From Lachnospiraceae bacterium (GTDB lineage Bacteria > Bacillota > Clostridia > Lachnospirales > Lachnospiraceae): a DNA stretch of 64,000 bases. The notes beneath the pieces are model-generated. The model had not been told where the DNA came from. It did no database searches and was given only the letters and a program-made list of their open reading frames with translations. Below are positions 1 to 64,000 of this stretch, in pieces. The stretch's first letter is position 1. Each line of letters begins with the position of its first letter. The stretch covers positions 1 through 64,000 of the forward strand of contig JAFSGE010000055.1 of NCBI GenBank assembly GCA_017434885.1, in the 5' to 3' direction. Made by a program: the position numbers and the translations under genes.

Positions 1-2
1 AG

Positions 3-287
3 CGAGGAGAACAGATTGCAGAACATGCCGAAGATTATGCTCCTAAGACTGAGGAAGAAAGAAAAGAAGAAATGGTTGAGGAAGCTCTTGGCATTGAAGA
101 AAAGGGCGGACTTACAGAGAGCATGGACGAGGTTCAGGAAATCACAGAGGAGATGGTGGAAGAACTTGCAACAGAGAATGTGGAATTGTTAGATGAAGCG
201 ATGACCGCAGAAGATGAAATGCTCACTGAAACTGAGATATTCACACCAGAAGAAGTAAAATATAAGAGAATTGATATTTTGATATAG
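3..287 (+). CDS. C-terminal part of an acidic protein, cut by the window edge
   Basis: The reading frame is open from base 3 and ends at a TAG codon at 285-287. An internal ATG lies at 72, but the frame runs open to the left edge, so this is probably the tail of a longer protein. The visible 94 residues are very rich in Glu and contain no recognisable domain. They precede the DUF6033-like gene by about 30 bases, so the two may be co-transcribed. Function unknown. Confidence 0.5.
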   Translation, partial: RGEQIAEHAEDYAPKTEEERKEEMVEEALGIEEKGGLTESMDEVQEITEEMVEELATENVELLDEAMTAEDEMLTETEIFTPEEVKYKRIDILI

Positions 288-317
288 CTTGTAATTTTGG
301 GAAAGGAGGATAAGTTT

Positions 318-1067
318 ATGGCAATTTCGTCAGTAAATACATATAATGCTGTCGCAGAAAATACTTATGCAACTCAAAAAAAGCAGATTTTAGAAAAGGA
401 AAAAACAAAAAGTACTACGACAGCAAAAGAATCTAAAATAAATACCGATGAGTATGTGCGGAAATTGCAGAAGCAGGTAAAAGATTTATCTTTAGAAGTT
501 GGAACTGGGTTAAATACAAAAAAAGATAATATGGTAGGTGCAGTTACAATAAATCCTAAATTGCTTGAAAAAATGCAAAATGACCCTAAAGCCGAAAGGG
601 AATATACACAGATGCTACAAGGGATTCAGAGAGCTGAAAGTATTGTAGGTTCCTATTATAATTCGATTGGTAATGTTGTAGAGCGTACCAGTCATTGGTA
701 TATGGACGAAAACGGCAATCTGGTAAGCTTTGGTCATGTTCGTATAGAGAATAAATTAGATAAAGAGCTTCGTAAGCAAGCAGACGAAAATGCAAAGAAG
801 CTTATTGAAAAAACTCGTGAAAAGGCTAAAGAAAAAGCAGAAGAGTTGCAAGAGAGGCTTGATGGCATAAAAGAAACAAAAGCGGACAAATTATCGGAAA
901 GTAAAGTAGCGAAGATATTGTCAGAGAAGTTTTCAAATGCTGCAGATGGCGAGATTTATTTAAATGAGATAGACATGAAACCGATACTTCAAACGATAAG
1001 AGCAGAAGAACAAGAGAAAACGAAATCTGAGCCGGGTGTTGGAATGAACTTAGATTTGAAGATTTGA
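318..1067 (+). CDS. DUF6033-like coiled-coil protein
   Basis: A 249-residue protein. The ATG at 318 is chosen because AAAGGAGG lies at 302-309; an in-frame upstream start at 297 lacks such a site. The N-terminus MAISSVNTYNAV is followed by a core with NPKLLEKM and a Trp-Tyr-Met-Asp-Glu stretch, then a long Lys/Glu-rich helix (about residues 150-205). This layout resembles the DUF6033 family common in Lachnospiraceae, from memory rather than a search. The role of that family is not established. No signal peptide or membrane segment is visible. Confidence 0.6.
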   Translation: MAISSVNTYNAVAENTYATQKKQILEKEKTKSTTTAKESKINTDEYVRKLQKQVKDLSLEVGTGLNTKKDNMVGAVTINPKLLEKMQNDPKAEREYTQMLQGIQRAESIVGSYYNSIGNVVERTSHWYMDENGNLVSFGHVRIENKLDKELRKQADENAKKLIEKTREKAKEKAEELQERLDGIKETKADKLSESKVAKILSEKFSNAADGEIYLNEIDMKPILQTIRAEEQEKTKSEPGVGMNLDLKI

Positions 1068-1233
1068 GAAATGAATAGATTTTGCTATGTCTAAAAAGAT
1101 TTCACACCCTAAATATAGTGATTCACTCTTTTGCTATGGAATAGATTAATGAAAGTAACGATACTTATATCGTAAGTACGAGAAAGTTGTCTGTGTAAAG
1201 AGATTTTTATCAAAAGTACAAGGAGGTATGCGT

Positions 1234-1859
1234 ATGAGCAATACAATATCAAGTGTATCTGCTACAACACAGCAATATACAGATTATTCATCATTAACGA
1301 GTAAACAGGCTGAAAAGAAAGCTACAGAAACCACATCAGCCAATAATGGCGTGGTGTACGAAAAGTCTGAACCTGCATCAACAAATAAGGCTACATATTC
1401 TATTAATAAGATGAGTGATGCGGACAGAGCTGCCTTAGTAAAGCAGTTAAAAGCGGATCAGGCGAGCCGTGAACAGCAACTTACAAGTCAGTTCATAAAA
1501 TGATGTCTGGGCAGGCAAAAACTTACGGACAGGCTACGGATATGTGGAAGTTCCTTGCAAGTGGTGATTATACAGTTGATGCAGCCACAAAAGCACAGGC
1601 ACAGAAGGATATTTCAGAAGATGGATATTGGGGTGTAAAGCAGACCTCACAGAGATTGTTTGATTTCGCATGTGCGTTAGCCGGTGATGATGTAGACAAG
1701 ATGAAGGAAATGCAGGCTGCGGTTGAAAAAGGCTTTAAGCAGGCAACCGGAGCTTGGGGACGAGAGTTACCGAGTATTTGTAAAGATACCTTTGATGCAA
1801 CCAATAAATTATTTGATGATTATTATGCTTCAAAAGAGGAGCAGACAGAAATTCAATAG
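1234..1859 (+). pseudogene. small Lachnospiraceae protein split by a frame change
   Basis: The first part starts at ATG 1234 (AAGGAGG at 1220-1226, spacing 7) and stops at TGA 1501-1503 after about 89 residues. The second part starts at ATG 1500 and runs 119 residues to 1859. The two overlap as ATGA inside a run of four A (1497-1500). The N-terminal half ends with a charged helix (KADQASREQQL) and the second half continues with MMSGQAKTYGQATDMWKFL and ATKAQAQKDISEDGYWGV. As I recall, related proteins carry both halves in one chain. One added base at the A-run restores a single frame of about 207 residues. It could be a decayed gene, a slippage site or two coupled ORFs. Confidence 0.6.
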
Positions 1860-1915
1860 AGATTAAAGGAGAAACTTATAGTTATGCTAATGAGATTATA
1901 AGAATATATCGAGGA

Positions 1916-1948
1916 GAGTAATGAGCAATGTGTTCATTACTCCCTTTT
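1916..1948 (+). terminator. putative intrinsic terminator after the split gene
   Basis: GAGTAATGA (1916-1924) pairs with TCATTACTC (1934-1942) around a 9-base loop and is followed by CCTTTT. The T-tract is short, so efficiency is uncertain. Confidence 0.45.
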
Positions 1949-2053
1949 CATGTTACGGGAAAAGTTGCACTGCGACATAAAAAGTGTCGTAAAGCAATCT
2001 GTTTTATGGTGAAGCGCGTTGCTATCATTTATAGTGAAAGCGAGGTTCAGAAC

Positions 2054-2392
2054 ATGAGAACAGAGAAGAAAGAGCTTAATATACAAATTGGGAAACGGTT
2101 GCAGACCGCCAGAGAAAATAGTGGATATACGCAGGAAACATTTGCAGAAGCACTTGATGTAGGTGTGGAACACTATCGGAAGATAGAATTAGGCATGTAT
2201 GGTTTACAGAGGGAAAATATGTTGATTTTGTATGAGAAGTATAAGATTGATCCTACATATTTACTTACAGGAGAAAAGAACCATACATTTGATGTTGATT
2301 TGTTTTTGGCAAACTGCAGTAGAGAAGAAAGAGACAAATTCATTGACCGTATGTTAGTGTTTATGCGAAAAATTATGATTAGTCCAAAGTAG
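2054..2392 (+). CDS. XRE-family helix-turn-helix regulator
   Basis: A 112-residue protein with an N-terminal HTH_3 domain: IGKRLQTARENSGYTQETFAE, then a recognition-helix segment ending RKIELG, at about residues 9-65. The start at ATG 2054 gives the normal length for this family; the frame is open further upstream but with no better ribosome site. The C-terminus (residues 75-112) has a short helical segment that may dimerise. It lies just upstream of a broken GAF/activator gene. Target sites are unknown. Confidence 0.75.
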   Translation: MRTEKKELNIQIGKRLQTARENSGYTQETFAEALDVGVEHYRKIELGMYGLQRENMLILYEKYKIDPTYLLTGEKNHTFDVDLFLANCSREERDKFIDRMLVFMRKIMISPK

Positions 2393-2443
2393 AGATTACC
2401 TCCCGATTGTATATCTGTGATATGCCTGAAGGAGGTTTTTTTG

Positions 2444-3843
2444 ATGGAATACATGGATAATGAAAGAGCAAATGAAGATTTGCTTTTCAGAAAGGAGGTT
2501 ATGCGACAATTTGAGTACTTCTACCAGTATATGCATGGAGATAGGAAAGAGCCGGATGATGCAGAGACGATCTTTAAAAGGAGCATTGATTTTTTTGATG
2601 CAGATTGGATTGGTCTAATTGACTTTGATTTAGAAGTTGGAGCTTGGTCAACCAGATGCTTTTACAATAAAAGGACCGGTTCCAGTACGGAAACGCTCAT
2701 TGAAGATGCGGAGAGTGCAGAACAGGCAAAACGATGGGTACAAGCAATTCGTGGAGGTAAGCCAATTGTTATCGAAGACATCGAAGATATACGAGAGGAA
2801 GCGCCGGAAGAATATGCCATGTATAAGTGATTACATGTAGAATCAGTATTGGGTGTTCCATATCGGAATTGTGGTAGTGGTCTGATGGTAGTATGAAATC
2901 CAAAGCGTTTCAAATCTTGTTATACAGGATTGAATATTATTGCGTATATCGTTACTAATGAGATTATTGCAAAGCAGCGTAGGGATAACATATTCCGAAA
3001 GCAAAGTGAGTATGAGCCTACAAGTTATGAAACAGTACGCATTAATTTGTTTAGCGGAGTTACAGTTGCTAGTAAGGATTTATTCTTTGATGAAGATGAT
3101 ATGAAATCTGAGACGCTTCGGTTTTTGATTGCGTTTTGTCGTGTAATATTGGAAAATTCTTTTCTGCAGAGTGCCTTAATGCCAAATATGAGGGTGAAAA
3201 GGATGTTTCTTGGGCAGATTTAATTTATAAATTCCGCATGAAATGGAAAAATGCGAGAAACTTGGATAATGATGGTTTACAACTGATATTGACTACGGAA
3301 AAAGGGTATGGTATCAATCCGGCATTACAAGTCATAGTGGATGTAGGTCTGGCAGAGGAACTAATGCGTACAATAGATGATGCATCGGATAAACTTGCCA
3401 AAATAGAATTATTACGTAAATTCCATGCGCTTTTTCATGGAGAGTTCATGGGGAATGCATTTGCAAGGAACTCCTTTATCAGAGAGAATCGGCTTCATTA
3501 TAAGTTAAAGTATATTGAAAAGATGGAAGTACTTATGGAGCTGCTGATTGAGCAGGGAGATTACAATGGAGCAGCTGGGTATTGTAATGATATTTTGAAA
3601 ATGTATCCGGATAGTGCGGATATTCACTTTTGGCGAATGGTAGCACTTTACAAACAGGGATATATTGATTTGGTAAGAGAGATTGATGAGAATCTGAGAG
3701 AGTTTCTGGATGAGCGTACATATTCTATTTTGTGTAGGAGACTGCAGTTGGAATTGAATATTTCGGATGCGGTACTAGAGGCGTGTCAGGAATCTAAGAT
3801 GATTTTTCTTCGATTAGATGAGGAGAAACGAAAATTCATATGA
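2444..3843 (+). pseudogene. decayed GAF-domain / BTAD-like transcriptional activator
   Basis: The start is ATG 2444 with AAGGAGG at 2429-2435. One frame runs from 2444 to about 3160 with two in-frame TGA codons (2828-2830 and 2894-2896). The flanking sequence continues the same domain (YAMYK-stop-LHVESVLGVPYRNC, then LMVV-stop-NPKRF). A frame change near 3140-3170 (GGAAAATTCTTTTC) moves the rest into another frame, which then runs to TGA 3841-3843. The N-terminal part looks like a GAF sensor. The C-terminal part has a winged-helix segment (LTTEKGYGINPAL) and a helical repeat region like the bacterial transcriptional activator domain. With two stops and a shift the gene is very probably dead. 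Confidence 0.75.
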
Positions 3844-3937
3844 ATTTTCGAGTGCTTCTATATGTGTGTTGCGTGATATGATATAATTAGTGTTAGTGCG
3901 ATATACAAAACTATGAATATTACGGAGGTGAAGAAAA

Positions 3938-4903
3938 GTGGAAATACCAGTTACACTGCAGTCTGACAGAAAAGGATATTTTGATAGGGAATGTCCAAAT
4001 GAAAATTGCTTATATACATTCAAAATTAATATGAATGATTGGGAAGAGAAGGTTTCCGATGAAGAAGTCCATTGCCCTATGTGTGGGCATATAGATACTT
4101 CCGAGAAGTGGTGGACGCAAAAGCAATTAGAAGGGATGCAGAATCTTGCAGCTGACTATGCAATGGCTCTGATTTCTGAAAAACTTGACGAAGCCTTCGG
4201 CGGTTTGGCTCGCTCAACGCGTCGAAACAAGTTTATGAAAATTACATATAAACCTGGACGTAGGATTACATTTGAAAATAACCCTATTGGTCAAAGTGAG
4301 GAATGGGAAACCGATATTACCTGTGAAGAGTGTGGGACAAGATACAGTGTAATTGGTTCTGCTTATTTTTGCCCTTGTTGTGGTCATAACTCCGCAGTAA
4401 GTGCGTTTGAGGAATCAATGGACAGTGTTGAGAAAATGCTAGCGTCCCTTTCTGAGATGAAGCAGATGTTGACTGATTCCTACGGTAGAGATAAGGCAGA
4501 AACTATGTGTCGTGGTCTGTTGGAAAGTTCTATTGGTGATATGGTTTCGGCATTTCAGAAATTTGCGGCCTGCCATTATGACAAGCTGACTGGAAAAATT
4601 TCTAGGGTGAATGACTTCCAAATTGTTGAGAAAGGAAGCAAACTTTTCAAAGATGCAATTGGAAAAGGTTACGAAGAATGGCTGTCTGAGAAGGAATTGC
4701 AAGATATGAATATGTTGTTCCAACGTAGGCATTTGCTTGAACATAACAATGGAATGGTGGATCAGAAGTATATTGATAAATCTGGTGATGATTCCTATAT
4801 TGAGGGGCAACGATTGGTGGTAAAGGAAAGTGATGCCTTGGCATTGCTTGCAATTATAAAAAAATTAGGTGTAGGATTATCATTGATTAGGGAGTTACTG
4901 TAA
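3938..4903 (+). CDS. double zinc-ribbon protein of unknown function
   Basis: A 321-residue protein starting with GTG at 3938; GGAGG at 3924-3928 supports this start. Two pairs of zinc-binding cysteines are visible in the N-terminal 60 residues (ECPNENC and HCPMCGH). A second ribbon follows at about residues 128-150 (CEECGTRYS and FCPCCGH). The C-terminal half (about 160-321) is helical, without membrane segments, and contains RRHLLEHNNGMVDQKY. The ribbons suggest nucleic-acid or protein binding. I do not recognise the family. It lies directly before the PIN/DUF6236 pair but is separated by 135 bases with its own inverted repeats. Confidence 0.65.
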   Translation: MEIPVTLQSDRKGYFDRECPNENCLYTFKINMNDWEEKVSDEEVHCPMCGHIDTSEKWWTQKQLEGMQNLAADYAMALISEKLDEAFGGLARSTRRNKFMKITYKPGRRITFENNPIGQSEEWETDITCEECGTRYSVIGSAYFCPCCGHNSAVSAFEESMDSVEKMLASLSEMKQMLTDSYGRDKAETMCRGLLESSIGDMVSAFQKFAACHYDKLTGKISRVNDFQIVEKGSKLFKDAIGKGYEEWLSEKELQDMNMLFQRRHLLEHNNGMVDQKYIDKSGDDSYIEGQRLVVKESDALALLAIIKKLGVGLSLIRELL

Positions 4904-4943
4904 CAATTTAATTTATCGGGATGTAAAGAGTAAAATCATAGTC

Positions 4944-4994
4944 CTACAAAAACTTCGAAAGAGTGCAAAAATTTGAAGTTTGCATTGTTTGTAG
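4944..4994. promoter_or_regulatory. nested inverted repeats upstream of the PIN gene
   Basis: CTACAAA (4944-4950) is inverted as TTTGTAG (4988-4994). Within it ACTTC (4952-4956) pairs with GAAGT (4975-4979), and TGCAAA (4964-4969) with TTTGCA (4979-4984). The pairings compete, so this may be an operator or a switching RNA leader for the PIN/DUF6236 pair. No clear promoter was assigned. Confidence 0.35.
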
Positions 4995-5038
4995 AATTTA
5001 AAATAATATATTCAAAGTTATGTGGATAAGGAGCAATT

Positions 5039-6109
5039 ATGAAAAAAATAATATTAGATACAAATGCATTTAGGTATCTTTATCAGGTTATTGTTAGTGA
5101 AGATACACCTCTACAAATAATGGGAAAGAGATTTGATAAAGATAAATACTTAGAATTTGTTTCAGGTAGTGAGTATGTCCTATTACCATCGGAGGCTCTA
5201 TTTGAGTTGTTTTTACAAAGTTATTGGAATACTCAAAGTGTAAAACAATTCTGTATTACATATCAATCAATATTAAACAGAATAGGAAAGCAACATGTAC
5301 GTATTTTCAATTCTAGGAATTTATATTTTGATATTGAAAAATTTTCGAAACTTACTGGAGAAAATGAAATGATAAATATATCGGATTATATATATCCAAG
5401 AGTAGGTTATGAGTATAAAATGATGATAGAGCTTTGCTGGTTAATAATTTGTACTGTTTCTGATATGCTTTTTGAACTGTTTGAAGATATATCTATTGAA
5501 GAGATGAATGATGCAAGTCAGAAATCAATTAAGGATAGAATAACGAGTAATGTTAAATGTTTATATGATGAATATTATGCAAAAAAAATCACGAATAAGA
5601 CGTTTCAATCAGAATTAGATAAATTGTTTGAGGAGTTAATAAGAGAGCGAGTAATGCTTGTTTTAATCATGATTAAAGCTTGTAAGCCCCATATAGTAAT
5701 TCCAAATGAATTATTTGAAATTGAAAAGACTGAGAGTGGGGCAATGTATTGTAAGAATCTTGTTTCTATTTTATCAAAAAAATATAGTAAAGTAATAGAA
5801 ATATTTAATGGAGAAGTGGAAAGAAATATTGAGTTACGGAAGGATAAGCTACAAAGCGTATCTCTTGCCTATATGATGGAGATATGTAAATTGTTCATAA
5901 CAGGAAGAAAAATACGCAAAAATGATATTATTGATTGCTCGATTTTAACTATTTTTGATGCTAGAAATGAATTTGAAAATCAAACAGGAAGTGAATTTGA
6001 TTTTCAGGACATAAGCTTAATTACATTTGATAAATTTGTATACCAATTCAGCAAGGAACATAACTGTGGATTTAATAAAGATTTTTATGACTGTTTTTTA
6101 ATTGATTAG
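5039..6109 (+). CDS. PIN-like nuclease domain protein
   Basis: A 356-residue protein; ATG 5039 follows AAGGAG at 5029-5034. The N-terminus KKIILDTNAFRYL is a PIN-type first strand with Asp7. Acidic residues expected of a PIN site follow: Glu52/Glu56 in SEALFELF, Asp296/Asp299 in KNDIIDCSIL, and Asp331 in LITFDKF. The last two groups lie at the C-terminus, so about 230 helical residues are inserted in the middle of the fold. PIN proteins are usually Mg-dependent RNases. It is 99 bases upstream of the DUF6236-like gene and AT-rich like it. I infer a two-gene module, perhaps toxin-like or defensive. Confidence 0.6.
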   Translation: MKKIILDTNAFRYLYQVIVSEDTPLQIMGKRFDKDKYLEFVSGSEYVLLPSEALFELFLQSYWNTQSVKQFCITYQSILNRIGKQHVRIFNSRNLYFDIEKFSKLTGENEMINISDYIYPRVGYEYKMMIELCWLIICTVSDMLFELFEDISIEEMNDASQKSIKDRITSNVKCLYDEYYAKKITNKTFQSELDKLFEELIRERVMLVLIMIKACKPHIVIPNELFEIEKTESGAMYCKNLVSILSKKYSKVIEIFNGEVERNIELRKDKLQSVSLAYMMEICKLFITGRKIRKNDIIDCSILTIFDARNEFENQTGSEFDFQDISLITFDKFVYQFSKEHNCGFNKDFYDCFLID

Positions 6110-6208
6110 AAATTGTAATACGAATATTTCAGTCTCATTGGGAGATGCAAGAGGAATTTTTAAGTGATTTTCATATTACAAATAAAAGTCGAGGGGGCTA
6201 AACTAAAT

Positions 6209-7174
6209 ATGAGAAACAAATTGTATTATCCATATATAAATATAAAAGATGAAGATTTTTTGAAGTATGCGATTTTGTATTATGATAAATTGCATTTGAT
6301 TGTTCCTGAATCAATAAGATTTAATGAGAAGATGAGTAGGGTAGCCGAGTCTACTGATTTGTTTGTAAAAATAAAACCTGAACAATCATACCAAACTTGT
6401 TGTGATGCAACCAAGTATACAATTGCCTTTATTGACGAAAGAATGAGAACTGATTCTAATTTTGATGTATATAGAAATGAACATACTTCTCGTTTGTATA
6501 AAGGTAAATATAACTGGGAGTTTAGTGAATATTGTGAAAAAAATGAACTTCTTACACTTCAGCGAGATAGCATTAAAGTACATCCGGTTATAGCATCTGA
6601 ATATATGACCAATTTGGCAAATTTAATCGCTGGTAAAAATGGTATGGATATTGTGACGGATACAGTTAAGTATGCTGATTATCATTTTAATCCAGATTTT
6701 CGTGGCATGAAAAATTCAATTATTCGAGACGAAGTCATGCGACGTGAGCTTGCGTTTGTTTTGCCAGTTGATATGAGAGGAATTCCTATCGAAAAAATTA
6801 TCGATTTCCGTAATCATAACGAGTATGCAGCCATGAGACAAGCTTTTCATAGATATACGGAGAAGTGTATGGAATCTACAATTCAAAATGATTTTGATTT
6901 GGTAGAATATATGAGATTAAAAAAAGATTTTGTAGAGTTTTTCAAGTCGTATAGTTTAGAAATTGCTGATTTTTCGATGTCCTTTGTAATGTTTGCGAGT
7001 GGATGTGAATTTCTTGGCGTAACAGCATTTGCTGCTGGTGCAATAAGTATGATACATGATTTCAAAGATATAATCACCGATTTAAAATCAGGCAATTTAA
7101 CGAAGATTAGTGATTCAATAGCAGCAAGAAGATATTTGGGTAAAATTAAACAGATGCCGTTTATAAATTATTAA
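6209..7174 (+). CDS. DUF6236-like protein
   Basis: A 321-residue protein. ATG 6209 is chosen because GAGGGGG (6191-6197) precedes it; an upstream in-frame start at 6164 has no ribosome site. The N-terminus NKLYYPYINIKDEDFLKYAI and following YYDKLHLIVPE are typical of proteins annotated DUF6236, as I recall. The body is helical, with a hydrophobic segment near residues 265-290 (FVMFASGCEFLGVTAFAAGA) that may be buried or membrane-associated. Function unknown. Its pairing with a PIN-like gene next to an integrase suggests a mobile accessory module. Confidence 0.55.
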   Translation: MRNKLYYPYINIKDEDFLKYAILYYDKLHLIVPESIRFNEKMSRVAESTDLFVKIKPEQSYQTCCDATKYTIAFIDERMRTDSNFDVYRNEHTSRLYKGKYNWEFSEYCEKNELLTLQRDSIKVHPVIASEYMTNLANLIAGKNGMDIVTDTVKYADYHFNPDFRGMKNSIIRDEVMRRELAFVLPVDMRGIPIEKIIDFRNHNEYAAMRQAFHRYTEKCMESTIQNDFDLVEYMRLKKDFVEFFKSYSLEIADFSMSFVMFASGCEFLGVTAFAAGAISMIHDFKDIITDLKSGNLTKISDSIAARRYLGKIKQMPFINY

Positions 7175-7465
7175 TTTGTAAAAAATGGTCAAATTATCCT
7201 TGATGGCGTGGGGTTACAGAATTGTTAGGTGATGTGAAAATATTATATATACTTATCATCTTTTGCTTGGATAAAACGAAAAAGTTTTGGCGGTAAAGTA
7301 TACAGAATAAACTAATTAAATGAGGATAAACGAAACACACAGGGTATGTATGGCTTGATATGACGCATATCATATAGGGGGCGAAATTGAACTCCATATG
7401 GATAAGGTAATACACTATAGTCGAAATGAGAGATAACTTTCAGGTTGTACATGTGAATAAGAACT

Positions 7466-7500
7466 AATTAAAGCCGTTGGTGAATCCAGCGGCTTTAATT
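7466..7500. terminator. strong hairpin, likely bidirectional terminator
   Basis: The left arm at 7466-7480 (AATTAAAGCCGTTGG) pairs with the right arm at 7486-7500 (CCAGCGGCTTTAATT), 15 bp with one G-T pair and a 5-base loop. The A/T-rich outer ends could act as U-tracts in either direction. Confidence 0.55.
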
Positions 7501-7513
7501 GATACTACAACCG

Positions 7514-7583
7514 GCGAACGAAAAGCGAACTAAAATTTTACTAGCGAACAAAAAGCGAACTCAATAGCGAATGAAAAGCGAAA
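7514..7583. repeat. three direct copies of a paired GCGAAC motif
   Basis: GCGAAC or a near match occurs at 7514, 7525, 7544, 7555, 7567 (GCGAAT) and 7578 (GCGAAA). Each pair is 11 bases apart, about one helical turn, joined by RAAAA. The pairs start at 7514, 7544 and 7567. They lie about 140 bases before the XRE gene and look like protein-binding sites. Confidence 0.6.
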
Positions 7584-7676
7584 GGCGGTTGATAGGCTTT
7601 TTTGGAATTTTTCCAAAGAGGTCTATTTTTTATGCTTTTTTACAAGATACGAGTTAGAGGTAGAGAGCCGCCGGTT

Positions 7677-7711
7677 CCGGATTTTGAAACGGAAAACAAT
7701 TCAAAATTCGG
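7677..7711 (+). promoter_or_regulatory. inverted repeat overlapping the ribosome site of the XRE gene
   Basis: CCGGATTTTGAA (7677-7688) is inverted as TTCAAAATTCGG (7700-7711), 11 of 12 positions matching. The right arm touches the CGGAGGA ribosome site at 7709-7715. It could be an operator or an RNA hairpin that hides the start site. Confidence 0.45.
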
Positions 7712-7723
7712 AGGATAAGATAA

Positions 7724-8068
7724 ATGAGAGATTATAAATGTGATGCAATGATAATAGGACAACGATTAAAAGATGCGAGAATGAGTAGCAAAAATGGAAT
7801 GACACAACTCAACTTCGCTGAGGAAATTGGTGTATATGTATCGAACATCAGCAAAATAGAACAAGGAGTGAGATTGCCAAGCATAGAGATACTTTACGAG
7901 TATATGAATCATTTTGATGTAGATGCAAATCAGTTACTTGGATGCAATGAAATGAATCAAAAGAAACAGGACTCAATTGATAGTAGGTTGGCAATGTTAC
8001 CACATGAGGTGCGTGAATATCTAACAAGTGTTATTTGGGAGATGATCAATCGTTATCCTTTACCATAA
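7724..8068 (+). CDS. XRE-family regulator of the integrative element
   Basis: A 114-residue protein with an HTH_3 domain at about residues 10-67: IGQRLKDAR, then MTQLNFAEEIGVYVSNISKI and EQGVRLPSIEILYEY. ATG 7724 follows CGGAGGA. A C-terminal helix (LPHEVREYLTSVIWEMINRY) may dimerise. The position upstream of the recombinase-like gene, xis and int is typical of regulators of Tn916-like elements. The repeats at 7514-7583 and 7677-7711 are possible binding sites. Confidence 0.8.
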   Translation: MRDYKCDAMIIGQRLKDARMSSKNGMTQLNFAEEIGVYVSNISKIEQGVRLPSIEILYEYMNHFDVDANQLLGCNEMNQKKQDSIDSRLAMLPHEVREYLTSVIWEMINRYPLP

Positions 8069-8198
8069 GAATTGTCCCTTGTAGGGATAGTAGCGTGTGT
8101 AAGATATCCTTACAAGGGGCAAATAATTATTTTAAAGGGATGTATTATGAAATAGTCAGTACTGGCAATGAATCATTGTCAAGGAGCTATAACTAAAT

Positions 8199-8597
8199 AT
8201 GAAAAAGAAAAATACAAAGAATGTACCAGTCAAATGTATCGTATACATATCAACTGTTGGAGATATACAACATGTAAATCAGCGAGAACAAAGACAAATG
8301 AAATATATTTCTGAATACGCCAAGGGAAATGATATTGAGGTTGTGAAAGTGATGCATAGAAATGTGTTGGGGCAGCTAGATGTAAATAGACATTTTGATC
8401 GAATCATACAGATGATTAGTGAAGGCTTTGCAGATGGAATCTTAGTCGCCAATATGCGATTTATCTCAAAGGACATCGACGATGCTTGTAGAAAAATTGC
8501 TAAAGTTTCTAATGTAGGTGCTGCTATTTATTCTGTAGATGATGGAAAATTGATGTTCCGATTTAAGGATGTACCATGTGGTTACAAAACGAGATAA
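8199..8597 (+). CDS. small serine-recombinase-like domain protein
   Basis: A 132-residue protein; ATG 8199 follows AAGGAG (8181-8186) at a rather long spacing. It resembles only the N-terminal resolvase fold: CIVYISTVGDIQHVNQREQRQ matches the first strand and catalytic-serine loop, and ILVANMRFISKDID matches the later LDRLSRD-type motif in degraded form. The conserved arginines are mostly missing, and there is no DNA-binding C-terminal domain. It is therefore probably not an active recombinase. It may be an accessory or regulatory protein of the element. Confidence 0.6.
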   Translation: MKKKNTKNVPVKCIVYISTVGDIQHVNQREQRQMKYISEYAKGNDIEVVKVMHRNVLGQLDVNRHFDRIIQMISEGFADGILVANMRFISKDIDDACRKIAKVSNVGAAIYSVDDGKLMFRFKDVPCGYKTR

Positions 8598-8639
8598 GTA
8601 ACGGAATAGATATGATTTGGTATTTGAAGGAGAAGATGG

Positions 8640-8846
8640 ATGGAAGGTAACTATAATATCCCGATATGGGAGAAGTATACACTGAGCATTGAAGAAGCTG
8701 CAGCATATTTTCGAATAGGAGAACATAAGTTACGCAGGATTATTAATGAAAACAGGAACGCGGATTACCTTCTTTGGAACGGAAATCGTGTTCAGATTAA
8801 ACGAGTGAAATTTGAAAAATATGTTGATGCGTTAGATGCAATATAG
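8640..8846 (+). CDS. xis: Tn916-type excisionase
   Basis: A 68-residue basic protein; AAGGAG at 8627-8632 precedes ATG 8640. The sequence [20 protein letters not shown] and then NGNRVQIKR...FEK...DALDAI closely follows the Tn916 Xis pattern known from memory: an N-terminal winged helix with the end residues LDAI. It binds the element ends and directs Int toward excision. It sits 146 bases before int, as in Tn916-family elements. Confidence 0.85.
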
Positions 8847-8992
8847 AAATTGAACAAGGGCTTTCTGGTATAAAATTTTACAGTATTTGCTGGTATAAAT
8901 TATCCGAAAAGCCCGAAGTTTATAGAAAAATTGAAAGAGTTGTGATATATTAACACTAAGCCATGTCACAGCTCTTTGAAAGGAGAATGATT

Positions 8993-10201
8993 ATGAGTAA
9001 TACAAAGAGACGTGACAATAAAGGTAGAGTACTTCGAATGGGAGAAAACCAGTTAGACGATGGTCGTTATGCGTATCGTTATACAACTCCATTTGGTCAG
9101 AGGAAAACGGTTTACAGTTGGCGACTTACTGCTTCGGACCCTATACCAGCAGGAAAGCGTAAGGACAAATCCTTAAGAGAGAAAATTAAGGAGATTGAGA
9201 AAAAACTAAGACTAGAAATCTGTTGTGAAGATAGTACGGTTTGTGAGTTAGTAGAGAAATATCTAATGACAAAAACCGGAGTGAAACACAGCACTCAGAC
9301 CAGGTACAAATTTGTGCAAAATATCTTGGCAAAAGAACCTTTCGGACAAAGGAAGATTGCAAGTATCAAAACATCAGATGCAAAGATTTTTCTGATTAAC
9401 ATGCAGAAGAATGGGCGTGGCTACAGCACAATTCATACCGTGCGAGGAGTTCTTCGCCCTGCATTTCAGATGGCGGCAGATGATGACATGATAGTTAAGA
9501 ATCCGTTCCAGTTCGAACTTCACACAGTAGTTGTGAATGATAGTGTCAAAAGGGATGCGCTCACAAGAGAACAGGAGAGAAAGTTCCTTCAGTTTATTTT
9601 GGAGGACGACCATTATAGTCAGTACTATGATGCGATTTATATCTTGTTCAAGACCGGACTTCGTATCAGTGAGTTTTGTGGTTTGACGATTAAGGACATT
9701 GATTTTAAGAAGAAAGTCATCAAGGTCAATCATCAGCTTCAGCGTACCAGTGATATGAGGTATATCTGTGAGAAAACGAAAACAGAGAATGGTGTTCGTG
9801 AGGTGCCAATGACGCCGGATGTAGTGGATGCATTCAAACGAATTATCAAGAATCGTCCAAAGCCAAAGGTTGAGCCGATTGTAGACGGATATTCAGGATT
9901 TCTATTCTTGGATAAGAATGGTAAACCGAGGGTGGCATTGCATTGGGAGAAATACTTCCAGCTTTCTGTTGAAAAATACAATAGCATTTACCGTGTACAG
10001 TTGCCGAAGATTACACCTCATGTGTGCAGACATACATTTTGTACGAATATGGCGAAGTCCGGTATGAACCCAAAGATATTGCAGTATATCATGGGACACG
10101 GTGATATTTCCGTAACCCTTGATACATATACGCATATCAAAGCGGAGGATGCGATTGCAGAGATGGAAAGACTTGATTCGCTGGCTGAAAAAGATGCATA
10201 A
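8993..10201 (+). CDS. int: Tn916-family tyrosine integrase
   Basis: A 402-residue protein, near the 405 of Tn916 Int. ATG 8993 is supported by AAAGGAG at 8979-8985; an earlier in-frame start at 8963 has no site. The N-terminal arm-binding domain (RRDNKGRVLRMGENQ, YSWRL, PAGKRKDKSLREKI) is followed by the SAM-like core-binding domain. The catalytic residues are all visible: Arg in TGLRISEFCGL, HxxR in HVCRHTF, His in MGHGDISVTL, and Tyr in LDTYTHI. It should be active. It lies at the right edge of the AT-rich accessory region, pointing toward the chromosome. Confidence 0.92.
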   Translation: MSNTKRRDNKGRVLRMGENQLDDGRYAYRYTTPFGQRKTVYSWRLTASDPIPAGKRKDKSLREKIKEIEKKLRLEICCEDSTVCELVEKYLMTKTGVKHSTQTRYKFVQNILAKEPFGQRKIASIKTSDAKIFLINMQKNGRGYSTIHTVRGVLRPAFQMAADDDMIVKNPFQFELHTVVVNDSVKRDALTREQERKFLQFILEDDHYSQYYDAIYILFKTGLRISEFCGLTIKDIDFKKKVIKVNHQLQRTSDMRYICEKTKTENGVREVPMTPDVVDAFKRIIKNRPKPKVEPIVDGYSGFLFLDKNGKPRVALHWEKYFQLSVEKYNSIYRVQLPKITPHVCRHTFCTNMAKSGMNPKILQYIMGHGDISVTLDTYTHIKAEDAIAEMERLDSLAEKDA

Positions 10202-10349
10202 AAAAACAAGATGTTATCCGGCTGAAAAATGGGTAAAATCGTGGTGTAAATCGATTTCGATTCGAGGCGAGGCGAAAATGAGAGATTTTGGAGTGTTAAT
10301 ATGTTATGGAGCACCTTGAAACCTCAGTGTTTATGCAGTGTCTTGAAAA

Positions 10350-10407
10350 TTTATGCCAGCCCAAAATCGTGGCATAAAAATTTAAATTTATGCCAAATTT
10401 TATGCCA
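10350..10407. repeat. TTTATGCCA repeats next to int (possible integrase arm sites)
   Basis: TTTATGCCA occurs at 10350-10358, 10387-10395 and 10399-10407, and inverted (TGGCATAAA) at 10370-10378. Four 9-mers within 58 bases immediately downstream of int fit the arm-type sites that Tn916-like Int proteins bind near element ends. A near copy (TTTATGCAG) lies around 10330. The rest of 10202-10515 holds no gene. Confidence 0.6.
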
Positions 10408-10515
10408 ACTGACCGAGAAAATATGCCCTATTTTGAGAAAAAATGAGAAAACAGCAAAATATGAAAAATTCCACAAACCCAGTATTTACGGGCTTTTGAA
10501 AGGATTTGAGAATTT

Positions 10516-10986
10516 ATGAAAGAAAAGATAAAAGTGCTAATGATTTGCCACGGCAACATCTGCCGCAGTACCATGGCAGAATCCGTTTTTACCCACATGG
10601 TGAACACCCGTGGCTTATCCCACCTATTTGAAATTGCCTCCGCTGCTACCAGCCGCGAAGAAATCGGCAATCCGCCTCACCATGGAACAGTACGCAAATT
10701 GCGTGAAGTGAATATACCCGTAGTGCCTCATCGCGCAATCCAGATGACGAAGCAGGATTACGATTATTATGATTATCTGATTGGGATGGACGAGTGGAAT
10801 ATTAAGAACATGAACCGCATTGCCGGTGGTGACCCGCAAGGAAAGATTTACAAATTACTTACCTTTGCGGGCTCCGGACGGGATGTGGCAGACCCGTGGT
10901 ACACGGGAGATTTTGATGCCACATACCGGGATGTAACAGATGGCTTAGAAGCATTTTTGGAGTATGTGATGAGTCAAAACGACTAA
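10516..10986 (+). CDS. low-molecular-weight protein-tyrosine phosphatase
   Basis: A 156-residue cytosolic enzyme. The P-loop CHGNICRS gives nucleophile Cys11 and Arg17. The general acid Asp is in VADPWYTG near residue 122. Both are intact and the length is normal. It removes phosphate from phosphotyrosine on proteins; the substrate here is unknown. AAAGGA at 10499-10504 supports the start. It is the first conserved chromosomal gene after the integrated element, so its promoter region may include element DNA. Confidence 0.9.
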   Translation: MKEKIKVLMICHGNICRSTMAESVFTHMVNTRGLSHLFEIASAATSREEIGNPPHHGTVRKLREVNIPVVPHRAIQMTKQDYDYYDYLIGMDEWNIKNMNRIAGGDPQGKIYKLLTFAGSGRDVADPWYTGDFDATYRDVTDGLEAFLEYVMSQND

Positions 10987-10999
10987 TCACATACTCCAA
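10957..10999. repeat. 14-bp perfect inverted repeat at the end of the phosphatase gene
   Basis: TTGGAGTATGTGAT (10957-10970) pairs perfectly with ATCACATACTCCAA (10986-10999). The left arm is inside the coding end. It lies between convergent genes and may end transcription from one or both sides, but no T-tract follows. Confidence 0.5.
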
Positions 11000-11019
11000 G
11001 GCATTTCATAACACAAGCT

Positions 11020-11835
11020 TTATGCAAAATGATTCTTCTTAAAAGCTTCAATTGCATGATGAAATTGGGCAAGGATTTCGGTGCGTTCACCATTTTTGCC
11101 GTCATTGGCAGTAGAAAGCATCACATAGAGGGAAAGAGGAATTTCCTGTCCTTCATAGCAAATAGGGTTACCGTTTTGGCTTTCGATTTCGGAAGCCAGT
11201 TTTTTTGCATAAGTGATGTCGTCGGAGGCTGTCAGCAGAACAAATTCATCTCCGCCGATACGGAATACTACATCATCCGCACCGGCAACGTCATTCATAC
11301 GCCTTAAAGCTTCTATGATGGCAAGGTCGCCTGCAGTGCGGGAAATATTATTGATGGGAATTAACCCTACAATATCACAGATAATATAGTGACAGCCGAT
11401 TCTGTCATGCAAAAAATCATACAATTCGGAAATATCAACTTTTTTCATGATTACGTCTCCTTCATCAAGGTCAAAGGTGAGCCTTGGGAAAAGATATGAA
11501 TACCTGTTTTGATTACGGAATTCAGAAGGTGTACAGTTCCAGACCTGTTTAAATGCGCGGGTAAAAGCTTCGTTGCTGTTGTAGCCGAATTCCACAGCCA
11601 CATCCAGGATACTCACATTATGGTCATAAAAAATCTTTTTGGAAGCCTTAGTAATACGTCTGCGAATCACATAATCGTGGACAGAGAGATGGCTTACGCA
11701 TTGAAACAGCTTTTCCAGAGTAGACTTTGAACAATAACAAGCCTTAGCAACATCCTCCGTTGCAATTTTCTCCGTCAGATGTTCCTCTAAATAGGATAGT
11801 GCAGTTGTCAGTAGCTCCAGCTTATTTGTGTTCAT
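11020..11835 (-). CDS. AraC-type DNA-binding domain fused to a GGDEF-like domain
   Basis: A 271-residue protein on the minus strand. ATG at 11835 is chosen because AAGGAG lies just upstream; an earlier in-frame ATG at 11877 lacks one. Residues 1-105 contain two AraC helix-turn-helix motifs (ATEDVAKACYCSKSTLEKLF and VAVEFGYNSNEAFTRAFKQV). Residues about 125-271 resemble a compact diguanylate cyclase domain and keep the motif RIGGDEFVLL. The DNA-binding part is first, the reverse of many sensory regulators. It could link c-di-GMP to transcription, or the GGDEF part may be a degenerate nucleotide sensor. Confidence 0.7.
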   Translation of the reverse strand: MNTNKLELLTTALSYLEEHLTEKIATEDVAKACYCSKSTLEKLFQCVSHLSVHDYVIRRRITKASKKIFYDHNVSILDVAVEFGYNSNEAFTRAFKQVWNCTPSEFRNQNRYSYLFPRLTFDLDEGDVIMKKVDISELYDFLHDRIGCHYIICDIVGLIPINNISRTAGDLAIIEALRRMNDVAGADDVVFRIGGDEFVLLTASDDITYAKKLASEIESQNGNPICYEGQEIPLSLYVMLSTANDGKNGERTEILAQFHHAIEAFKKNHFA

Positions 11836-11940
11836 AGTAAACTCCTTACATACGGTACCGTAAATACATAGTAACACATATTTTTATGCTGTACTTGATT
11901 TTTTGCGTAAATCTAAATTGAGATAAAAAAGGAAGTAAAA

Positions 11941-11972
11941 CGGCGGTTCGCATCACAATCTGCGAACCGCCG
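11941..11972 (-). terminator. intrinsic terminator of the epimerase-like gene
   Basis: CGGCGGTTCGCA (11941-11952) pairs perfectly with TGCGAACCGCCG (11961-11972). Read on the minus strand, downstream of the gene ending at 11978, the stem is followed by TTTTAC. Confidence 0.75.
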
Positions 11973-11977
11973 ATTCT

Positions 11978-12994
11978 TTATCCTTTAATCTCATCAATAG
12001 CTTTTCCAAGCACTTCGGCTACTTTATCACACCACGCATCGAATTCAGGGTCTTCCTGCTGACATTCAGGATGTGTCAGTACATATTCAATGGTGTTGCG
12101 TATTCCCTGGTCAGCACGGACAGTTGCGGTAAATCCGGGTGCCAGTTTTTTCAGCTTACTGTTATCAAAGACAACGGTGTTTGCTTTATCACCGATTAAG
12201 CTGCCTGCAAAGTCATATTTGCTGCATTTGTCAAGAAAATCGGAGGACACGTAAAGAGGATTCAGCTTTACGCCGAGGGCATCTGCAATGATGCCGTAAA
12301 TCTGATTCCAGGTAACGGATTCGTCCGAGGTAATCTGGACTGCTTCACCGATGGCATGTACATTGCCAAGAAGTTCAACAAAGGCTTCGGCAAAGTCACT
12401 GTTATGGGTAAGAGTCCAAAGAGATGTTCCATCGCCGTGAATAATCACAGGCTTGCCTTCCATGATACGTTTCAAAACAGCGTAGCTGCCGTTGTCACCA
12501 TGAACACCAAGCGGAACGGAACGCTCATCATAAGTATGGCTGGGACGGACAATAGTTACGGGGAAGCCATCTTCGCGGTAAAGTTTCATCAGATAATCTT
12601 CGCAGGCTATCTTATTGCGGGAGTACTCCCAATAAGGATTGGCAAGAGGGGTTCCCTCGTTAATGCGGTAATCAGACAGTGGCTTCTGGTAAGCGGAAGC
12701 GGAGCTGATAAAGATGAACTGCTTGGTTTTACCCTTAAAGAGTCTGTAATCGCGCTCAAGCTGAGCCGGTACAAAGGCGATGAAATCAGCCACCACATCA
12801 AAGGAAAGGCCAGCAATTAAGGAAGCTACAGCATCTTCATCGTTGATATCCACTTTCAGTTCCACCAAATCTCCGCTAAGTCCGCTGTTGCGGTTACCGC
12901 GGTTAATCAGATACAGGGTATGTCCCTGCGCAAGTAAAAGGCGGGAGATTGCCATGCTGATGGTGCCTGTGCCGCCGATAAACAATATTTTCAT
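11978..12994 (-). CDS. NAD(P)-binding epimerase/reductase-like protein (extended SDR)
   Basis: A 338-residue protein. The N-terminal Rossmann motif FIGGTGTISMAISR is intact. A Ser-containing strand FIFISSASAYQKP and a region EYSRNKIACEDYL stand in for the usual SDR catalytic Tyr/Lys. It resembles the extended SDRs annotated as NAD-dependent epimerase/dehydratase, including those similar to plant chloroplast RNA-binding SDRs. The substrate cannot be deduced. A ribosome site AGGAGG precedes the ATG on the minus strand. It is monocistronic, with its own terminator. Confidence 0.75.
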   Translation of the reverse strand: MKILFIGGTGTISMAISRLLLAQGHTLYLINRGNRNSGLSGDLVELKVDINDEDAVASLIAGLSFDVVADFIAFVPAQLERDYRLFKGKTKQFIFISSASAYQKPLSDYRINEGTPLANPYWEYSRNKIACEDYLMKLYREDGFPVTIVRPSHTYDERSVPLGVHGDNGSYAVLKRIMEGKPVIIHGDGTSLWTLTHNSDFAEAFVELLGNVHAIGEAVQITSDESVTWNQIYGIIADALGVKLNPLYVSSDFLDKCSKYDFAGSLIGDKANTVVFDNSKLKKLAPGFTATVRADQGIRNTIEYVLTHPECQQEDPEFDAWCDKVAEVLGKAIDEIKG

Positions 12995-13171
12995 ACAAAA
13001 TACCTCCTGTCAAAAAATACATTACATAGTGTTATTATTATTGTAACGCGCTATGTGCAAAAAGGATAGAATAAAATCAGACAAATATAGTAAATTTCCT
13101 TTCATAAGTTGCGAAGGCATCAGGAAGCAGATATAATGAAAAACAGCTGACACTTAAAGTGAGGATAGAGC

Positions 13172-13789
13172 ATGAAAAACGGAATTTGTTACGTGATAGG
13201 AGCGGGCGAATGCGTCCGGCTTCCGCAAAACATAAATGAAGAAGATATGGTAATTGCCGTAGACGGCGGTTTTCAATATGTGAAAAACAGCCGTGTAGAT
13301 TTGGTTGTAGGGGATTTCGATTCCCTCGGGTTTGTGCCGGAGCATCCGAATGTGCTGAGGCTTAAACCGGAGAAGGACGACACAGACATGCTTGTAGCGC
13401 TCAAAGAAGGGCTAAAAGCAGGGTATCTTGACTTTCATATATACGGTGGCTGCGGCGGACGCTTTGAGCATACCATTGCGAATATCCAAAGCCTTGCTTA
13501 TTTGGCGCAGCATGGGGCAAAAGGAACGCTTCGTGACGGCGATACCGTAATTACTATGCTGACAAACAATGTGCTTATTTTACCGTCTGAGCTGACAGGA
13601 TACTTGTCGGTATTTTCCTACGGGGAGAAGGCAGAGGGGGTTACACTGAAAGGCGTAAAATATCCTTTGGAGCGGGCTACGCTTACCGATAATTTTCCCA
13701 TAGGAGTCAGCAATGAATTTACAGGGCAGAGCGCAGAAATTTCCGTAGAGAAAGGCCGTCTGCTTATTCTGTACAATCATGCAGAGTAA
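13172..13789 (+). CDS. thiN: thiamine pyrophosphokinase
   Basis: A 205-residue enzyme that transfers pyrophosphate from ATP to thiamine, giving thiamine diphosphate. Diagnostic motifs are present: VIAVDGG near residue 30, the metal-binding VVGDFDSLG, KDDTDMLVA, and GGCGGRFEHTIANI. The C-terminal part is the usual beta-rich thiamine-binding domain. Length is normal. GTGAGGA at 13160-13166 precedes the ATG. No TPP riboswitch was recognised upstream. Confidence 0.92.
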   Translation: MKNGICYVIGAGECVRLPQNINEEDMVIAVDGGFQYVKNSRVDLVVGDFDSLGFVPEHPNVLRLKPEKDDTDMLVALKEGLKAGYLDFHIYGGCGGRFEHTIANIQSLAYLAQHGAKGTLRDGDTVITMLTNNVLILPSELTGYLSVFSYGEKAEGVTLKGVKYPLERATLTDNFPIGVSNEFTGQSAEISVEKGRLLILYNHAE

Positions 13790-13797
13790 CTAAGTAT

Positions 13798-15150
13798 CTA
13801 GTAGTATTCCCTTACCGCAAACATGCACAGCAGAGTCTGTACAAGCTGACTGGCAAGCAGTCCCCACAGGTAGCCGTGAATGCCGAATGTGGGAATGGCG
13901 AAGAATACGAAACCAAGGCGCACCAACAGGCTAATCATGCTGTAGAGGAAAGTCAGTCCTGTTTTGCCAAGTCCGTTTAATATACTGTTTAATGTCCCGG
14001 CGATGTACATCAGCGGACATAAAAAGCTGAGAATCATAATAAATTTTCCTGCCAGTTCATTTTGATAGAGTAGATTTCCGAGAAATTTACCACCAATGAG
14101 AAAAAAAGCAGTGAAGACAGCACCCAGAAAGAAGCCGTAACGAATGGATTTGTTAACGGCTTTTTTGATGGCACGGCGATTACCTCCCGCATCTGCTTCC
14201 GATACAAGCGGAAGCAAAAGAACGCAAATGGAGTTGGTGATAGCACCGGGAAAAAGCAAAAGAGGAAGGGACATCCCGGTTAAAATACCGTAAACGCTTA
14301 AGGCAGATGCCTGGTTATAACCGTAAGTAATCAGTCTGTTGGGAATAAAAATTGATTCCACACTCTGCAGAAAGTTGATAATCACACGGTTGATGGAAAG
14401 GGGCATTGCCACCCGTAAAAGGTTTTCGGATGCCTTGGAAAAGGAAATCCGCTCAAAGCTAAGCAGTGAACCATATCCCGGCGGAAGCATATGCGTAAAA
14501 TGTGCCTTTACCGCAATCAGGGAAACTATCATGGAGGCAGCTTCCCCGATGACCAGTCCGACTACCGCAAAGCTGATAGTTGGCTCGAAGCCTCTTTGCA
14601 GGCAAAAATAGTAAATCAGGTATACACTGCCTACTCGCACCAGCTGTTCCGAGAGCTGACAGGCGGAAGGCACCGCTGTTTTCCGAATACCGTAAAAGTA
14701 GCCGTTGATGCAAGAGTGGACTGTTGCCATGGGAATGGACAGTGAGATGATACGAAGCAGCGGCGCAGTACGTTCTTCTAACAGAAAGTAAAGCGCGATT
14801 TCGTCCGCATAGCAATAAATGCCAATGGTGCAGAGAAAGGAAAGTGCCATGGAAAGTACAAAACCCGTGAATAAATGAATGAAAGAATACCGATAATCTT
14901 TAGTGGTGACTTCTCCTGCCACAAACTTGGAAATGGCAGTCTGCATTCCCGCCACGGTGAGGGAGAAGGTCAGAGCAAGAACCGGTGAGGTCAGCTGATA
15001 GATGCCCATTCCCTCCGCGCCGAAGACACGGGAGAGGAAGATTCGGTAAAAAAAGCCGATAAAGCGGCTGGCAAATCCTGTCAAAGTGAGAATGATGGTA
15101 CCTGTAATCAGTGGATTTTTGCGGAAAAAAGCTGGCATAGTGCGTATCAC
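13798..15150 (-). CDS. SpoVB-like polysaccharide/lipid flippase (MATE-like fold)
   Basis: A 450-residue polytopic membrane protein with about 14 segments. The start (KNPLITGTIILTLTGFASRFIGFFYRIF), then GAEGMGIYQL and the AGMQTAISK motif, is typical of the stage V sporulation protein B / polysaccharide-export branch of the MOP superfamily. Such proteins move undecaprenyl-linked precursors across the membrane. It converges on thiN, with 8 bases between the stop codons. Whether it acts in sporulation or another envelope path cannot be told from the sequence. Confidence 0.85.
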   Translation of the reverse strand: MIRTMPAFFRKNPLITGTIILTLTGFASRFIGFFYRIFLSRVFGAEGMGIYQLTSPVLALTFSLTVAGMQTAISKFVAGEVTTKDYRYSFIHLFTGFVLSMALSFLCTIGIYCYADEIALYFLLEERTAPLLRIISLSIPMATVHSCINGYFYGIRKTAVPSACQLSEQLVRVGSVYLIYYFCLQRGFEPTISFAVVGLVIGEAASMIVSLIAVKAHFTHMLPPGYGSLLSFERISFSKASENLLRVAMPLSINRVIINFLQSVESIFIPNRLITYGYNQASALSVYGILTGMSLPLLLFPGAITNSICVLLLPLVSEADAGGNRRAIKKAVNKSIRYGFFLGAVFTAFFLIGGKFLGNLLYQNELAGKFIMILSFLCPLMYIAGTLNSILNGLGKTGLTFLYSMISLLVRLGFVFFAIPTFGIHGYLWGLLASQLVQTLLCMFAVREYY

Positions 15151-15251
15151 CCGGCAGTTTGTTATTGATAAATATATGCGTTTGCCCGCGTTGACAGAAC
15201 AGGGGGAGGAATGATATATTTTCTTACATATAAAACAGAAAGGTATTATAG

Positions 15252-16457
15252 ATGGATAGATTGATTTATTTGGATAATGCAGCCACTACCAGAACAGCAA
15301 AAGAAGCGGTAGAGGCCATGCTTCCTTATTTTGAGGAAAATTACGGAAATCCCAGCAGTATTTACGGTCTGGGAAGCAAAAGCAAAAAAGCACTTATGGT
15401 GGCAAGGGAAGAGATTGCCAAGAGTATCGGTGCCAAGCCTCAGGAGATATATTTTACCGCAGGCGGTTCTGAGTCTGATAACTGGGCGCTGATTGCAACA
15501 GCGGAGGCTTATGCATTTAAGGGCAAACACATTATTACATCAAAGATTGAGCATCATGCTATTTTGCATACCTGCGAGTATTTGCAAAAAAGAGGATTTG
15601 AAGTGACGTATCTGAATGTGGACGAAGACGGACTGATTAGCCTTGCAGAGCTTGAGAGAGCCATTCGTCCCGACACGATTTTAATTTCCGTTATGGCGGC
15701 AAACAACGAAATCGGAACCATTCAGCCTGTTGCGGAGATTGGTGCCATTGCCAAGGCGCATCAGGTATTGTTCCATACCGATGCGGTACAGGCTTATGGT
15801 CATATTCCTATAAATGTGGAGGAATGTCACATTGATATGCTCAGTGCCAGCGGCCACAAGATAAACGGTCCCAAGGGAATCGGATTTTTGTATATCCGTC
15901 AGGGAGTAAAGAGCCGTTCTTTTATCCACGGAGGCGCACAGGAGAGAAGCAGAAGGGCAGGAACGGAGAATGTACCTGCTATAGCAGGCTTTGGCGCGGC
16001 GGTGAAGAAGGCTTTTGACAATATGGAAAGCCGCACGGCGAAGGAAACAGAGCTTCGTGACTATCTGATTGAGCGAATCGGCAGTGAAGTGCCTCATTGT
16101 AAGTTGAATGGGCATCGGGACAAGCGTCTGCCAAACAACGTGAATTTCAGTTTTGAATTTATTGAAGGGGAATCTCTTCTGATTATGCTTGATATGAAAG
16201 GAATCTGTGCATCCAGCGGTTCAGCCTGCACGTCGGGTTCTTTGGACCCTTCCCATGTGCTTTTGGCTATCGGACTGCCTCATGAAAAGGCACATGGTTC
16301 TTTGCGGTTTACGCTAAGCGAGGAGAACACTAAGGAAGAACTGGAGTATGTGGTGGACTGCGTGAAGGAGATTGTTGCGAAGCTTCGCAGTATGTCACCT
16401 TTGTATGAAGATTTTTGTAAGAAAAGTGAGGACACAAAATGTACAGTGAAAAGGTAA
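15252..16457 (+). CDS. iscS: cysteine desulfurase (NifS/IscS type)
   Basis: A 401-residue PLP enzyme that takes sulfur from cysteine as an enzyme persulfide. YLDNAATT marks the start. PLP residues include EHHA, the HTDAVQ strand, and the Schiff-base Lys in SASGHKINGPKG. The persulfide Cys is in ASSGSACTSGSLDPSHVL. The C-terminus extends about 15 residues past the usual end and overlaps nifU by 19 bases, so the two are translationally coupled. With nifU and mnmA it forms a sulfur-transfer operon. Confidence 0.93.
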   Translation: MDRLIYLDNAATTRTAKEAVEAMLPYFEENYGNPSSIYGLGSKSKKALMVAREEIAKSIGAKPQEIYFTAGGSESDNWALIATAEAYAFKGKHIITSKIEHHAILHTCEYLQKRGFEVTYLNVDEDGLISLAELERAIRPDTILISVMAANNEIGTIQPVAEIGAIAKAHQVLFHTDAVQAYGHIPINVEECHIDMLSASGHKINGPKGIGFLYIRQGVKSRSFIHGGAQERSRRAGTENVPAIAGFGAAVKKAFDNMESRTAKETELRDYLIERIGSEVPHCKLNGHRDKRLPNNVNFSFEFIEGESLLIMLDMKGICASSGSACTSGSLDPSHVLLAIGLPHEKAHGSLRFTLSEENTKEELEYVVDCVKEIVAKLRSMSPLYEDFCKKSEDTKCTVKR

Positions 16458-16876
16458 TGGACCATTTCAGTAATCCCAGAAATGTGGGAGAAATAGAAAA
16501 TGCCAGCGGTGTAGGAACTGTTGGAAACGCCAAATGCGGCGATATTATGAGAATTTATTTGGATATTGATGAAAATCATGTGATTAGAGACTGTAAGTTT
16601 AAGACCTTCGGATGCGGCGCGGCGGTAGCGACCAGCAGTATGGCAACCGAGCTTGTAAAAGGAAAAACTATTGAAGAAGCTATGAAGGTGACTAATAAGG
16701 CGGTTATGGAAGCCCTTGACGGACTTCCGCCTGTGAAGGTGCATTGCTCCCTTTTGGCAGAAGAAGCCATTCACGCGGCACTTTGGGATTATGCGGAGAA
16801 AAACGGAATTGTGATTGAGGGCTTGGAAAAACCCAAGTCAGATATTCATGAGGATGAAGCCGAGGAAGAGTACTAA
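16439..16876 (+). CDS. nifU: NifU/IscU-type Fe-S scaffold
   Basis: A 145-residue scaffold for iron-sulfur cluster assembly. The N-terminus MYSEKVMDHFSNPRNVG and three conserved cysteines (in GNAKCGD, FKTFGCGAA and KVHCSLLAEEA) are as in single-domain IscU/NifU proteins. The acidic tail after residue 130 is variable. It starts inside the end of iscS and receives sulfur from that enzyme. Confidence 0.93.
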   Translation: MYSEKVMDHFSNPRNVGEIENASGVGTVGNAKCGDIMRIYLDIDENHVIRDCKFKTFGCGAAVATSSMATELVKGKTIEEAMKVTNKAVMEALDGLPPVKVHCSLLAEEAIHAALWDYAEKNGIVIEGLEKPKSDIHEDEAEEEY

Positions 16877-16943
16877 GCAGGATGAGCTGCAGAAATGCAC
16901 AAAATGCAGAGCAAGTGATTGTAAGGCTGACTGCAGAAAGTAA
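16854..16943 (+). CDS. candidate small cysteine-rich peptide
   Basis: A 29-codon ORF starting at ATG 16854, with another in-frame ATG at 16848. It overlaps the end of nifU in another frame and stops 15 bases before mnmA. Its C-terminal half has four Cys in the pattern CxxC-x5-CxxxC (KCTKCRASDCKADCRK). The pattern could bind a metal and would suit a sulfur-transfer operon. The ribosome site is weak (GAGG just before the ATG), so translation is unproven. Confidence 0.3.
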   Translation: MKPRKSTKQDELQKCTKCRASDCKADCRK

Positions 16944-16958
16944 AAGGATTCGTATGAT

Positions 16959-18035
16959 ATGAAGAAAAAAGTTGTAGTGGGAATGTCCGGTGGCGTGGAC
17001 TCTTCCGTGGCGGCATATCTTTTGAAGGAGCAGGGATATGATGTGGTGGGAGTGACCATGCAGATTTGGCAGGATGAGGCAACCGAAGCCGTGGAAGAAA
17101 ACGGAGGCTGTTGCGGACTTACTGCAGTGGATGATGCCAGGCGTGTGGCACAGGTTTTGGACATCCCGTATTATGTCATGAATTTCAAAGATGAGTTTAA
17201 GAAAAATGTGATGGATTATTTTGTAGCGGAGTATCTGGCGGGCAGAACCCCCAATCCCTGTATTGCCTGTAACCGATATGTGAAGTGGGAGGCACTGCTT
17301 AGGCGAAGTATGGAAATCGGTGCGGATTATATTGCCACCGGTCATTATGCCAGAGTAGAAAAAATGCCGAACGGCCGCTATGCAATCCGCAATTCGGTGA
17401 CGGCGAAGAAGGACCAAACTTATGCTTTATACAATCTGACACAGTTTCAGTTAGAGCATACACTGATGCCTGTCGGGGCTTTTACCAAAGAGGAAATCCG
17501 TCAGATGGCAGTTGACAATCATCTGCCTGTGGCAAACAAACCTGATAGTCAGGACATTTGTTTTGTGCCGGACGGAGATTATGCAGGATTGATAGCAAAG
17601 GAAGCTCCGGACAAGGTACCCGGTGAGGGAAACTTTGTGACGAAAGACGGTATTGTGTTGGGACAGCACAAAGGAATTACAAACTATACCATCGGTCAGC
17701 GCAAAGGACTTGGTCTTGCCATGGGGCATCATGTGTTTGTGACGGAGATTCGTCCCGAAACCAATGAAGTGGTTATCGGTGAGGCAGAGGATGTGTTCAG
17801 CTGTGAACTGACCTGTGGACAAATTAATTTCATGGGAATGTCGGATTTAAAAGAAACCAGAAGAGTCTGGGCGAAGATAAGATATGCCCACGCCGGAGAG
17901 TGGTGTGTGCTTGAAAGGATTGGAGAGGATGAAATCCTCTGTAAATTTGAAAAGCCCGTCCGGGCAGTGACGCCGGGACAGGCTGTGGTATTTTATGAAG
18001 GTGAATATGTACTTGGAGGCGGCGTGATTAACTAG
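16959..18035 (+). CDS. mnmA: tRNA-specific 2-thiouridylase
   Basis: A 358-residue enzyme that thiolates U34 of tRNA for Lys, Glu and Gln using sulfur from a cysteine desulfurase. The ATP PP-loop GMSGGVDSSVAAYLL is at the start. The catalytic Cys are in TPNPCIACNRYVKW and DSQDICFVPDGDY, and TGHYAR and YTIGQRKGLG are typical. Length is normal. AAAAGGA at 16942-16948 gives the start. The position after iscS-nifU fits its sulfur source. Confidence 0.95.
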   Translation: MKKKVVVGMSGGVDSSVAAYLLKEQGYDVVGVTMQIWQDEATEAVEENGGCCGLTAVDDARRVAQVLDIPYYVMNFKDEFKKNVMDYFVAEYLAGRTPNPCIACNRYVKWEALLRRSMEIGADYIATGHYARVEKMPNGRYAIRNSVTAKKDQTYALYNLTQFQLEHTLMPVGAFTKEEIRQMAVDNHLPVANKPDSQDICFVPDGDYAGLIAKEAPDKVPGEGNFVTKDGIVLGQHKGITNYTIGQRKGLGLAMGHHVFVTEIRPETNEVVIGEAEDVFSCELTCGQINFMGMSDLKETRRVWAKIRYAHAGEWCVLERIGEDEILCKFEKPVRAVTPGQAVVFYEGEYVLGGGVIN

Positions 18036-18045
18036 CCGCCTTTTT
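18017..18045 (+). terminator. intrinsic terminator of the iscS-nifU-mnmA operon
   Basis: AGGCGGC (18017-18023) pairs with GCCGCCT (18035-18041), followed by TTTT. The stem includes the mnmA stop region, and the T-tract reaches the end of the convergent PHP gene. Confidence 0.7.
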
Positions 18046-18862
18046 AAATTCTGTGGAACTCCGCAACCCGCTTTTCAAATGTAGTATAGTACTGAAAGCC
18101 ACATTCCTTTAATACATTGGCGGCTCTGTCAAAATGCGCTGTGATAGCTTCGGGACTATGAGCATCGGAGCCGATGGTAACAATTTCTCCGCCCAGTTCG
18201 CGATAACGCTTTACGATTTCTGTGCAGGGATGCAAATCCTTAAGACCACGTTTCACTCCGCCGGTATTGATTTCAATTCCTTTTTCTTCCGCTATCAGCA
18301 GTTTGAGAATTTCATCCAGTAAATCCCGATATTTTTCATAGGTATATTCAGCGTCCATGTTAGGACCGTAACGGACTACATAATCCAAATGTCCGTAAAC
18401 ATCGAAGTTTTTAAATTTCTTGATATTATCAATAATAGATGCAAAGTATTCGCGGTAAGCCTCTTCTTCGCTGCGCCCTTCATAAAAAGGAGGGTAGTAG
18501 GGGTCCTTGCCGTTGCAGATGTGGGAGGAAGCAATGATAAAGTCAAAATCATAGCTTTTGCTTAAAATGGCATGACGGCGGGCAAGATGAGGCTGTAGTC
18601 CAAGTTCTAATCCAAAAAGGATTTTAATTTTATTCTGGTATTTTTCGCGAAGACCAATCAATTCATATAAGTAAGAATCAATGTTGCACTCAAATTTGCC
18701 TTCAGGGTCCAGTTCTGTTATGGGAAAATCAAAATCATTGTGCTCCGTAAAGCACATCTGGGTAAGACCCAGTTCAATCCCTTTTAAAATCATCTGCTCC
18801 ATGGGAGTATCGGAATCGCCTGAAAAATAGGAATGTAAATGATAGTCTGCTTTAATAGCCAT
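18044..18862 (-). CDS. PHP-domain phosphatase, histidinol-phosphatase HisJ type
   Basis: A 272-residue protein. The start at 18862 is chosen because AAAGGAG lies upstream. PHP metal-binding motifs are visible: DYHLHSYFSGD, CFTEHND, an H in ASSHICNG, HLDYVVRYG and IGSDAHSPEAI. The family hydrolyses phosphate from histidinol phosphate or similar small substrates. No other histidine genes are nearby, so the true substrate is uncertain. Confidence 0.85.
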   Translation of the reverse strand: MAIKADYHLHSYFSGDSDTPMEQMILKGIELGLTQMCFTEHNDFDFPITELDPEGKFECNIDSYLYELIGLREKYQNKIKILFGLELGLQPHLARRHAILSKSYDFDFIIASSHICNGKDPYYPPFYEGRSEEEAYREYFASIIDNIKKFKNFDVYGHLDYVVRYGPNMDAEYTYEKYRDLLDEILKLLIAEEKGIEINTGGVKRGLKDLHPCTEIVKRYRELGGEIVTIGSDAHSPEAITAHFDRAANVLKECGFQYYTTFEKRVAEFHRI

Positions 18863-19174
18863 GTTTGCCTCTCCTTTATCCTTATTCATTGAAATGACAA
18901 TTGTCTTAATTCTTTGAAAAATAAGAATCGTCAAGTATTTCGGTTTATTGCATTTATTTGGAAAATTCCTGAATTAAGTCTAGCCGATTTGAATAAAAAA
19001 CGCAACGGAATGTAAAATAAATATTAAAAATCCCACAAATTATAAATATTTTTCATTTACATCTTGCACTTTTGGGACAAATTAGGTAAAATAATCCTGC
19101 TGATAAAATTTTGTCAATCTTTTTGATTGCAAAATAATATAAAATAATTATTTCAATTTTAGGAGGAAACTAAA
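18863..19174 (+). promoter_or_regulatory. upstream region and promoter of gapA
   Basis: This 312-base gap holds no gene. A good promoter is TTGCAC (19064-19069), a 17-base spacer and TAAAAT (19087-19092). A second possible set is TTGTCA (19111) with TAATAT (19135). The region is very AT-rich, as expected before a highly expressed gene. Confidence 0.65.
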
Positions 19175-20188
19175 ATGGCAGTAAGAGTAGCAATTAATGG
19201 TTTTGGCCGTATTGGTCGTCTTGCATTCAGACAGATGTTTGATGCAGAAGGTTATGAAGTAGTAGCAATCAATGACTTAACAAGTCCTGAAATGCTTGCA
19301 CACTTATTAAAGTATGACACAGCTCAGGGTAAGTACAAATATGCTGACAGCGTTTCTTACGGAGATGATTCCATCACAGTTAATGGAAAGACAATCACAA
19401 TCTACAAAGAAGCTGACGCTAAGAACCTTCCTTGGGGTGAATTAAACGTAGACGTAGTTCTTGAATGTACAGGTTTCTATACATCCAAAGAAAAAGCAAG
19501 CGCACACATCACAGCTGGTGCTCGTAAGGTAGTTATCTCTGCTCCTGCAGGAAATGACCTTCCTACAATCGTTTACAACGTAAACCACAACACATTAAAA
19601 GCTGAAGATACAGTTATCTCTGCAGCTTCCTGTACAACAAACTGCTTAGCTCCTATGGCTAAGGCTCTTAATGATTTAGCTCCTATCATGAGCGGTATCA
19701 TGACAACAGTTCATGCTTACACAGGTGATCAGATGATCCTTGACGGACCTCAGAGAAAGGGTGACAAGAGAAGAAGCCGTGCAGGCGCTCAGAACATCGT
19801 TCCCAACTCTACAGGTGCTGCAAAGGCTATCGGTCTTGTAATTCCTGAATTAAACGGTAAGTTAATCGGTTCCGCACAGCGTGTTCCTACCCCTACAGGT
19901 TCTACAACAATCCTTGTTGCAGTTGTTAAGGGTGCAGTTACAAAAGAACAGATCAACGATGCTATGAAGGCTGCTGCTACAGAATCCTTCGCTTACAATA
20001 CAGACGAAATCGTATCTTCCGATATCATCGGTAGCACATACGGTTCCATCTTCGATGCTACACAGACAATGGTAGCTCCTATGGAAGATGGCAATACTCA
20101 GGTACAGGTTGTATCTTGGTATGACAACGAAAATTCTTACACAAGCCAGATGGTAAGAACAATCAAATACTTCTCTGAATTAGCATAA
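19175..20188 (+). CDS. gapA: glyceraldehyde-3-phosphate dehydrogenase, type I
   Basis: A 337-residue glycolytic enzyme that oxidises glyceraldehyde-3-phosphate with NAD and phosphate. The Rossmann start [16 protein letters not shown] and the active-site [12 protein letters not shown] (nucleophilic Cys) are intact, with later motifs [12 protein letters not shown] and SWYDNENSY. The gene is strongly biased toward a few codons (ACA, CCT, TTA, CTT), a mark of high expression shared with pgk and tpiA. AGGAGGAAAC precedes the ATG. Confidence 0.97.
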
Positions 20189-20195
20189 TACAACG

Positions 20196-20235
20196 TTCAC
20201 CTGCGGTGAAGTTGAGAAGAACGCTTGCGTTCTTC
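20196..20235. repeat. two perfect short palindromes after gapA
   Basis: TTCACC-TGC-GGTGAA (20196-20210) and GAAGAACGC-TT-GCGTTCTTC (20216-20235) form two stable hairpins before the terminator. They may protect or process the gapA transcript end. Confidence 0.55.
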
Positions 20236-20265
20236 CGCTGATTTGAAAGTATAAGTAAGACCTAT

Positions 20266-20300
20266 AAAGGTCCGGTCTAGTGGACCGGACCTTTAATTTT
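20266..20300 (+). terminator. intrinsic terminator between gapA and pgk
   Basis: AAAGGTCCGGTC (20266-20277) pairs with GACCGGACCTTT (20283-20294) around 5 bases, followed by AATTTTTA. It lies only about 30 bases before pgk, so partial read-through would set the pgk level. Confidence 0.75.
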
Positions 20301-20329
20301 TATCAATAAATAAAATGGAGGATTTAATC

Positions 20330-21553
20330 ATGGGATTAAACAAGAAATCAGTTGATGATATCAACGTAGCAGGAAAGCGCGTACTTGTAAGATGTGACTT
20401 CAACGTTCCTTTAAAGGATGGCGCAATCACAGACGAAACACGTATCAATGCAGCACTTCCTACAATCAATAAGTTATTAGCAGATGGTGGCAAGGTTATC
20501 CTTTGCTCCCACCTTGGCAAAGTTAAAGAAGGACCCAACGAGAAGGAATCCTTAGCACCCGTTGCTAAGAGACTTTCCGAAAAGTTAGGCAAAGAAGTTG
20601 TTTTCGTAGCTGATTACAACGTAACAGGCGAAGCTGCAACTGCAGCAGTAGCAGCTATGAAGGAAGGAGATGTTGTATTACTTCAGAATACACGTTTCCG
20701 TGGCAAAGAAGAAACAAAGAACGGCGAAGAATTCTCCAAAGAATTAGCTGACCTTTGTGATGCATATGTATGTGACGCTTTCGGTTCTTCCCACAGAGCA
20801 CATGCTTCCGTTGCAGGTGTAACAGAAGTTGTTCGTGCTAAGGGCGGTGACTGTGCAGTTGGTTACTTAATGCAGAAAGAAATCGACTTCCTCGGAAATG
20901 CGGTAGAAAATCCTGTAAGACCTTTCGTTGCAATTCTTGGTGGTGCTAAGGTTGCTGATAAGCTTAACGTTATCAACAACTTACTTGAAAAATGTGATAC
21001 TCTTATCATCGGTGGTGGTATGGCATTCACATTCTTAAAGGCAAAAGGCTATGAAATCGGTAACTCCTTAGTTGACGAAGAAAAGCTTGATTACTGTAAG
21101 GAAATGATGGCTAAGGCAGAGAGCCTTGGTAAGAAGTTATTACTTCCTATCGATACAACAATCGCTGCAGGATTCCCTAATCCTATCGATGCTGAAATCG
21201 AAGTATCTGTTGTAGATGCTGACAAGATTCCTGCTGATATGGAAGGTCTTGATATCGGTACTAAGACAGCAGAGCTTTATGCTGACGCTGTTAAGTCCGC
21301 TAAGACTGTTGTTTGGAACGGACCTATGGGTGTATTTGAGAACCCTATACTTGCAAAAGGTACTATTGCTGTAGCTAAGGCTTTAGCTGAAACTGATGCA
21401 ACAACAATCATCGGTGGTGGTGACTCCGCAGCAGCTGTTAACCAGCTTGGATTCGCTGATAAGATGAGCCACATCTCCACAGGTGGCGGTGCTTCCTTAG
21501 AGTTTTTGGAAGGCAAAGTATTGCCGGGCGTTGATGCAGCAGATGATAAGTAA
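20330..21553 (+). CDS. pgk: phosphoglycerate kinase
   Basis: A 407-residue enzyme that transfers phosphate from 1,3-bisphosphoglycerate to ADP. The ATG at 20330 follows GGAGG; an earlier ATG at 20315 is inside that ribosome site. Motifs: [11 protein letters not shown] near residue 20, [39 protein letters not shown], and the nucleotide loop WNGPMGVFE and GGGDSAAAV. It is codon-biased like gapA. Confidence 0.97.
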
Positions 21554-21792
21554 TTTGTGGCAATAAATGACTTAAACAGATTGCTAAGTGCATAAAGCTG
21601 GGAATCTCATGCTTGCATGATGATTTCCGGTGTTTATGCACTGATTATGTGCGAAGCACATTTGTAAGCACGAAGTGATTACGAAGCAATCGGTAAGGAT
21701 ATAGCTCGATAAGACGCGCAAGCGAAACGAGAAACTGCTTGAAGTTTCGAGTATTAGAGGGCAAAAAGAAATAATTTAAGGAGAAAATTAAA
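21554..21792 (+). other. structured pgk-tpiA spacer
   Basis: A 239-base spacer of successive hairpins. AGTGCATAAA (21587-21596) pairs with TTTATGCACT (21633-21642), enclosing TCATGC-TT-GCATGA. Then ATGTGC-GAA-GCACAT (21647-21661) and CAC-GAA-GTG (21669-21677) follow, and further GAAGC/GAAACG motifs run to about 21755. No T-tract marks a terminator and no ORF fits. It could be a structured mRNA spacer or a small repeat element. Confidence 0.5.
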
Positions 21793-22539
21793 ATGGCAAG
21801 AAAGAAAATCGTAGCCGGCAACTGGAAAATGAACATGACTCCTTCTCAGGCAGTTGCTTTATGTGCTGAATTAAAAGACTTAGTAAAATCTGATACAGTA
21901 GACGTAGTTTACTGTGTACCTGCTATCGACATCGTTCCCGTAGTAGAAGCTGTTAAGGGTACAAACGTTGAAGTTGGTGCTGAAAATATGTACTTTGAAG
22001 ATAAGGGCGCTTACACAGGCGAAATCTCTGCAGAAATGTTAGTAGACGCAGGCGTTAAGTATGTTATCATCGGACATTCCGAAAGACGTGATTACTTCAA
22101 AGAGTGCGATTGCATGTTAAACAAGAAGGTTAAGAAGGCTCTCGAAGCAGGTCTTATTCCGATTCTTTGCTGTGGTGAATCTCTTGAACAGAGAGAAATG
22201 GGCGTTACCATGGACTGGATTAGACTTCAGATTAAGTCTGACTTAGTTGGTGTAACAGCTGATCAGGTTAAGGGAATGGTTATCGCTTACGAACCTATCT
22301 GGGCTATCGGTACAGGTAAAACTGCTACTACAGAGCAGGCTCAGGAAGTATGTAAAGGAATCCGTGACTGCATCGCTGAAATGTACGATGAAGCTACAGC
22401 AGAAGCTGTTCGTATCCAGTACGGTGGTTCCGTAAATGCAGGCAACGCTGCAGAATTATTTGCACAGCCTGACATCGACGGCGGTCTTGTAGGCGGCGCT
22501 TCTTTAAAAGCTGATTTTGGAAAGATTGTTAATTATTAA
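21793..22539 (+). CDS. tpiA: triosephosphate isomerase
   Basis: A 248-residue TIM-barrel enzyme interconverting dihydroxyacetone phosphate and glyceraldehyde-3-phosphate. AGNWKMN gives the substrate Lys, IIGHSERR the electrophilic His, and [14 protein letters not shown] the catalytic Glu and loop 6. GGSVNAGNA and [10 protein letters not shown] bind the phosphate. AAGGAG precedes the ATG. Confidence 0.97.
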
Positions 22540-22590
22540 ACGATAAAAAGAATATACAATGCGCATAAAAAACATTGAATAAGTATATTG

Positions 22591-22635
22591 AAAAGGAAAG
22601 ATTTTTGGTTAAAAAAAACAAAATCTTTCCTTTTT
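22591..22635 (+). terminator. intrinsic terminator after tpiA
   Basis: AAAAGGAAAGATTTT (22591-22605) pairs with AAAATCTTTCCTTTTT (22620-22635). Confidence 0.75.
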
Positions 22636-22657
22636 ATATTCTTTTAGAAATATAAAG

Positions 22658-22699
22658 TGTCACTATTTACTATCACTATTACTAAGGAAAGTATCACTA
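22658..22699. repeat. TATCACTA repeats, left cluster
   Basis: TGTCACTA (22658-22665), TATCACTA (22671-22678) and TATCACTA (22692-22699) lie just after the tpiA terminator. The same 8-mer recurs at 26103, 26206 and 26219, on the other side of the accessory segment. Confidence 0.4.
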
Positions 22700-22802
22700 A
22701 ATTTAAAAAGTGTTAAATTGCTAAGAGTAAGAAAATTTATGAAATGTGGCTAATACTTAGAGTTTAAACAACGATAACTTTAGAGCTTGCAGAGGGAATA
22801 AT

Positions 22803-23164
22803 ATGACAATTATATGGATAGATGGAATATTTGGAAGTGGAAAGACGGCTGTTGCTAATGCTGTGGTTAAAATCAAAAATTCATATTTGCTTGAATTTGA
22901 TGATTTGCAAGAAAAATATAAACCTAATTCTTTTTTGATTTGATTGGTGAAAGGTATCCTGAAGCTAAAAAATATTTAGTAGATGCATGCATATGTGAAA
23001 TGAAGAAGTTAATAAAAGATGGGAGTTATGATTTTTTGATTATTCCAATTGCATTGATTAATGATTATTGTAATATTGTTGCAATATTGTTGCAATTTAT
23101 GGAATGTTATTGGTTAAAAAGAAAACAGGAAATGCATGGGGATGCGTTTTTGCATTTTGTCTAA
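22803..23164 (+). pseudogene. remnant of a P-loop kinase-like ATPase
   Basis: From ATG 22803 the frame reads TIIWIDGIFGSGKTAVANAV, a P-loop like that of small AAA/nucleoside-kinase-type proteins, then KNSYLLEFDDLQEKYKPN. It meets TGA at 22938. The continuation DLIGERYPEAKKYLVDA is in another frame, so a single indel occurred in the TTTTTTG run near 22930. The second part reaches only 23164 and lacks the C-terminal half. It is frameshifted and truncated, hence inactive. Confidence 0.65.
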
Positions 23165-23199
23165 TTTGGAATGCAATGTAAATCTAATAACAAATGAAA

Positions 23200-23228
23200 C
23201 TTTCAGTCTTGCGGAGAGATTGAAAGCA
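23200..23228. repeat. TTTCAGTCTT hairpin repeat, copy A
   Basis: CTTTCAGTCT pairs with AGATTGAAAG around TGCGGAG. A nearly identical copy lies at 24871-24898 and a diverged one at 25837-25860. Confidence 0.5.
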
Positions 23229-23268
23229 TGTAAAACTTTGAAGTTTCTGTTGAGATATATGTAGTGTG

Positions 23269-23295
23269 AATGCGGAGTGTAATGCTCCGCATTTT
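23269..23295 (+). terminator. intrinsic terminator upstream of the TetR gene
   Basis: AATGCGGAG (23269-23277) pairs with CTCCGCATT (23285-23293), followed by a run of T. Confidence 0.65.
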
Positions 23296-23339
23296 GATTG
23301 GAAAAATATTTGATTAAGTGATAATAACGGGGGAGGGTA

Positions 23340-23387
23340 TTGACAAACAGCGTCGAAGTATATATACTAACGATGACCACATGGTCA
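23340..23387 (+). promoter_or_regulatory. promoter and palindromic operator of the TetR operon
   Basis: TTGACA (23340-23345), a 17-base spacer and TATACT (23363-23368) form a near-consensus promoter. The palindrome TGACCA-CA-TGGTCA (23374-23387) lies at the expected transcription start. This placement fits autorepression by the TetR protein encoded next. Confidence 0.75.
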
Positions 23388-23415
23388 CCTGTGCTTGTTA
23401 GGAGGGATTTATCAA

Positions 23416-24048
23416 ATGCCTACAAATCAATTTTTTAATTTAGAAGCAGAAAAACAGAATCGCATTATACAGGCAGCGATCACAGAGTTTGCACAAAATA
23501 CATATGTCAATGCATCCACAAATCGAATAGTAAAGGCGTGTGGCATAAGTAAAGGTAGCTTATTTAAGTATTTTACAGATAAAGAGGATTTGTACTTCTT
23601 CTTATTGGATACTGTTATGTGGGAAATGCTACGGGATATAGAAAGTGATGTAGAGAATTTATCAACAGAGCTTTTTCAGAGAATTATAGATTATTCAGCC
23701 TTAGAGATATCTTGGTATATAAAGAATCCGGATAAGGGACGTTTGATAATGAGTGCAGTTACGGAGAAGGACGAAGAGATTTGCAGCAGGATGGCTGAGC
23801 GGTACGGTGCGAGGGGAGAAAATATATATTATGAGCTGCTCGCCGATATTGAAGGAAAAAATCTTAAGATAGCTAAAGAAAAGATTGCAGAACTACTTAA
23901 GTGGGTTCTTGAAGGTTTTAATGAAACTTTTTTGAAAAAGGCAGATATTAAAAAGGAATCTTTTGAACAGCTCAAGGAGAATTATATTCAAGAATTATCA
24001 AATTATATAGAGATATTAAAAACCGGTTTTATAGAAAGGAAAGAATAA
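23416..24048 (+). CDS. TetR-family regulator
   Basis: A 210-residue protein. ATG 23416 follows AGGAGGG (23400-23406); the frame is open from a TTG at 23395, but that lies inside the ribosome site. The N-terminal HTH (about residues 14-55) reads IIQAAITEFAQN, STNRIVKACGISKGSLFKYF, then TDKEDLYFFL. The C-terminal helical ligand domain is unassigned. It is one base apart from the hydrolase gene, so they form one transcript. Confidence 0.85.
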   Translation: MPTNQFFNLEAEKQNRIIQAAITEFAQNTYVNASTNRIVKACGISKGSLFKYFTDKEDLYFFLLDTVMWEMLRDIESDVENLSTELFQRIIDYSALEISWYIKNPDKGRLIMSAVTEKDEEICSRMAERYGARGENIYYELLADIEGKNLKIAKEKIAELLKWVLEGFNETFLKKADIKKESFEQLKENYIQELSNYIEILKTGFIERKE

Positions 24049-24049
24049 T

Positions 24050-24847
24050 ATGTTTTGGAATGCAAAAGAGCAGGTGTTAAATATTCAGGATACACAAATG
24101 AATTGTATTACTTTTGGAAACGGCGAAAGGTCATTGATTATGATTCAAGGTCACAGTACTCGAAGTATTAAGGGGGCATCCCTTTCGTTAGCTTATATGT
24201 ATCGAATTTTTGCAAGGGATTATAAAGTCTACCTTTTTGACCGCAGAGAGAATATTGGTGAAGACATCACAGTTAGAGAATTGGCATCGGATATAGCAAT
24301 GGCAATGGATTTTTTGGAAATTCAAAGTGCTGATGTTTTTGGTGTTTCTCAGGGTGGTATGATTGCACAGTATCTTGCAATTGACAGGCCGGACTTAGTA
24401 AATAAACTTGTTCTTGCAGTGACGCTTTCTAAGAATAACGAAACAGTCGAAACGGTAATTTCTGATTGGATTAGAATGACTGAACAAAACGATATAAAGA
24501 ATCTTGTTAAGGATATGGCTGAAAAAATGTATACAGACTCTTATGTAAGAAAGTACAAGTATTTTATGCCTTTATTAACAATCTTGCAGAAACCAAAGAA
24601 TGTGCCAAGATTTATTACATTAGCAAAAGCATGCCTTACCTGTAATGCTTATGATGAATTAGATAAAATTCAGTGTCCGGTATTTGTAATTGGTGGTATG
24701 CAGGATAAGATAACCGGTGGAGAGGCTTCTATGGAAATAGCAGAAAAGCTTGGATGTAAAAGTTTCATATATGATGACTTGGGACATGCAGCTTATGAAG
24801 AAGCAAAGGACTTTAATCAAAGAGTATATGATTTTTTTATGATATAA
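24050..24847 (+). CDS. alpha/beta hydrolase
   Basis: A 265-residue cytosolic protein. It has an oxyanion strand MIQGHSTRS, the nucleophile elbow FGVSQGGMI (Ser), Asp in IGGMQDKITGG and His in YDDLGHAAYEE, so the triad is complete. Hydrolases of this type act on esters, amides or lactones; the substrate is unknown. It is co-transcribed with the TetR regulator upstream, which may respond to its substrate. Confidence 0.8.
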   Translation: MFWNAKEQVLNIQDTQMNCITFGNGERSLIMIQGHSTRSIKGASLSLAYMYRIFARDYKVYLFDRRENIGEDITVRELASDIAMAMDFLEIQSADVFGVSQGGMIAQYLAIDRPDLVNKLVLAVTLSKNNETVETVISDWIRMTEQNDIKNLVKDMAEKMYTDSYVRKYKYFMPLLTILQKPKNVPRFITLAKACLTCNAYDELDKIQCPVFVIGGMQDKITGGEASMEIAEKLGCKSFIYDDLGHAAYEEAKDFNQRVYDFFMI

Positions 24848-24870
24848 AAGCGTTTGTGGACACTGGAAAT

Positions 24871-24898
24871 TTTCAGTCTTACAGAGTGATTGAAAGCA
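24871..24898. repeat. TTTCAGTCTT hairpin repeat, copy B
   Basis: TTTCAGTCTT (24871-24880), ACAGAGTGAT, then TGAAAGCA. About 25 of 28 bases match copy A. It lies between the hydrolase and CPBP genes. Confidence 0.5.
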
Positions 24899-24931
24899 AC
24901 AGAAGATTTGAATTTTAGTGAGGTATTAATT

Positions 24932-25798
24932 GTGATTAAACGGAATAAAGTAAGAGAATGTAATAAAAATGATTATATGACATTTCCGAGGCAGTTTGAA
25001 ACATATAAATGGTACAGGCCGATTTTTGTTTTGCTTTTAGCTTGTCTTTTTGTTGGGATATTCTTTGTTGGAATAGCATTGCTATATATACTGTTATCAG
25101 GAGCGAAAGATTTCAGCAATGCGAATTACTATGGATATGGTGCATTAATAAGTGTTGGTATAACAGCTACCATTCTTCCGGCAGTAGCAATAGCGTCTAA
25201 AATTGTAAAAGACCGTCCTTTTTCTTCATATTCTTCTTCAAGAGGTGGTTGGAACTGGAAAATATTTTTTAAGTGCTTGTTGGTTGCCATACCCATAATA
25301 GCTTTGTATTATGCAGTTCTTTTGATTTCTTCCGATATTGCTGTTACTCATGTAATAGAATTTACTGTATTTGGTTTCTTTGCAACGCTTATTATTACAC
25401 CCATTCAATGCATTTCTGAGGAATATTTGTTTAGAGGGTTTTTGAGTCAGACTATTGCGTCTTGGATGAAGAGTTCTATTATAGGTGTGATTTTTTCGTC
25501 CTTGATTTTTATGCTGATGCATCCACAAAAAAATGGCTTGGGTTTATTGGCGACATTGATATGCGGCATTAGTTTTGCAATCATAGTATGGAAGACAAAA
25601 GGTCTTGAAGCAACTGGGGCGATGCATACAGTAATTAATTTGAGTTGTTTTATATTAGGTGGATTTGGTATTGTGAGCAATACTAATCAAATGTCTGAAA
25701 TAACAATGCTTGCGGAAACAATGATATATGTTCTATATTTGATTGTTATTGTGTTTGTAGCAGATAGAAAACTAAAATGGTTTGGATTCAATAAATGA
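24932..25798 (+). CDS. CPBP-family intramembrane protease (Abi/CAAX-like)
   Basis: About 288 residues, taking GTG 24932 as start after GTGAGG. The frame is open to 24890, but that start is inside a repeat; ATG 24977 is another option. Seven or eight membrane segments are visible. The family motifs are present: EE and R in CISEEYLFRGFLSQ, His in FMLMHPQKNG, and His in GAMHTVINL. Family members include CAAX-type proteases and bacteriocin self-immunity proteins. The nearby TetR and hydrolase suggest a stress or immunity role, but this is inference. Confidence 0.75.
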   Translation: MIKRNKVRECNKNDYMTFPRQFETYKWYRPIFVLLLACLFVGIFFVGIALLYILLSGAKDFSNANYYGYGALISVGITATILPAVAIASKIVKDRPFSSYSSSRGGWNWKIFFKCLLVAIPIIALYYAVLLISSDIAVTHVIEFTVFGFFATLIITPIQCISEEYLFRGFLSQTIASWMKSSIIGVIFSSLIFMLMHPQKNGLGLLATLICGISFAIIVWKTKGLEATGAMHTVINLSCFILGGFGIVSNTNQMSEITMLAETMIYVLYLIVIVFVADRKLKWFGFNK

Positions 25799-25836
25799 TA
25801 ATCTTTTAAATTCTATTATTGTAACACAGTTGAAAG

Positions 25837-25860
25837 TTTCAGTTTAATGGAGCGATAAAT
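25837..25860. repeat. diverged copy C of the TTTCAGTCTT repeat
   Basis: TTTCAGTTTAATGGAGCGAT matches the first part of copies A and B with several changes and lacks their closing arm. Confidence 0.3.
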
Positions 25861-25915
25861 TCTTAGTTGAAAAAAGATTATAGTTAAAATATGAAGATTC
25901 AAAGGAGAAGAAATT

Positions 25916-26083
25916 GTGAGGTCATATAAATCAATTGAGTTTTTAAGAGTTGAGGCTAATGAAATAAATTTAGCTTTTCAAAAAGCGAGTGTGGAAGGAT
26001 AGGAAACGTCTTAGAAAATTGCTGATAAACGTGAGCCTATCGTTCAAGCATTTTTTGAAAAATACGTTCCATTTCCTTTTTAA
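25916..26083 (+). pseudogene. remnant of a small gene with two in-frame amber codons
   Basis: GTG 25916 follows AAAGGAG (25901-25907). The frame reads about 28 codons from RSYKSIEFLRVEANE to SVEG. It meets TAG (26000-26002), then three codons, another TAG (26012-26014), then KIADKREPIVQAFFEKYVPF and an ochre stop at 26081-26083. Coding character continues through both ambers, and both could be former CAG glutamine codons. I do not recognise the family. From 26084 to about 26475 there is no gene, only TATCACTA repeats and a terminator. Confidence 0.45.
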
Positions 26084-26102
26084 GGTAGTGAAAATTTGAT
26101 AA

Positions 26103-26226
26103 TATCACTATAGCGTGAAAATGGCTAAAAAGTGATACTTGTATTGAGATTGCTAAATAGAATGTTGTTTTTTACAGAGAATAACAGTTTTGATAAATTA
26201 AAAAGTATCACTATTAAGTATCACTA
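26103..26226. repeat. TATCACTA repeats, right cluster
   Basis: TATCACTA at 26103-26110, 26206-26213 and 26219-26226, and an inverted AGTGATA at 26131. The flanks (AAAAAGTATCACTA) resemble the cluster at 22658-22699. Confidence 0.4.
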
Positions 26227-26355
26227 CGATTTGAAAAAGCTTGAAAATACAAGGAATTTTAAGGAAAGTGTTAGAAATTGTAAATTATTAATTTTTGCAA
26301 GAATTACTATTCATGAATGATTAGTAGTAAACAATTAGTTGATGTTACAAATTTG

Positions 26356-26385
26356 AACTCCCGGCAGTTTTGTCGGGAGTTTTTT
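26356..26385 (+). terminator. intrinsic terminator
   Basis: AACTCCCGGCA (26356-26366) pairs with TGTCGGGAGTT (26371-26381) and is followed by TTTT. It separates the decayed segment from the HipA-like module. Confidence 0.75.
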
Positions 26386-26475
26386 AGTAATTTTTTTATA
26401 AATTATTTATGTGTTGGTTCTATGAATCATATTGTTTCAATACTTTGTAAAAAATATTTTGTTAATTCACAGAAA

Positions 26476-26507
26476 TATTTGACGCACGTCAAATAATATT
26501 ATACAAT
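26476..26507 (+). promoter_or_regulatory. promoter with palindromic operator for the HipA-like module
   Basis: TTGACG (26479-26484), 17 bases and TACAAT (26502-26507) form a promoter. TATTTGACG (26476-26484) and CGTCAAATA (26487-26495) form a perfect 9-bp-arm palindrome over the -35 box. This is the usual layout for autoregulated toxin-antitoxin promoters. Confidence 0.7.
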
Positions 26508-26545
26508 TATGACAGTGGTACATGAATGTGAACGAGGGAGATGAC

Positions 26546-27365
26546 ATGATGCAGAAAGTAATTATAGAAAAACAAGATTTAAGTTTTCTTAAGTGGTCTC
26601 ATGTAAGAAGCTCCAGTGGCACGGCAGGTACATTTTTAAAGTCTCAATCTGTTGTGTCGGGAGAAAAAATATATTATAAACTGTCAGGCTTTGACAGCGA
26701 AAAAGGAATTATCGGACATGAATGTAAATGAAATTATTGTTGACCGACTGCTTACTATATTAGGTGTAGAACACTTGGAATATCAGCTTGTTCATGCAGA
26801 TGTAGAAATAGATGGTAAAGCCTATGATACCTGGCTGTGCGCTTCCAAGGATTTCAAGCAGAAAGGGGAATCTAAATCAGCACTGGATAATTATTATCAG
26901 ATTAATAAACAGGAAAATGAATCGCATTATGAGTTTTGCCAAAATAATGGTTGGCAAAAGTACATTGATACAATGCTGGTGGTTGATTATTTGATTTTAA
27001 ATAGAGATCGACATGGAGCCAATATTGAAGTGCTCAGAAACGGAAGAAAACGTAGTGTCAGAATTGCTCCATTGTTTGACCACGGACTTTCTTTTTTGTG
27101 CTCTTGTTATAATGAAAGTGAAATAGAACAGTTTGATATATTGGCGGATAAGCCCTGTAACAATTTTATCGGAAGTCGTTCTGTTTTTGACAATTTGAAG
27201 CTTGTTACAGATAAAAAATCAGTTTTTCAATTTGGGTTAAAACCGCAGGATAAAGAAATATTGTTTGAAGGTTTATTATCTGTATTATCAAAACAGCATT
27301 TGGAAAAAATATGGGATATGATTTGGTCAAGGTGGTGTGAATATGAAAAGCTATGCGATTTATGA
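26546..27365 (+). pseudogene. frameshifted HipA-like kinase
   Basis: The frame from ATG 26546 (GAGGGAG upstream) gives an N-lobe with IYYKLSGFD and GIIGHEC and stops at 26731. The continuation NEIIVDRLLTILGV is in another frame and runs to 27365. GAATGTAAATGA at the junction fits loss of two bases from an original GTGT (Cys-Val-Asn-Glu). The catalytic motifs downstream are intact: NRDRHGANIEVL, and the metal-binding Asp in LFDHGLSF. HipA-type kinases phosphorylate translation factors and are toxic. The break removes one continuous kinase unless a frameshift event occurs. Confidence 0.7.
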
Positions 27366-28158
27366 TGAAGAACTGCAAAGGACATCGGCAATCGGCTATT
27401 TATTTTGCTATGAAAAAGCGGAAAGCTTTATTGTTGAATTGTGCGAGGACTTGGATGAATGGGATGCGCCACTGCTGTTTCAAGGATTGGTTAAAAGAGG
27501 AATATATACCATTCCGCGAGATATTAGTATTTTATGGGTTAGAGAACGGGTGATTCCAAGCGGAAGACAAAACATAGGCAGTATTCTTAAAAATCATAAA
27601 TTAAAAGAATACAGTGAAATGGCTTTTTTTCAATTATCAAAAGGAAAATGTTCGCAGGATGGCTGTTATATTACGGAAATATCAGAAGAACAAATTCCTG
27701 AAAAGATTCGAAATAGAAGAATGAGAAATATACGGGAATGTTTTTTCACAGAGGATAGACAACTTGTTTGTATGTTGTGGGATAATACTGTTCGGAAGGT
27801 GGATTTGACAAAGATTTCAAAAAAGAATAATGATATTGCTAAAGTTTTAAAATATAAGGAAATATATGATAGTGTAATGGTAGGACCCGGTGGGTATAGT
27901 GTGATTTTTAATGAAGCAATAGAAATCGGGATTGCGGATTTAATGGAAAGCGGTCTGGTATTATCTTTAAGTGCAAATGATTTTTATTCTATTATAAGGA
28001 ATAATGTGGTGGATACTTCAAGAGCATGTGAGATGTTGCAATGTTCAAGACAAAATCTGTCATACTTAGTTAAGGAGAATAAGCTTACTCCGATTATTTG
28101 CGGAACGAAAGAAAATTGGTATACCAAAGGTGAACTGGCAAGGGTAATGAGTGAATAA
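27343..28158 (+). CDS. DUF2442/HTH partner of the HipA-like kinase
   Basis: A 271-residue protein. ATG 27343 follows AAGGTGG and overlaps the kinase end by 23 bases. Residues about 1-120 form an unassigned N-terminal domain (YAIYDEEL, GYLFCYEKAE). A DUF2442-like beta domain follows (RECFFTEDRQLVCMLW to VIFNEAIEIGIADLM). The end is a small helix-turn-helix (TSRACEMLQCSRQNLSYLV, then KENKLTPI). Overlapping order and HTH suggest it is the antitoxin/repressor, here encoded after the kinase, the reverse of hipBA. It is intact although the kinase is broken. Confidence 0.6.
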   Translation: MKSYAIYDEELQRTSAIGYLFCYEKAESFIVELCEDLDEWDAPLLFQGLVKRGIYTIPRDISILWVRERVIPSGRQNIGSILKNHKLKEYSEMAFFQLSKGKCSQDGCYITEISEEQIPEKIRNRRMRNIRECFFTEDRQLVCMLWDNTVRKVDLTKISKKNNDIAKVLKYKEIYDSVMVGPGGYSVIFNEAIEIGIADLMESGLVLSLSANDFYSIIRNNVVDTSRACEMLQCSRQNLSYLVKENKLTPIICGTKENWYTKGELARVMSE

Positions 28159-28210
28159 ACAAATTTGCAACAAAAACAGTATTTTCGATTATTTGTTCGT
28201 ATGATATAAT

Positions 28211-28258
28211 ATGTGCGAAGCGCATCTGGAATTGATGATAGACATGCAAAGCAATGTC
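28211..28258. repeat. GAA/AAA-loop mini-hairpins
   Basis: ATGTGC-GAA-GCGCAT (28211-28225) and GACATGC-AAA-GCAATGTC (28241-28258) form two small hairpins. The first differs by one base from the hairpin at 21647-21661 in the pgk-tpiA spacer. Confidence 0.45.
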
Positions 28259-28337
28259 TGTGATATTAATAATTTTACTGTTTTCATAATTAAATAAAAA
28301 CATGCTTCGAGATGAAAAAATGAAAGGAACAACTAAT

Positions 28338-29966
28338 ATGAAAAAGTATAAAAAAGGATTGGTTTTTCTATTAGCGTTGGTGGTGCTGATGCCGGTAATT
28401 CCCGTAGAGGCAAAAGTAGAGGAAACCACAGAAGTAGAATTGATTGATATGGGACATGGAATATGGGTTCCTTCAAGCTTTGATGTTGTGGATGAGAATG
28501 GTAACTATGTAACGTTATCGAAAGTGGATGCGTCTTATTGTGAGATGCAGGAAATTGATGAAGAGTCTTATAGTATTATATTAGATAATGGATATCGTGC
28601 AGAAAAAGAATGGGCTTATGTGGCCGGTATTACGGACAAAGCTTATGCGCGGACAACAATTTACAATGAAAATGGTGATATTGTTTTTACCTTAGGAAAC
28701 GACTTTATGGGGCAGATTGTTTTTGCCATGCAGGATGAGGCCGGGAACTATGTAAAAAATACATACTCTCGCAATGTAGTAGTGGATTTGGAGAATGATG
28801 AATTTGAAAGTTATTATGTTACAAATGAGGATGATTCGACTATCCGGCCATTGACAAGACAAACATACAATTCAGAAGAACAAGTGCAAAAGATATATAA
28901 AAAATGGGGCAATGTTATGCAGCTTGATTCAAAGTATGAGTATGACACAGAAGGCGGTGGTACATGTACTGTATATGGTAAGACAGTGAATAAATATGAT
29001 AAGGAAGATGAATATTATGAAAATTTTTCCTATAAAAAAGACGATTTAAAAGAATACACATATAATACAGTATTTCATATTTACGGACAAGGAAGAGCTG
29101 CTTACGGACCATGCAATAAAGTAGCTCCTACTAAAATTACACAACGTGGACAAGAACTATATATTTATTGGTTAGACAATTATTTTACAGATATAGAATG
29201 GAGTTCGGCAGATCAGGATATGGAAGAAATTCTTGATGGCAGACCAATGCAGCAGAACTACTATTTTACCCAGGAACAAATAGATATATTGGAAAAAGAG
29301 GGCATAAAAACCGTTGACGAATTAATGAAAAAATATCCGGAGTTTTCGGAGACCTTTGGAGCATATGTAGATACTCTTGATGAAGACATCGGAAAGGAAG
29401 AGCCGGAAGAAATAAAAGAAGCACGGGAAAAAGAAGAATCCATTATTTCTCTTGAAGAGCAAGCTACTCCCCAGCCGACAGAAACACCAACAGAAGCACC
29501 AACAGAAGCACCGGCAGAGGAGGTGCCTGAAGAAAAGCTTCCTGTAGTGGTTGATGATAAATGGAGAATTTCAGCAGACGGAAGCAGAGTTTGTTGGCAG
29601 GAACTTACGGGAGACGCAGTGCCGATTAATGGTATGATACCGGCTCATGTAATGACGCAGGAAATGAATACTCCGTATGGAATACGATGTACGGCAATTT
29701 TATATGACGAAAATTACAATATGATTGTGCATTGTATGAATTTTGATCTTGAACATACCAATTATGAGTATGCATATATTACAACAATGGATTTTGCTTT
29801 GGGTATGGCAGAAATTGCAGGAACGGATACACCTATAAGCGGTAATTTGCATTACCTGGGAGAAACTACCTATGAAACGGAAAGTGATCCTGTAACAGGC
29901 GATGTATATGGTGAATATGTGACAGAACCGGGTGCAGACTATTATGATCCGGGTTTGTTAGAATAG
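28338..29966 (+). CDS. secreted protein with a Pro/Thr/Glu linker
   Basis: A 542-residue protein. ATG 28338 follows AAAGGAAC; an upstream in-frame ATG at 28302 lacks a site. The N-terminus KKYKKGLVFLLALVVLMPVI is a signal peptide ending at VEAKVEE. Two beta-rich parts are joined by a linker at about residues 385-410 containing PTETPTEAPTEAP, typical of extracellular proteins. No catalytic domain is recognised. It is followed 19 bases later by a lipoprotein gene, so they may share a transcript. Confidence 0.65.
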   Translation: MKKYKKGLVFLLALVVLMPVIPVEAKVEETTEVELIDMGHGIWVPSSFDVVDENGNYVTLSKVDASYCEMQEIDEESYSIILDNGYRAEKEWAYVAGITDKAYARTTIYNENGDIVFTLGNDFMGQIVFAMQDEAGNYVKNTYSRNVVVDLENDEFESYYVTNEDDSTIRPLTRQTYNSEEQVQKIYKKWGNVMQLDSKYEYDTEGGGTCTVYGKTVNKYDKEDEYYENFSYKKDDLKEYTYNTVFHIYGQGRAAYGPCNKVAPTKITQRGQELYIYWLDNYFTDIEWSSADQDMEEILDGRPMQQNYYFTQEQIDILEKEGIKTVDELMKKYPEFSETFGAYVDTLDEDIGKEEPEEIKEAREKEESIISLEEQATPQPTETPTEAPTEAPAEEVPEEKLPVVVDDKWRISADGSRVCWQELTGDAVPINGMIPAHVMTQEMNTPYGIRCTAILYDENYNMIVHCMNFDLEHTNYEYAYITTMDFALGMAEIAGTDTPISGNLHYLGETTYETESDPVTGDVYGEYVTEPGADYYDPGLLE

Positions 29967-29985
29967 AAGAAGGAAGGCTGACAAG

Positions 29986-30525
29986 ATGAAGAGTAAGGAG
30001 ATATATTTGGCAAGAATAATTGTTGTAATGCTTCTGGTTACAGTTGTGTTACCCGGTTGTGGAAGCCGGGAAGAAGAAAAGAATACGGTAACAGAAGAAG
30101 CAGTTGAAACAACATTGCCTGCCGAGTCTACACCGGAACCCACACCAACTGCGGAATCTCTTAGTCCTGCAATGAGCCGTTATCATGAAGCAGTAAAAGA
30201 AAATACCGTTTTACTTGCACAACAGGATTACTTGAATAATGCAATTTTGTATTATCAGAGTATCAGGATGATGACAGTTGCAGATGGTTTTGAAGAAAAA
30301 AGCTTTGATGAAGTAGCTTTGGGGACAAAGCAGGATGAAGAACAGATTATGATTGATTATCCGGAGTTTAATCCTGATGCAGTAGAAATAACGGTTCCGG
30401 AAATATCAGAAGAGGAAGCTGATGCAAAAAGTGAAGAGCTGGAAACTGTAAATGAAGAGCTTAAGCAATTGATTGCAGATTTGCAAACAGAAGCGGATAA
30501 TTTGAAATTAATTGCAGGAATGTAG
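29986..30525 (+). CDS. lipoprotein of unknown function
   Basis: A 179-residue protein with a lipoprotein signal: hydrophobic stretch ARIIVVMLLVTVV and lipobox LPGC, so Cys25 or close is lipidated. A Pro/Thr/Glu stretch (PAESTPEPTPTAES) follows, then a mixed helical domain and a C-terminal coiled coil (EELETVNEELKQLIADLQ). It lies between the secreted protein and the GT2 gene in a compact set. Confidence 0.65.
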   Translation: MKSKEIYLARIIVVMLLVTVVLPGCGSREEEKNTVTEEAVETTLPAESTPEPTPTAESLSPAMSRYHEAVKENTVLLAQQDYLNNAILYYQSIRMMTVADGFEEKSFDEVALGTKQDEEQIMIDYPEFNPDAVEITVPEISEEEADAKSEELETVNEELKQLIADLQTEADNLKLIAGM

Positions 30526-30536
30526 GAGGAGCTCTT

Positions 30537-31490
30537 ATGGATAACATTTTATATCTGGTAATTCCCTGCTACAATGAAGAAGAGGTTTTGCCGGAAACAT
30601 CCAAAAGGTTAAAAGAAAAAATAACTTCTTTAATAGAAAATGGAAAAATAGATAAAGCAAGCCGCATTGTGTTTGTCAATGACGGCTCCCGTGATAAAAC
30701 GTGGGAAATCATCCGTTCCCTGCATGAGCAGGACAGTGTTTTCAGCGGTATTAATCTAAGCCGCAACAGAGGACACCAAAATGCGCTTCTTGCCGGACTT
30801 ATGACGGTTAAGGACCATGCGGATATGGTGATTTCCATGGATGCGGATTTACAGGATGACATTGATGCAGTAGATGCCATGGTGGACAAGTACTTAGAAG
30901 GTATGGATATTGTGTACGGGGTGAGAAGTAGCCGTGCCAAGGATACGTTCTTTAAAAAAGCCACAGCAGAAGGATTTTATAAATTAATGAACACCATGGG
31001 TGCAAACACTGTGTTTAATCATGCGGATTATCGTTTGATGAGTAAGCGTGCTTTGGAAGGGCTTGCTGAGTTTGGAGAAGTGAATTTATTTTTACGCGGT
31101 GTTGTTCCTATGATTGGCTATCCTTGGGATGTGGTATATTATGAGCGTGGTGAGCGTTTCGCAGGGGAGAGTAAGTACCCGCTCGGAAAGATGCTTGCGT
31201 TTGCCGTTGAAGGAATTACTTCCCTCAGTACCAAACCCATTCGAATGATTACCGGACTTGGATTTTTTATTTTCTTAGTGAGTATAGCAATGCTGATTTA
31301 CAGTTTTATCCGCCACTTTATGGGGGCAACCATTGTAGGATGGACTACTCTTATGGTTTCCGTATGGGCTATCGGCGGTTTGATTCTTTTGTCCCTTGGT
31401 GTAGTAGGAGAATATATCGGCAAGATTTACTTAGAGACTAAGGCGAGACCCAGATTCATCGTGGAGCAGTTTTTAAATACGGAAGAATAG
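30537..31490 (+). CDS. family 2 glycosyltransferase, DPM1/GtrB type
   Basis: A 317-residue membrane enzyme. The GT-A start LVIPCYNEEEVLPET, the strand IVFVNDGSRDKTWE, and the metal-binding SMDADLQDD are intact, and NRGHQNALLAGL is typical. Two membrane helices at about residues 230-295 anchor it. Such enzymes put a sugar on undecaprenyl or dolichyl phosphate, providing donors for GT-C glycosyltransferases like those at 53.7-56.6 kb. TAGGAGGA precedes the ATG. Confidence 0.88.
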   Translation: MDNILYLVIPCYNEEEVLPETSKRLKEKITSLIENGKIDKASRIVFVNDGSRDKTWEIIRSLHEQDSVFSGINLSRNRGHQNALLAGLMTVKDHADMVISMDADLQDDIDAVDAMVDKYLEGMDIVYGVRSSRAKDTFFKKATAEGFYKLMNTMGANTVFNHADYRLMSKRALEGLAEFGEVNLFLRGVVPMIGYPWDVVYYERGERFAGESKYPLGKMLAFAVEGITSLSTKPIRMITGLGFFIFLVSIAMLIYSFIRHFMGATIVGWTTLMVSVWAIGGLILLSLGVVGEYIGKIYLETKARPRFIVEQFLNTEE

Positions 31491-31583
31491 CTTTTGTGAT
31501 GTACAAAGGAATAATTTATGGTAATGCTTGACAGTCTAAGGATTAACCGATATACTTGAGAAGTTCGTGAAAAGACGTTAGAT

Positions 31584-31618
31584 AAGACAGCACTTTTGAA
31601 GCGAAGTGCTGTCTTTTT
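31584..31618 (+). terminator. intrinsic terminator after the GT2 gene
   Basis: AAGACAGCACTT (31584-31595) pairs with AAGTGCTGTCTT (31604-31615), followed by TTT. Confidence 0.8.
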
Positions 31619-31680
31619 CTGCGATAAATCAAGATAATGTTGAATGAGAGATAATAGTAAAGAAATAGATTAGAGGTAGT

Positions 31681-33486
31681 ATGAAAAGAGAAATTAAAAC
31701 ATTGAAAAGAAAAAATGCACAGGCATTTTATGCAGAGCAAGAGATAAAAGAAATGCAAAAAAACAAAGAAGTTGAAATGGCACAAGAAAAGCACACAGCA
31801 CAAGCAGAACGGGAAATACAAACGGAACAGGAAAAACAGGGTATGCGTTATGCGGATGCAGACATCCATCCGAACATCCTTCGTGCAGTAGCAGATATGG
31901 GATTTGAAATCATGTCCCCCATTCAGGAACAGGCAATTCCTGCACTTTTGACAGGAAGGGACATTATCGGACAGGCTCAGACCGGAACAGGCAAGACTGC
32001 AGCCTTCGGAATTCCTATGATTCAGAGCGTAGATGCAGAATTGAAAAAGTTGCAGGCAATCGTACTTTGCCCTACCAGAGAGCTTGCCATTCAGGCGGCG
32101 GAGGAAATCAGAAAGCTTGCAAAATACATGCATGGCGTTAAGGTGCTTCCTATTTACGGAGGACAGGATATTTCAAGACAGATTCGCGCTTTAAGCCAGG
32201 GAGTACAGATTATTGTAGGAACACCCGGAAGAGTGATGGACCATATGCGGCGTCACACCATTAAAACTGCTCATGTAAAAATGATTGTACTGGATGAAGC
32301 CGATGAAATGCTGAATATGGGATTTCGTGAGGATATTGAAACTATTTTAAAGGACATGCCGGAAGAGAGACAAATGGCGTTGTTTTCAGCCACCATGCCG
32401 AAGCCTATTTTGGATATCACACATACTTATCAAAAGGATGCGCAGTACATCAAGGTGACTCCAAAGGAAATTACGGTGGATACCATCAAGCAGGCATATT
32501 ACCGTATTAACAAAAAAGATAAGATGGCGGCTCTTTGCAGACTGATTGATTATTATCAGCCTGTCCGCAGTCTGATTTTCTGCAATACCAAGAAAATGGT
32601 TGATGAAATGGCAGAAATCTTAAAACAACGTGATTATCAGGCAGAAGGACTTCACGGCGACCTTTCCCAGCATCAGAGAGATATGGTAATGGGCGCGTTC
32701 AGAAACGGTAGGTGTTCTATTTTGATTGCTACGGATGTGGCGGCAAGAGGAATTGATGTCAGCGGTGTGGACGCGGTGTTTAATTATGATGTGCCCGAAG
32801 ATATTGAATATTACGTGCATCGTATCGGCCGAACCGGCCGCGCAGGAAAAGCCGGACGCTCTTTTACATTAGTCAGTGGAAGGGAAATTTATAAAATCAG
32901 AGAAATTGAGTGTATTTGTCATACACAGATAAAAGAGAGAAAACTGCCTACTCCGAAAGACATTATGAAAGTAAAAGCCGGTGTTGTGTTTGCGGAAGCA
33001 ATGGAAGTGATGGACGAAAAAGATTTGTCTGCGGTGAAAGCATCTATTGAAGCGATGGCACAGGAACACGGTTTTACGCCTCTTGATTTGGCGGCAGCCT
33101 TTATGCAGATGAAGATAGGGGATGAGCCGGAAGAAATCAAAGAGGAAAAACCGTTATTTGAAAGAAGAAATCGCGACGGAAGAAGAGAACATGACGGAAA
33201 CAGAGGTCGCAGTGAGGCACATGGCAGAGGCGGACAAAGAAGCCGTGGCGGTCGAGGCGAAAGGCGTGGAGAAAGAAATGCAGGAGGTCGAGGCGAAGGA
33301 CGCGGAAGAATCGGTGACCGCATGGAAAATCGTGACGGACGCGGAAGAATAGGTGCCGGTGGTCGCGCGGAAAACCGTGATAGACGCGGAAGAGCAAGCG
33401 TAGGTAGTCGCGGGGAAAGCCGTGATAAGAATGGAAACGGAAAAAAGAGAGCACTTCGCAAAAATGCACCTCTTGGAAAAATGTAA
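31681..33486 (+). CDS. DEAD-box RNA helicase with RGG-rich tail
   Basis: A 601-residue protein. An unusual charged N-terminal extension of about 55 residues (Lys/Glu-rich helix) precedes the core. Helicase motifs: Q motif near MSPIQEQAIP, AQTGTGKT, PTRELAIQ, VLDEADEML, FSATMP, and the second domain ending HRIGRTGRAG. The C-terminus (about 505-590) is an Arg/Gly repeat region (RGGQRSRGGRGERRGER), typical of cold-shock helicases such as CshA/DeaD that bind RNA and the degradosome. Repeats in the tail create long shadow frames that are not genes. Confidence 0.92.
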   Translation: MKREIKTLKRKNAQAFYAEQEIKEMQKNKEVEMAQEKHTAQAEREIQTEQEKQGMRYADADIHPNILRAVADMGFEIMSPIQEQAIPALLTGRDIIGQAQTGTGKTAAFGIPMIQSVDAELKKLQAIVLCPTRELAIQAAEEIRKLAKYMHGVKVLPIYGGQDISRQIRALSQGVQIIVGTPGRVMDHMRRHTIKTAHVKMIVLDEADEMLNMGFREDIETILKDMPEERQMALFSATMPKPILDITHTYQKDAQYIKVTPKEITVDTIKQAYYRINKKDKMAALCRLIDYYQPVRSLIFCNTKKMVDEMAEILKQRDYQAEGLHGDLSQHQRDMVMGAFRNGRCSILIATDVAARGIDVSGVDAVFNYDVPEDIEYYVHRIGRTGRAGKAGRSFTLVSGREIYKIREIECICHTQIKERKLPTPKDIMKVKAGVVFAEAMEVMDEKDLSAVKASIEAMAQEHGFTPLDLAAAFMQMKIGDEPEEIKEEKPLFERRNRDGRREHDGNRGRSEAHGRGGQRSRGGRGERRGERNAGGRGEGRGRIGDRMENRDGRGRIGAGGRAENRDRRGRASVGSRGESRDKNGNGKKRALRKNAPLGKM

Positions 33487-33504
33487 CAATTTTGTAAAAT
33501 TTAT

Positions 33505-33533
33505 TTGTCAAATTATTGCTGCTGTGCTACCAT
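33505..33533 (+). promoter_or_regulatory. promoter of the TPR membrane protein gene
   Basis: TTGTCA (33505-33510), a 17-base spacer and TACCAT (33528-33533). Confidence 0.55.
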
Positions 33534-33574
33534 AGTAAGCGGTGTTTATTGATATTTTGGGGCAGAGGTTAATA

Positions 33575-34900
33575 ATGGAAAAGAAAGAAATCAGAAGAAA
33601 CAGAGAAATTGAAGCAGCAAGAGCCAGAAGAAGAAAAAAGAGGCAGAAGGTAGTTTTAATGCAAAAGATAATGATTGCCGTTTTTGCAGTAGTTGTTCTT
33701 ATTGGCGGAAGCATTTTTTCCTATCATTTAGTTACAGATTTGAAAGTAGCCAAGCAGTTGGAGGAAGCCAGCGTATATATTGAAAACGAAGACTATGATG
33801 ATGCAATTGCATCCTGCGAGGAGGCATTGGAGATTGATTCCACTTCCGTGCAGGCATACAGAACCATGGCAGGAGCATATCTGACCAAGGAGGAGACTGC
33901 TTCTGCGGAGCAGGTGCTTTATCAGGGATGGGAGACTACACAGGATGAAAGTCTTCTTCAATATTATTGTACCGTATTGTTGAATGAAGCAGTTGCAGAT
34001 ATTAACAATCAAAGCTGTACATTAAATACATTGGAAAAATGTGTTGCCGTTTTGGAAAAGGATCCTGACAATGCAGATGCTTTCCGCTTAATGGGTGTTT
34101 GCTATGAAAGATTATTTGAAGGAGAGCCGGAACAGGAAGGATTGCTTTGCAACGCATCCATATCTGAAGGTTGTGGCTTTAAAATGTATCAGGATTTAAT
34201 GCTTCGCCTGCTATTGGTGTATGAAGCCAATCCGGGGGACGAACTTTTGGCAGAAATTGCAAGGTTTGCAGAGCCGGGCACAGAACTTTTCTGGATGGAT
34301 GTAGAGCATCTGGGTGAGTATGGGGAATTGCTTGGCAGAATTGCAGATCATGCTGACAGTGAAGAAATCAGACAGCTTACGGCATGTGTGCAGAAAGCAT
34401 CCGAAATGCAGAATTTCTTTACAGAGGCGTTTACAATTTTCGAGTCCGGGGATTTTGCACCAATCAGAGATTTTATGAATAAACCGGAATACATAGCCAT
34501 CCGTGATGAGTTTTTGAACGGAACCATGGAATACTGGCATGGAGCTACTTATATTCCTGTGAGCCGTGAGAAAATGAAATTTGTCAAAGCAGACGGTGGC
34601 TGGATGTTTGCGTTTGCCGATTATGAGGATTATGAAGGCGTAGAGGGACTTATTAATGTGTGGGGTGCTAAACAGGAAGATGACGGTGTACAGAGACTGG
34701 CAATTTCTTATGAACCCGGTACAGACGAACCGCATACCACTTATGAATTTATTTATCTTTACAGCAACGTTCAAATCGGAGATGAATATGTGCCGCAGAT
34801 GAACTATCGTTTTGAAACCAGAGTAGATACGCCTGAAGGAACCGCAACACAGCTTGTTGGTGACTGGGGCGGTGAACACGAGTGGACCACCGAGTTCTAA
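33575..34900 (+). CDS. membrane-anchored TPR protein
   Basis: A 441-residue protein. ATG 33575 is used; an earlier in-frame start at 33542 lacks a ribosome site. A basic N-terminus (RRNREIEAARARRRKKRQK) is followed by one membrane segment at about residues 32-50. The outer part starts with TPR-like repeats (NEDYDDAIASCEEALEID, then YRTMAGAYLTKEE) at about 60-190. The C-terminal half is beta-rich and unassigned, with WHGATYIPVSREKM and a Trp/Gly end. Probably an extracytoplasmic protein-interaction factor. Confidence 0.65.
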   Translation: MEKKEIRRNREIEAARARRRKKRQKVVLMQKIMIAVFAVVVLIGGSIFSYHLVTDLKVAKQLEEASVYIENEDYDDAIASCEEALEIDSTSVQAYRTMAGAYLTKEETASAEQVLYQGWETTQDESLLQYYCTVLLNEAVADINNQSCTLNTLEKCVAVLEKDPDNADAFRLMGVCYERLFEGEPEQEGLLCNASISEGCGFKMYQDLMLRLLLVYEANPGDELLAEIARFAEPGTELFWMDVEHLGEYGELLGRIADHADSEEIRQLTACVQKASEMQNFFTEAFTIFESGDFAPIRDFMNKPEYIAIRDEFLNGTMEYWHGATYIPVSREKMKFVKADGGWMFAFADYEDYEGVEGLINVWGAKQEDDGVQRLAISYEPGTDEPHTTYEFIYLYSNVQIGDEYVPQMNYRFETRVDTPEGTATQLVGDWGGEHEWTTEF

Positions 34901-34917
34901 TTTAGCTAGCATACCAA

Positions 34918-35094
34918 AGTCCGCCAATAGTCATGTTACTGCCAATCGCAAAACTCAAAGCGTATGCTGTAATAGACACAAACTGATTATAAAAGCTTAT
35001 TAGATTTCTCTTAAAAGGTTTTATCAAAGTTGTGTCTATACAGCATAGCTTTTAGAACAGTTGCGATTGGCAGTAACATTATTGTTTGCGGACT
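34918..35094. repeat. 177-base imperfect inverted repeat between convergent genes
   Basis: The left arm 34918-34982 and the right arm 35030-35094 are inverted copies of about 65 bases each around a 47-base centre. The longest exact block is ATGTTACTGCCAATCGCAA (within 34932-34952), with GTCCGC at the outer ends and TAGACACAA at the inner ends. The right end reaches the stop codon of the ABC gene. It could be a MITE-like element or an unusual long-hairpin terminator; no T-tract follows either arm. Confidence 0.75.
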
Positions 35095-36871
35095 AATTGG
35101 GCAGTACCATCTGCGCCATATGAAGTCTGTAGTAAGCTCCCTTCATGGCGAGAAGTTCATCGACAGTTCCTTCTTCCTTAATTCCGCCGTCATCCACAAC
35201 GAAAATCCGGTCGGCTTTCTGAATGGTAGACAGTCTGTGGGCAATAACGAAAGAAGTGCGCCCCTTAAGCAGTGCTTCGATACCGTCTTGAACCAAAAGT
35301 TCGGTGTTGGTATCAATACTGGAGGTTGCCTCATCCAAAATCAGAATACCGGGATTGGAAACCATGGTTCTTGCAAACGCCAACAGCTGTTTCTGACCGA
35401 TAGAAAGACCGCCGCCACGTTCAGAGAGTACTGTATCGTACCCTTTTTCGAGTTGCATGATAAAATCATGGGCGTGTACCGCTTTTGCAGCAGCAATGAT
35501 TTCTTCATCTGTGGCATCTAATTTTCCGTAACGTATATTGTCTTTAATGGTTCCCGAAAACAAAAAGTTATCCTGTGTCATAATTCCCATCTGACTGCGA
35601 AGACTTTCAATACTTACCTTCTTTACATCATAACCGTCAATACAGACTTTTCCTTTTTGTACATCATAAAAACGGCTGATTAAATTTACGATAGTGGTTT
35701 TTCCTGCGCCGGTAGGTCCTACAAGAGCAATGGTTTCACCGGGTTTAATATCAAAGGATACATCTTCCAGTACATTGATACTATCATCATAGGAAAACGT
35801 CACATGTTCAAAAGTTACATGACCACGGATAGGCGGCATTTCCACAACGTTCTTGGTATCGGAGATTTCTGCTTCGGTGTCCATAATTTCAAACACACGC
35901 TCAGCTGCGGCAAGATTGGTGATAATCTGATTATAAAAATTGCTCAGATTCATAATCGGATTCCAAAACATGCCGATGTAAGTGCCGAAAGCGATAAAAG
36001 TTCCCACGGAAACATTTTCTGCACCTAAAATATAGATTCCCACAAAATACAGAGCCGCCATACCGAATCCCCAACAAAAATCAATGGCAGAGCCTAAGGA
36101 GTCGTTGATGCGTACCGCGCTTACAAAAGCCTTGCGGTGTTCTTCCACCAGACCGGAAAAGGTTTCCTTTGTCTCATCCTCTGCGGTAAAGCTTTGAATA
36201 ATCCTGATACCTGACATATCTTCATGGACAAAGGCGTTTAAGTTGGAAGATTTCTTTCTGAATATCTGCCAGCGCTTATGGGAATAGGTCTGTATCAGCC
36301 ACATGCTGATTGCCATAAAAGGCAGACTGCAAAGGGAAGCCAGTGCCAGGGTGGGATTTTTGACAATCATAATGGCAGCGACAGCCACAACCGTAATAAA
36401 GTCCGGAATTAAAGTGGTTACAAAGTTTCCTAAAACGTCCTTCAGTGAGTTAATATCACCGATGATTCGTGCAAGAATTTTTCCGGTAGGACGGCTGTCA
36501 AAAAACTGAAAATCCAGTGTCTGGATATGGGTGTAAAGCTCCTGACGGATAGTTACCAATATGCTGTTGCACACCTTTGCCATCAGAAACATTCGTATTT
36601 TCATACCGAGAATCATAAGGAGATTCAGCACAAGGGCAATTGCGATCAGTTTGAGAAGTCCGGGCATGTTTGAAGCTGCAATATACCGGTCAATGGCAGT
36701 TTCAATAAAAAGCGGATTTAAAAGAGAAACCGCTACGCAAAAAGCCATGATGATAAGTACAACAAAAATATAAAGTTTATAGGAGAGCAGATAAGAAAAT
36801 AACCTACCCAATGTTTTTAGTTTTCCGGCAGATTGTATCTGCTCATCGTCTTTATAGGAATTAACACTCAT
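35093..36871 (-). CDS. ABC exporter half, catalytic subunit
   Basis: A 592-residue protein with six membrane segments (residues about 30-330) and a nucleotide-binding domain. The start at 36871 is supported by AAAGGAGGG; the frame extends further upstream without a site. Walker A is GPTGAGKT and Walker B ILILDEATSS with the catalytic Glu, but the signature motif is LSIGQ rather than LSGGQ. With the upstream subunit, whose Walker B has Asp, this gives one working and one degenerate ATP site, as in TM287/288, LmrCD or BmrCD multidrug exporters. It overlaps the upstream gene by 11 bases. Confidence 0.85.
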   Translation of the reverse strand: MSVNSYKDDEQIQSAGKLKTLGRLFSYLLSYKLYIFVVLIIMAFCVAVSLLNPLFIETAIDRYIAASNMPGLLKLIAIALVLNLLMILGMKIRMFLMAKVCNSILVTIRQELYTHIQTLDFQFFDSRPTGKILARIIGDINSLKDVLGNFVTTLIPDFITVVAVAAIMIVKNPTLALASLCSLPFMAISMWLIQTYSHKRWQIFRKKSSNLNAFVHEDMSGIRIIQSFTAEDETKETFSGLVEEHRKAFVSAVRINDSLGSAIDFCWGFGMAALYFVGIYILGAENVSVGTFIAFGTYIGMFWNPIMNLSNFYNQIITNLAAAERVFEIMDTEAEISDTKNVVEMPPIRGHVTFEHVTFSYDDSINVLEDVSFDIKPGETIALVGPTGAGKTTIVNLISRFYDVQKGKVCIDGYDVKKVSIESLRSQMGIMTQDNFLFSGTIKDNIRYGKLDATDEEIIAAAKAVHAHDFIMQLEKGYDTVLSERGGGLSIGQKQLLAFARTMVSNPGILILDEATSSIDTNTELLVQDGIEALLKGRTSFVIAHRLSTIQKADRIFVVDDGGIKEEGTVDELLAMKGAYYRLHMAQMVLPN

Positions 36872-38597
36872 GTTGTTCCCTCCTTTCTGTGCCGTACTGT
36901 GCCTGATAGGTTTGATAATACAAGCCCTTTTGTGCAAGCAGGCTTTGGTGTGTTCCCCGTTCCTTGATGGAACCGTTTTCCAGTATAATGATTTCATCGG
37001 CCCTGCAAAGTGCACTGATGCGGTGACCGATAATAATTTTGGTGGTTCCCGCCAGCTTGTCTAAGGTTTCCTGAATCTGCTGTTCCGTTTCCATGTCAAG
37101 AGCGGAAGTAGAGTCGTCAAAGACTAAAATAGGGTCTTTTTTTGCCAGAGCCCTGGCAATGGTAATACGCTGCTTCTGACCGCCGGAGAGTCCCACGCCG
37201 CGCTCGCCGATGACAGTTTCGTATTGTTTATCCATTCTTTCGATAAAACCTTTTGCCTGTGCAGCCTTGGCAGCCTTTTGCACAGCTTTGTCAGAAATCA
37301 GTGCTTTCTTTCCAAGCTTAACGTTTTCCGTGATGGTATCGGAAAACAGGAAAACATCCTGCATAACAAGGGAAACGGCACTTCGAAGCTGTTTCAAAGA
37401 GAGCTTGCGGATATCCACATCATCTAAATATATGGCTCCGTCCGTTACATCATAAAGTCTCTGCAGCAAATAAATCAGAGAGCTCTTTCCGGCACCGGTT
37501 GCACCCATGATACCCAGAGTTTTTCCCGGTTCGATTGTAAAAGAGATATCATGAAGAATTTCATAGCCGTCTGCCTTGTGGAAGGAAACGTTTGCAAATT
37601 CAATTTTTCCTTTTACTTCAGAGAGAATAACAGGCTCATCCGGATTTTTTACACTGGGAACTTCTCTGTAAATTGCCTTTAATTTTTTATTGGAGGCAAT
37701 GGCGGAAGAGAGGCTGTTGGTCAGCCAACCCAGCATTTCCATGGGCCAAACAATGTTCATGGAGTATTCGATAAAAGCAGTCAGAGTACCCAAGGTGATT
37801 TCCCCCTGCATAACCAGCATACCTCCCGATACCAGTACGGAGAGCGGAAGCAGCTTGGTAATTAAGCTGATATAGGGCGAATATTTTACAAATACCTTGG
37901 ATTGTTGCATGTTCAGGTCGTAGTAGCGTTTGTTGTGGGAAAGAAACTTGCTGATTTCGTATTTTTCCCGTGCAAAAGCCTTAACGGTCCGCACACCTGC
38001 CAGATTTTCTTCGGCAACAGTGTTAAGCTGAGCGTTCTCTTCACTGATGGATTCGTACACTGCACCTAATTTGTTTTCCATGACAATGGCAATCAAAGCG
38101 GAAAGTGCCATGCATATTGTAGGAATAATGGCCAGCTTCCAGCTTAAGCTGTACATGCAGAATAAAACTATGGAAGTGTGAACCACAACTTCAATCATCA
38201 GCATACCTACAAAAGTAAGTCCGTCCCAGATGCGGTCAATGTCATCCTTGATACGGGACATCAGCTCACCGGTTCCGGTGCGGTCAAAGAAGTCGGCACT
38301 TAGGGACTGGATGTGGTCAAAAAGGTTTTTACGCATCTCGCCCATGATTTTTGCACCGGCAACGTCAAAGGTGTATTCCTTGGTGTATTGGAAGATACAA
38401 CGTCCGATACCTATACACAGGATACCTGCAAGTAAGTATTTTAGTTTGTGTATTTCACCGCCTGTAATAACATCATCAACGATGTGTCTGGTCAGCTGCG
38501 GTGAGAGCATATCAAGAGATACGCTGATAAGCAGTGAGCAGATTGCCAACAGATAGGCCAATTTGTGTTCCCATATGTAAGATGATAATTTTTTCAT
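36861..38597 (-). CDS. ABC exporter half with degenerate Walker B
   Basis: A 578-residue half-transporter. Six membrane segments come first (YLLAICSLLISVSLDML, then others to about 300). The ATPase domain has Walker A GATGAGKSS, a canonical LSGGQ, and Walker B ILVFDDSTSALD, where the catalytic Glu is Asp. That change marks the non-catalytic partner of heterodimeric exporters. AGGAGGG precedes ATG 38597. The gene follows a leader ORF and terminator (38623-38828), so its expression is likely set by attenuation. Confidence 0.87.
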   Translation of the reverse strand: MKKLSSYIWEHKLAYLLAICSLLISVSLDMLSPQLTRHIVDDVITGGEIHKLKYLLAGILCIGIGRCIFQYTKEYTFDVAGAKIMGEMRKNLFDHIQSLSADFFDRTGTGELMSRIKDDIDRIWDGLTFVGMLMIEVVVHTSIVLFCMYSLSWKLAIIPTICMALSALIAIVMENKLGAVYESISEENAQLNTVAEENLAGVRTVKAFAREKYEISKFLSHNKRYYDLNMQQSKVFVKYSPYISLITKLLPLSVLVSGGMLVMQGEITLGTLTAFIEYSMNIVWPMEMLGWLTNSLSSAIASNKKLKAIYREVPSVKNPDEPVILSEVKGKIEFANVSFHKADGYEILHDISFTIEPGKTLGIMGATGAGKSSLIYLLQRLYDVTDGAIYLDDVDIRKLSLKQLRSAVSLVMQDVFLFSDTITENVKLGKKALISDKAVQKAAKAAQAKGFIERMDKQYETVIGERGVGLSGGQKQRITIARALAKKDPILVFDDSTSALDMETEQQIQETLDKLAGTTKIIIGHRISALCRADEIIILENGSIKERGTHQSLLAQKGLYYQTYQAQYGTERREQHEC

Positions 38598-38622
38598 GTA
38601 AGTCCCTCCTCAAAAAAAGTAC

Positions 38623-38655
38623 AAAAAAGCTGCCACGGAATTACCATGACAGCTT
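38623..38655 (-). terminator. attenuator terminator in the ABC exporter leader
   Basis: On the minus strand AAGCTGTCATGG (38655-38644) pairs with CCGTGGCAGCTT (38638-38627), 12 bp with two G-U pairs around TAATT, followed by six T in total. It lies between the leader ORF and the exporter genes, before their ribosome site. An extra small stem, AGCGCA (38674-38679) with TGCGCT (38695-38700), lies upstream. Confidence 0.75.
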
Positions 38656-38714
38656 CTTAGAGTCTGTGTCGCCAGCGCAGGATATAAATGTACATGCGCT
38701 ATTTACCCTGTTTA

Positions 38715-38828
38715 TCAAAAAGACATAAGTAAGGGAGGTAATTTCGTATTATTATCAGCTATGAAGTTGTGTGACAAAGTATGAATGCCATTGATTCTGA
38801 ATAAGTTATTATGAATCATATTCAACAT
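38715..38828 (-). CDS. 37-residue leader peptide of the ABC exporter operon
   Basis: ATG at 38828 is preceded by AAAGGAGG with 8-base spacing, one of the best ribosome sites in the window. The ORF begins MLNMIHNNLF and ends KLPPLLMSF before TGA at 38715. It has no similarity that I recognise. It sits between a promoter (38877-38905) and a strong terminator (38623-38655) ahead of two ABC exporter genes. This matches the design of bmrB, whose translation controls B. subtilis bmrCD. The Pro-Pro near the end could stall ribosomes. Confidence 0.65.
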   Translation of the reverse strand: MLNMIHNNLFRINGIHTLSHNFIADNNTKLPPLLMSF

Positions 38829-38876
38829 AGTGTTTACCTCCTTTCTTAGGTGCTTGTGTTTTTAGTGACTGTATCT

Positions 38877-38905
38877 AACATACGTCAGCTTTGTGCATTT
38901 GTCAA
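38877..38905 (-). promoter_or_regulatory. promoter of the leader-ABC exporter operon
   Basis: Reading on the minus strand, TTGACA (38905-38900), 17 bases and TATGTT (38882-38877). Transcription would start near 38870 and give a leader of about 270 bases before the first exporter gene. The 432-base gap 38598-39029 holds only this leader and the region before the CDF gene. Confidence 0.6.
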
Positions 38906-39029
38906 CAAATTTTTTGCTGATTGTTTTTTTTTCGGGAATACCGTACAATGATACATAATTGATACTAAATATTAAATGCACAAGGATAGAAGCGATAAAC
39001 GCTGAAAAGATGAAAAGAGGGGATTTGGA

Positions 39030-40205
39030 ATGGTATCTTTACTGGCAAAATTATTGATAAAAGATTATGAAGACACATCAAATACAAGAGTAAGACAGTC
39101 CTATGGTATGCTCTGCGGGGCAGTGGGAATTTTTTTGAATATCCTGCTGTTTGCAGGCAAGGCACTGGCAGGTTTTTTCAGTGGTTCCATTGCCATTACG
39201 GCGGATGCGTTTAACAATTTATCTGATGCAGGTTCATCGGTTGTGACACTGGCAGGATTTAAGATGGCAGGACAAAAGCCGGACAGTGACCACCCCTTTG
39301 GGCACGGCAGAATTGAGTATGTTTCGGGTCTTGTGGTGGCGATGCTGATTCTGTTGATGGCATTTGAGTTGTTAAAGACTTCTGTCGGAAAAATTATTCA
39401 CCCAACACAGGTATCAGCCAGTCCGTTAATTATCGCAATTCTTGCGGTATCTATTCTGGTGAAATGTTATATGGCATTTTATAATGGTGCAATCAGCAAA
39501 AAGATTAACAGTGCCGCTATGGATGCTACCGCAAAGGACAGCTTAAGTGATACCATATCTACCTTTGCGGTACTGGGAAGCACTTTGCTTGCACAGGCAA
39601 CAGGGCTTATGATAGACGGATACTGCGGTGTACTTGTTGCGCTGTTTGTTTTCTGGGCAGGAATTGAAGCCGGAAAGGAAACTATAAGTCCTCTTTTGGG
39701 GCAGCCGCCGGAGCCGGAGTTCGTGGAGCGGATTGAGCAGATTATTATGGAATATCAGGAGCAGGGAGTTATCGGTATTCATGATTTGGTGGTACATAAT
39801 TACGGACCGGGAAGAGTGATGCTTTCCGTTCATGTGGAGGTTCCCTCAAGCGGTGATATTTTGGCACTGCATGATATGGTGGATACCATAGAGCACAGAC
39901 TGGCAAAGGAACTGAACTGTAGTGCGGTGATTCACATGGATCCGGTATGTGTAGATGATGAACTGACCAATGCCATTAAAGAGAAAGTGGCAGTGATTGT
40001 GGAAGCCATGGAAGGGGAAGTGTCTTTTCATGATTTCAGAATTGTCAGCGGACCGACTCATACCAATCTGATTTTTGATGTGGTAGTGCCTTACAACTAT
40101 GTGATGACAGACAGTGAGATAGAAACATACATACAGGAAAAAGTGAAAGAAATCGATGAGAATTATTTTACCGTAGTTGAGGTCGATAAGGCTTATTGCG
40201 GGTAA
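39030..40205 (+). CDS. cation diffusion facilitator transporter
   Basis: A 391-residue protein with six membrane segments (about residues 28-200). Metal-site motifs are ITADAFNNLSDAG in segment 2, DHPFGHGRIEY after it, and SDTISTFAVL in segment 5. It exports divalent metals (Zn, Fe or Mn) by proton exchange; the NNLSD form does not fix the metal. The C-terminal domain is longer than usual, with two ferredoxin-like units (about 215-300 and 310-391). It is divergent from the exporter operon. Confidence 0.88.
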   Translation: MVSLLAKLLIKDYEDTSNTRVRQSYGMLCGAVGIFLNILLFAGKALAGFFSGSIAITADAFNNLSDAGSSVVTLAGFKMAGQKPDSDHPFGHGRIEYVSGLVVAMLILLMAFELLKTSVGKIIHPTQVSASPLIIAILAVSILVKCYMAFYNGAISKKINSAAMDATAKDSLSDTISTFAVLGSTLLAQATGLMIDGYCGVLVALFVFWAGIEAGKETISPLLGQPPEPEFVERIEQIIMEYQEQGVIGIHDLVVHNYGPGRVMLSVHVEVPSSGDILALHDMVDTIEHRLAKELNCSAVIHMDPVCVDDELTNAIKEKVAVIVEAMEGEVSFHDFRIVSGPTHTNLIFDVVVPYNYVMTDSEIETYIQEKVKEIDENYFTVVEVDKAYCG

Positions 40206-40237
40206 TGGTGCAACCGGAAGTGTTAGGAGAGGAACGG

Positions 40238-41458
40238 ATGAAAAGAAGTAAGCGGGATTATATGGAATACTGCATTCTGGCAGTGATAACGCTGATTTGC
40301 TATCTTATGGTAATACAAATTTTTACGGGACAGTATATGTGGGAACACAACAGCTATAATACCTATGCCTTACAGGCTGATTCATGGAGACAGGGAAGAC
40401 TGGATTTGGGAGAAAATTACAGTTGGCTTGAAATTGCGGAATATAACGGAAAGTTTTATTGCAGTTTTCCGCCGTTTCCTTCTTATGTGATTTTTCCGTT
40501 TACTTTTTTCTTTGGAAGCGATACACCGGATAGTTTGATTCTTCTGTTTTTTGATATTATGGCAGTGGTATATTTGTACAAAATTGCTGCCAAATTGAAG
40601 CTTTCTCCTGCAGCATCGGCATTTTGTGCTTTGTTTTTTATAATTTCTACTAATATGGCTTTTGTAGTACATACCGCTTCCGTATGGTTTTTTGCACAGT
40701 CTATGTGTTTCGCATTGGTCACTGCAGCGATTTATTATGCCCTGATTGGAAAAGGCGTATTGTCGTTGCTTTTTTGGAGTTTTGGGGTGGGGTGCAGACC
40801 GATGCAGGCGTTGTATGTCCCTGTTTTGCTTTATTTACTTTTTCAAAGTGAAAGAAGAAAACATCCGGAAGAAAAGTGGTATCTGTTAATTAAAAATAAG
40901 TTATATTGGGCAGTTCCGGCTGTTATAGTGGCATTGTCCTATATGATTTTGAATTATGCCAGATTCGGCAATGTTGCGGAGTTTGGGCATAATTACCTTC
41001 CTGAGTTTGTAGAGGAACATGTGCAGTTTTCAAAAGAATATCTTTCAAATAACTTCAGGATGCTTATGAATCTTCCCGACTTTTCCGAGGACGGAAGAAT
41101 GATGATAGACCACTTCGGTAATTTGAATTTTTTGTGGGTTAACCCGCCGGTGCTGGCAGCACTGTTAGGATTCGTTGTTGCCTGTATCAGGAAGGAAAAG
41201 CATATTATTATATTAAATGCTGTTGCAATACTGATATCAGTGGTTTATTTGATTGTAACCATGATGCATGCTACCATGGGCGGGTGGCATTTCGGCAACA
41301 GGTACACTAATGATATTTTGCCATGGATGTTTATTTGTTTGATGCCTGTACTGGCAAAAAACAAGAGACTGATAAAGTGGCAGTTACCCTTTGCTGTATG
41401 GGGAATTATGTTTAATGTAGTGGGAACTGTTATTGTTTATAACGGACTTGGTAGGTAG
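40238..41458 (+). CDS. polytopic membrane protein, GT-C-like
   Basis: A 406-residue protein with about ten membrane segments. ATG 40238 follows AGGAGAGGA. The first outer loop (HNSYNTYALQADSWRQGRL, then YNGKFYCSFPPFPSY) resembles GT-C glycosyltransferases that act on lipid-linked sugars, but no clear catalytic motif is seen. It is followed at once by two more large membrane proteins, forming an envelope-glycosylation-type cluster. Confidence 0.6.
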   Translation: MKRSKRDYMEYCILAVITLICYLMVIQIFTGQYMWEHNSYNTYALQADSWRQGRLDLGENYSWLEIAEYNGKFYCSFPPFPSYVIFPFTFFFGSDTPDSLILLFFDIMAVVYLYKIAAKLKLSPAASAFCALFFIISTNMAFVVHTASVWFFAQSMCFALVTAAIYYALIGKGVLSLLFWSFGVGCRPMQALYVPVLLYLLFQSERRKHPEEKWYLLIKNKLYWAVPAVIVALSYMILNYARFGNVAEFGHNYLPEFVEEHVQFSKEYLSNNFRMLMNLPDFSEDGRMMIDHFGNLNFLWVNPPVLAALLGFVVACIRKEKHIIILNAVAILISVVYLIVTMMHATMGGWHFGNRYTNDILPWMFICLMPVLAKNKRLIKWQLPFAVWGIMFNVVGTVIVYNGLGR

Positions 41459-41462
41459 GAAA

Positions 41463-43721
41463 ATGACAATAGAGCTTTATGAGGTTTGGAATTTCATAAA
41501 AAAGCATATCATGCGGCATAAGATTGGAACGGTATGCTTGTTGAATCTGGCAGTGTTATGTCTTTTTGCCGGCAGTATCGCCGGAAGGGAAAAAGCGGAC
41601 TTGGATTTAGCGGTAAGCGAAACAAGGACAATGCAGATTCCGCTGGAAAAAGGAATTTATGATGTGACGGTAAGCTATGTGTCATCAAACGGCGGATATG
41701 CACAAGGCTGCATAGAAAGCGGAGACAAGCTGAGTGTGTACAGTGATAAAGTTTCTTTGGATTTCTGGAAAAATCAGAAGGAGTTTCAGGTCTGGATTAA
41801 CCGTGACTCGGAAAATTTCTATGTGTCATATTGGGCAGATGAGGGGACTTTGGAAATTGACAGCGTGCGGATCCGTACAGCATGGAATTCCGGTATATAT
41901 CAGATGGCTGTTTTCCTGGTAAAACTGGCTTGTGTGAATTTGTTGATATTGGGATATTTGTGCCGGGAGAGACTTCAAAAATATTCTTTTGTGATATGCG
42001 GAATTTTGGGAATTACTTTTGTCTGTTCGGTGGGACTTTTCACCAGATACCTGATTATGGGACATGACGCCATGTTCCATATGAACAGGATAGAGGGATT
42101 AAAGGATGGCCTTTTATCAGGTGCTTTTCCTGTAAGAATCCAGCCCACATGGAATAACGGATGGGGATACGCGGTATCGGTCATGTATGGCGATATTACC
42201 ATTTTATTGCCGGCATTGATGAGAATTTGCGGCTTTACCATACAGGCAGCATGGAAGACATTTGTGGTGGCAATCAATCTTTTGACTGCCATAGTGACTT
42301 TTTATTCAGCTTACAGGATTTGCAAAGATAAATACAAAGCAATGTTCATTACTTTTTTATATTGCACAAGTATTTATCGGTTGATTTGCATTTATGTGCG
42401 TGCGGCAGTAGGAGAGTTTGCCGTAATGGCATTTATTCCGCTGGTGGTATTATTCTTTTGGTATGCCTTTGCGGAAGATACGGAGAATAAAGATTACGGA
42501 AAGGATTTGTTGCTTCCGGTTATGGGATTTACGGGTATGATTCAGACCCATATTCTTACCTGTGAAATCAGTGCAATATTTATTGTTTTGTTGTGTGTAG
42601 TCATGATAAAAAAGGTACTGCGCAAAAAGACCTTCTTTTATTTGACAAAAACAGCAGTGCTGACAGTGCTTGTGAATCTGTGGTTTTTAGTTCCGTTTAT
42701 GCGATTCTTCACAGAAGAGTTGGTGATATGTAAAATGTCTGAAATGCGGGATGATTTTCAGGTATGGGGTTTGAGCATTACAGAACTTTTTGCCACATCA
42801 GCTTCAGGGGCTTTTTGGTTTACTTTTGGTGAAAATGTATCGCTTGCACATAAATGCACTTACACAATAGGAACGGCATTACTGCTTTGTGGGGCGGTGA
42901 CACTGTATTTATTGTGGAATAAAAAGGTAAAATTTCAGAAAGCAGCTGCTTGTATGTTGTGCTTCGGAATCATTGCAGCCTTTATGACTACCAATCTGTT
43001 TCCGTATCAGATGGTCAGAGAATATATTCCGAAGTTTGCGGCAATCCTTTCCAAAATACAGTTTTCTTACAGATTTCTCGGAATGGCAAGTCTGTTTTTG
43101 GTCTTAGCCATATTGTTTACAATATTGGGAGTAGAAGGGGAAAAAACGAACCGGTATCTGAAATTGTTTATGGTAGGTGTGGCATTCCTTTCCATTTATC
43201 AGGGAGCAGATTATCAATACCGGATATTGTACGGCGGAAGCTTTGATACCAAGTATAGTGCGGCAGCATTGGATTCTGCTTATCTGGTATCGGGAGAATA
43301 TTTGTATGAAAATGCATCTGCCGATATGACACGCTATGATCAAAGTATCAGAGGAATCGGTACAGAAATTATGGCGGCGAGGAAGGAATATTTAACCACT
43401 CATGTTACCTGTAAAGCAAATGATAAAGAAGCATATGTAGAACTTCCCGTATTTTACTATCCGGGGTATATTGCGGTTGATGAAAACGGAAAAGATTATA
43501 AGGTAACAAGGAGCGATGATAACAGTAGAATTAAGGTGGAATTGCCCCAAGGGTTTGAGGGAGAATTAAAAGTATACTTCAAAGAGCCGTTATACTGGAG
43601 AATTTGCGAAGTGCTATCACTGATTGCACTGGTGGGAATGATTGTTTATGAAAACAGGGAGAAACAAAGTGACAGAAGAGAAGAAAAGGCTTCAGCTGAC
43701 ATGGAAAGGGAAAAATGTTAG
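41463..43721 (+). CDS. large membrane protein (YfhO / PTPS-related type)
   Basis: A 752-residue protein; ATG 41463 lies 5 bases after the previous stop. After an N-terminal membrane segment and a beta-rich outer domain (about 35-150), about 11 segments follow. The loop MGHDAMFHMNRIEGLKDGLL and PVRIQPTWNNGWGYAVSVMY is typical of proteins annotated as 6-pyruvoyl-tetrahydropterin-synthase-related or YfhO-like. These are membrane proteins involved in polymer glycosylation, not pterin enzymes. The C-terminal outer domain (about 600-720) is beta-rich. Confidence 0.65.
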   Translation: MTIELYEVWNFIKKHIMRHKIGTVCLLNLAVLCLFAGSIAGREKADLDLAVSETRTMQIPLEKGIYDVTVSYVSSNGGYAQGCIESGDKLSVYSDKVSLDFWKNQKEFQVWINRDSENFYVSYWADEGTLEIDSVRIRTAWNSGIYQMAVFLVKLACVNLLILGYLCRERLQKYSFVICGILGITFVCSVGLFTRYLIMGHDAMFHMNRIEGLKDGLLSGAFPVRIQPTWNNGWGYAVSVMYGDITILLPALMRICGFTIQAAWKTFVVAINLLTAIVTFYSAYRICKDKYKAMFITFLYCTSIYRLICIYVRAAVGEFAVMAFIPLVVLFFWYAFAEDTENKDYGKDLLLPVMGFTGMIQTHILTCEISAIFIVLLCVVMIKKVLRKKTFFYLTKTAVLTVLVNLWFLVPFMRFFTEELVICKMSEMRDDFQVWGLSITELFATSASGAFWFTFGENVSLAHKCTYTIGTALLLCGAVTLYLLWNKKVKFQKAAACMLCFGIIAAFMTTNLFPYQMVREYIPKFAAILSKIQFSYRFLGMASLFLVLAILFTILGVEGEKTNRYLKLFMVGVAFLSIYQGADYQYRILYGGSFDTKYSAAALDSAYLVSGEYLYENASADMTRYDQSIRGIGTEIMAARKEYLTTHVTCKANDKEAYVELPVFYYPGYIAVDENGKDYKVTRSDDNSRIKVELPQGFEGELKVYFKEPLYWRICEVLSLIALVGMIVYENREKQSDRREEKASADMEREKC

Positions 43722-45294
43722 TTTTTTGTTGCCGGTATTGTTGATTTTAGTAATTTCATTTGGATTGGCCGGTTATGCACAACATATCGGAAATGATGCT
43801 TATTTTGGGAAAAGAGTATGGTTATACTTTTGTATAGGCATCTTCTTTTATCTGACAGGTCCCGGTTCGGTGATTCACAGAATTTCCATGGAGAATTGGA
43901 AAAGAGAACACGTTATTTTGTGCGCCCTGGTGCTGGCAGTTACTTGTTTTGCTGCGGTCAGGACAATGGAAATCAGTGACTGGTGGAGTGATAACGGACC
44001 GGATTACCATTTTCAATATGAGGCCATGACGGAGGCTGTTCTGGATGGGCATTTGTATCTGGATATTGAGGTCTCTCCTGAACTTGCTGCGTTGGAAAAC
44101 CCGTATGACCCATGGCAAAGAAATGAGGCAGGGGCATCTTATTTGTGGGACCATGCTTTTTATGACGGACATTATTATATGTACTTTGGCGTGGTGCCGG
44201 TATTTCTGATTATGGTGCCGTTTAAACTGCTTGGAATCTCGCTGTTTTCTTATCAGGTGACACAAATTTTTGTGGTATTGGCCATATGCGGTCTGTTTGC
44301 GGTTTTTTATGAAATCTGTAAAAGGATGTGCCCGGAAATTCCTCTGTCCGGCTATCTGGCGGTTTCTGTAGCATCATCGTGGATTTCGCTGTGGTATGCC
44401 ATCAAATATCCGGCTCTTTATTGTACTGCAAATTCAGGTGGTATCTGTCTGGCAGTGTGGGGCTTTTATTTTTGTTATAAGGCCTTTGTGACAGAGAAAA
44501 ACAAAAGAAAAGTACTGCTATATACCATAGTTGGTGCATTTTGCAGTGCACTCACCTTTGGCACTCGTCCGACAATAGGTCTCTTTTGCCTGATACTGAT
44601 GCCGCTGTTGTTTCATTTCATGAAGAACTGTCACAACTTCAAAGAGCGTATAAAGACGTTCATTGCATTTTGTATTCCGTTTGCTGTGGTGGCAATTCTG
44701 CTGATGCTGTACAACTATGCCAGATTTGACAGTCCGTTTGAATTTGGACAAAGCTATCAGCTTACAACGGTTGACCAGCATGCGTACAGTGAGAATAAAA
44801 TAGAATTGCATAAATGTCTGACAGGGCTCTGGTTTCAGTTATTCAGCTATGAGGATGTCAGCCATACTTTTCCCTACATTCATCATGACGGCAATCTGGT
44901 GCTGTTTCCCATATTGTACATTAGTTTGCGAAGCTTTGGTCTTAGGGGAAACGGAAGAAGAGGACAAACCATGGTAAAAGGACTTGTGGGTATGATTTGT
45001 CTTTCGGTCGTAATTATTTCCGCATATCATGTGACATGGGCTCCGGTAATGTTTCGGAGATATTCACTTGATTTCAACTTTTTGCTGTGTTTTTTATTAA
45101 TGTTTGGTGTGTGCGGACTGTACTGGCAGCAACAAAATTTGGCAAAGCTATCATATTTGCTCACTTTGTTGGCGGCGGCAGTATTTGTGGTGTGCTTCCT
45201 CCTGTATTTTGTGGAGTATGATTATTCTATTGCCACACATCACCGTGATATTTGGGAAAAGGTAAGAGATTTGATTGCTTTTTGGGAAAAATAG
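43669..45294 (+). CDS. polytopic membrane protein, GT-C-like
   Basis: A 541-residue protein; GTG 43669 with CAGGGAG upstream is preferred over the earlier in-frame ATG 43648. It overlaps the preceding gene by 53 bases. About eleven membrane segments. The first loop has DYHFQYEAMTEAVLDGHLYL and DHAFYDGHYYMYFGVVPVF, similar in layout to the gene at 40238, suggesting a shared lipid-linked-sugar chemistry. No transferase motif can be named with certainty. Confidence 0.6.
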   Translation: MTEEKKRLQLTWKGKNVSFLLPVLLILVISFGLAGYAQHIGNDAYFGKRVWLYFCIGIFFYLTGPGSVIHRISMENWKREHVILCALVLAVTCFAAVRTMEISDWWSDNGPDYHFQYEAMTEAVLDGHLYLDIEVSPELAALENPYDPWQRNEAGASYLWDHAFYDGHYYMYFGVVPVFLIMVPFKLLGISLFSYQVTQIFVVLAICGLFAVFYEICKRMCPEIPLSGYLAVSVASSWISLWYAIKYPALYCTANSGGICLAVWGFYFCYKAFVTEKNKRKVLLYTIVGAFCSALTFGTRPTIGLFCLILMPLLFHFMKNCHNFKERIKTFIAFCIPFAVVAILLMLYNYARFDSPFEFGQSYQLTTVDQHAYSENKIELHKCLTGLWFQLFSYEDVSHTFPYIHHDGNLVLFPILYISLRSFGLRGNGRRGQTMVKGLVGMICLSVVIISAYHVTWAPVMFRRYSLDFNFLLCFLLMFGVCGLYWQQQNLAKLSYLLTLLAAAVFVVCFLLYFVEYDYSIATHHRDIWEKVRDLIAFWEK

Positions 45295-45315
45295 CGGTGT
45301 ATGCATGTAAAGTTC

Positions 45316-45344
45316 TTGCTAATGTGGCAAAAAACGTGTATAAT
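45316..45344 (+). promoter_or_regulatory. promoter of gpmI
   Basis: TTGCTA (45316-45321), a 17-base spacer and consensus TATAAT (45339-45344). AAAGGAG stands before the gene start. Confidence 0.7.
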
Positions 45345-45416
45345 CCCTAATGGTGAAATTGTTATTTATATAACAAATGGAATGAATTTGTTGAAGATAA
45401 TAAAGGAGAAAAAATC

Positions 45417-46958
45417 ATGAAAAAACCTACAGTATTAATGATTTTAGACGGTTACGGCTTGAATGAAAAGAGTGACCACAATGCGGTAGCGGAAGCAAAG
45501 ACTCCCGTGATGGACAAGCTCATGGCTGAATGTCCTTTTGTAAAGGGAAATGCCAGCGGAATGGCAGTAGGTCTTCCTGACGGACAGATGGGTAACTCTG
45601 AGGTTGGTCATCTGAACATGGGAGCAGGCCGTATTGTATATCAGGAACTTACCAGAATTACCAAAGAAATTCAGGACGGAACTTTCTTTGAAAATCCTGC
45701 GCTTTTAAAAGCGGTTGAGAATTGCAAGACAAATGATTCTGCACTCCATATGTTCGGTTTGTTATCCGACGGTGGTGTACACAGTCACAATACACATCTT
45801 TACGGATTACTGGAACTGGCTAAGAGAAACAACCTTTCCAAGGTATATGTACATTGCTTCCTTGACGGACGTGATACACCTCCGGCAAGCGGCAAGGAAT
45901 ATGCAGAGGCTTTGGAAGCAGAAATGAAGAAAATCGGCGTAGGCGAAATCGCTTCCGTTGCAGGCCGTTACTATGCAATGGACAGAGATAACAACTATGA
46001 CAGAGTAAAACTTGCTTATGATGCACTTACAAAGGGCGAGGGACTTACCGCAGCGGGAGGCCCCGTGGCAATTCAGGAATCCTACGACAGAGAAGAAACA
46101 GATGAATTTGTAAAGCCTACTGTAGTGGTAAAAGACGGCGCACCTGTTGCAACTATTCAGGATAAAGATTCCGTAGTGTTCTTTAATTTCCGTCCCGACA
46201 GAGCAAGAGAAATCACCAGAGCTTTTTGCGATGATGATTTCAAGGGATTTGACAGAGGAGAAAGACTGGATATTACTTTTGTATGCTTCTCCGATTATGA
46301 CCCTACCATCCCCAATAAGGATGTGGCATTCCACAAGATTTCTGTTACCAATACTTTTGGTGAATGGCTTGCAGCTAACAATATGAAACAGGCAAGAATT
46401 GCTGAGACAGAAAAGTATGCACATGTTACCTTCTTCTTTAACGGCGGTGTGGAAGAACCCAATGAAGGTGAAGACAGAATTCTTGTTAATTCTCCCAAGG
46501 ATGTTGCTACTTATGACTTAAAGCCTCAGATGAGTGCTTACGAAGTTTGCGACAAACTGGTGGAAGCAATTAAGTCCGATAAGTATGATGTAATTATCAT
46601 CAACTTTGCTAACCCTGATATGGTTGGTCATACAGGCGTGGAAGAAGCAGCAATCAAGGCTGTGGAAGCAGTGGACGAATGTGTAGGCAAGGCAGTAGCT
46701 GCTATTGAAGAAGTAAACGGACAGATGTTTATCTGCGCAGACCACGGTAACGCAGAACAGCTTGTTGATTACGAGACAGGTGATCCTTTCACCGCGCATA
46801 CAACAAATCCCGTTCCTTTCATCTTGGTAAATGCAGACCCTGCTTATACTTTAAGAGAAGGCGGATGTCTGGCAGACATTGTACCTACCATGATTGAAAT
46901 GATGGGTATGGAGCAGCCTGTTGAAATGACAGGAAAATCTCTGCTGATTAAGAAATAA
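45417..46958 (+). CDS. gpmI: cofactor-independent phosphoglycerate mutase
   Basis: A 513-residue Mn-dependent enzyme interconverting 3- and 2-phosphoglycerate. MILDGYGLNE near the start supplies a metal Asp, and the catalytic Ser is in GQMGNSEVGHLNMGAG. Later metal ligands are in ANPDMVGHTGV and CADHGNAEQ. Length is normal. The codon use is biased as in gapA, though less so. It is monocistronic. Confidence 0.96.
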   Translation: MKKPTVLMILDGYGLNEKSDHNAVAEAKTPVMDKLMAECPFVKGNASGMAVGLPDGQMGNSEVGHLNMGAGRIVYQELTRITKEIQDGTFFENPALLKAVENCKTNDSALHMFGLLSDGGVHSHNTHLYGLLELAKRNNLSKVYVHCFLDGRDTPPASGKEYAEALEAEMKKIGVGEIASVAGRYYAMDRDNNYDRVKLAYDALTKGEGLTAAGGPVAIQESYDREETDEFVKPTVVVKDGAPVATIQDKDSVVFFNFRPDRAREITRAFCDDDFKGFDRGERLDITFVCFSDYDPTIPNKDVAFHKISVTNTFGEWLAANNMKQARIAETEKYAHVTFFFNGGVEEPNEGEDRILVNSPKDVATYDLKPQMSAYEVCDKLVEAIKSDKYDVIIINFANPDMVGHTGVEEAAIKAVEAVDECVGKAVAAIEEVNGQMFICADHGNAEQLVDYETGDPFTAHTTNPVPFILVNADPAYTLREGGCLADIVPTMIEMMGMEQPVEMTGKSLLIKK

Positions 46959-46981
46959 GGTATTTCATATACCAATGAAAG

Positions 46982-47018
46982 CAACAAACGACGCCACGCT
47001 TTGTGAGCTGTCTTATTG
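46982..47018 (-). repeat. 36-base intergenic repeat, copy 1 (inverted)
   Basis: Read on the minus strand it begins CAATAAGACAGCTCACAAAG and continues GCGTGGCGTCGTTTG. Related copies are at 50817-50852 and 60134-60169. It precedes the gpmI terminator. Confidence 0.6.
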
Positions 47019-47029
47019 AACTAAGAAGT

Positions 47030-47057
47030 GCCCGGTCGATTTGACCGGGCTTTTTTT
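47030..47057 (+). terminator. intrinsic terminator after gpmI
   Basis: GCCCGGTC (47030-47037) pairs with GACCGGGC (47043-47050), followed by seven T. Confidence 0.88.
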
Positions 47058-47115
47058 GCATACAGCAGGATTCTTAAGATAGTCTTAAGTTAAACTTAAT
47101 TGCAGATTAGAGAGA

Positions 47116-47170
47116 TTGACATAGTAGAAGCGGTTTGCTACCATGAGTGTACTAAGAGTGCTAATACACT
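47116..47170 (+). promoter_or_regulatory. promoter and YtrA-type operator of the GntR-ABC operon
   Basis: TTGACA (47116-47121), 17 bases and TACCAT (47139-47144). An imperfect palindrome, AGTGTACTAAG (47146-47156) and CTAATACACT (47161-47170), follows. GTGTA-N-TACAC sites like this are known targets of YtrA-subfamily GntR repressors. Confidence 0.65.
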
Positions 47171-47224
47171 TGTGAAACTCTGATAAAAGTAAGGCGAGTG
47201 TGAAAGGCAGAAAGGAAGTTGCCT

Positions 47225-47587
47225 ATGATACCCATAGATTTAATGGATGCAAGACCTATTTATGAGCAGGTGACGGAGCGTTTTAAGCTGCTTATTTTAA
47301 GAGGGATTATAAAGGCGGATGAAAAGATTCCTTCCGTGCGTAATCTGGCAGTGGAATTGTCTATCAATCCAAACACCATACAGCGTGCTTATGCGGAACT
47401 TGAGAAGCAGGGATACATCTACACGGTAAAAGGAAAAGGAAACTTTGCGGTAGGTGCAGAGAAACTGCTTCCGGCATATCGGGAAGAAATACTGCAAAGG
47501 CTGAGAGAACTTTGTAAGCAGGCAGAGGAAATAGGCATGACAAGAGAAGAAATGATAAGTCACATGGCAGAATGGAGGAGCCTATGA
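47225..47587 (+). CDS. GntR-family regulator, YtrA subfamily
   Basis: A 120-residue protein; ATG 47225 follows AAAGGAAG. It has only the winged HTH (about residues 8-75: PIYEQVTERFKLLILRG, PSVRNLAVELSINPNTIQRA, then YTVKGKGNFA) plus a short helical tail, the YtrA pattern. Such proteins repress the ABC transporter operon they head. Its stop overlaps the start of the ATPase gene (ATGA). Confidence 0.85.
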   Translation: MIPIDLMDARPIYEQVTERFKLLILRGIIKADEKIPSVRNLAVELSINPNTIQRAYAELEKQGYIYTVKGKGNFAVGAEKLLPAYREEILQRLRELCKQAEEIGMTREEMISHMAEWRSL

Positions 47588-48489
47588 TTGAAATAAGAAA
47601 TGTATCGAAAACGTTTGACGGGAGTAAGGCAGTTGATAATGTCAGCGTTAACATCAAAGAGAATACGGTATTTGGATTAATCGGAACTAACGGTGCCGGA
47701 AAAAGTACGGTGCTTCGTATGGTTGCTGGAGTGTTGGAGCCGGACGAAGGAGAAATTGCCATAGATGGACTTCCTGTTTTTGACAATATGGAAGCAAAGA
47801 AAAATTTGTATTTTATTGCCGATGAGCCGTATTTTTTTGCCAATGCCAATGCCATGGATATGCAGAAGTATCTGACTACGGTGTATCCGGAATTTGCGGT
47901 AAATGATTTTTATCACTACTTGATGAATTTCGGTCTGGACAAAAAACGCAAGATTAATACCTATTCCAAAGGAATGAAAAAGCAGCTTGCATTAATTTGC
48001 GGTATTTGCAGTAACACCAAGTACCTGCTTTGTGATGAAACCTTTGACGGACTGGATCCGGTAATGAGGCAGGGAGTAAAGAGTATTTTTGCAAGCGAGA
48101 TGGAAAAGCGGGGGCTGACACCGATTATCGCTTCCCATAATCTTCGTGAACTGGAGGATATCTGTGACCATGTGGGATTACTGCATAAGGGCGGAGTACT
48201 TCTTTCCAAGGATTTGGAAGATATGAAGTGTAATATACAGAAGATTCAATGTGTTTTTGCCACTAACGAGGATGAAGCAAAAGCAATTTCGGTATTGGAA
48301 ATTATGAAGAATGAAAAGCGGGGATCTTTAAGTACGCTGACAGTGAGAGGGAACAGGGCAGAAATACTGGCTGTGTTTGCAACGGTAAATACAGTGTTCT
48401 TTGAAGCGCTTCCTCTTTCTTTGGAGGAAATCTTTATCAGTGAGACGGAGGTAGTGGGATATGACATTAAAAAACTCATTCTTGGCTAG
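47584..48489 (+). CDS. ABC transporter ATPase
   Basis: A 301-residue ATP-binding protein. ATG 47584 follows GGAGGAG inside the end of the GntR gene. Walker A is GTNGAGKS, the signature YSKGMKKQLAL, and Walker B LLCDETFDGLD. The C-terminal part (about 220-301) is an extra domain. It powers the membrane protein that overlaps it by 29 bases. Confidence 0.9.
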   Translation: MIEIRNVSKTFDGSKAVDNVSVNIKENTVFGLIGTNGAGKSTVLRMVAGVLEPDEGEIAIDGLPVFDNMEAKKNLYFIADEPYFFANANAMDMQKYLTTVYPEFAVNDFYHYLMNFGLDKKRKINTYSKGMKKQLALICGICSNTKYLLCDETFDGLDPVMRQGVKSIFASEMEKRGLTPIIASHNLRELEDICDHVGLLHKGGVLLSKDLEDMKCNIQKIQCVFATNEDEAKAISVLEIMKNEKRGSLSTLTVRGNRAEILAVFATVNTVFFEALPLSLEEIFISETEVVGYDIKKLILG

Positions 48490-50716
48490 TCTGAAAGAAA
48501 ATAATAAAAGAAGAATATGGTTGTGGATTGTGTCATTGTTCGGATTTCTGCTTTTGTTGCCGTCTGCTGTTATGATGGTAATCAGTCAGCATAAGAACAA
48601 TATGGATTATTATCTGGAGACATTCGGAGAAACAGTGGGAGAGCAGATGGTTCGCAGTAATTTGCTTGCCGATCTGAAACGAATGCTGGATATCGGAAAC
48701 AGTGATGTATGGATATTTGCGGCAGCATTTGCTATTATCAGCGGTGTGCAGGGATTCTCTTATCTTTACAATAGGAGAAAAATTGATTTCTATATGGGAA
48801 TGCCCATTAAGAGAAAGAAACGCTTTCTGGTGATTTGGTTGAACGGCGTGTTAGTATATGCCATTCCCTGTCTTTTGGGAGTAATAGCCACAGGACTTGT
48901 TCTGGCAGGTAACGGTCTTCTGAGCGGTGAGATGGTACTGTGTGTATGGAGGACCTATGGGATTTTGCTATGCCTGTATTTGGGAGTGTATCATTTGGTA
49001 ATTTTGGCGGTTATGCTGACCGGAAATATTATAATCACCGGATTTGCCATTGGTGTACTGTTTTTGTATGAGTGTATTGTCAGACTGGTAATAATGGGAT
49101 ATATGGAGCTTTTCTTTAAGTTTTATTCCTACAGGGGATATTCCACCAATCCCATACTGTCACCCTTTGCGATTTTGCTCAATTATCAGAATGCATATCG
49201 GGAGTCTCAGGGAAATGCATGGCTGACGGCAGGGTATTTACTGCTGTTTGCGGCGGTGAGCGGTATTATTGCGTATGCATGTTATTTAAAACGTCCCGCG
49301 GAGGCAGCGGGTAAAGCCATTGCTTTTTCAAAACCGAAGCCGGTATTAAAAATTATGATGGCAGTGCCTGTCGCATTACTTACAGCGATTTTGACGGCAG
49401 ATGTGGTAGGATATGACCCGAGAATAGGAAAAGAAAACTGTAATGTTTTGATTTTTGTTATGGCGATTGCCGTTATATTTACCTGTTGTCTGATGCAGGT
49501 GATTTATGAATTTGACATAAAAGGGATGCTGCATAAGAAACATCATATATTAATTTCGGCGGCGCTGGTAGCAGTTGTATTTTTGGTATTCAGATTTGAT
49601 GTGTTTGGTTATGATAAATATATTCCTGAGGCGCGAAAGGTAGAAAGTGCAGCCATTGCAGTTCCAATGGATGGTTATGCCTATTACGGAAACGAGTACT
49701 GGAATGATGATTATAATTACATGTCAAATGAAGAATACGTGGAAGAATATATGTATCTGACAGATGTAGGAGCGGTAAATCAATTGATGAAGGTGTCTAT
49801 GGATTTGGTAGGCTCTTATGATAATCTGCAACAGCTCTATGAGGATACAGACGGTATCTTCAGAAGAATTACCGTTACCTATCGTATGGCGGATAAAAGA
49901 CAGGTGCACAGAGAAATGATTGTGAATCTGGCAGATGCAGAAACCGTAGAATTACTTGACCGGATTGAAGCATCGGAGGAATATATCAGTGGTGCTTATA
50001 TGGGTACATCGGATATTCTGGGAGAAGCTCTTTCCGATGAAAAGCAGAAGGTGACAATGTTCTACGGGAACGGAACTTATCAGTTTAAGTTAAATCGCCA
50101 AGAAGCAAAAGAACTCCTTACAGAGTACAAAAAGGATATCGTGGACAGCAGCTTTAAAAAGCATAAAGACAGCGTACCTATGGGAAGTCTTTGCATTGGT
50201 ATTGAAAAACAATACGGACATTACAGCTCTTATGCGCAGAGTGAGGTAAAGCTTTATCCTTTCTATGAAAACTGTACAGCCTATCTGAAAGAAAAAGGAT
50301 ATTACATGGAACATTATGTGAATATAGAAGATGTGGAGCGTATTCAGGTAATCAACCATCATTATGATTTGGAGCAGGAAGCGCAAAAGCAGATGCAGGA
50401 GGAAATGGAAATTACCATGGAAGCGACTGCAGAAGCAGTTTATTCTTATGAGGAAAAGGAGTTTGGTAAATTCCAAAGAATGGTCAGATACGAGGAAAAA
50501 GAAGATATGCAGGCTGTTTTGGAAGAAATATATCCACAGAGCTATATTTATGATACATGGCACGGCAACAGAGACTATGATGAAAACTATAGCATAAGAG
50601 TATATTTTAAGCCTGACAGCGAAGTGGGAAAAGATATGGAAGGCTATGCGGAATACAGCTTCCGTGCAGGGAAAGTTCCTGATTTTGTAGAAGCAGATAC
50701 TGCTTATGTAGAGTAA
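48461..50716 (+). CDS. DUF6449-type ABC membrane protein
   Basis: A 751-residue protein. Around eight to ten membrane segments occupy residues about 20-385, with DFYMGMPIKRKKRF near residue 110 and LSPFAILLNYQNAYRES. A large soluble C-terminal domain (about 400-751), probably outside, is beta/alpha mixed and ends VEADTAYVE. The combination with a YtrA-type regulator and ATPase is common in clostridia, annotated DUF6449. The substrate is unknown; cell-envelope stress is a usual guess. Confidence 0.7.
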   Translation: MTLKNSFLASLKENNKRRIWLWIVSLFGFLLLLPSAVMMVISQHKNNMDYYLETFGETVGEQMVRSNLLADLKRMLDIGNSDVWIFAAAFAIISGVQGFSYLYNRRKIDFYMGMPIKRKKRFLVIWLNGVLVYAIPCLLGVIATGLVLAGNGLLSGEMVLCVWRTYGILLCLYLGVYHLVILAVMLTGNIIITGFAIGVLFLYECIVRLVIMGYMELFFKFYSYRGYSTNPILSPFAILLNYQNAYRESQGNAWLTAGYLLLFAAVSGIIAYACYLKRPAEAAGKAIAFSKPKPVLKIMMAVPVALLTAILTADVVGYDPRIGKENCNVLIFVMAIAVIFTCCLMQVIYEFDIKGMLHKKHHILISAALVAVVFLVFRFDVFGYDKYIPEARKVESAAIAVPMDGYAYYGNEYWNDDYNYMSNEEYVEEYMYLTDVGAVNQLMKVSMDLVGSYDNLQQLYEDTDGIFRRITVTYRMADKRQVHREMIVNLADAETVELLDRIEASEEYISGAYMGTSDILGEALSDEKQKVTMFYGNGTYQFKLNRQEAKELLTEYKKDIVDSSFKKHKDSVPMGSLCIGIEKQYGHYSSYAQSEVKLYPFYENCTAYLKEKGYYMEHYVNIEDVERIQVINHHYDLEQEAQKQMQEEMEITMEATAEAVYSYEEKEFGKFQRMVRYEEKEDMQAVLEEIYPQSYIYDTWHGNRDYDENYSIRVYFKPDSEVGKDMEGYAEYSFRAGKVPDFVEADTAYVE

Positions 50717-50774
50717 AAAAAGTGATGTAAAGATATCTAATAAATACATGGTAATTTAGAAAAAAACAAGGTAA

Positions 50775-50813
50775 CATGGAGTCAGAATGAGAAATTCTGA
50801 CTTCATGTTTTTT
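50775..50813 (+). terminator. intrinsic terminator after the GntR-ABC operon
   Basis: CATGGAGTCAGAAT (50775-50788) pairs with ATTCTGACTTCATG (50794-50807) with one G-T pair, followed by TTTTT. Confidence 0.82.
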
Positions 50814-50816
50814 AGC

Positions 50817-50852
50817 CAATAAGATGGCGCGCAAAGCGCATCATTGTTTGGT
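50817..50852 (+). repeat. 36-base intergenic repeat, copy 2
   Basis: Begins CAATAAGATGGCGCGCAAAG and ends CATTGTTTGGT. It lies between a terminator and the ribosome site of the GH31 gene. Confidence 0.6.
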
Positions 50853-50873
50853 ATTTTTTTGGGAGGATGTACA

Positions 50874-52940
50874 ATGAGAGTATTAAAAGAAGAAAACAGA
50901 CTGGTAATTGCAAGCGGTGTAAGTCAGGTGTGGATTGAACCATGGGGAAAGAATTCCCTGCGTATCAGAATGACCTGTGAGGCAAAGATGGACGAAAATG
51001 ATTGGGCTCTGACGGAAGAGGTTGAGAAATGTACTGCTGTTATTGAAGAGAAGGAATTGGATACCACGGACCCCTGGTATGCAGGTGAGGAATGGGCGAA
51101 GTATCATTCCAAAGGTTATGAATATACATTGACAAACGGAAAAATTACGGCAAAGGTAAATCCGGAAGGCTGGATTAGTTTTTATAATCAAAAAGGGGAA
51201 CTGCTGACAGAAGAATACTGGAGAACCAGAGACCGCATTAACCGTTTTGCAGTACCGCTTCGTATTGTGGGAAGAGAAATGAAGCCTGTGATGGGAACGG
51301 CAGATTATGAGCTGACTGCCCGTTTTGAGGCTTTTGACGATGAGAAGATTTACGGTATGGGACAGTATCAGGAAAAAAATCTGAATAAGAAAGGTGCTAT
51401 TCTGGAACTGGCACACAGAAACAGTCAGGCAAGTGTTCCCTTTATGGTGTCCAGCAGAGGCTATGGATTTTTCTGGAACAATCCGGCAATCGGAACAGCT
51501 GTCTTTGGCGCAAATAAGACAGAATGGTATGCAAAATGTACCCGTAAGATGGACTACTTCATCACAGCAGGTGATACACCGGCAGAGATTCATGAACAGT
51601 ACAGTGCCGCAACGGGAAGAACACCGATGATGCCTGAGTATGGTCTTGGTTATTGGCAGTGCAAACTCCGTTATCGCAATCAGGAAGAAATTTTGGCAGT
51701 GGCAAGAGAACATAAAAAACGCGGACTTCCGATGGATGCCATTGTAGTAGACTTTTTCCACTGGTCTATGCAGGGGAATTTTGAATTTGAAAAGAGAGAC
51801 TGGCCGGACCCTGATGCCATGGTGAAAGAATTGAAGGACATGGGCATTGAAACTGTTGTTTCTGTATGGCCTACCATTGATGAGCGCAGCAAGAACTTTG
51901 GCGAAATGTCCGACAAGGGATATCTGGTGAGAACGGACCGCGGAAACGGCAATCACATGACTTGGATGGGAAATACTGTATTTTACGACCCTACACATCC
52001 CGGTGCGAGAGAATTTGTATGGGAGAAGTGCAAGGAAAATTATTATAAAAAGGGAATTCGCATTTTTTGGCTTGATGAAGCAGAGCCGGAGTACGGTCCT
52101 TATGATTTTGACAATTACCGCTATTATGCAGGCCCGGCATTGCAGTGTACCAATATTTATCCGGTGATGTACGCAAAGGGATTTTATGATGGATTGAAAG
52201 CGGAAGGCGAGAAAGAAATCATGAGCCTTGTGCGTTGTGCATGGGCAGGAAGCCAGAAATATGGTGTTCTTACCTGGTCAGGAGATATTCATTCCTCGTT
52301 CAGAGCCATGAGAGAACAGCTGCAGGCAGGATTGAATATGGGTATGGCAGGTATTCCGTGGTGGACATCCGATATCGGCGGCTTTATCGGCGGAGATATT
52401 TCAGACCCTGCGTTTAAAGAGCTTTTGGTGCGTTGGTTTGCATGGGGCGCATTCTGTCCGGTATTCAGAATGCACGGAGAGCGCTCACCCTGGTATGAAA
52501 GAGAGCAGGAGTTTATTGATGGAGTGCGTCAGCTTACTTCCGGTCAGGATAATGAGGTGTGGAGCTTTGGAGAGGATAATTACGAAATTTTAAAGAAATA
52601 TCTCTTTATCAGAGAAAACTTACGTCCTTATATCAGAGAATGCATGAAAAAAGCAAGCGAGACAGGTGAGCCGGTTATGAGACCGCTGTTGTTTGATTTC
52701 CCCGAGGATAAAACGGCATGGGAAATTGAGGATGCTTATATGTTCGGAAGCGATATTCTGGTTGCACCGGTGATGGAAGCAGGTGTAAATTGCAGAGAAG
52801 TATATCTTCCGGCGGGTTGTAAGTGGACAGAAAGCTATACCGGCAAGGTGTTTGAAGGCGGTCAGAAGGTTATGGCAGAGGCTCCCATTGACATTATTCC
52901 TGTTTTTGTAAGAGAAAATTGTACTTATGAGATATATTAG
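50874..52940 (+). CDS. glycoside hydrolase family 31 alpha-glycosidase
   Basis: A 688-residue cytosolic enzyme; no signal peptide. ATG 50874 follows GGGAGG. An N-terminal beta-sandwich (about 1-210) is followed by a TIM barrel containing the GH31 nucleophile motif RIFWLDEAEPEYGP (Asp), GYWQCKLRYRNQEEIL and WWTSDIGGFIGGDISD. GH31 members include alpha-xylosidases and alpha-glucosidases. The WLDEAEPE form resembles YicI-like alpha-xylosidases, but substrate needs testing. No sugar transporter is adjacent. Confidence 0.9.
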   Translation: MRVLKEENRLVIASGVSQVWIEPWGKNSLRIRMTCEAKMDENDWALTEEVEKCTAVIEEKELDTTDPWYAGEEWAKYHSKGYEYTLTNGKITAKVNPEGWISFYNQKGELLTEEYWRTRDRINRFAVPLRIVGREMKPVMGTADYELTARFEAFDDEKIYGMGQYQEKNLNKKGAILELAHRNSQASVPFMVSSRGYGFFWNNPAIGTAVFGANKTEWYAKCTRKMDYFITAGDTPAEIHEQYSAATGRTPMMPEYGLGYWQCKLRYRNQEEILAVAREHKKRGLPMDAIVVDFFHWSMQGNFEFEKRDWPDPDAMVKELKDMGIETVVSVWPTIDERSKNFGEMSDKGYLVRTDRGNGNHMTWMGNTVFYDPTHPGAREFVWEKCKENYYKKGIRIFWLDEAEPEYGPYDFDNYRYYAGPALQCTNIYPVMYAKGFYDGLKAEGEKEIMSLVRCAWAGSQKYGVLTWSGDIHSSFRAMREQLQAGLNMGMAGIPWWTSDIGGFIGGDISDPAFKELLVRWFAWGAFCPVFRMHGERSPWYEREQEFIDGVRQLTSGQDNEVWSFGEDNYEILKKYLFIRENLRPYIRECMKKASETGEPVMRPLLFDFPEDKTAWEIEDAYMFGSDILVAPVMEAGVNCREVYLPAGCKWTESYTGKVFEGGQKVMAEAPIDIIPVFVRENCTYEIY

Positions 52941-53062
52941 GAAAAGTTTTTGGGGAAAAAGGGTTAAAGTACTTGAAAACGTAGGATGCCTGTAATAAAA
53001 TATTACAAGAAAATCCTGATACATTATAATGTTTTGGGAGGAAATGAAACAGGAGACGAAAT

Positions 53063-53695
53063 ATGAATAAAAGATGGATGTTGTTATTGATTGCCGGATT
53101 AACCGTTCTGCAACTGACAGGATGTGGCAAAACGGAAAATAATGAACAAACTGACATCGTTACCGAATCAGCAGTGGAAGAATCCGCTGCTGATTCTGAT
53201 AATGCTCAGCTTACGTTCAATAATCATTCAGAGGAAGAAGATAATGAGCAATATGTGACAGGACCGGCAGAATTAACCTGTGTTTTACCGGATGGATTTC
53301 AGGCGGCAAAGGATGAAGCCGGTTTATACATTCACAGTAGCTATCCGGCAGATTCTGCTACCATTAGTTATGTGATATCCGATGGGGAAGAAGATCTTAC
53401 CAGAATGGATATGAATGATTACAAGGAGCAGTTAGAGGCAGGTTTTTATGAAGACTATGGAGATGAAGTGACAGTTACCATTCTTTCCTGCGATGTAATT
53501 ACGGTTGATGGCAGAAGATGTATAGAAGTATCTCTTGAATATGAATTCAAAGGAATTGGATATGAACAGCTTGTTTATATGATTTATAACGGGACAGAGA
53601 CGCATGTTATGAATTATACGCAGGAAAAAGGCGGTAAGTGGATGGAAGCGTTTGAAGAAAGCGGTAAATCCATTGCAATGAAAGAAATGGAGTAA
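53063..53695 (+). CDS. lipoprotein of unknown function
   Basis: A 210-residue protein with a signal ending LQLTGCGKTE (lipobox, Cys about residue 21). An acidic stretch (to about 70) precedes a beta-rich domain of about 130 residues (PDGFQAAKDEAGLYIHSSYP; GYEQLVYMIYNGTETHVM), a PsbP/DUF-like fold. AGGAG precedes the ATG. A promoter is plausible at TTACAA, 16 bases and TATAAT just upstream. Confidence 0.65.
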   Translation: MNKRWMLLLIAGLTVLQLTGCGKTENNEQTDIVTESAVEESAADSDNAQLTFNNHSEEEDNEQYVTGPAELTCVLPDGFQAAKDEAGLYIHSSYPADSATISYVISDGEEDLTRMDMNDYKEQLEAGFYEDYGDEVTVTILSCDVITVDGRRCIEVSLEYEFKGIGYEQLVYMIYNGTETHVMNYTQEKGGKWMEAFEESGKSIAMKEME

Positions 53696-53705
53696 GCTTA
53701 AAAGT

Positions 53706-54911
53706 ATGCAGGAACGTTTGATTGACAAGATAATGAATACGGAAGTAACCATGAAATCTGTTCAGTGTAAGGTGATTGATTTGGCGTTTATTGCCTGCCT
53801 GTTTGTTTTTGCTTTTATGATTAGGTGGAAGTTGATGCCAATTGAGTCTGGAGATTTTCGGGGATTTTTGGAAATATGGATGGAGACCATACGTGAGAAC
53901 GGAGGATTTGCTTCCTTATCCATGCAAATTTCCAATTATACATCACCATATATGTATATTATGTCTGCAATTTCTTATATTACTACGAATGATTTGTATG
54001 CATTAAAGCTGGTGTCCGTATTTTTTGACTATATGGCATCCATTGCCGTGTTTTTGATTGTATATCACATGACAGCAGATGTTCGTAAATCCATTGTGGG
54101 AATGGCAATTTTGCTGTTGTCACCTACTGTGATTTTAGACAGCGCTTACTGGTGTCAGTGTGATATTATTTATACCTGCTTTTTGCTGTATTCTTTTTAT
54201 TTCTTTTTAAAGGATGACAGCAATAAATCGCTGATTTTTTTCGGAATATCCTTTGCGTTTAAACTGCAGTCATTATTTTTACTGCCTTTTTACATTATAA
54301 TGTGGCTGAAAAAGAAAACTATACAGTTAAAGCATTTGTTATGGGTTCCGGTTATTTATGTAATCAGTGCTTTGCCGGCATGGATGATGGGAAGAAATCT
54401 GAAAGATTTGTTGTTAATTTATTTTGACCAGTCAGGCTATTATCCTTGGGGGACTTTGGAATATCCGAATATTTATGCGCTTCTCGGTGAGGCAATGCCG
54501 GATTTACGACATGTGGCAGAAGTCAGTGGGGCAGGAACCTATATGACGATTATGATACTTGGTTGCATTGCTTATTATTTATATACCAAAAATGTCATGC
54601 TGACGGACGAGCTTGTGATAACGCTTGCTACATTTACAGTAGCGGTCATCGTGTATACCCTGCCGCACATGCATGACAGATATGGTTTTTTGATTGACTT
54701 ATTGGCAATTGTTTATGTGGTGTTGAAACCAAAAAAGCTACCGGTATTTTGTGGCTTTACTTTGGTATCGGTTTTAACGTTTATGCCGTTTTTGATAGCA
54801 GTACATATTGTGCCGATTCAGTATATGGCAATCGGTCAGCTTGCATTGATTGTATACGTTGGTTATGATTTGTACAGACAGATTCGTGAAAATACGCTTA
54901 CAATACGATAA
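53706..54911 (+). CDS. GT87-like membrane mannosyltransferase
   Basis: A 401-residue protein; starts at ATG 53706, or at ATG 53751, which has a better ribosome site (GGAAG) and would give 386 residues. About ten membrane segments. The motif SAYWCQCDIIYTCFLL and the segment GISFAFKLQSLFLLP match the DUF2029/GT87 GT-C family, which uses polyprenyl-phosphate mannose. Its last 14 bases overlap the convergent PMT gene. Confidence 0.65.
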   Translation: MQERLIDKIMNTEVTMKSVQCKVIDLAFIACLFVFAFMIRWKLMPIESGDFRGFLEIWMETIRENGGFASLSMQISNYTSPYMYIMSAISYITTNDLYALKLVSVFFDYMASIAVFLIVYHMTADVRKSIVGMAILLLSPTVILDSAYWCQCDIIYTCFLLYSFYFFLKDDSNKSLIFFGISFAFKLQSLFLLPFYIIMWLKKKTIQLKHLLWVPVIYVISALPAWMMGRNLKDLLLIYFDQSGYYPWGTLEYPNIYALLGEAMPDLRHVAEVSGAGTYMTIMILGCIAYYLYTKNVMLTDELVITLATFTVAVIVYTLPHMHDRYGFLIDLLAIVYVVLKPKKLPVFCGFTLVSVLTFMPFLIAVHIVPIQYMAIGQLALIVYVGYDLYRQIRENTLTIR

Positions 54912-56553
54912 TCCAGTCTTTTAACCAGCGAAGTTTATACCCCCACTCTTGTGAGATGGGATAGCCGGAAACTACCGGGAAGAATAGGAAAAACACAAGG
55001 AGAGCAATGCCGAGATATACGGTGATTGCTCTTTTTCCATATTTAAAACGTTCATTGATATAGTTCATTGTATAGCCCATCATCAGCATGACGAACAGAA
55101 TGGCAGGAAAGTAGTGATAAATAAAGGTGATTCTTCCGATGCTCATCCACGGAATGTACTGGGCAGCATAGGCGATACAAAGAAATCCCGCTTTTTTGTC
55201 TTTCTTGAAAAGCCACTGGTAAATAAGGAACAGAACACAGGGGATACCAACCCACCAGATGGCAGGATTACCCATACAGCTTACCGCACTGACTTTGGTA
55301 GCACTTACCGCGTCATTTGCATAGAGCAGAGGCATCCAGATAACAGGCCATTCGTAAAAGGGTGAGCTGTAATAATGCTCCGCCACTAAATTGGCGTGAT
55401 AATCAAACATAGAAAGTGACCCCCGGATTGTTTTGTCGATAAGACCGTTATATTCGGTATAGCCGACCACAGGGATAAAACATAAGGTATAAATAAGTAA
55501 AGGTGCTACTACAAAGAAGATACAGCAAAATCCGTACAGTCGGAAGGTATCCTTGCCGCGGAAATGACTTAAGGTATACCAGAACAGAAGTACCGCAAGA
55601 CCTATTCCGGCATAAACACCTGTCCATTTGGTAGCGATGCCAAATGCCATGGAAAGACCACTGAGGGCTAACGGAAGTAGGAATTCTTTCGGAGCAGTTC
55701 CTTTCTGACGGCCATAATCCTTTACCATATATTCGTACATGAAATAATACATAAGCAGAATGAAAAATGCCGCAAAAATATCAATGGTTGCAATACGGGA
55801 AAGGGTGTAGTGCATACAGTCAAAGGTAAGGAGTCCTGCCGTTGCGGTTGCTATAAAAGTACTGCCAAATAACTTTTTGGCGAATACATACATGACACCG
55901 ATAATCAAAATGCCGAAAATAGCGGACATGAAACGCCAACCGAAAGGCGTCATACCGAAAATTTGAATGCCGAGTGAAATCAATATTTTGCCAAAATGCG
56001 GGTGAGTGGTTTCATAGGTGGTAAGCCCGTGGATAAATTCGTAAGCGGTACGTCCGTGATAAACTTCATCAAACATAGTTCCGCTCATATAAGTTTTGTT
56101 ATCAGGAAACATTTCCTGCTCATCAAACAACTCCGGGTACTCGGCTGTGTTAACGGGAGTAACAATAGCTCCGTCAGGTCCCGTAAATACAAATTCATGC
56201 AAAACAGAAGATTCATCAAGGGAAACAATACCGAGATAACGGGTATTATACTGAATGGGAAGGTTATTCCATGCAAAAACAGATTCAAAGGCGGCTTCGC
56301 CATTGATGACTTCCCAGTTTCCTTTTACTTCATTAAAAACTGAAATAGAGAATGTTCGTGTATTTAAATTGCCGAGAAAAACATTAATGTCGGAAATGTC
56401 AACATAATCTCCAAAATCAAGAACAATATCCCTGTTATCGGCGGAAGCTGTGTAAAAGGTTTCCGGCGCATAGGAATTTCCCAGTCTGAAAAAAACCATT
56501 ATGGTAAAAATCATCATTAATGCGCTCATGCATATGTAATCTTTTTTTGACAT
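54898..56553 (-). CDS. PMT-like (GT39) lipid-linked glycosyltransferase
   Basis: A 551-residue membrane protein. GGGGAG precedes the ATG. The loop DEVYHGRTAYEFIHG, with the first Asp-Glu as the GT-C catalytic pair, then ETTHPHFGKILISLGI and the later helices, fits dolichyl/undecaprenyl-phosphate mannose protein mannosyltransferases. An N-terminal insert (about 30-155) is beta-rich. With the GT2 enzyme at 30.5 kb it could make and use lipid-linked sugar. It converges with and overlaps the preceding gene. Confidence 0.78.
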   Translation of the reverse strand: MSKKDYICMSALMMIFTIMVFFRLGNSYAPETFYTASADNRDIVLDFGDYVDISDINVFLGNLNTRTFSISVFNEVKGNWEVINGEAAFESVFAWNNLPIQYNTRYLGIVSLDESSVLHEFVFTGPDGAIVTPVNTAEYPELFDEQEMFPDNKTYMSGTMFDEVYHGRTAYEFIHGLTTYETTHPHFGKILISLGIQIFGMTPFGWRFMSAIFGILIIGVMYVFAKKLFGSTFIATATAGLLTFDCMHYTLSRIATIDIFAAFFILLMYYFMYEYMVKDYGRQKGTAPKEFLLPLALSGLSMAFGIATKWTGVYAGIGLAVLLFWYTLSHFRGKDTFRLYGFCCIFFVVAPLLIYTLCFIPVVGYTEYNGLIDKTIRGSLSMFDYHANLVAEHYYSSPFYEWPVIWMPLLYANDAVSATKVSAVSCMGNPAIWWVGIPCVLFLIYQWLFKKDKKAGFLCIAYAAQYIPWMSIGRITFIYHYFPAILFVMLMMGYTMNYINERFKYGKRAITVYLGIALLVFFLFFPVVSGYPISQEWGYKLRWLKDWIIVL

Positions 56554-56616
56554 GTTATCTCCCCTGAAACAACTTATTTTATTTCCTTATATTAAAATAT
56601 CTGTTATTCAGTATAA

Positions 56617-58026
<1,410 letters not shown>

Positions 58027-58125
58027 CAGGAAATATAACCGTGTAAATAAAAACGGATAAGAATTGCATGCAGACAAAATAAAACAGAAATGCAAATGAA
58101 GAAAACGAGAGGATAGGAACAAAAG

Positions 58126-59760
58126 ATGAAAAGACTGAAAAACACTGTAAAAAGAGCAACCGCAATGATGATGGCAATTGCCCTTTTGTGGACTCTTCAG
58201 CCGACGGATGTTTTGGCAAGAAATGCCATCGCCAAAGGTTCAGATGTTTCCAAATACAACGGTGGGGTAGACTGGAACCAGGCAAAGGCTTCCGGTATTG
58301 ATTTTACTTTTATTAAGGTAGGAAGTACCAAGAGCGGAATTGACCCTAATTTTGCAGCCAATATTACAGGTGCACAGGCGGCAGGTATTAAAACGGGAGT
58401 TTATATTTATTCCTATGCAACTACACCGGAGGCTGCTGTTCAGGAAGCAAATCTGGTACTGGAATGGATTAGCAACTATACAGTGAATTTTCCTATTGTT
58501 TTTGATATTGAAGATAAATGTCACAAGAATTTAAGTCAGGAACAGCTTATTTCGATTATTAATTCTTTCTGCATGACAATTGACGCTGCGGGATATTATC
58601 CCATGGTTTACTCTTACAAGAATATGTTTGACGGTAAATTAAATATTTGCGGTTGGGACAGATGGGTGGCTCATTATAACGAAACCTGCGGTTCTACCAA
58701 TAATGTTTGCATCTGGCAGTATACCAGTAAAGGCAGAGTGAACGGCTTTAACGGAAATGTAGACTTAAATTATCAGTACAAGGATTACAGTTCTCTGATT
58801 ATTCCCGAAGGCTTTATTGAGCATAACGGAAATGTCAGATTTTATCGTAACTGGCGTATGCAAAGAGGCTGGGTAGATTTTGGCGATGCCAGATATTATC
58901 TGGATCAGGCAGGAAATCTTGTCAGAGGATGGTTTACGGATGCAACCGGAACTTATTATCTTTCTCCAGCAGACGGAAGTATGGCCAGAGGACAGTGCCT
59001 GATAGAAGGCGGCGATTATTACTTTACCTTTGAAGGTGTCAAAACAAACGGCTGGGTTGTTTTAGGTGACCAAAGATTTTATTATGATCCTGCAAACAAC
59101 GGCATTATGAAAAGAGACTGGATGAGTGATGAAAAAGGAAATTTCTATTTCTTTGACAGAGCTGACGGACATATGTATGTGGGTGCGCAGGTGATTGATG
59201 GCGCAGAATATTTGTTTAATGCGGAAGGTATCAGACAGACGGGTTGGGTTTCCCTTGAAAACGGAAAATTTTACTATGATCCTGCAACGGGTACCAAAGT
59301 GAAAGGATTTATGGATGATGCAAACGGACGTCATTACTTGTCACCGGATGACGGACATATGGTAACAGGCGTTGCAACCATTGACGGAAAGAATTACTGC
59401 TTTGATGAAAATGGTAATATGATGACCGGCATGATACAAAGAGAAGACGGAAGCTATTACTACGACGGAGCGACCGGACAGATGCTTACTGGCTGGATTC
59501 ATCTTGAGGATAAGACATATTATGCAGATGAGGCAGGACATATTGTGACAGGAGCTTATACAATATCCAAGCAGCCTTATTATTTCGGAACAGACGGTGT
59601 TCTTGTCAGAAACCAGATGTTTGAAATTGACGGTATTACTTATATGACAACGCCGGAGGGTGTGATTACCCAGGTAGAAGCAGCAATGGCAGGAGAAGGC
59701 GAACCTGCGGCAGAGGCTACAGAAGCAGAACAGGCAACTGCAGCGCAGCCGGCAGCATAA
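58126..59760 (+). CDS. GH25 lysozyme with cell-wall-binding repeats
   Basis: A 544-residue secreted muramidase. A signal peptide (KRATAMMMAIALLWTL, cut near VLA) is followed by a GH25 domain (about 35-220): SDVSKYNGGVDW, IVFDIEDKC with the catalytic acid, and WQYTSKGRVNG. From about 225 to 525 there are roughly fourteen ~20-residue repeats with GWV/YY/G patterns (GWVVLGDQRFYYDP), like choline/glucan-binding CW repeats. The tail (EGEPAAEATEAEQATAAQPAA) is Ala/Glu rich. It probably cuts peptidoglycan while bound to the wall. Confidence 0.88.
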   Translation: MKRLKNTVKRATAMMMAIALLWTLQPTDVLARNAIAKGSDVSKYNGGVDWNQAKASGIDFTFIKVGSTKSGIDPNFAANITGAQAAGIKTGVYIYSYATTPEAAVQEANLVLEWISNYTVNFPIVFDIEDKCHKNLSQEQLISIINSFCMTIDAAGYYPMVYSYKNMFDGKLNICGWDRWVAHYNETCGSTNNVCIWQYTSKGRVNGFNGNVDLNYQYKDYSSLIIPEGFIEHNGNVRFYRNWRMQRGWVDFGDARYYLDQAGNLVRGWFTDATGTYYLSPADGSMARGQCLIEGGDYYFTFEGVKTNGWVVLGDQRFYYDPANNGIMKRDWMSDEKGNFYFFDRADGHMYVGAQVIDGAEYLFNAEGIRQTGWVSLENGKFYYDPATGTKVKGFMDDANGRHYLSPDDGHMVTGVATIDGKNYCFDENGNMMTGMIQREDGSYYYDGATGQMLTGWIHLEDKTYYADEAGHIVTGAYTISKQPYYFGTDGVLVRNQMFEIDGITYMTTPEGVITQVEAAMAGEGEPAAEATEAEQATAAQPAA

Positions 59761-59797
59761 CAAAACGAACAAAAAGTACAAACCGGGATAAAAATGC

Positions 59798-59826
59798 TTG
59801 AAATCTGTGGGTTTATATGGTAAACT
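59798..59826 (+). promoter_or_regulatory. promoter of secG
   Basis: TTGAAA (59798-59803), 17 bases and TAAACT (59821-59826), with TG one base upstream of the -10 box (extended -10). Confidence 0.6.
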
Positions 59827-59856
59827 ATGGTTTGTTTGGCATTAGGAGGTGTAAAA

Positions 59857-60096
59857 ATGGCAGTACTGAGAATTATTATTCAGATTATCTTTATATTAGT
59901 TAGTATCGCATTAGCAGCTATCGTATTAATGCAGGAAGGTAAATCAGCAGGTTTGGGCGCTGTAAGCGGTGCCGCTGAAACTTACTGGGGTAAAAATAAA
60001 GGACGTTCCATGGAAGGTAAGCTTGTAAAGATTACAAAGTATCTTGCGGTTGCATTCATTTTACTTACAGTAATTTTAAATCTTAATGTATTTTAG
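59857..60096 (+). CDS. secG: protein translocase subunit SecG
   Basis: A 79-residue inner-membrane protein of the SecYEG channel. ATG 59857 follows TAGGAGGTG; an earlier in-frame ATG at 59827 has no such site. Two membrane segments (about 4-24 and 55-76) flank the conserved loop MQEGKSAGLGAVSGAAE and YWGKNKGRS. It sits upstream of rnr-smpB-ssrA, a common clostridial order. Confidence 0.93.
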   Translation: MAVLRIIIQIIFILVSIALAAIVLMQEGKSAGLGAVSGAAETYWGKNKGRSMEGKLVKITKYLAVAFILLTVILNLNVF

Positions 60097-60102
60097 GACT
60101 TG

Positions 60103-60133
60103 AGGCACTCTTGCGAAGGAGTGCCTTTTTTTT
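60103..60133 (+). terminator. intrinsic terminator after secG
   Basis: AGGCACTC (60103-60110) pairs with GAGTGCCT (60119-60126), followed by seven T. Confidence 0.85.
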
Positions 60134-60169
60134 CAATAAGACGGCTCGCAAATCGGGGCGTTGTTTGGT
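60134..60169 (+). repeat. 36-base intergenic repeat, copy 3
   Basis: Begins CAATAAGACGGCTCGCAAAT and ends GCGTTGTTTGGT, abutting the secG terminator T-tract and ending at the rnr ribosome site. Confidence 0.6.
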
Positions 60170-60179
60170 GGGAGCATAG

Positions 60180-62336
60180 ATGGAACAGAAGATTTATGAC
60201 AGACGCAAAAAGTTAATATGTGAACTGGTTGAGGATGAGTTGTATGTTCCTATGAAGGAAAAGGAACTTGCCGTTTTCATGCAGGTAAAGCCGGAAGAGA
60301 GAGCGGAGTTAAAACAGATTCTCGAGGAACTGCTGGCAGAAGGAAAGCTGCAGATTACCAAACGCGGTAAATATCTGAAAGGCGACGGCAAAAAACAGGA
60401 AGAGGAGCTTGTCGGTACCTTTATCAGCAATTCCAGAGGTTTTGGCTTTGTGGAGATAGAGGGAAGGGAACAGGACTTGTTTATTCCCGAAAGCGGCGTA
60501 AACGGTGCGTTTCACAAGGATATTGTGAAAGTAGAACTACTGAAAGAACAGAGGGGAAAGAGACCGGAAGCAAAGGTGGTTGCCATATTGGAGCATGCCA
60601 TGAGTCGTGTGGTAGGCACTTTTGAGAAGTCCAAGAATTTTGGTTTTGTAATTCCTGATAATGATAAATTATCTTCTGATATTTTTGTGCCTATTGAGCG
60701 TTCTAAGGGTGCAGTGAACGGTCATAAAGTAGTAGTGGAACTGACAGATTACGGTGACGAAAAGCACAAGCCTGAGGGCAAGGTGGTTGAGATTATCGGT
60801 CACATCAATGACCCCGGCGTGGATATTATGTCTATTGTGAAGGGATTTGAACTGCCCACGGAATTCGGCGAAAAAGTGTTGAATCAGGCAGAACGCATGA
60901 ATAAAGAGGTTTCCGAAGCTGACAGAGAAGGGCGCAGAGACTTACGAGATGTGATGATGGTAACCATTGACGGTGAGGATGCCAAGGACTTGGATGATGC
61001 CGTTAACGTATATAAAGAAGGAGAAAATTATCATCTTGGCGTACACATTGCGGACGTAACCAACTATGTACAGGAAAATTCTGCATTAGACAGGGAAGCA
61101 TTAAACCGCGGAACCAGTGTTTATCTGGTGGACAGGGTAATTCCCATGCTTCCCCATGCACTTTCCAACGGTATCTGTTCCCTGAATCAGGGAGTGGACA
61201 GATTGGCACTTAGTTGCCTGATGACTATTAACCCCAAAGGGGAAGTGACAGACTATGAAATTGTGGAATCTGTTATCAATGTAAACAGAAGAATGGCCTA
61301 TACAGAAGTGAAGAAGATCTTGGAGGATGAAGATAGGGAAACCATAGCGGCATGTGAAGAACTTGTTCCCATGTTTAAGTTGATGCAGGAACTTTCAGCA
61401 GTTCTCAGAGAAAAGAGAAAAAAACGCGGCTCCATAGACTTTGATTTTCCGGAAAGTAAAATGATTCTGGATGAAGCAGGGGTACCTTTGGAAATTAAAC
61501 CTTATGAGCGGAATACCGCTACTAAAATCATTGAAGACTTCATGCTTCTTGCCAATGAAACAGTGGCACAGCATTTTTACTGGATGGAGATGCCTTTTGT
61601 GTATCGTACTCATGATACACCGGATCCTGAGAAAATTCTGAAATTAGGTACGTTTATCAATAATTTCGGTTATTTCATCAAAGTGAAGACCGGTGAAAAT
61701 GAGATTCATCCCAAGGAGATTCAAAAGCTCCTTGGAAAAATAGAAGGAACTGATGAAGAAGCGCTGATTGCCAGACTGACACTGCGTAGCATGAAGCAGG
61801 CAAAATATACCGTAAACTGTACAGGGCACTTTGGTCTTGCCTGTCAATATTACTGTCATTTTACGTCACCTATCAGAAGATATCCTGATTTGCAGATACA
61901 CCGTATTATCAAGGAACAGATTCGTGGCAGAATGAGAGACGAGCGCATGGAACACTATAAGGCAATTCTGCCGGAGGTGGCAAAACACTCTTCCGAAATG
62001 GAGCGCCGTGCGGATGAGGCGGAGCGTGAGACCGATAAACTCAAAAAAGCACAGTATATGGAAAGCCGCATCGGCAATATTTATGAAGGTGTTATTTCCG
62101 GTATTACTGCATGGGGAATTTATGTTGAACTTCCGAACACTGTTGAAGGAATGATTCATGTATCGAGACTGACAGGTGATTATTATTACTACAGAGAAGA
62201 AACCTATGAAATGGTGGGAAGAGATACCGGCAGATGTTTCAAACTGGGACAGAAGGTGCGGATTGTTGTAGATGATGTAGACAGATTTTCCAAGAGCATT
62301 GACTTTATACTTGCAGATAATGAGGAAGAAGAGTAA
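60180..62336 (+). CDS. rnr: ribonuclease R
   Basis: A 718-residue 3'-5' exoribonuclease. An N-terminal winged helix (1-65), two cold-shock/OB domains (about 70-220), the RNB catalytic core (about 250-580; metal Asps in GEDAKDLDDAVNVY), and a C-terminal S1 domain (about 635-715: RIGNIYEGVISGITAWGIYV). It degrades structured RNA and, with tmRNA-SmpB, non-stop mRNA. The next genes are smpB and ssrA, supporting that role. Confidence 0.95.
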   Translation: MEQKIYDRRKKLICELVEDELYVPMKEKELAVFMQVKPEERAELKQILEELLAEGKLQITKRGKYLKGDGKKQEEELVGTFISNSRGFGFVEIEGREQDLFIPESGVNGAFHKDIVKVELLKEQRGKRPEAKVVAILEHAMSRVVGTFEKSKNFGFVIPDNDKLSSDIFVPIERSKGAVNGHKVVVELTDYGDEKHKPEGKVVEIIGHINDPGVDIMSIVKGFELPTEFGEKVLNQAERMNKEVSEADREGRRDLRDVMMVTIDGEDAKDLDDAVNVYKEGENYHLGVHIADVTNYVQENSALDREALNRGTSVYLVDRVIPMLPHALSNGICSLNQGVDRLALSCLMTINPKGEVTDYEIVESVINVNRRMAYTEVKKILEDEDRETIAACEELVPMFKLMQELSAVLREKRKKRGSIDFDFPESKMILDEAGVPLEIKPYERNTATKIIEDFMLLANETVAQHFYWMEMPFVYRTHDTPDPEKILKLGTFINNFGYFIKVKTGENEIHPKEIQKLLGKIEGTDEEALIARLTLRSMKQAKYTVNCTGHFGLACQYYCHFTSPIRRYPDLQIHRIIKEQIRGRMRDERMEHYKAILPEVAKHSSEMERRADEAERETDKLKKAQYMESRIGNIYEGVISGITAWGIYVELPNTVEGMIHVSRLTGDYYYYREETYEMVGRDTGRCFKLGQKVRIVVDDVDRFSKSIDFILADNEEEE

Positions 62337-62407
62337 GCTGAAAATGCTGCGGACGCCGTGCGTGGCGCGACCGGAAAGTGAGTAAGAGTAAGGGAGCATG
62401 GTATTTT

Positions 62408-62875
62408 ATGGCAAAAGAAGAAATGAAGCTTGTTGCGAATAACAAAAAAGCATATCATGATTATTTCATAGAAGAGAAGTATGAGGCGGGACTGGTACTG
62501 CACGGAACGGAAGTAAAGTCTTTGCGCATGGGAAAGTGCAGTATCAAAGAAGCCTTTATTCGTATCGAAAAAGGAGAAGTGTATATTTACGGTATGCACA
62601 TCAGCCCTTATGAAAAAGGAAATATTTTTAATAAAGATCCGCTTCGTCCAAAGAAGCTTCTTCTGCATAAACAGCAGATTCGTAAACTGATTGGTAGCAG
62701 TGCAGAAAAGGGTTATACTTTGGTACCTTTGCAGGTATACTTTTCTAATGGCAGAGCCAAAATTGAAATCGGACTTGCCAAAGGTAAAAAACTTTATGAT
62801 AAGCGTCAGGATATTGCAAAGAAAGATCAGAGAAGAGAAGCAGAAAAAGAAATGAAAATCAGACTTCGAGTGTAG
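62408..62875 (+). CDS. smpB: SsrA-binding protein SmpB
   Basis: A 155-residue RNA-binding protein that delivers tmRNA to stalled ribosomes. ATG 62408 gives the usual length; a longer frame starts at 62378 but lacks a site. The OB-fold motifs are [42 protein letters not shown], and the basic tail [20 protein letters not shown]. Confidence 0.95.
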
Positions 62876-62974
62876 GCGGTTTTTATTTACCTACAGACAG
62901 ATGATTTCATAAAGATTTCATACTTTTTTCATTGATATCTTGAGTGAAAAGGGTATATAATAAATATGGAATAA

Positions 62975-63319
62975 GGGTTAGTAAAGGTTTCGACAGGGGC
63001 CTTGCAGCCGGAGAAGCTATCCGCAGGCGATGCGTCAAATCGCAAAACTAAAAATAAACGCTGAAGATAATTTAGCATACGCTGCCTAATGGCAGCTGTC
63101 CGACTTAGTGCACCTACACATTAAGACCCGGGCATCGACTATGTAGGAAACGACACGGGTTAAGCTTTGCACCCGTGGGCGTATTATGAAGCTACTAAAC
63201 AAATCGGGGTGTCAGTTTCCCGGTTTGGGAGGGAATGAGGGCAACCGAAACAATTGACTATGATAGTAGAAGGACGGGGAATGGGTCTTTGGACGCGGGT
63301 TCGACTCCCGCCTAATCCA
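62975..63319 (+). ncRNA. ssrA: transfer-messenger RNA
   Basis: The 5' end GGGTTAG (62975) pairs with CTAATCC at 63312-63318 as the acceptor stem; one G-T pair. TTTCGACAGGGGC follows at the 5' side and GGTTCGACTCCCGCC at the 3' side form the T-arm half. The tag frame begins GCA at 63042 and stops TAA at 63087-63089, encoding AKLKINAEDNLAYAA. The CCA is not fully encoded. The 580-base region 62876-63456 holds only this RNA and the hairpin that follows. Confidence 0.95.
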
Positions 63320-63381
63320 TTTGAACGCGAAGTGACGAACACCGTTCGAAGATGTTCGGATACAGGTCATTTTTTATGGTA

Positions 63382-63414
63382 AAAAGAAGTCAAGAATGAT
63401 ACTTGACTTCTTTT
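63382..63414 (+). terminator. intrinsic terminator after ssrA
   Basis: AAGAAGTCAAG (63384-63394) pairs with CTTGACTTCTT (63402-63412) with a T-run. Confidence 0.78.
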
Positions 63415-63456
63415 CGATTAAGAAGATAAAAGAGACTTTTGAGGGATGAATACATA

Positions 63457-64000
63457 TGGCAGAGAAAGATAATTTATTGGTAAACGGATACCGCTTTGGT
63501 TCTTTTAAGGATGCACAGATTGCAGAGGAAGAAATCAAAAAGGCAAGATATTTTGAAAACCGTCTTACAGGAAAGTCCGGAAGAAACCGTTTGGCAGTAT
63601 ATGACCAGCTTCTTGACAAAAAAGTGTTTCAAACTCCGGTAGGCTGGGAATATTTAAAATATATGCAGGATGAATTGGAAGGACTTGGTATCCCGGAAGA
63701 AGAAATCAGACCGATTCCTATGTATATGACTTTTGCACATGAGGAAGTGACGGAGGAGGAACGTCCCGTCAGACAGAGAATCCGTCCTTCCCGGAAGAAT
63801 AAGACAGAAAGTAAATACAGAATTTCGCTTTTGGTAAATGTGTTTCTTGCGATTTTGGTAATTGCTATGTTTGTTATCACACTAAAGAGTGACAATCCGA
63901 ACATATTAAATTATAAGCAGGCAGTGCTGAATCAATATGCCACATGGGACCAGGAATTGAATGAGAGAGAAAAGATAGTCAGGGAAAAAGAAAAAATGTT
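63457..64000 (+). CDS. membrane protein, N-terminal part (cut by the window edge)
   Basis: Open from ATG 63457 (GAGGGATG upstream) to the right edge with no stop: at least 181 residues. The start AEKDNLLVNGYRFGSF and DAQIAEEEIKKARYFENRL is a cytosolic helical region. A single membrane segment (LLVNVFLAILVIAMFVITL) lies around residues 127-146, with coiled-coil-like sequence after. I do not recognise the family; it is common in clostridial genomes near ssrA only as an impression. Confidence 0.65.

What the first reader, a model, noticed from the sequence alone, without database searches (positions are those of the whole stretch)
38597..38905. Leader peptide plus terminator controlling a heterodimeric ABC exporter
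Seen: promoter, a 37-codon ORF with AAAGGAGG, a 12-bp terminator with T-run, then two ABC half-transporters. One has Walker B FDDS, the other the signature LSIGQ. Known: heterodimeric drug exporters (BmrCD, TM287/288) share these asymmetries, and bmrCD is controlled by translation of leader bmrB with transcription attenuation. Inferred: a drug that stalls ribosomes on this unfamiliar leader would prevent the terminator and switch on export. The leader sequence may be a new stalling peptide.
Basis: partly seen in the sequence, partly recalled or inferred. Interest (0 to 1): 0.75.

Follow-up and report, generated by a model that had tools for sequence, protein, structure and literature searches.

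The report
Start-site ribosome sensor before drug exporter
In front of a two-part membrane pump, a short RNA stretch appears to feel whether a ribosome is stuck at the start of a tiny dummy gene and, if so, lets the pump genes be copied; many related gut bacteria carry the same layout, although the dummy peptide itself is not conserved.

Summary
The anatomy is real: promoter, 37-codon leader ORF with a strong ribosome-binding site (SD), intrinsic terminator, then a heterodimeric ABC exporter. Of 92 upstream regions of homologues, 88 have an SD-led short ORF, as do 12 of 13 orthologues from a wider search, down to 52% identity. Across lineages the peptide is not conserved. Three RNA segments are: (1) the leader's own SD; (2) its complement inside the ORF, read in all three frames (27/49/5 of 81; at least 9 frame changes on the tree); (3) a terminator 5' arm/loop also complementary to (2). 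Native partners fit better than swapped ones (z about -10 for both helices). Folding predicts 1:2 with the SD free and 2:3, an antiterminator, when the SD is covered, though not in every locus. Best reading: a peptide-blind attenuator sensing ribosomes held at the leader start. It works like vmlR and cplR; its target is like bmrCD; it matches neither architecture. Drug induction is untested.

The parts
38877..38905 (-). sigma-70-type promoter, TTGACA - 17 nt - TATGTT
   Evidence: relatives: best match at least 10 of 12 in 57 of 80
38834..38844 (-). Segment 1: leader Shine-Dalgarno region AAAGGAGGTAA
   Evidence: sequence; pairs with segment 2 in the lowest-energy fold
38715..38828 (-). leader ORF, 37 codons, peptide not conserved across lineages
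   Evidence: SD-led ORF in 88 of 92 upstream regions
38731..38744 (-). Segment 2: AAATTACCTCCCTT inside the leader ORF, complementary to segment 1 and to segment 3
   Evidence: frame varies between lineages
38624..38658 (-). intrinsic terminator hairpin followed by T-runs
   Evidence: 15 pairs, 6 G-C; -19.5 kcal/mol
38639..38645 (-). Segment 3: GGTAATT in the terminator 5' arm and loop, complementary to AATTACC of segment 2
   Evidence: duplex -7.0 kcal/mol in the window
36861..38597 (-). ABC half-transporter 1 (degenerate Walker B FDDS, intact LSGGQ)
35093..36871 (-). ABC half-transporter 2 (intact LDEATS, degenerate signature LSIGQ)

Best explanation
A ribosome-mediated transcription attenuator that reads occupancy of the leader's start site. 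Segment 1 (leader SD) pairs with segment 2 (anti-SD inside the ORF) when no ribosome holds the SD; the terminator then forms and the exporter stays off. A ribosome moving through the ORF covers segment 2 when it arrives there, so the terminator again forms. A ribosome held at the start codon (for example by a drug that stalls initiation or the first steps) masks segment 1 but not segment 2. Segment 2 then pairs with segment 3, the 5' arm/loop of the terminator, and RNA polymerase reads through into the two exporter genes. Shown: the parts, their conservation, the coupled changes of the segments and the switch in folding calculations. Inferred: transcription start, translation of the ORF, kinetics, and the inducing signal (ribosome-targeting drugs, by analogy with bmrCD, vmlR and cplR). 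The peptide sequence appears irrelevant; the ORF serves as track and spacer.
For: 88 of 92 upstream regions have an SD-led short ORF. Segment 2 occurs in three frames (27/49/5 of 81), with at least 9 frame changes on a FastTree of half-transporter 1. Duplex energies, n=82: 1:2 native -12.7, swapped between loci -11.1, shuffled -5.6; 2:3 native -11.7, swapped -9.05, shuffled -6.5; 0 of 2000 permutations reach native for either. Segment 2 shows no coupling with the exporter's own SD (87 loci, z 0.5). With the SD blocked, 2:3 rises from a mean of 1.1 to 6.6 bp; in controls it reaches 1.2 (segment 3 shuffled), 3.7 (swapped) and 1.2 (segment 2 shuffled) (n=81). Predicted 2:3 pairing is highest with the P site at codons 1-3 and falls over codons 4-8. 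L144-L146 changed all three segments together (SD GCGAGGTAAA, segment 2 TTTACCTCG, terminator AGGTAAAG). An exact complement of at least 7 nt to the leader's own SD inside the ORF: 38 of 92 regions here (82 with a leader under that test), 0 of 367 control genes (50 with a leader). Of 17 ABC_membrane genes in the genome only this one had such a leader by script.
Against: In the window the 2:3 duplex is short (7 bp, -7.0 kcal/mol) against a -19.5 kcal/mol terminator, so antitermination must be kinetic. With the full hairpin present the terminator usually wins in the calculation even with the SD blocked (mean formed fraction 0.94 free, 0.88 blocked). With the SD blocked, 2:3 reaches 5 bp in only 49 of 81 loci; it rises by more than 1 bp in 57 and falls in 1. 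Swapped terminator arms still give a rise in 48 of 81 and 5 bp in 26, because most loci share the motif. In 5 of 81, 2:3 is already at least 5 bp with no ribosome, and 11 of 81 show it at codon 15. Among 13 distant loci with a leader, 2:3 is no better than shuffled in L138, L140, L142 and L147. L090 (same upstream as L137) and L093 have no convincing leader; segments are poor in L016, L028 and L030. Segment 2 was located by a consensus, the sequences are related, and an independent-pairs test of one SD/segment 2 base has only 4 pairs (2 agree, 0 disagree, 2 do not differ; p 0.5). SD masking at codons 1-3 is an assumption of the model.
Confidence: 0.75

Rival explanations
1. Drug-specific nascent-peptide arrest: the leader peptide itself stalls the drug-bound ribosome at a defined codon, as in ErmCL-type leaders.
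For: Leader ORF and terminator are present; some drugs stall ribosomes in a sequence-dependent way (review PMC5418344, passages); within single clades leader length and parts of the peptide are alike.
Against: I saw no peptide motif common to the 88 leaders (by eye). The shared nucleotide block is read in three frames.
Confidence: 0.08
2. Amino-acid starvation attenuator of the trp type: scarce charged tRNA stalls the ribosome at runs of one codon.
For: Same 1:2/2:3/3:4 logic as trp (recalled).
Against: No residue stands out over 81 leaders (largest Asn 9.1%, Trp 0.5%). The downstream genes are exporter halves, not a biosynthetic operon.
Confidence: 0.03
3. RNA-only element (riboswitch or protein-binding leader) in which the ORF is accidental.
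For: The conserved features are RNA segments; Rfam had no match above its cut-offs at the leader.
Against: Over the stretch from start codon to segment 2 the other two frames are open in only 12 and 4 of 81 loci, and shuffled sequence is open with a mean probability of 0.18; the ORF frame is open in all 81, but that frame and its SD were search criteria. No large conserved aptamer was seen by eye in the 36 regions printed.
Confidence: 0.06
4. Translation attenuation: segment 2 regulates by hiding the exporter's own SD.
For: CCTCC could pair with the GGAGGG before the exporter start (sequence).
Against: No coupling between segment 2 and the exporter SD across 87 loci (native -7.89, swapped -7.99, z 0.5).
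Confidence: 0.03
5. Plain insulating terminator plus a non-regulatory small gene.
For: No expression data were available.
Against: The coupled changes of SD, segment 2 and terminator and their absence at control genes need an explanation.
Confidence: 0.05

Closest known systems
bmrB-bmrCD of Bacillus subtilis (PMC4191407; abstract, passages and section 15 read)
   Same: Leader ORF plus terminator upstream of a heterodimeric ABC exporter; terminator, antiterminator and anti-antiterminator proposed; translation of the leader needed for induction by lincomycin.
   Different: There the terminator lies inside the 53-amino-acid bmrB ORF, and the authors leave the role of the anti-antiterminator unclear. 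Here the terminator lies beyond the ORF and the proposed anti-antiterminator is the leader SD paired with its own coding sequence.
vmlR attenuator of Bacillus subtilis (PMC9226507; passages read)
   Same: A ribosome stalled at initiation on a leader ORF blocks an anti-antiterminator, so an antiterminator forms.
   Different: vmlR has a Met-Ile-Asn uORF inside a local hairpin, with its SD in a single-stranded region, and controls an ABCF factor. Here the ORF is long, the SD itself is a strand of the anti-antiterminator, and the genes are ABC exporter halves.
cplR leader of Clostridioides difficile (PMC10201436; passages read)
   Same: uORF, terminator and antiterminator; a figure legend names anti-SD elements in cplR and Listeria lmo0919; tested with retapamulin and lincomycin.
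   Different: Met-Arg-Ile uORF with consensus MR[I/M] and an ABCF target; the passages read do not describe an anti-SD inside a long, frame-free ORF.
hflXr / rli80 of Listeria (PMC6310831; passages read)
   Same: 14-codon ORF overlapping an anti-antiterminator; lincomycin-dependent read-through.
   Different: Carries the RLR motif linked to macrolide leaders; a different resistance gene.
toiL-topAI of E. coli (PMC12121999; passages read)
   Same: uORF sensing several antibiotic classes, including ribosomes stalled at its start by tetracycline.
   Different: Controls translation and Rho-dependent termination of a toxin-antitoxin operon.
ABC-leader upstream of a multidrug export operon in lactobacilli (PMC2965389; passages read)
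   Same: Predicted attenuator before a multidrug exporter.
   Different: No leader-ORF mechanism given for it in the passages read; different lineage.

Membership tests
ribosome-mediated transcription attenuators of resistance genes | short ORF with its own SD between promoter and gene | tested here: met
   88 of 92 upstream regions
ribosome-mediated transcription attenuators of resistance genes | intrinsic terminator between ORF start and gene | tested here: met
   found by script in 82 of 88 loci, very weak in L117 and L112
ribosome-mediated transcription attenuators of resistance genes | mutually exclusive anti-antiterminator, antiterminator and terminator | tested here: met
   in silico only; 2:3 of at least 5 bp in 49 of 81 with SD blocked, 6.0 bp in the window
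ribosome-mediated transcription attenuators of resistance genes | read-through induced by ribosome-targeting drugs and dependent on leader translation | not testable with these tools
   no expression data or bench
bmrB-bmrCD attenuator | terminator inside the leader coding sequence | tested here: not met
   56 nt lie between the leader stop codon and the terminator stem; compared with PMC4191407
bmrB-bmrCD attenuator | sequence relationship of leader to bmrB | not tested
vmlR/cplR-type uORF | three-residue uORF with a consensus peptide, ABCF target | tested here: not met
   37 codons; target is ABC_membrane plus ABC_tran
vmlR/cplR-type uORF | uORF start region part of, or enclosed by, an anti-antiterminator | tested here: met
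   in silico:
nascent-peptide arrest leaders (ErmCL type) | conserved arrest peptide in one frame | tested here: not met
   three frames, at least 9 changes
heterodimeric ABC exporters (TM287/288, BmrCD) | one degenerate and one canonical ATP site, shared between two adjacent genes | tested here: met
   half 1: DD[S/C/A] Walker B pattern and LSGGQ in 88 of 88; half 2: LS[VIA]GQ in 80 of 85 (LSNGQ in 1, no match in 4) and LDEATS in 60 of 85 (25 not matched by the pattern); among the 60 chains shown per search, TM_0288 (both halves) and YheH (half 2)
any Rfam family | match above gathering score at the leader | tested here: not met
   window and 16 related loci

The most novel reading that the evidence does not exclude
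A family of peptide-blind attenuators in Lachnospiraceae and relatives in which the leader's own Shine-Dalgarno sequence is the switch strand. Its complement lies inside the leader's coding region in any reading frame, so the device measures only whether a ribosome is held on the start site, whatever drug or defect holds it there.
Probability: 0.55. Interest if true: 0.72.

Novelty: new variant of a known kind. Interest (0 to 1): 0.62.

Why it matters
It gives a concrete, sequence-level model for how gut Lachnospiraceae may switch on a multidrug-type ABC exporter when ribosomes are blocked, and shows a leader ORF that stays open while its peptide drifts and its key motif changes frame. A search for conserved leader peptides would be expected to miss it. 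The predicted response, on for ribosomes held at codons 1-3 and off for later positions, separates it from peptide-arrest leaders and can be tested directly with start-stalling versus late-stalling inhibitors.

Tried and rejected
Peptide motif, by eye over the 88 leaders: none common to them; rejected as the main mechanism. Translation attenuation through the exporter's own SD: tested, no coupling. Known RNA family: none above cut-off. Anti-phage defence link: PADLOC gives only hits to mad3, mad8, PtuA and a dCTPase model, read as ATPase-level similarity; not pursued. The same element elsewhere: fixed patterns over 299 genomes of the family (16 with a match), 397 of the family (1 with a match) and 37 of the genus (0). 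In the own genome one search hit only this locus; L121 shows the same leader start as L061; the other hits were not examined. L135 lies upstream of an orthologous exporter. The patterns do not fit even the window (its gap is 87 nt, its letters differ), so they say little; absence elsewhere is not shown. Novelty searches: (open-licence PMC papers only; the listings of 27, 29, 44, 52 and 66 were cut short) showed no description of this element; Dar et al. 2016 (term-seq) was not held, so what I say of it comes from a review. Whether bmrB has the same design could not be checked: the control genomes gave no loci.

Data handling: of 118 loci, L001-L008 were left out as copies of places; of the remaining 110, 106 matched from within the first 7 residues; removing identical upstream ends left 92. 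L033 (runs of N), L071 and L111 (contig ends) and L038 (38% identical paralogue) had no leader ORF by the script and were dropped, leaving 88, which still include L090 and L093 without a convincing leader. Six had no terminator found by the script (L067, L068, L076, L092, L093, L102; L102 shows a hairpin with a short T-run by eye), leaving 82. L090 was then dropped for a poor segment 2, leaving 81. For L117 and L112 the script took weak hairpins (-0.6 and -4.5 kcal/mol); they were kept. Of the 14 genomes matched one is the window's own; of the 13 others L136 and L137 repeat the exporters of L089 and L090, and L137 has no leader.

Full report
What is there. On the minus strand of the window a promoter-like pair TTGACA-17-TATGTT (38905..38877) precedes a 37-codon ORF (38828..38715) whose AAAGGAGG ends 8 nt before the ATG. 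A hairpin with T-runs follows (38658..38624), then two overlapping ABC half-transporter genes (38597..36861 and 36871..35093). Half 1 has Walker B FDDS with an intact LSGGQ; half 2 has LDEATS with the degenerate signature LSIGQ. Both carry ABC_membrane and ABC_tran domains. Among the 60 solved chains shown per search, headed by eukaryotic ABCB exporters, are the bacterial half-transporters TM_0288 (both halves) and YheH (half 2).

What is conserved. A scan of the genome-contig collection with half-transporter 1 gave 173 related stretches, of which the 80 best were kept. In the window's genus 26 of 37 genomes have a match of 70% identity or more, one of them a fragment. Of 92 non-identical upstream regions, 88 have an SD-led ORF of 15-75 codons. 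The four without are one region with runs of N, two contig ends and one paralogue; among the 88, L090 and L093 have the ends of other genes there and no convincing leader. Half 2 follows in 85 of 86 loci with room for it; a DD[S/C/A] Walker B pattern and LSGGQ occur in half 1 of 88 of 88. Across lineages the leader peptides share no motif that I could see, though within single clades they are alike. What recurs is a nucleotide block near AAATTACCTCC inside the ORF, in frame 0 in 27, frame 1 in 49 and frame 2 in 5 of the 81 loci with at most 3 mismatches. On a FastTree of half-transporter 1 the frame changes at least 9 times. The frame depends on the chosen start, and L097/L098 have two possible starts.

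Why that block is conserved. It is the complement of the leader's own SD region (GGAGGTAATTT) and, at the same time, of a segment in the 5' arm and loop of the terminator (GGTAATTT and variants). Duplex energies over 82 loci: SD with block, native mean -12.7, partners swapped between loci -11.1, block shuffled -5.6; block with terminator 5' part, native -11.7, swapped -9.05, shuffled -6.5; in neither case did any of 2000 permutations reach the native mean. The exporter's own SD shows no such coupling (87 loci, z 0.5). An exact complement of 7 nt or more to the leader SD inside the ORF was found in 38 of 92 regions here (82 of them with a leader under that stricter test) and in 0 of 367 control genes of the same loci (50 of them with a leader). 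Among 17 ABC_membrane genes of the window's genome only this one had such a leader by script.

How far it reaches. A search of 295 genomes of the order matched 14, the window's own among them, two from another family. Of the 13 others all but L137 have a leader ORF; L136 and L137 repeat L089 and L090. In the 12 with a leader plus L135 the SD-to-block helix is stronger than with shuffled ORFs (at most 3 of 200 shuffles as good, 17 in L143). In L144-L146 all three segments changed together: SD GCGAGGTAAA, block TTTACCTCG, terminator AGGTAAAG. The block-to-terminator pairing is strong there and in L135 and L139 (at most 4 of 200 shuffles as good), moderate in L136, L141, L143 and L148 (13-17), and no better than shuffled in L138, L140, L142 and L147 (77-173).

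How it probably works. Folding of the leader up to the point before the terminator's 3' arm, 81 loci: with the SD free, SD:block has a mean of 8.1 paired bases and block:terminator 1.1; with the SD masked, block:terminator has 6.6. Controls for the masked case: shuffled terminator arm 1.2, swapped arm 3.7, shuffled block 1.2. It rises by more than 1 bp in 57 of 81 and falls in 1; with swapped arms it still rises in 48, with shuffled arms in 17, with a shuffled block in 10. With a ribosome footprint placed codon by codon, mean block:terminator pairing is about 6.5 bp with the P site at codons 1-3 (SD assumed held), 3.8 at codon 4, 2.4 at codon 5 and 1.2 at codon 8, with a small second rise to 1.8 at codon 15; in the window it drops from 5.8 to 0.1 bp between codons 3 and 4. 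The predicted logic: free SD or freely moving ribosomes, terminator; a ribosome held on the start site, antiterminator and read-through. Transcription, translation and drug response are inferred; nothing here measures them.

Weak points. In the window the antiterminator helix is short (7 bp, -7.0 kcal/mol) next to a -19.5 kcal/mol terminator, and once the whole hairpin is present the terminator wins in most calculations (mean fraction 0.94 free, 0.88 blocked), so the switch must act while RNA polymerase passes. In 32 of 81 loci the masked case gives under 5 bp of block:terminator pairing, and in 5 of 81 it is already at least 5 bp with no ribosome. The block was located by consensus, and the sequences are related; a phylogenetically independent-pairs test of one SD/block base has only 4 pairs, 2 agreeing, 0 disagreeing and 2 not differing. 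The argument therefore rests on the permutation results, the frame changes, the specificity controls and the triple changes in distant lineages.

Known relatives of the mechanism. bmrCD of B. subtilis is a heterodimeric exporter behind a leader with terminator, antiterminator and anti-antiterminator, needing leader translation for lincomycin induction; there the terminator lies inside bmrB (PMC4191407; abstract, passages and section 15). In vmlR a stalled initiating ribosome prevents an anti-antiterminator (PMC9226507, passages). In cplR a Met-Arg-Ile uORF with a noted anti-SD element does similar work (PMC10201436, passages). toiL of E. coli senses start stalls by tetracycline (PMC12121999, passages). 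The present element works like these but matches none in architecture: long ORF, SD as the switch strand, anti-SD inside the coding region in any frame, two exporter halves as target. It is filed as a new variant of ribosome-mediated transcription attenuation. Within the open-licence library the searches did not show it described; several listings were capped and subscription papers were not visible.

Noticed in passing
window 39030-40205 (+): A cation-diffusion-facilitator transporter gene is divergent from the leader; in some relatives (for example L077, L098, L108, L138) what looks like the end of a similar gene lies upstream of the leader in the same direction as the exporter, judged by eye from short ends.
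   Followed up: no
L112, about 170 to 130 nt upstream of the exporter start: In a Treponema MAG with a 64% identical exporter, the in-ORF complement is followed right after the stop codon by an exact 12-nt complement (GTGCAGTTACCT / AGGTAACTGCAC), a shorter version of the switch or a different device.
   Followed up: no
L137 and L090, 550-600 nt upstream of the exporter start: An exporter orthologue with no convincing leader ORF; the end of what looks like a glycosidase-type gene (by eye) runs almost to a bare hairpin whose stem resembles the attenuator terminators of its relatives.
   Followed up: partly
L147 and L148, upstream of the exporter: Two terminator-like hairpins in tandem follow the leader (by eye).
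   Followed up: no
L101, L109, L114, L116, L102, between leader stop and terminator: A further conserved stretch (about GTCGGTAAATAGATATGCTTGGCTTTTA) in this clade, not explained by the three segments.
   Followed up: no
window 62975-63322 (+): tmRNA gene (Rfam RF00023).
   Followed up: no
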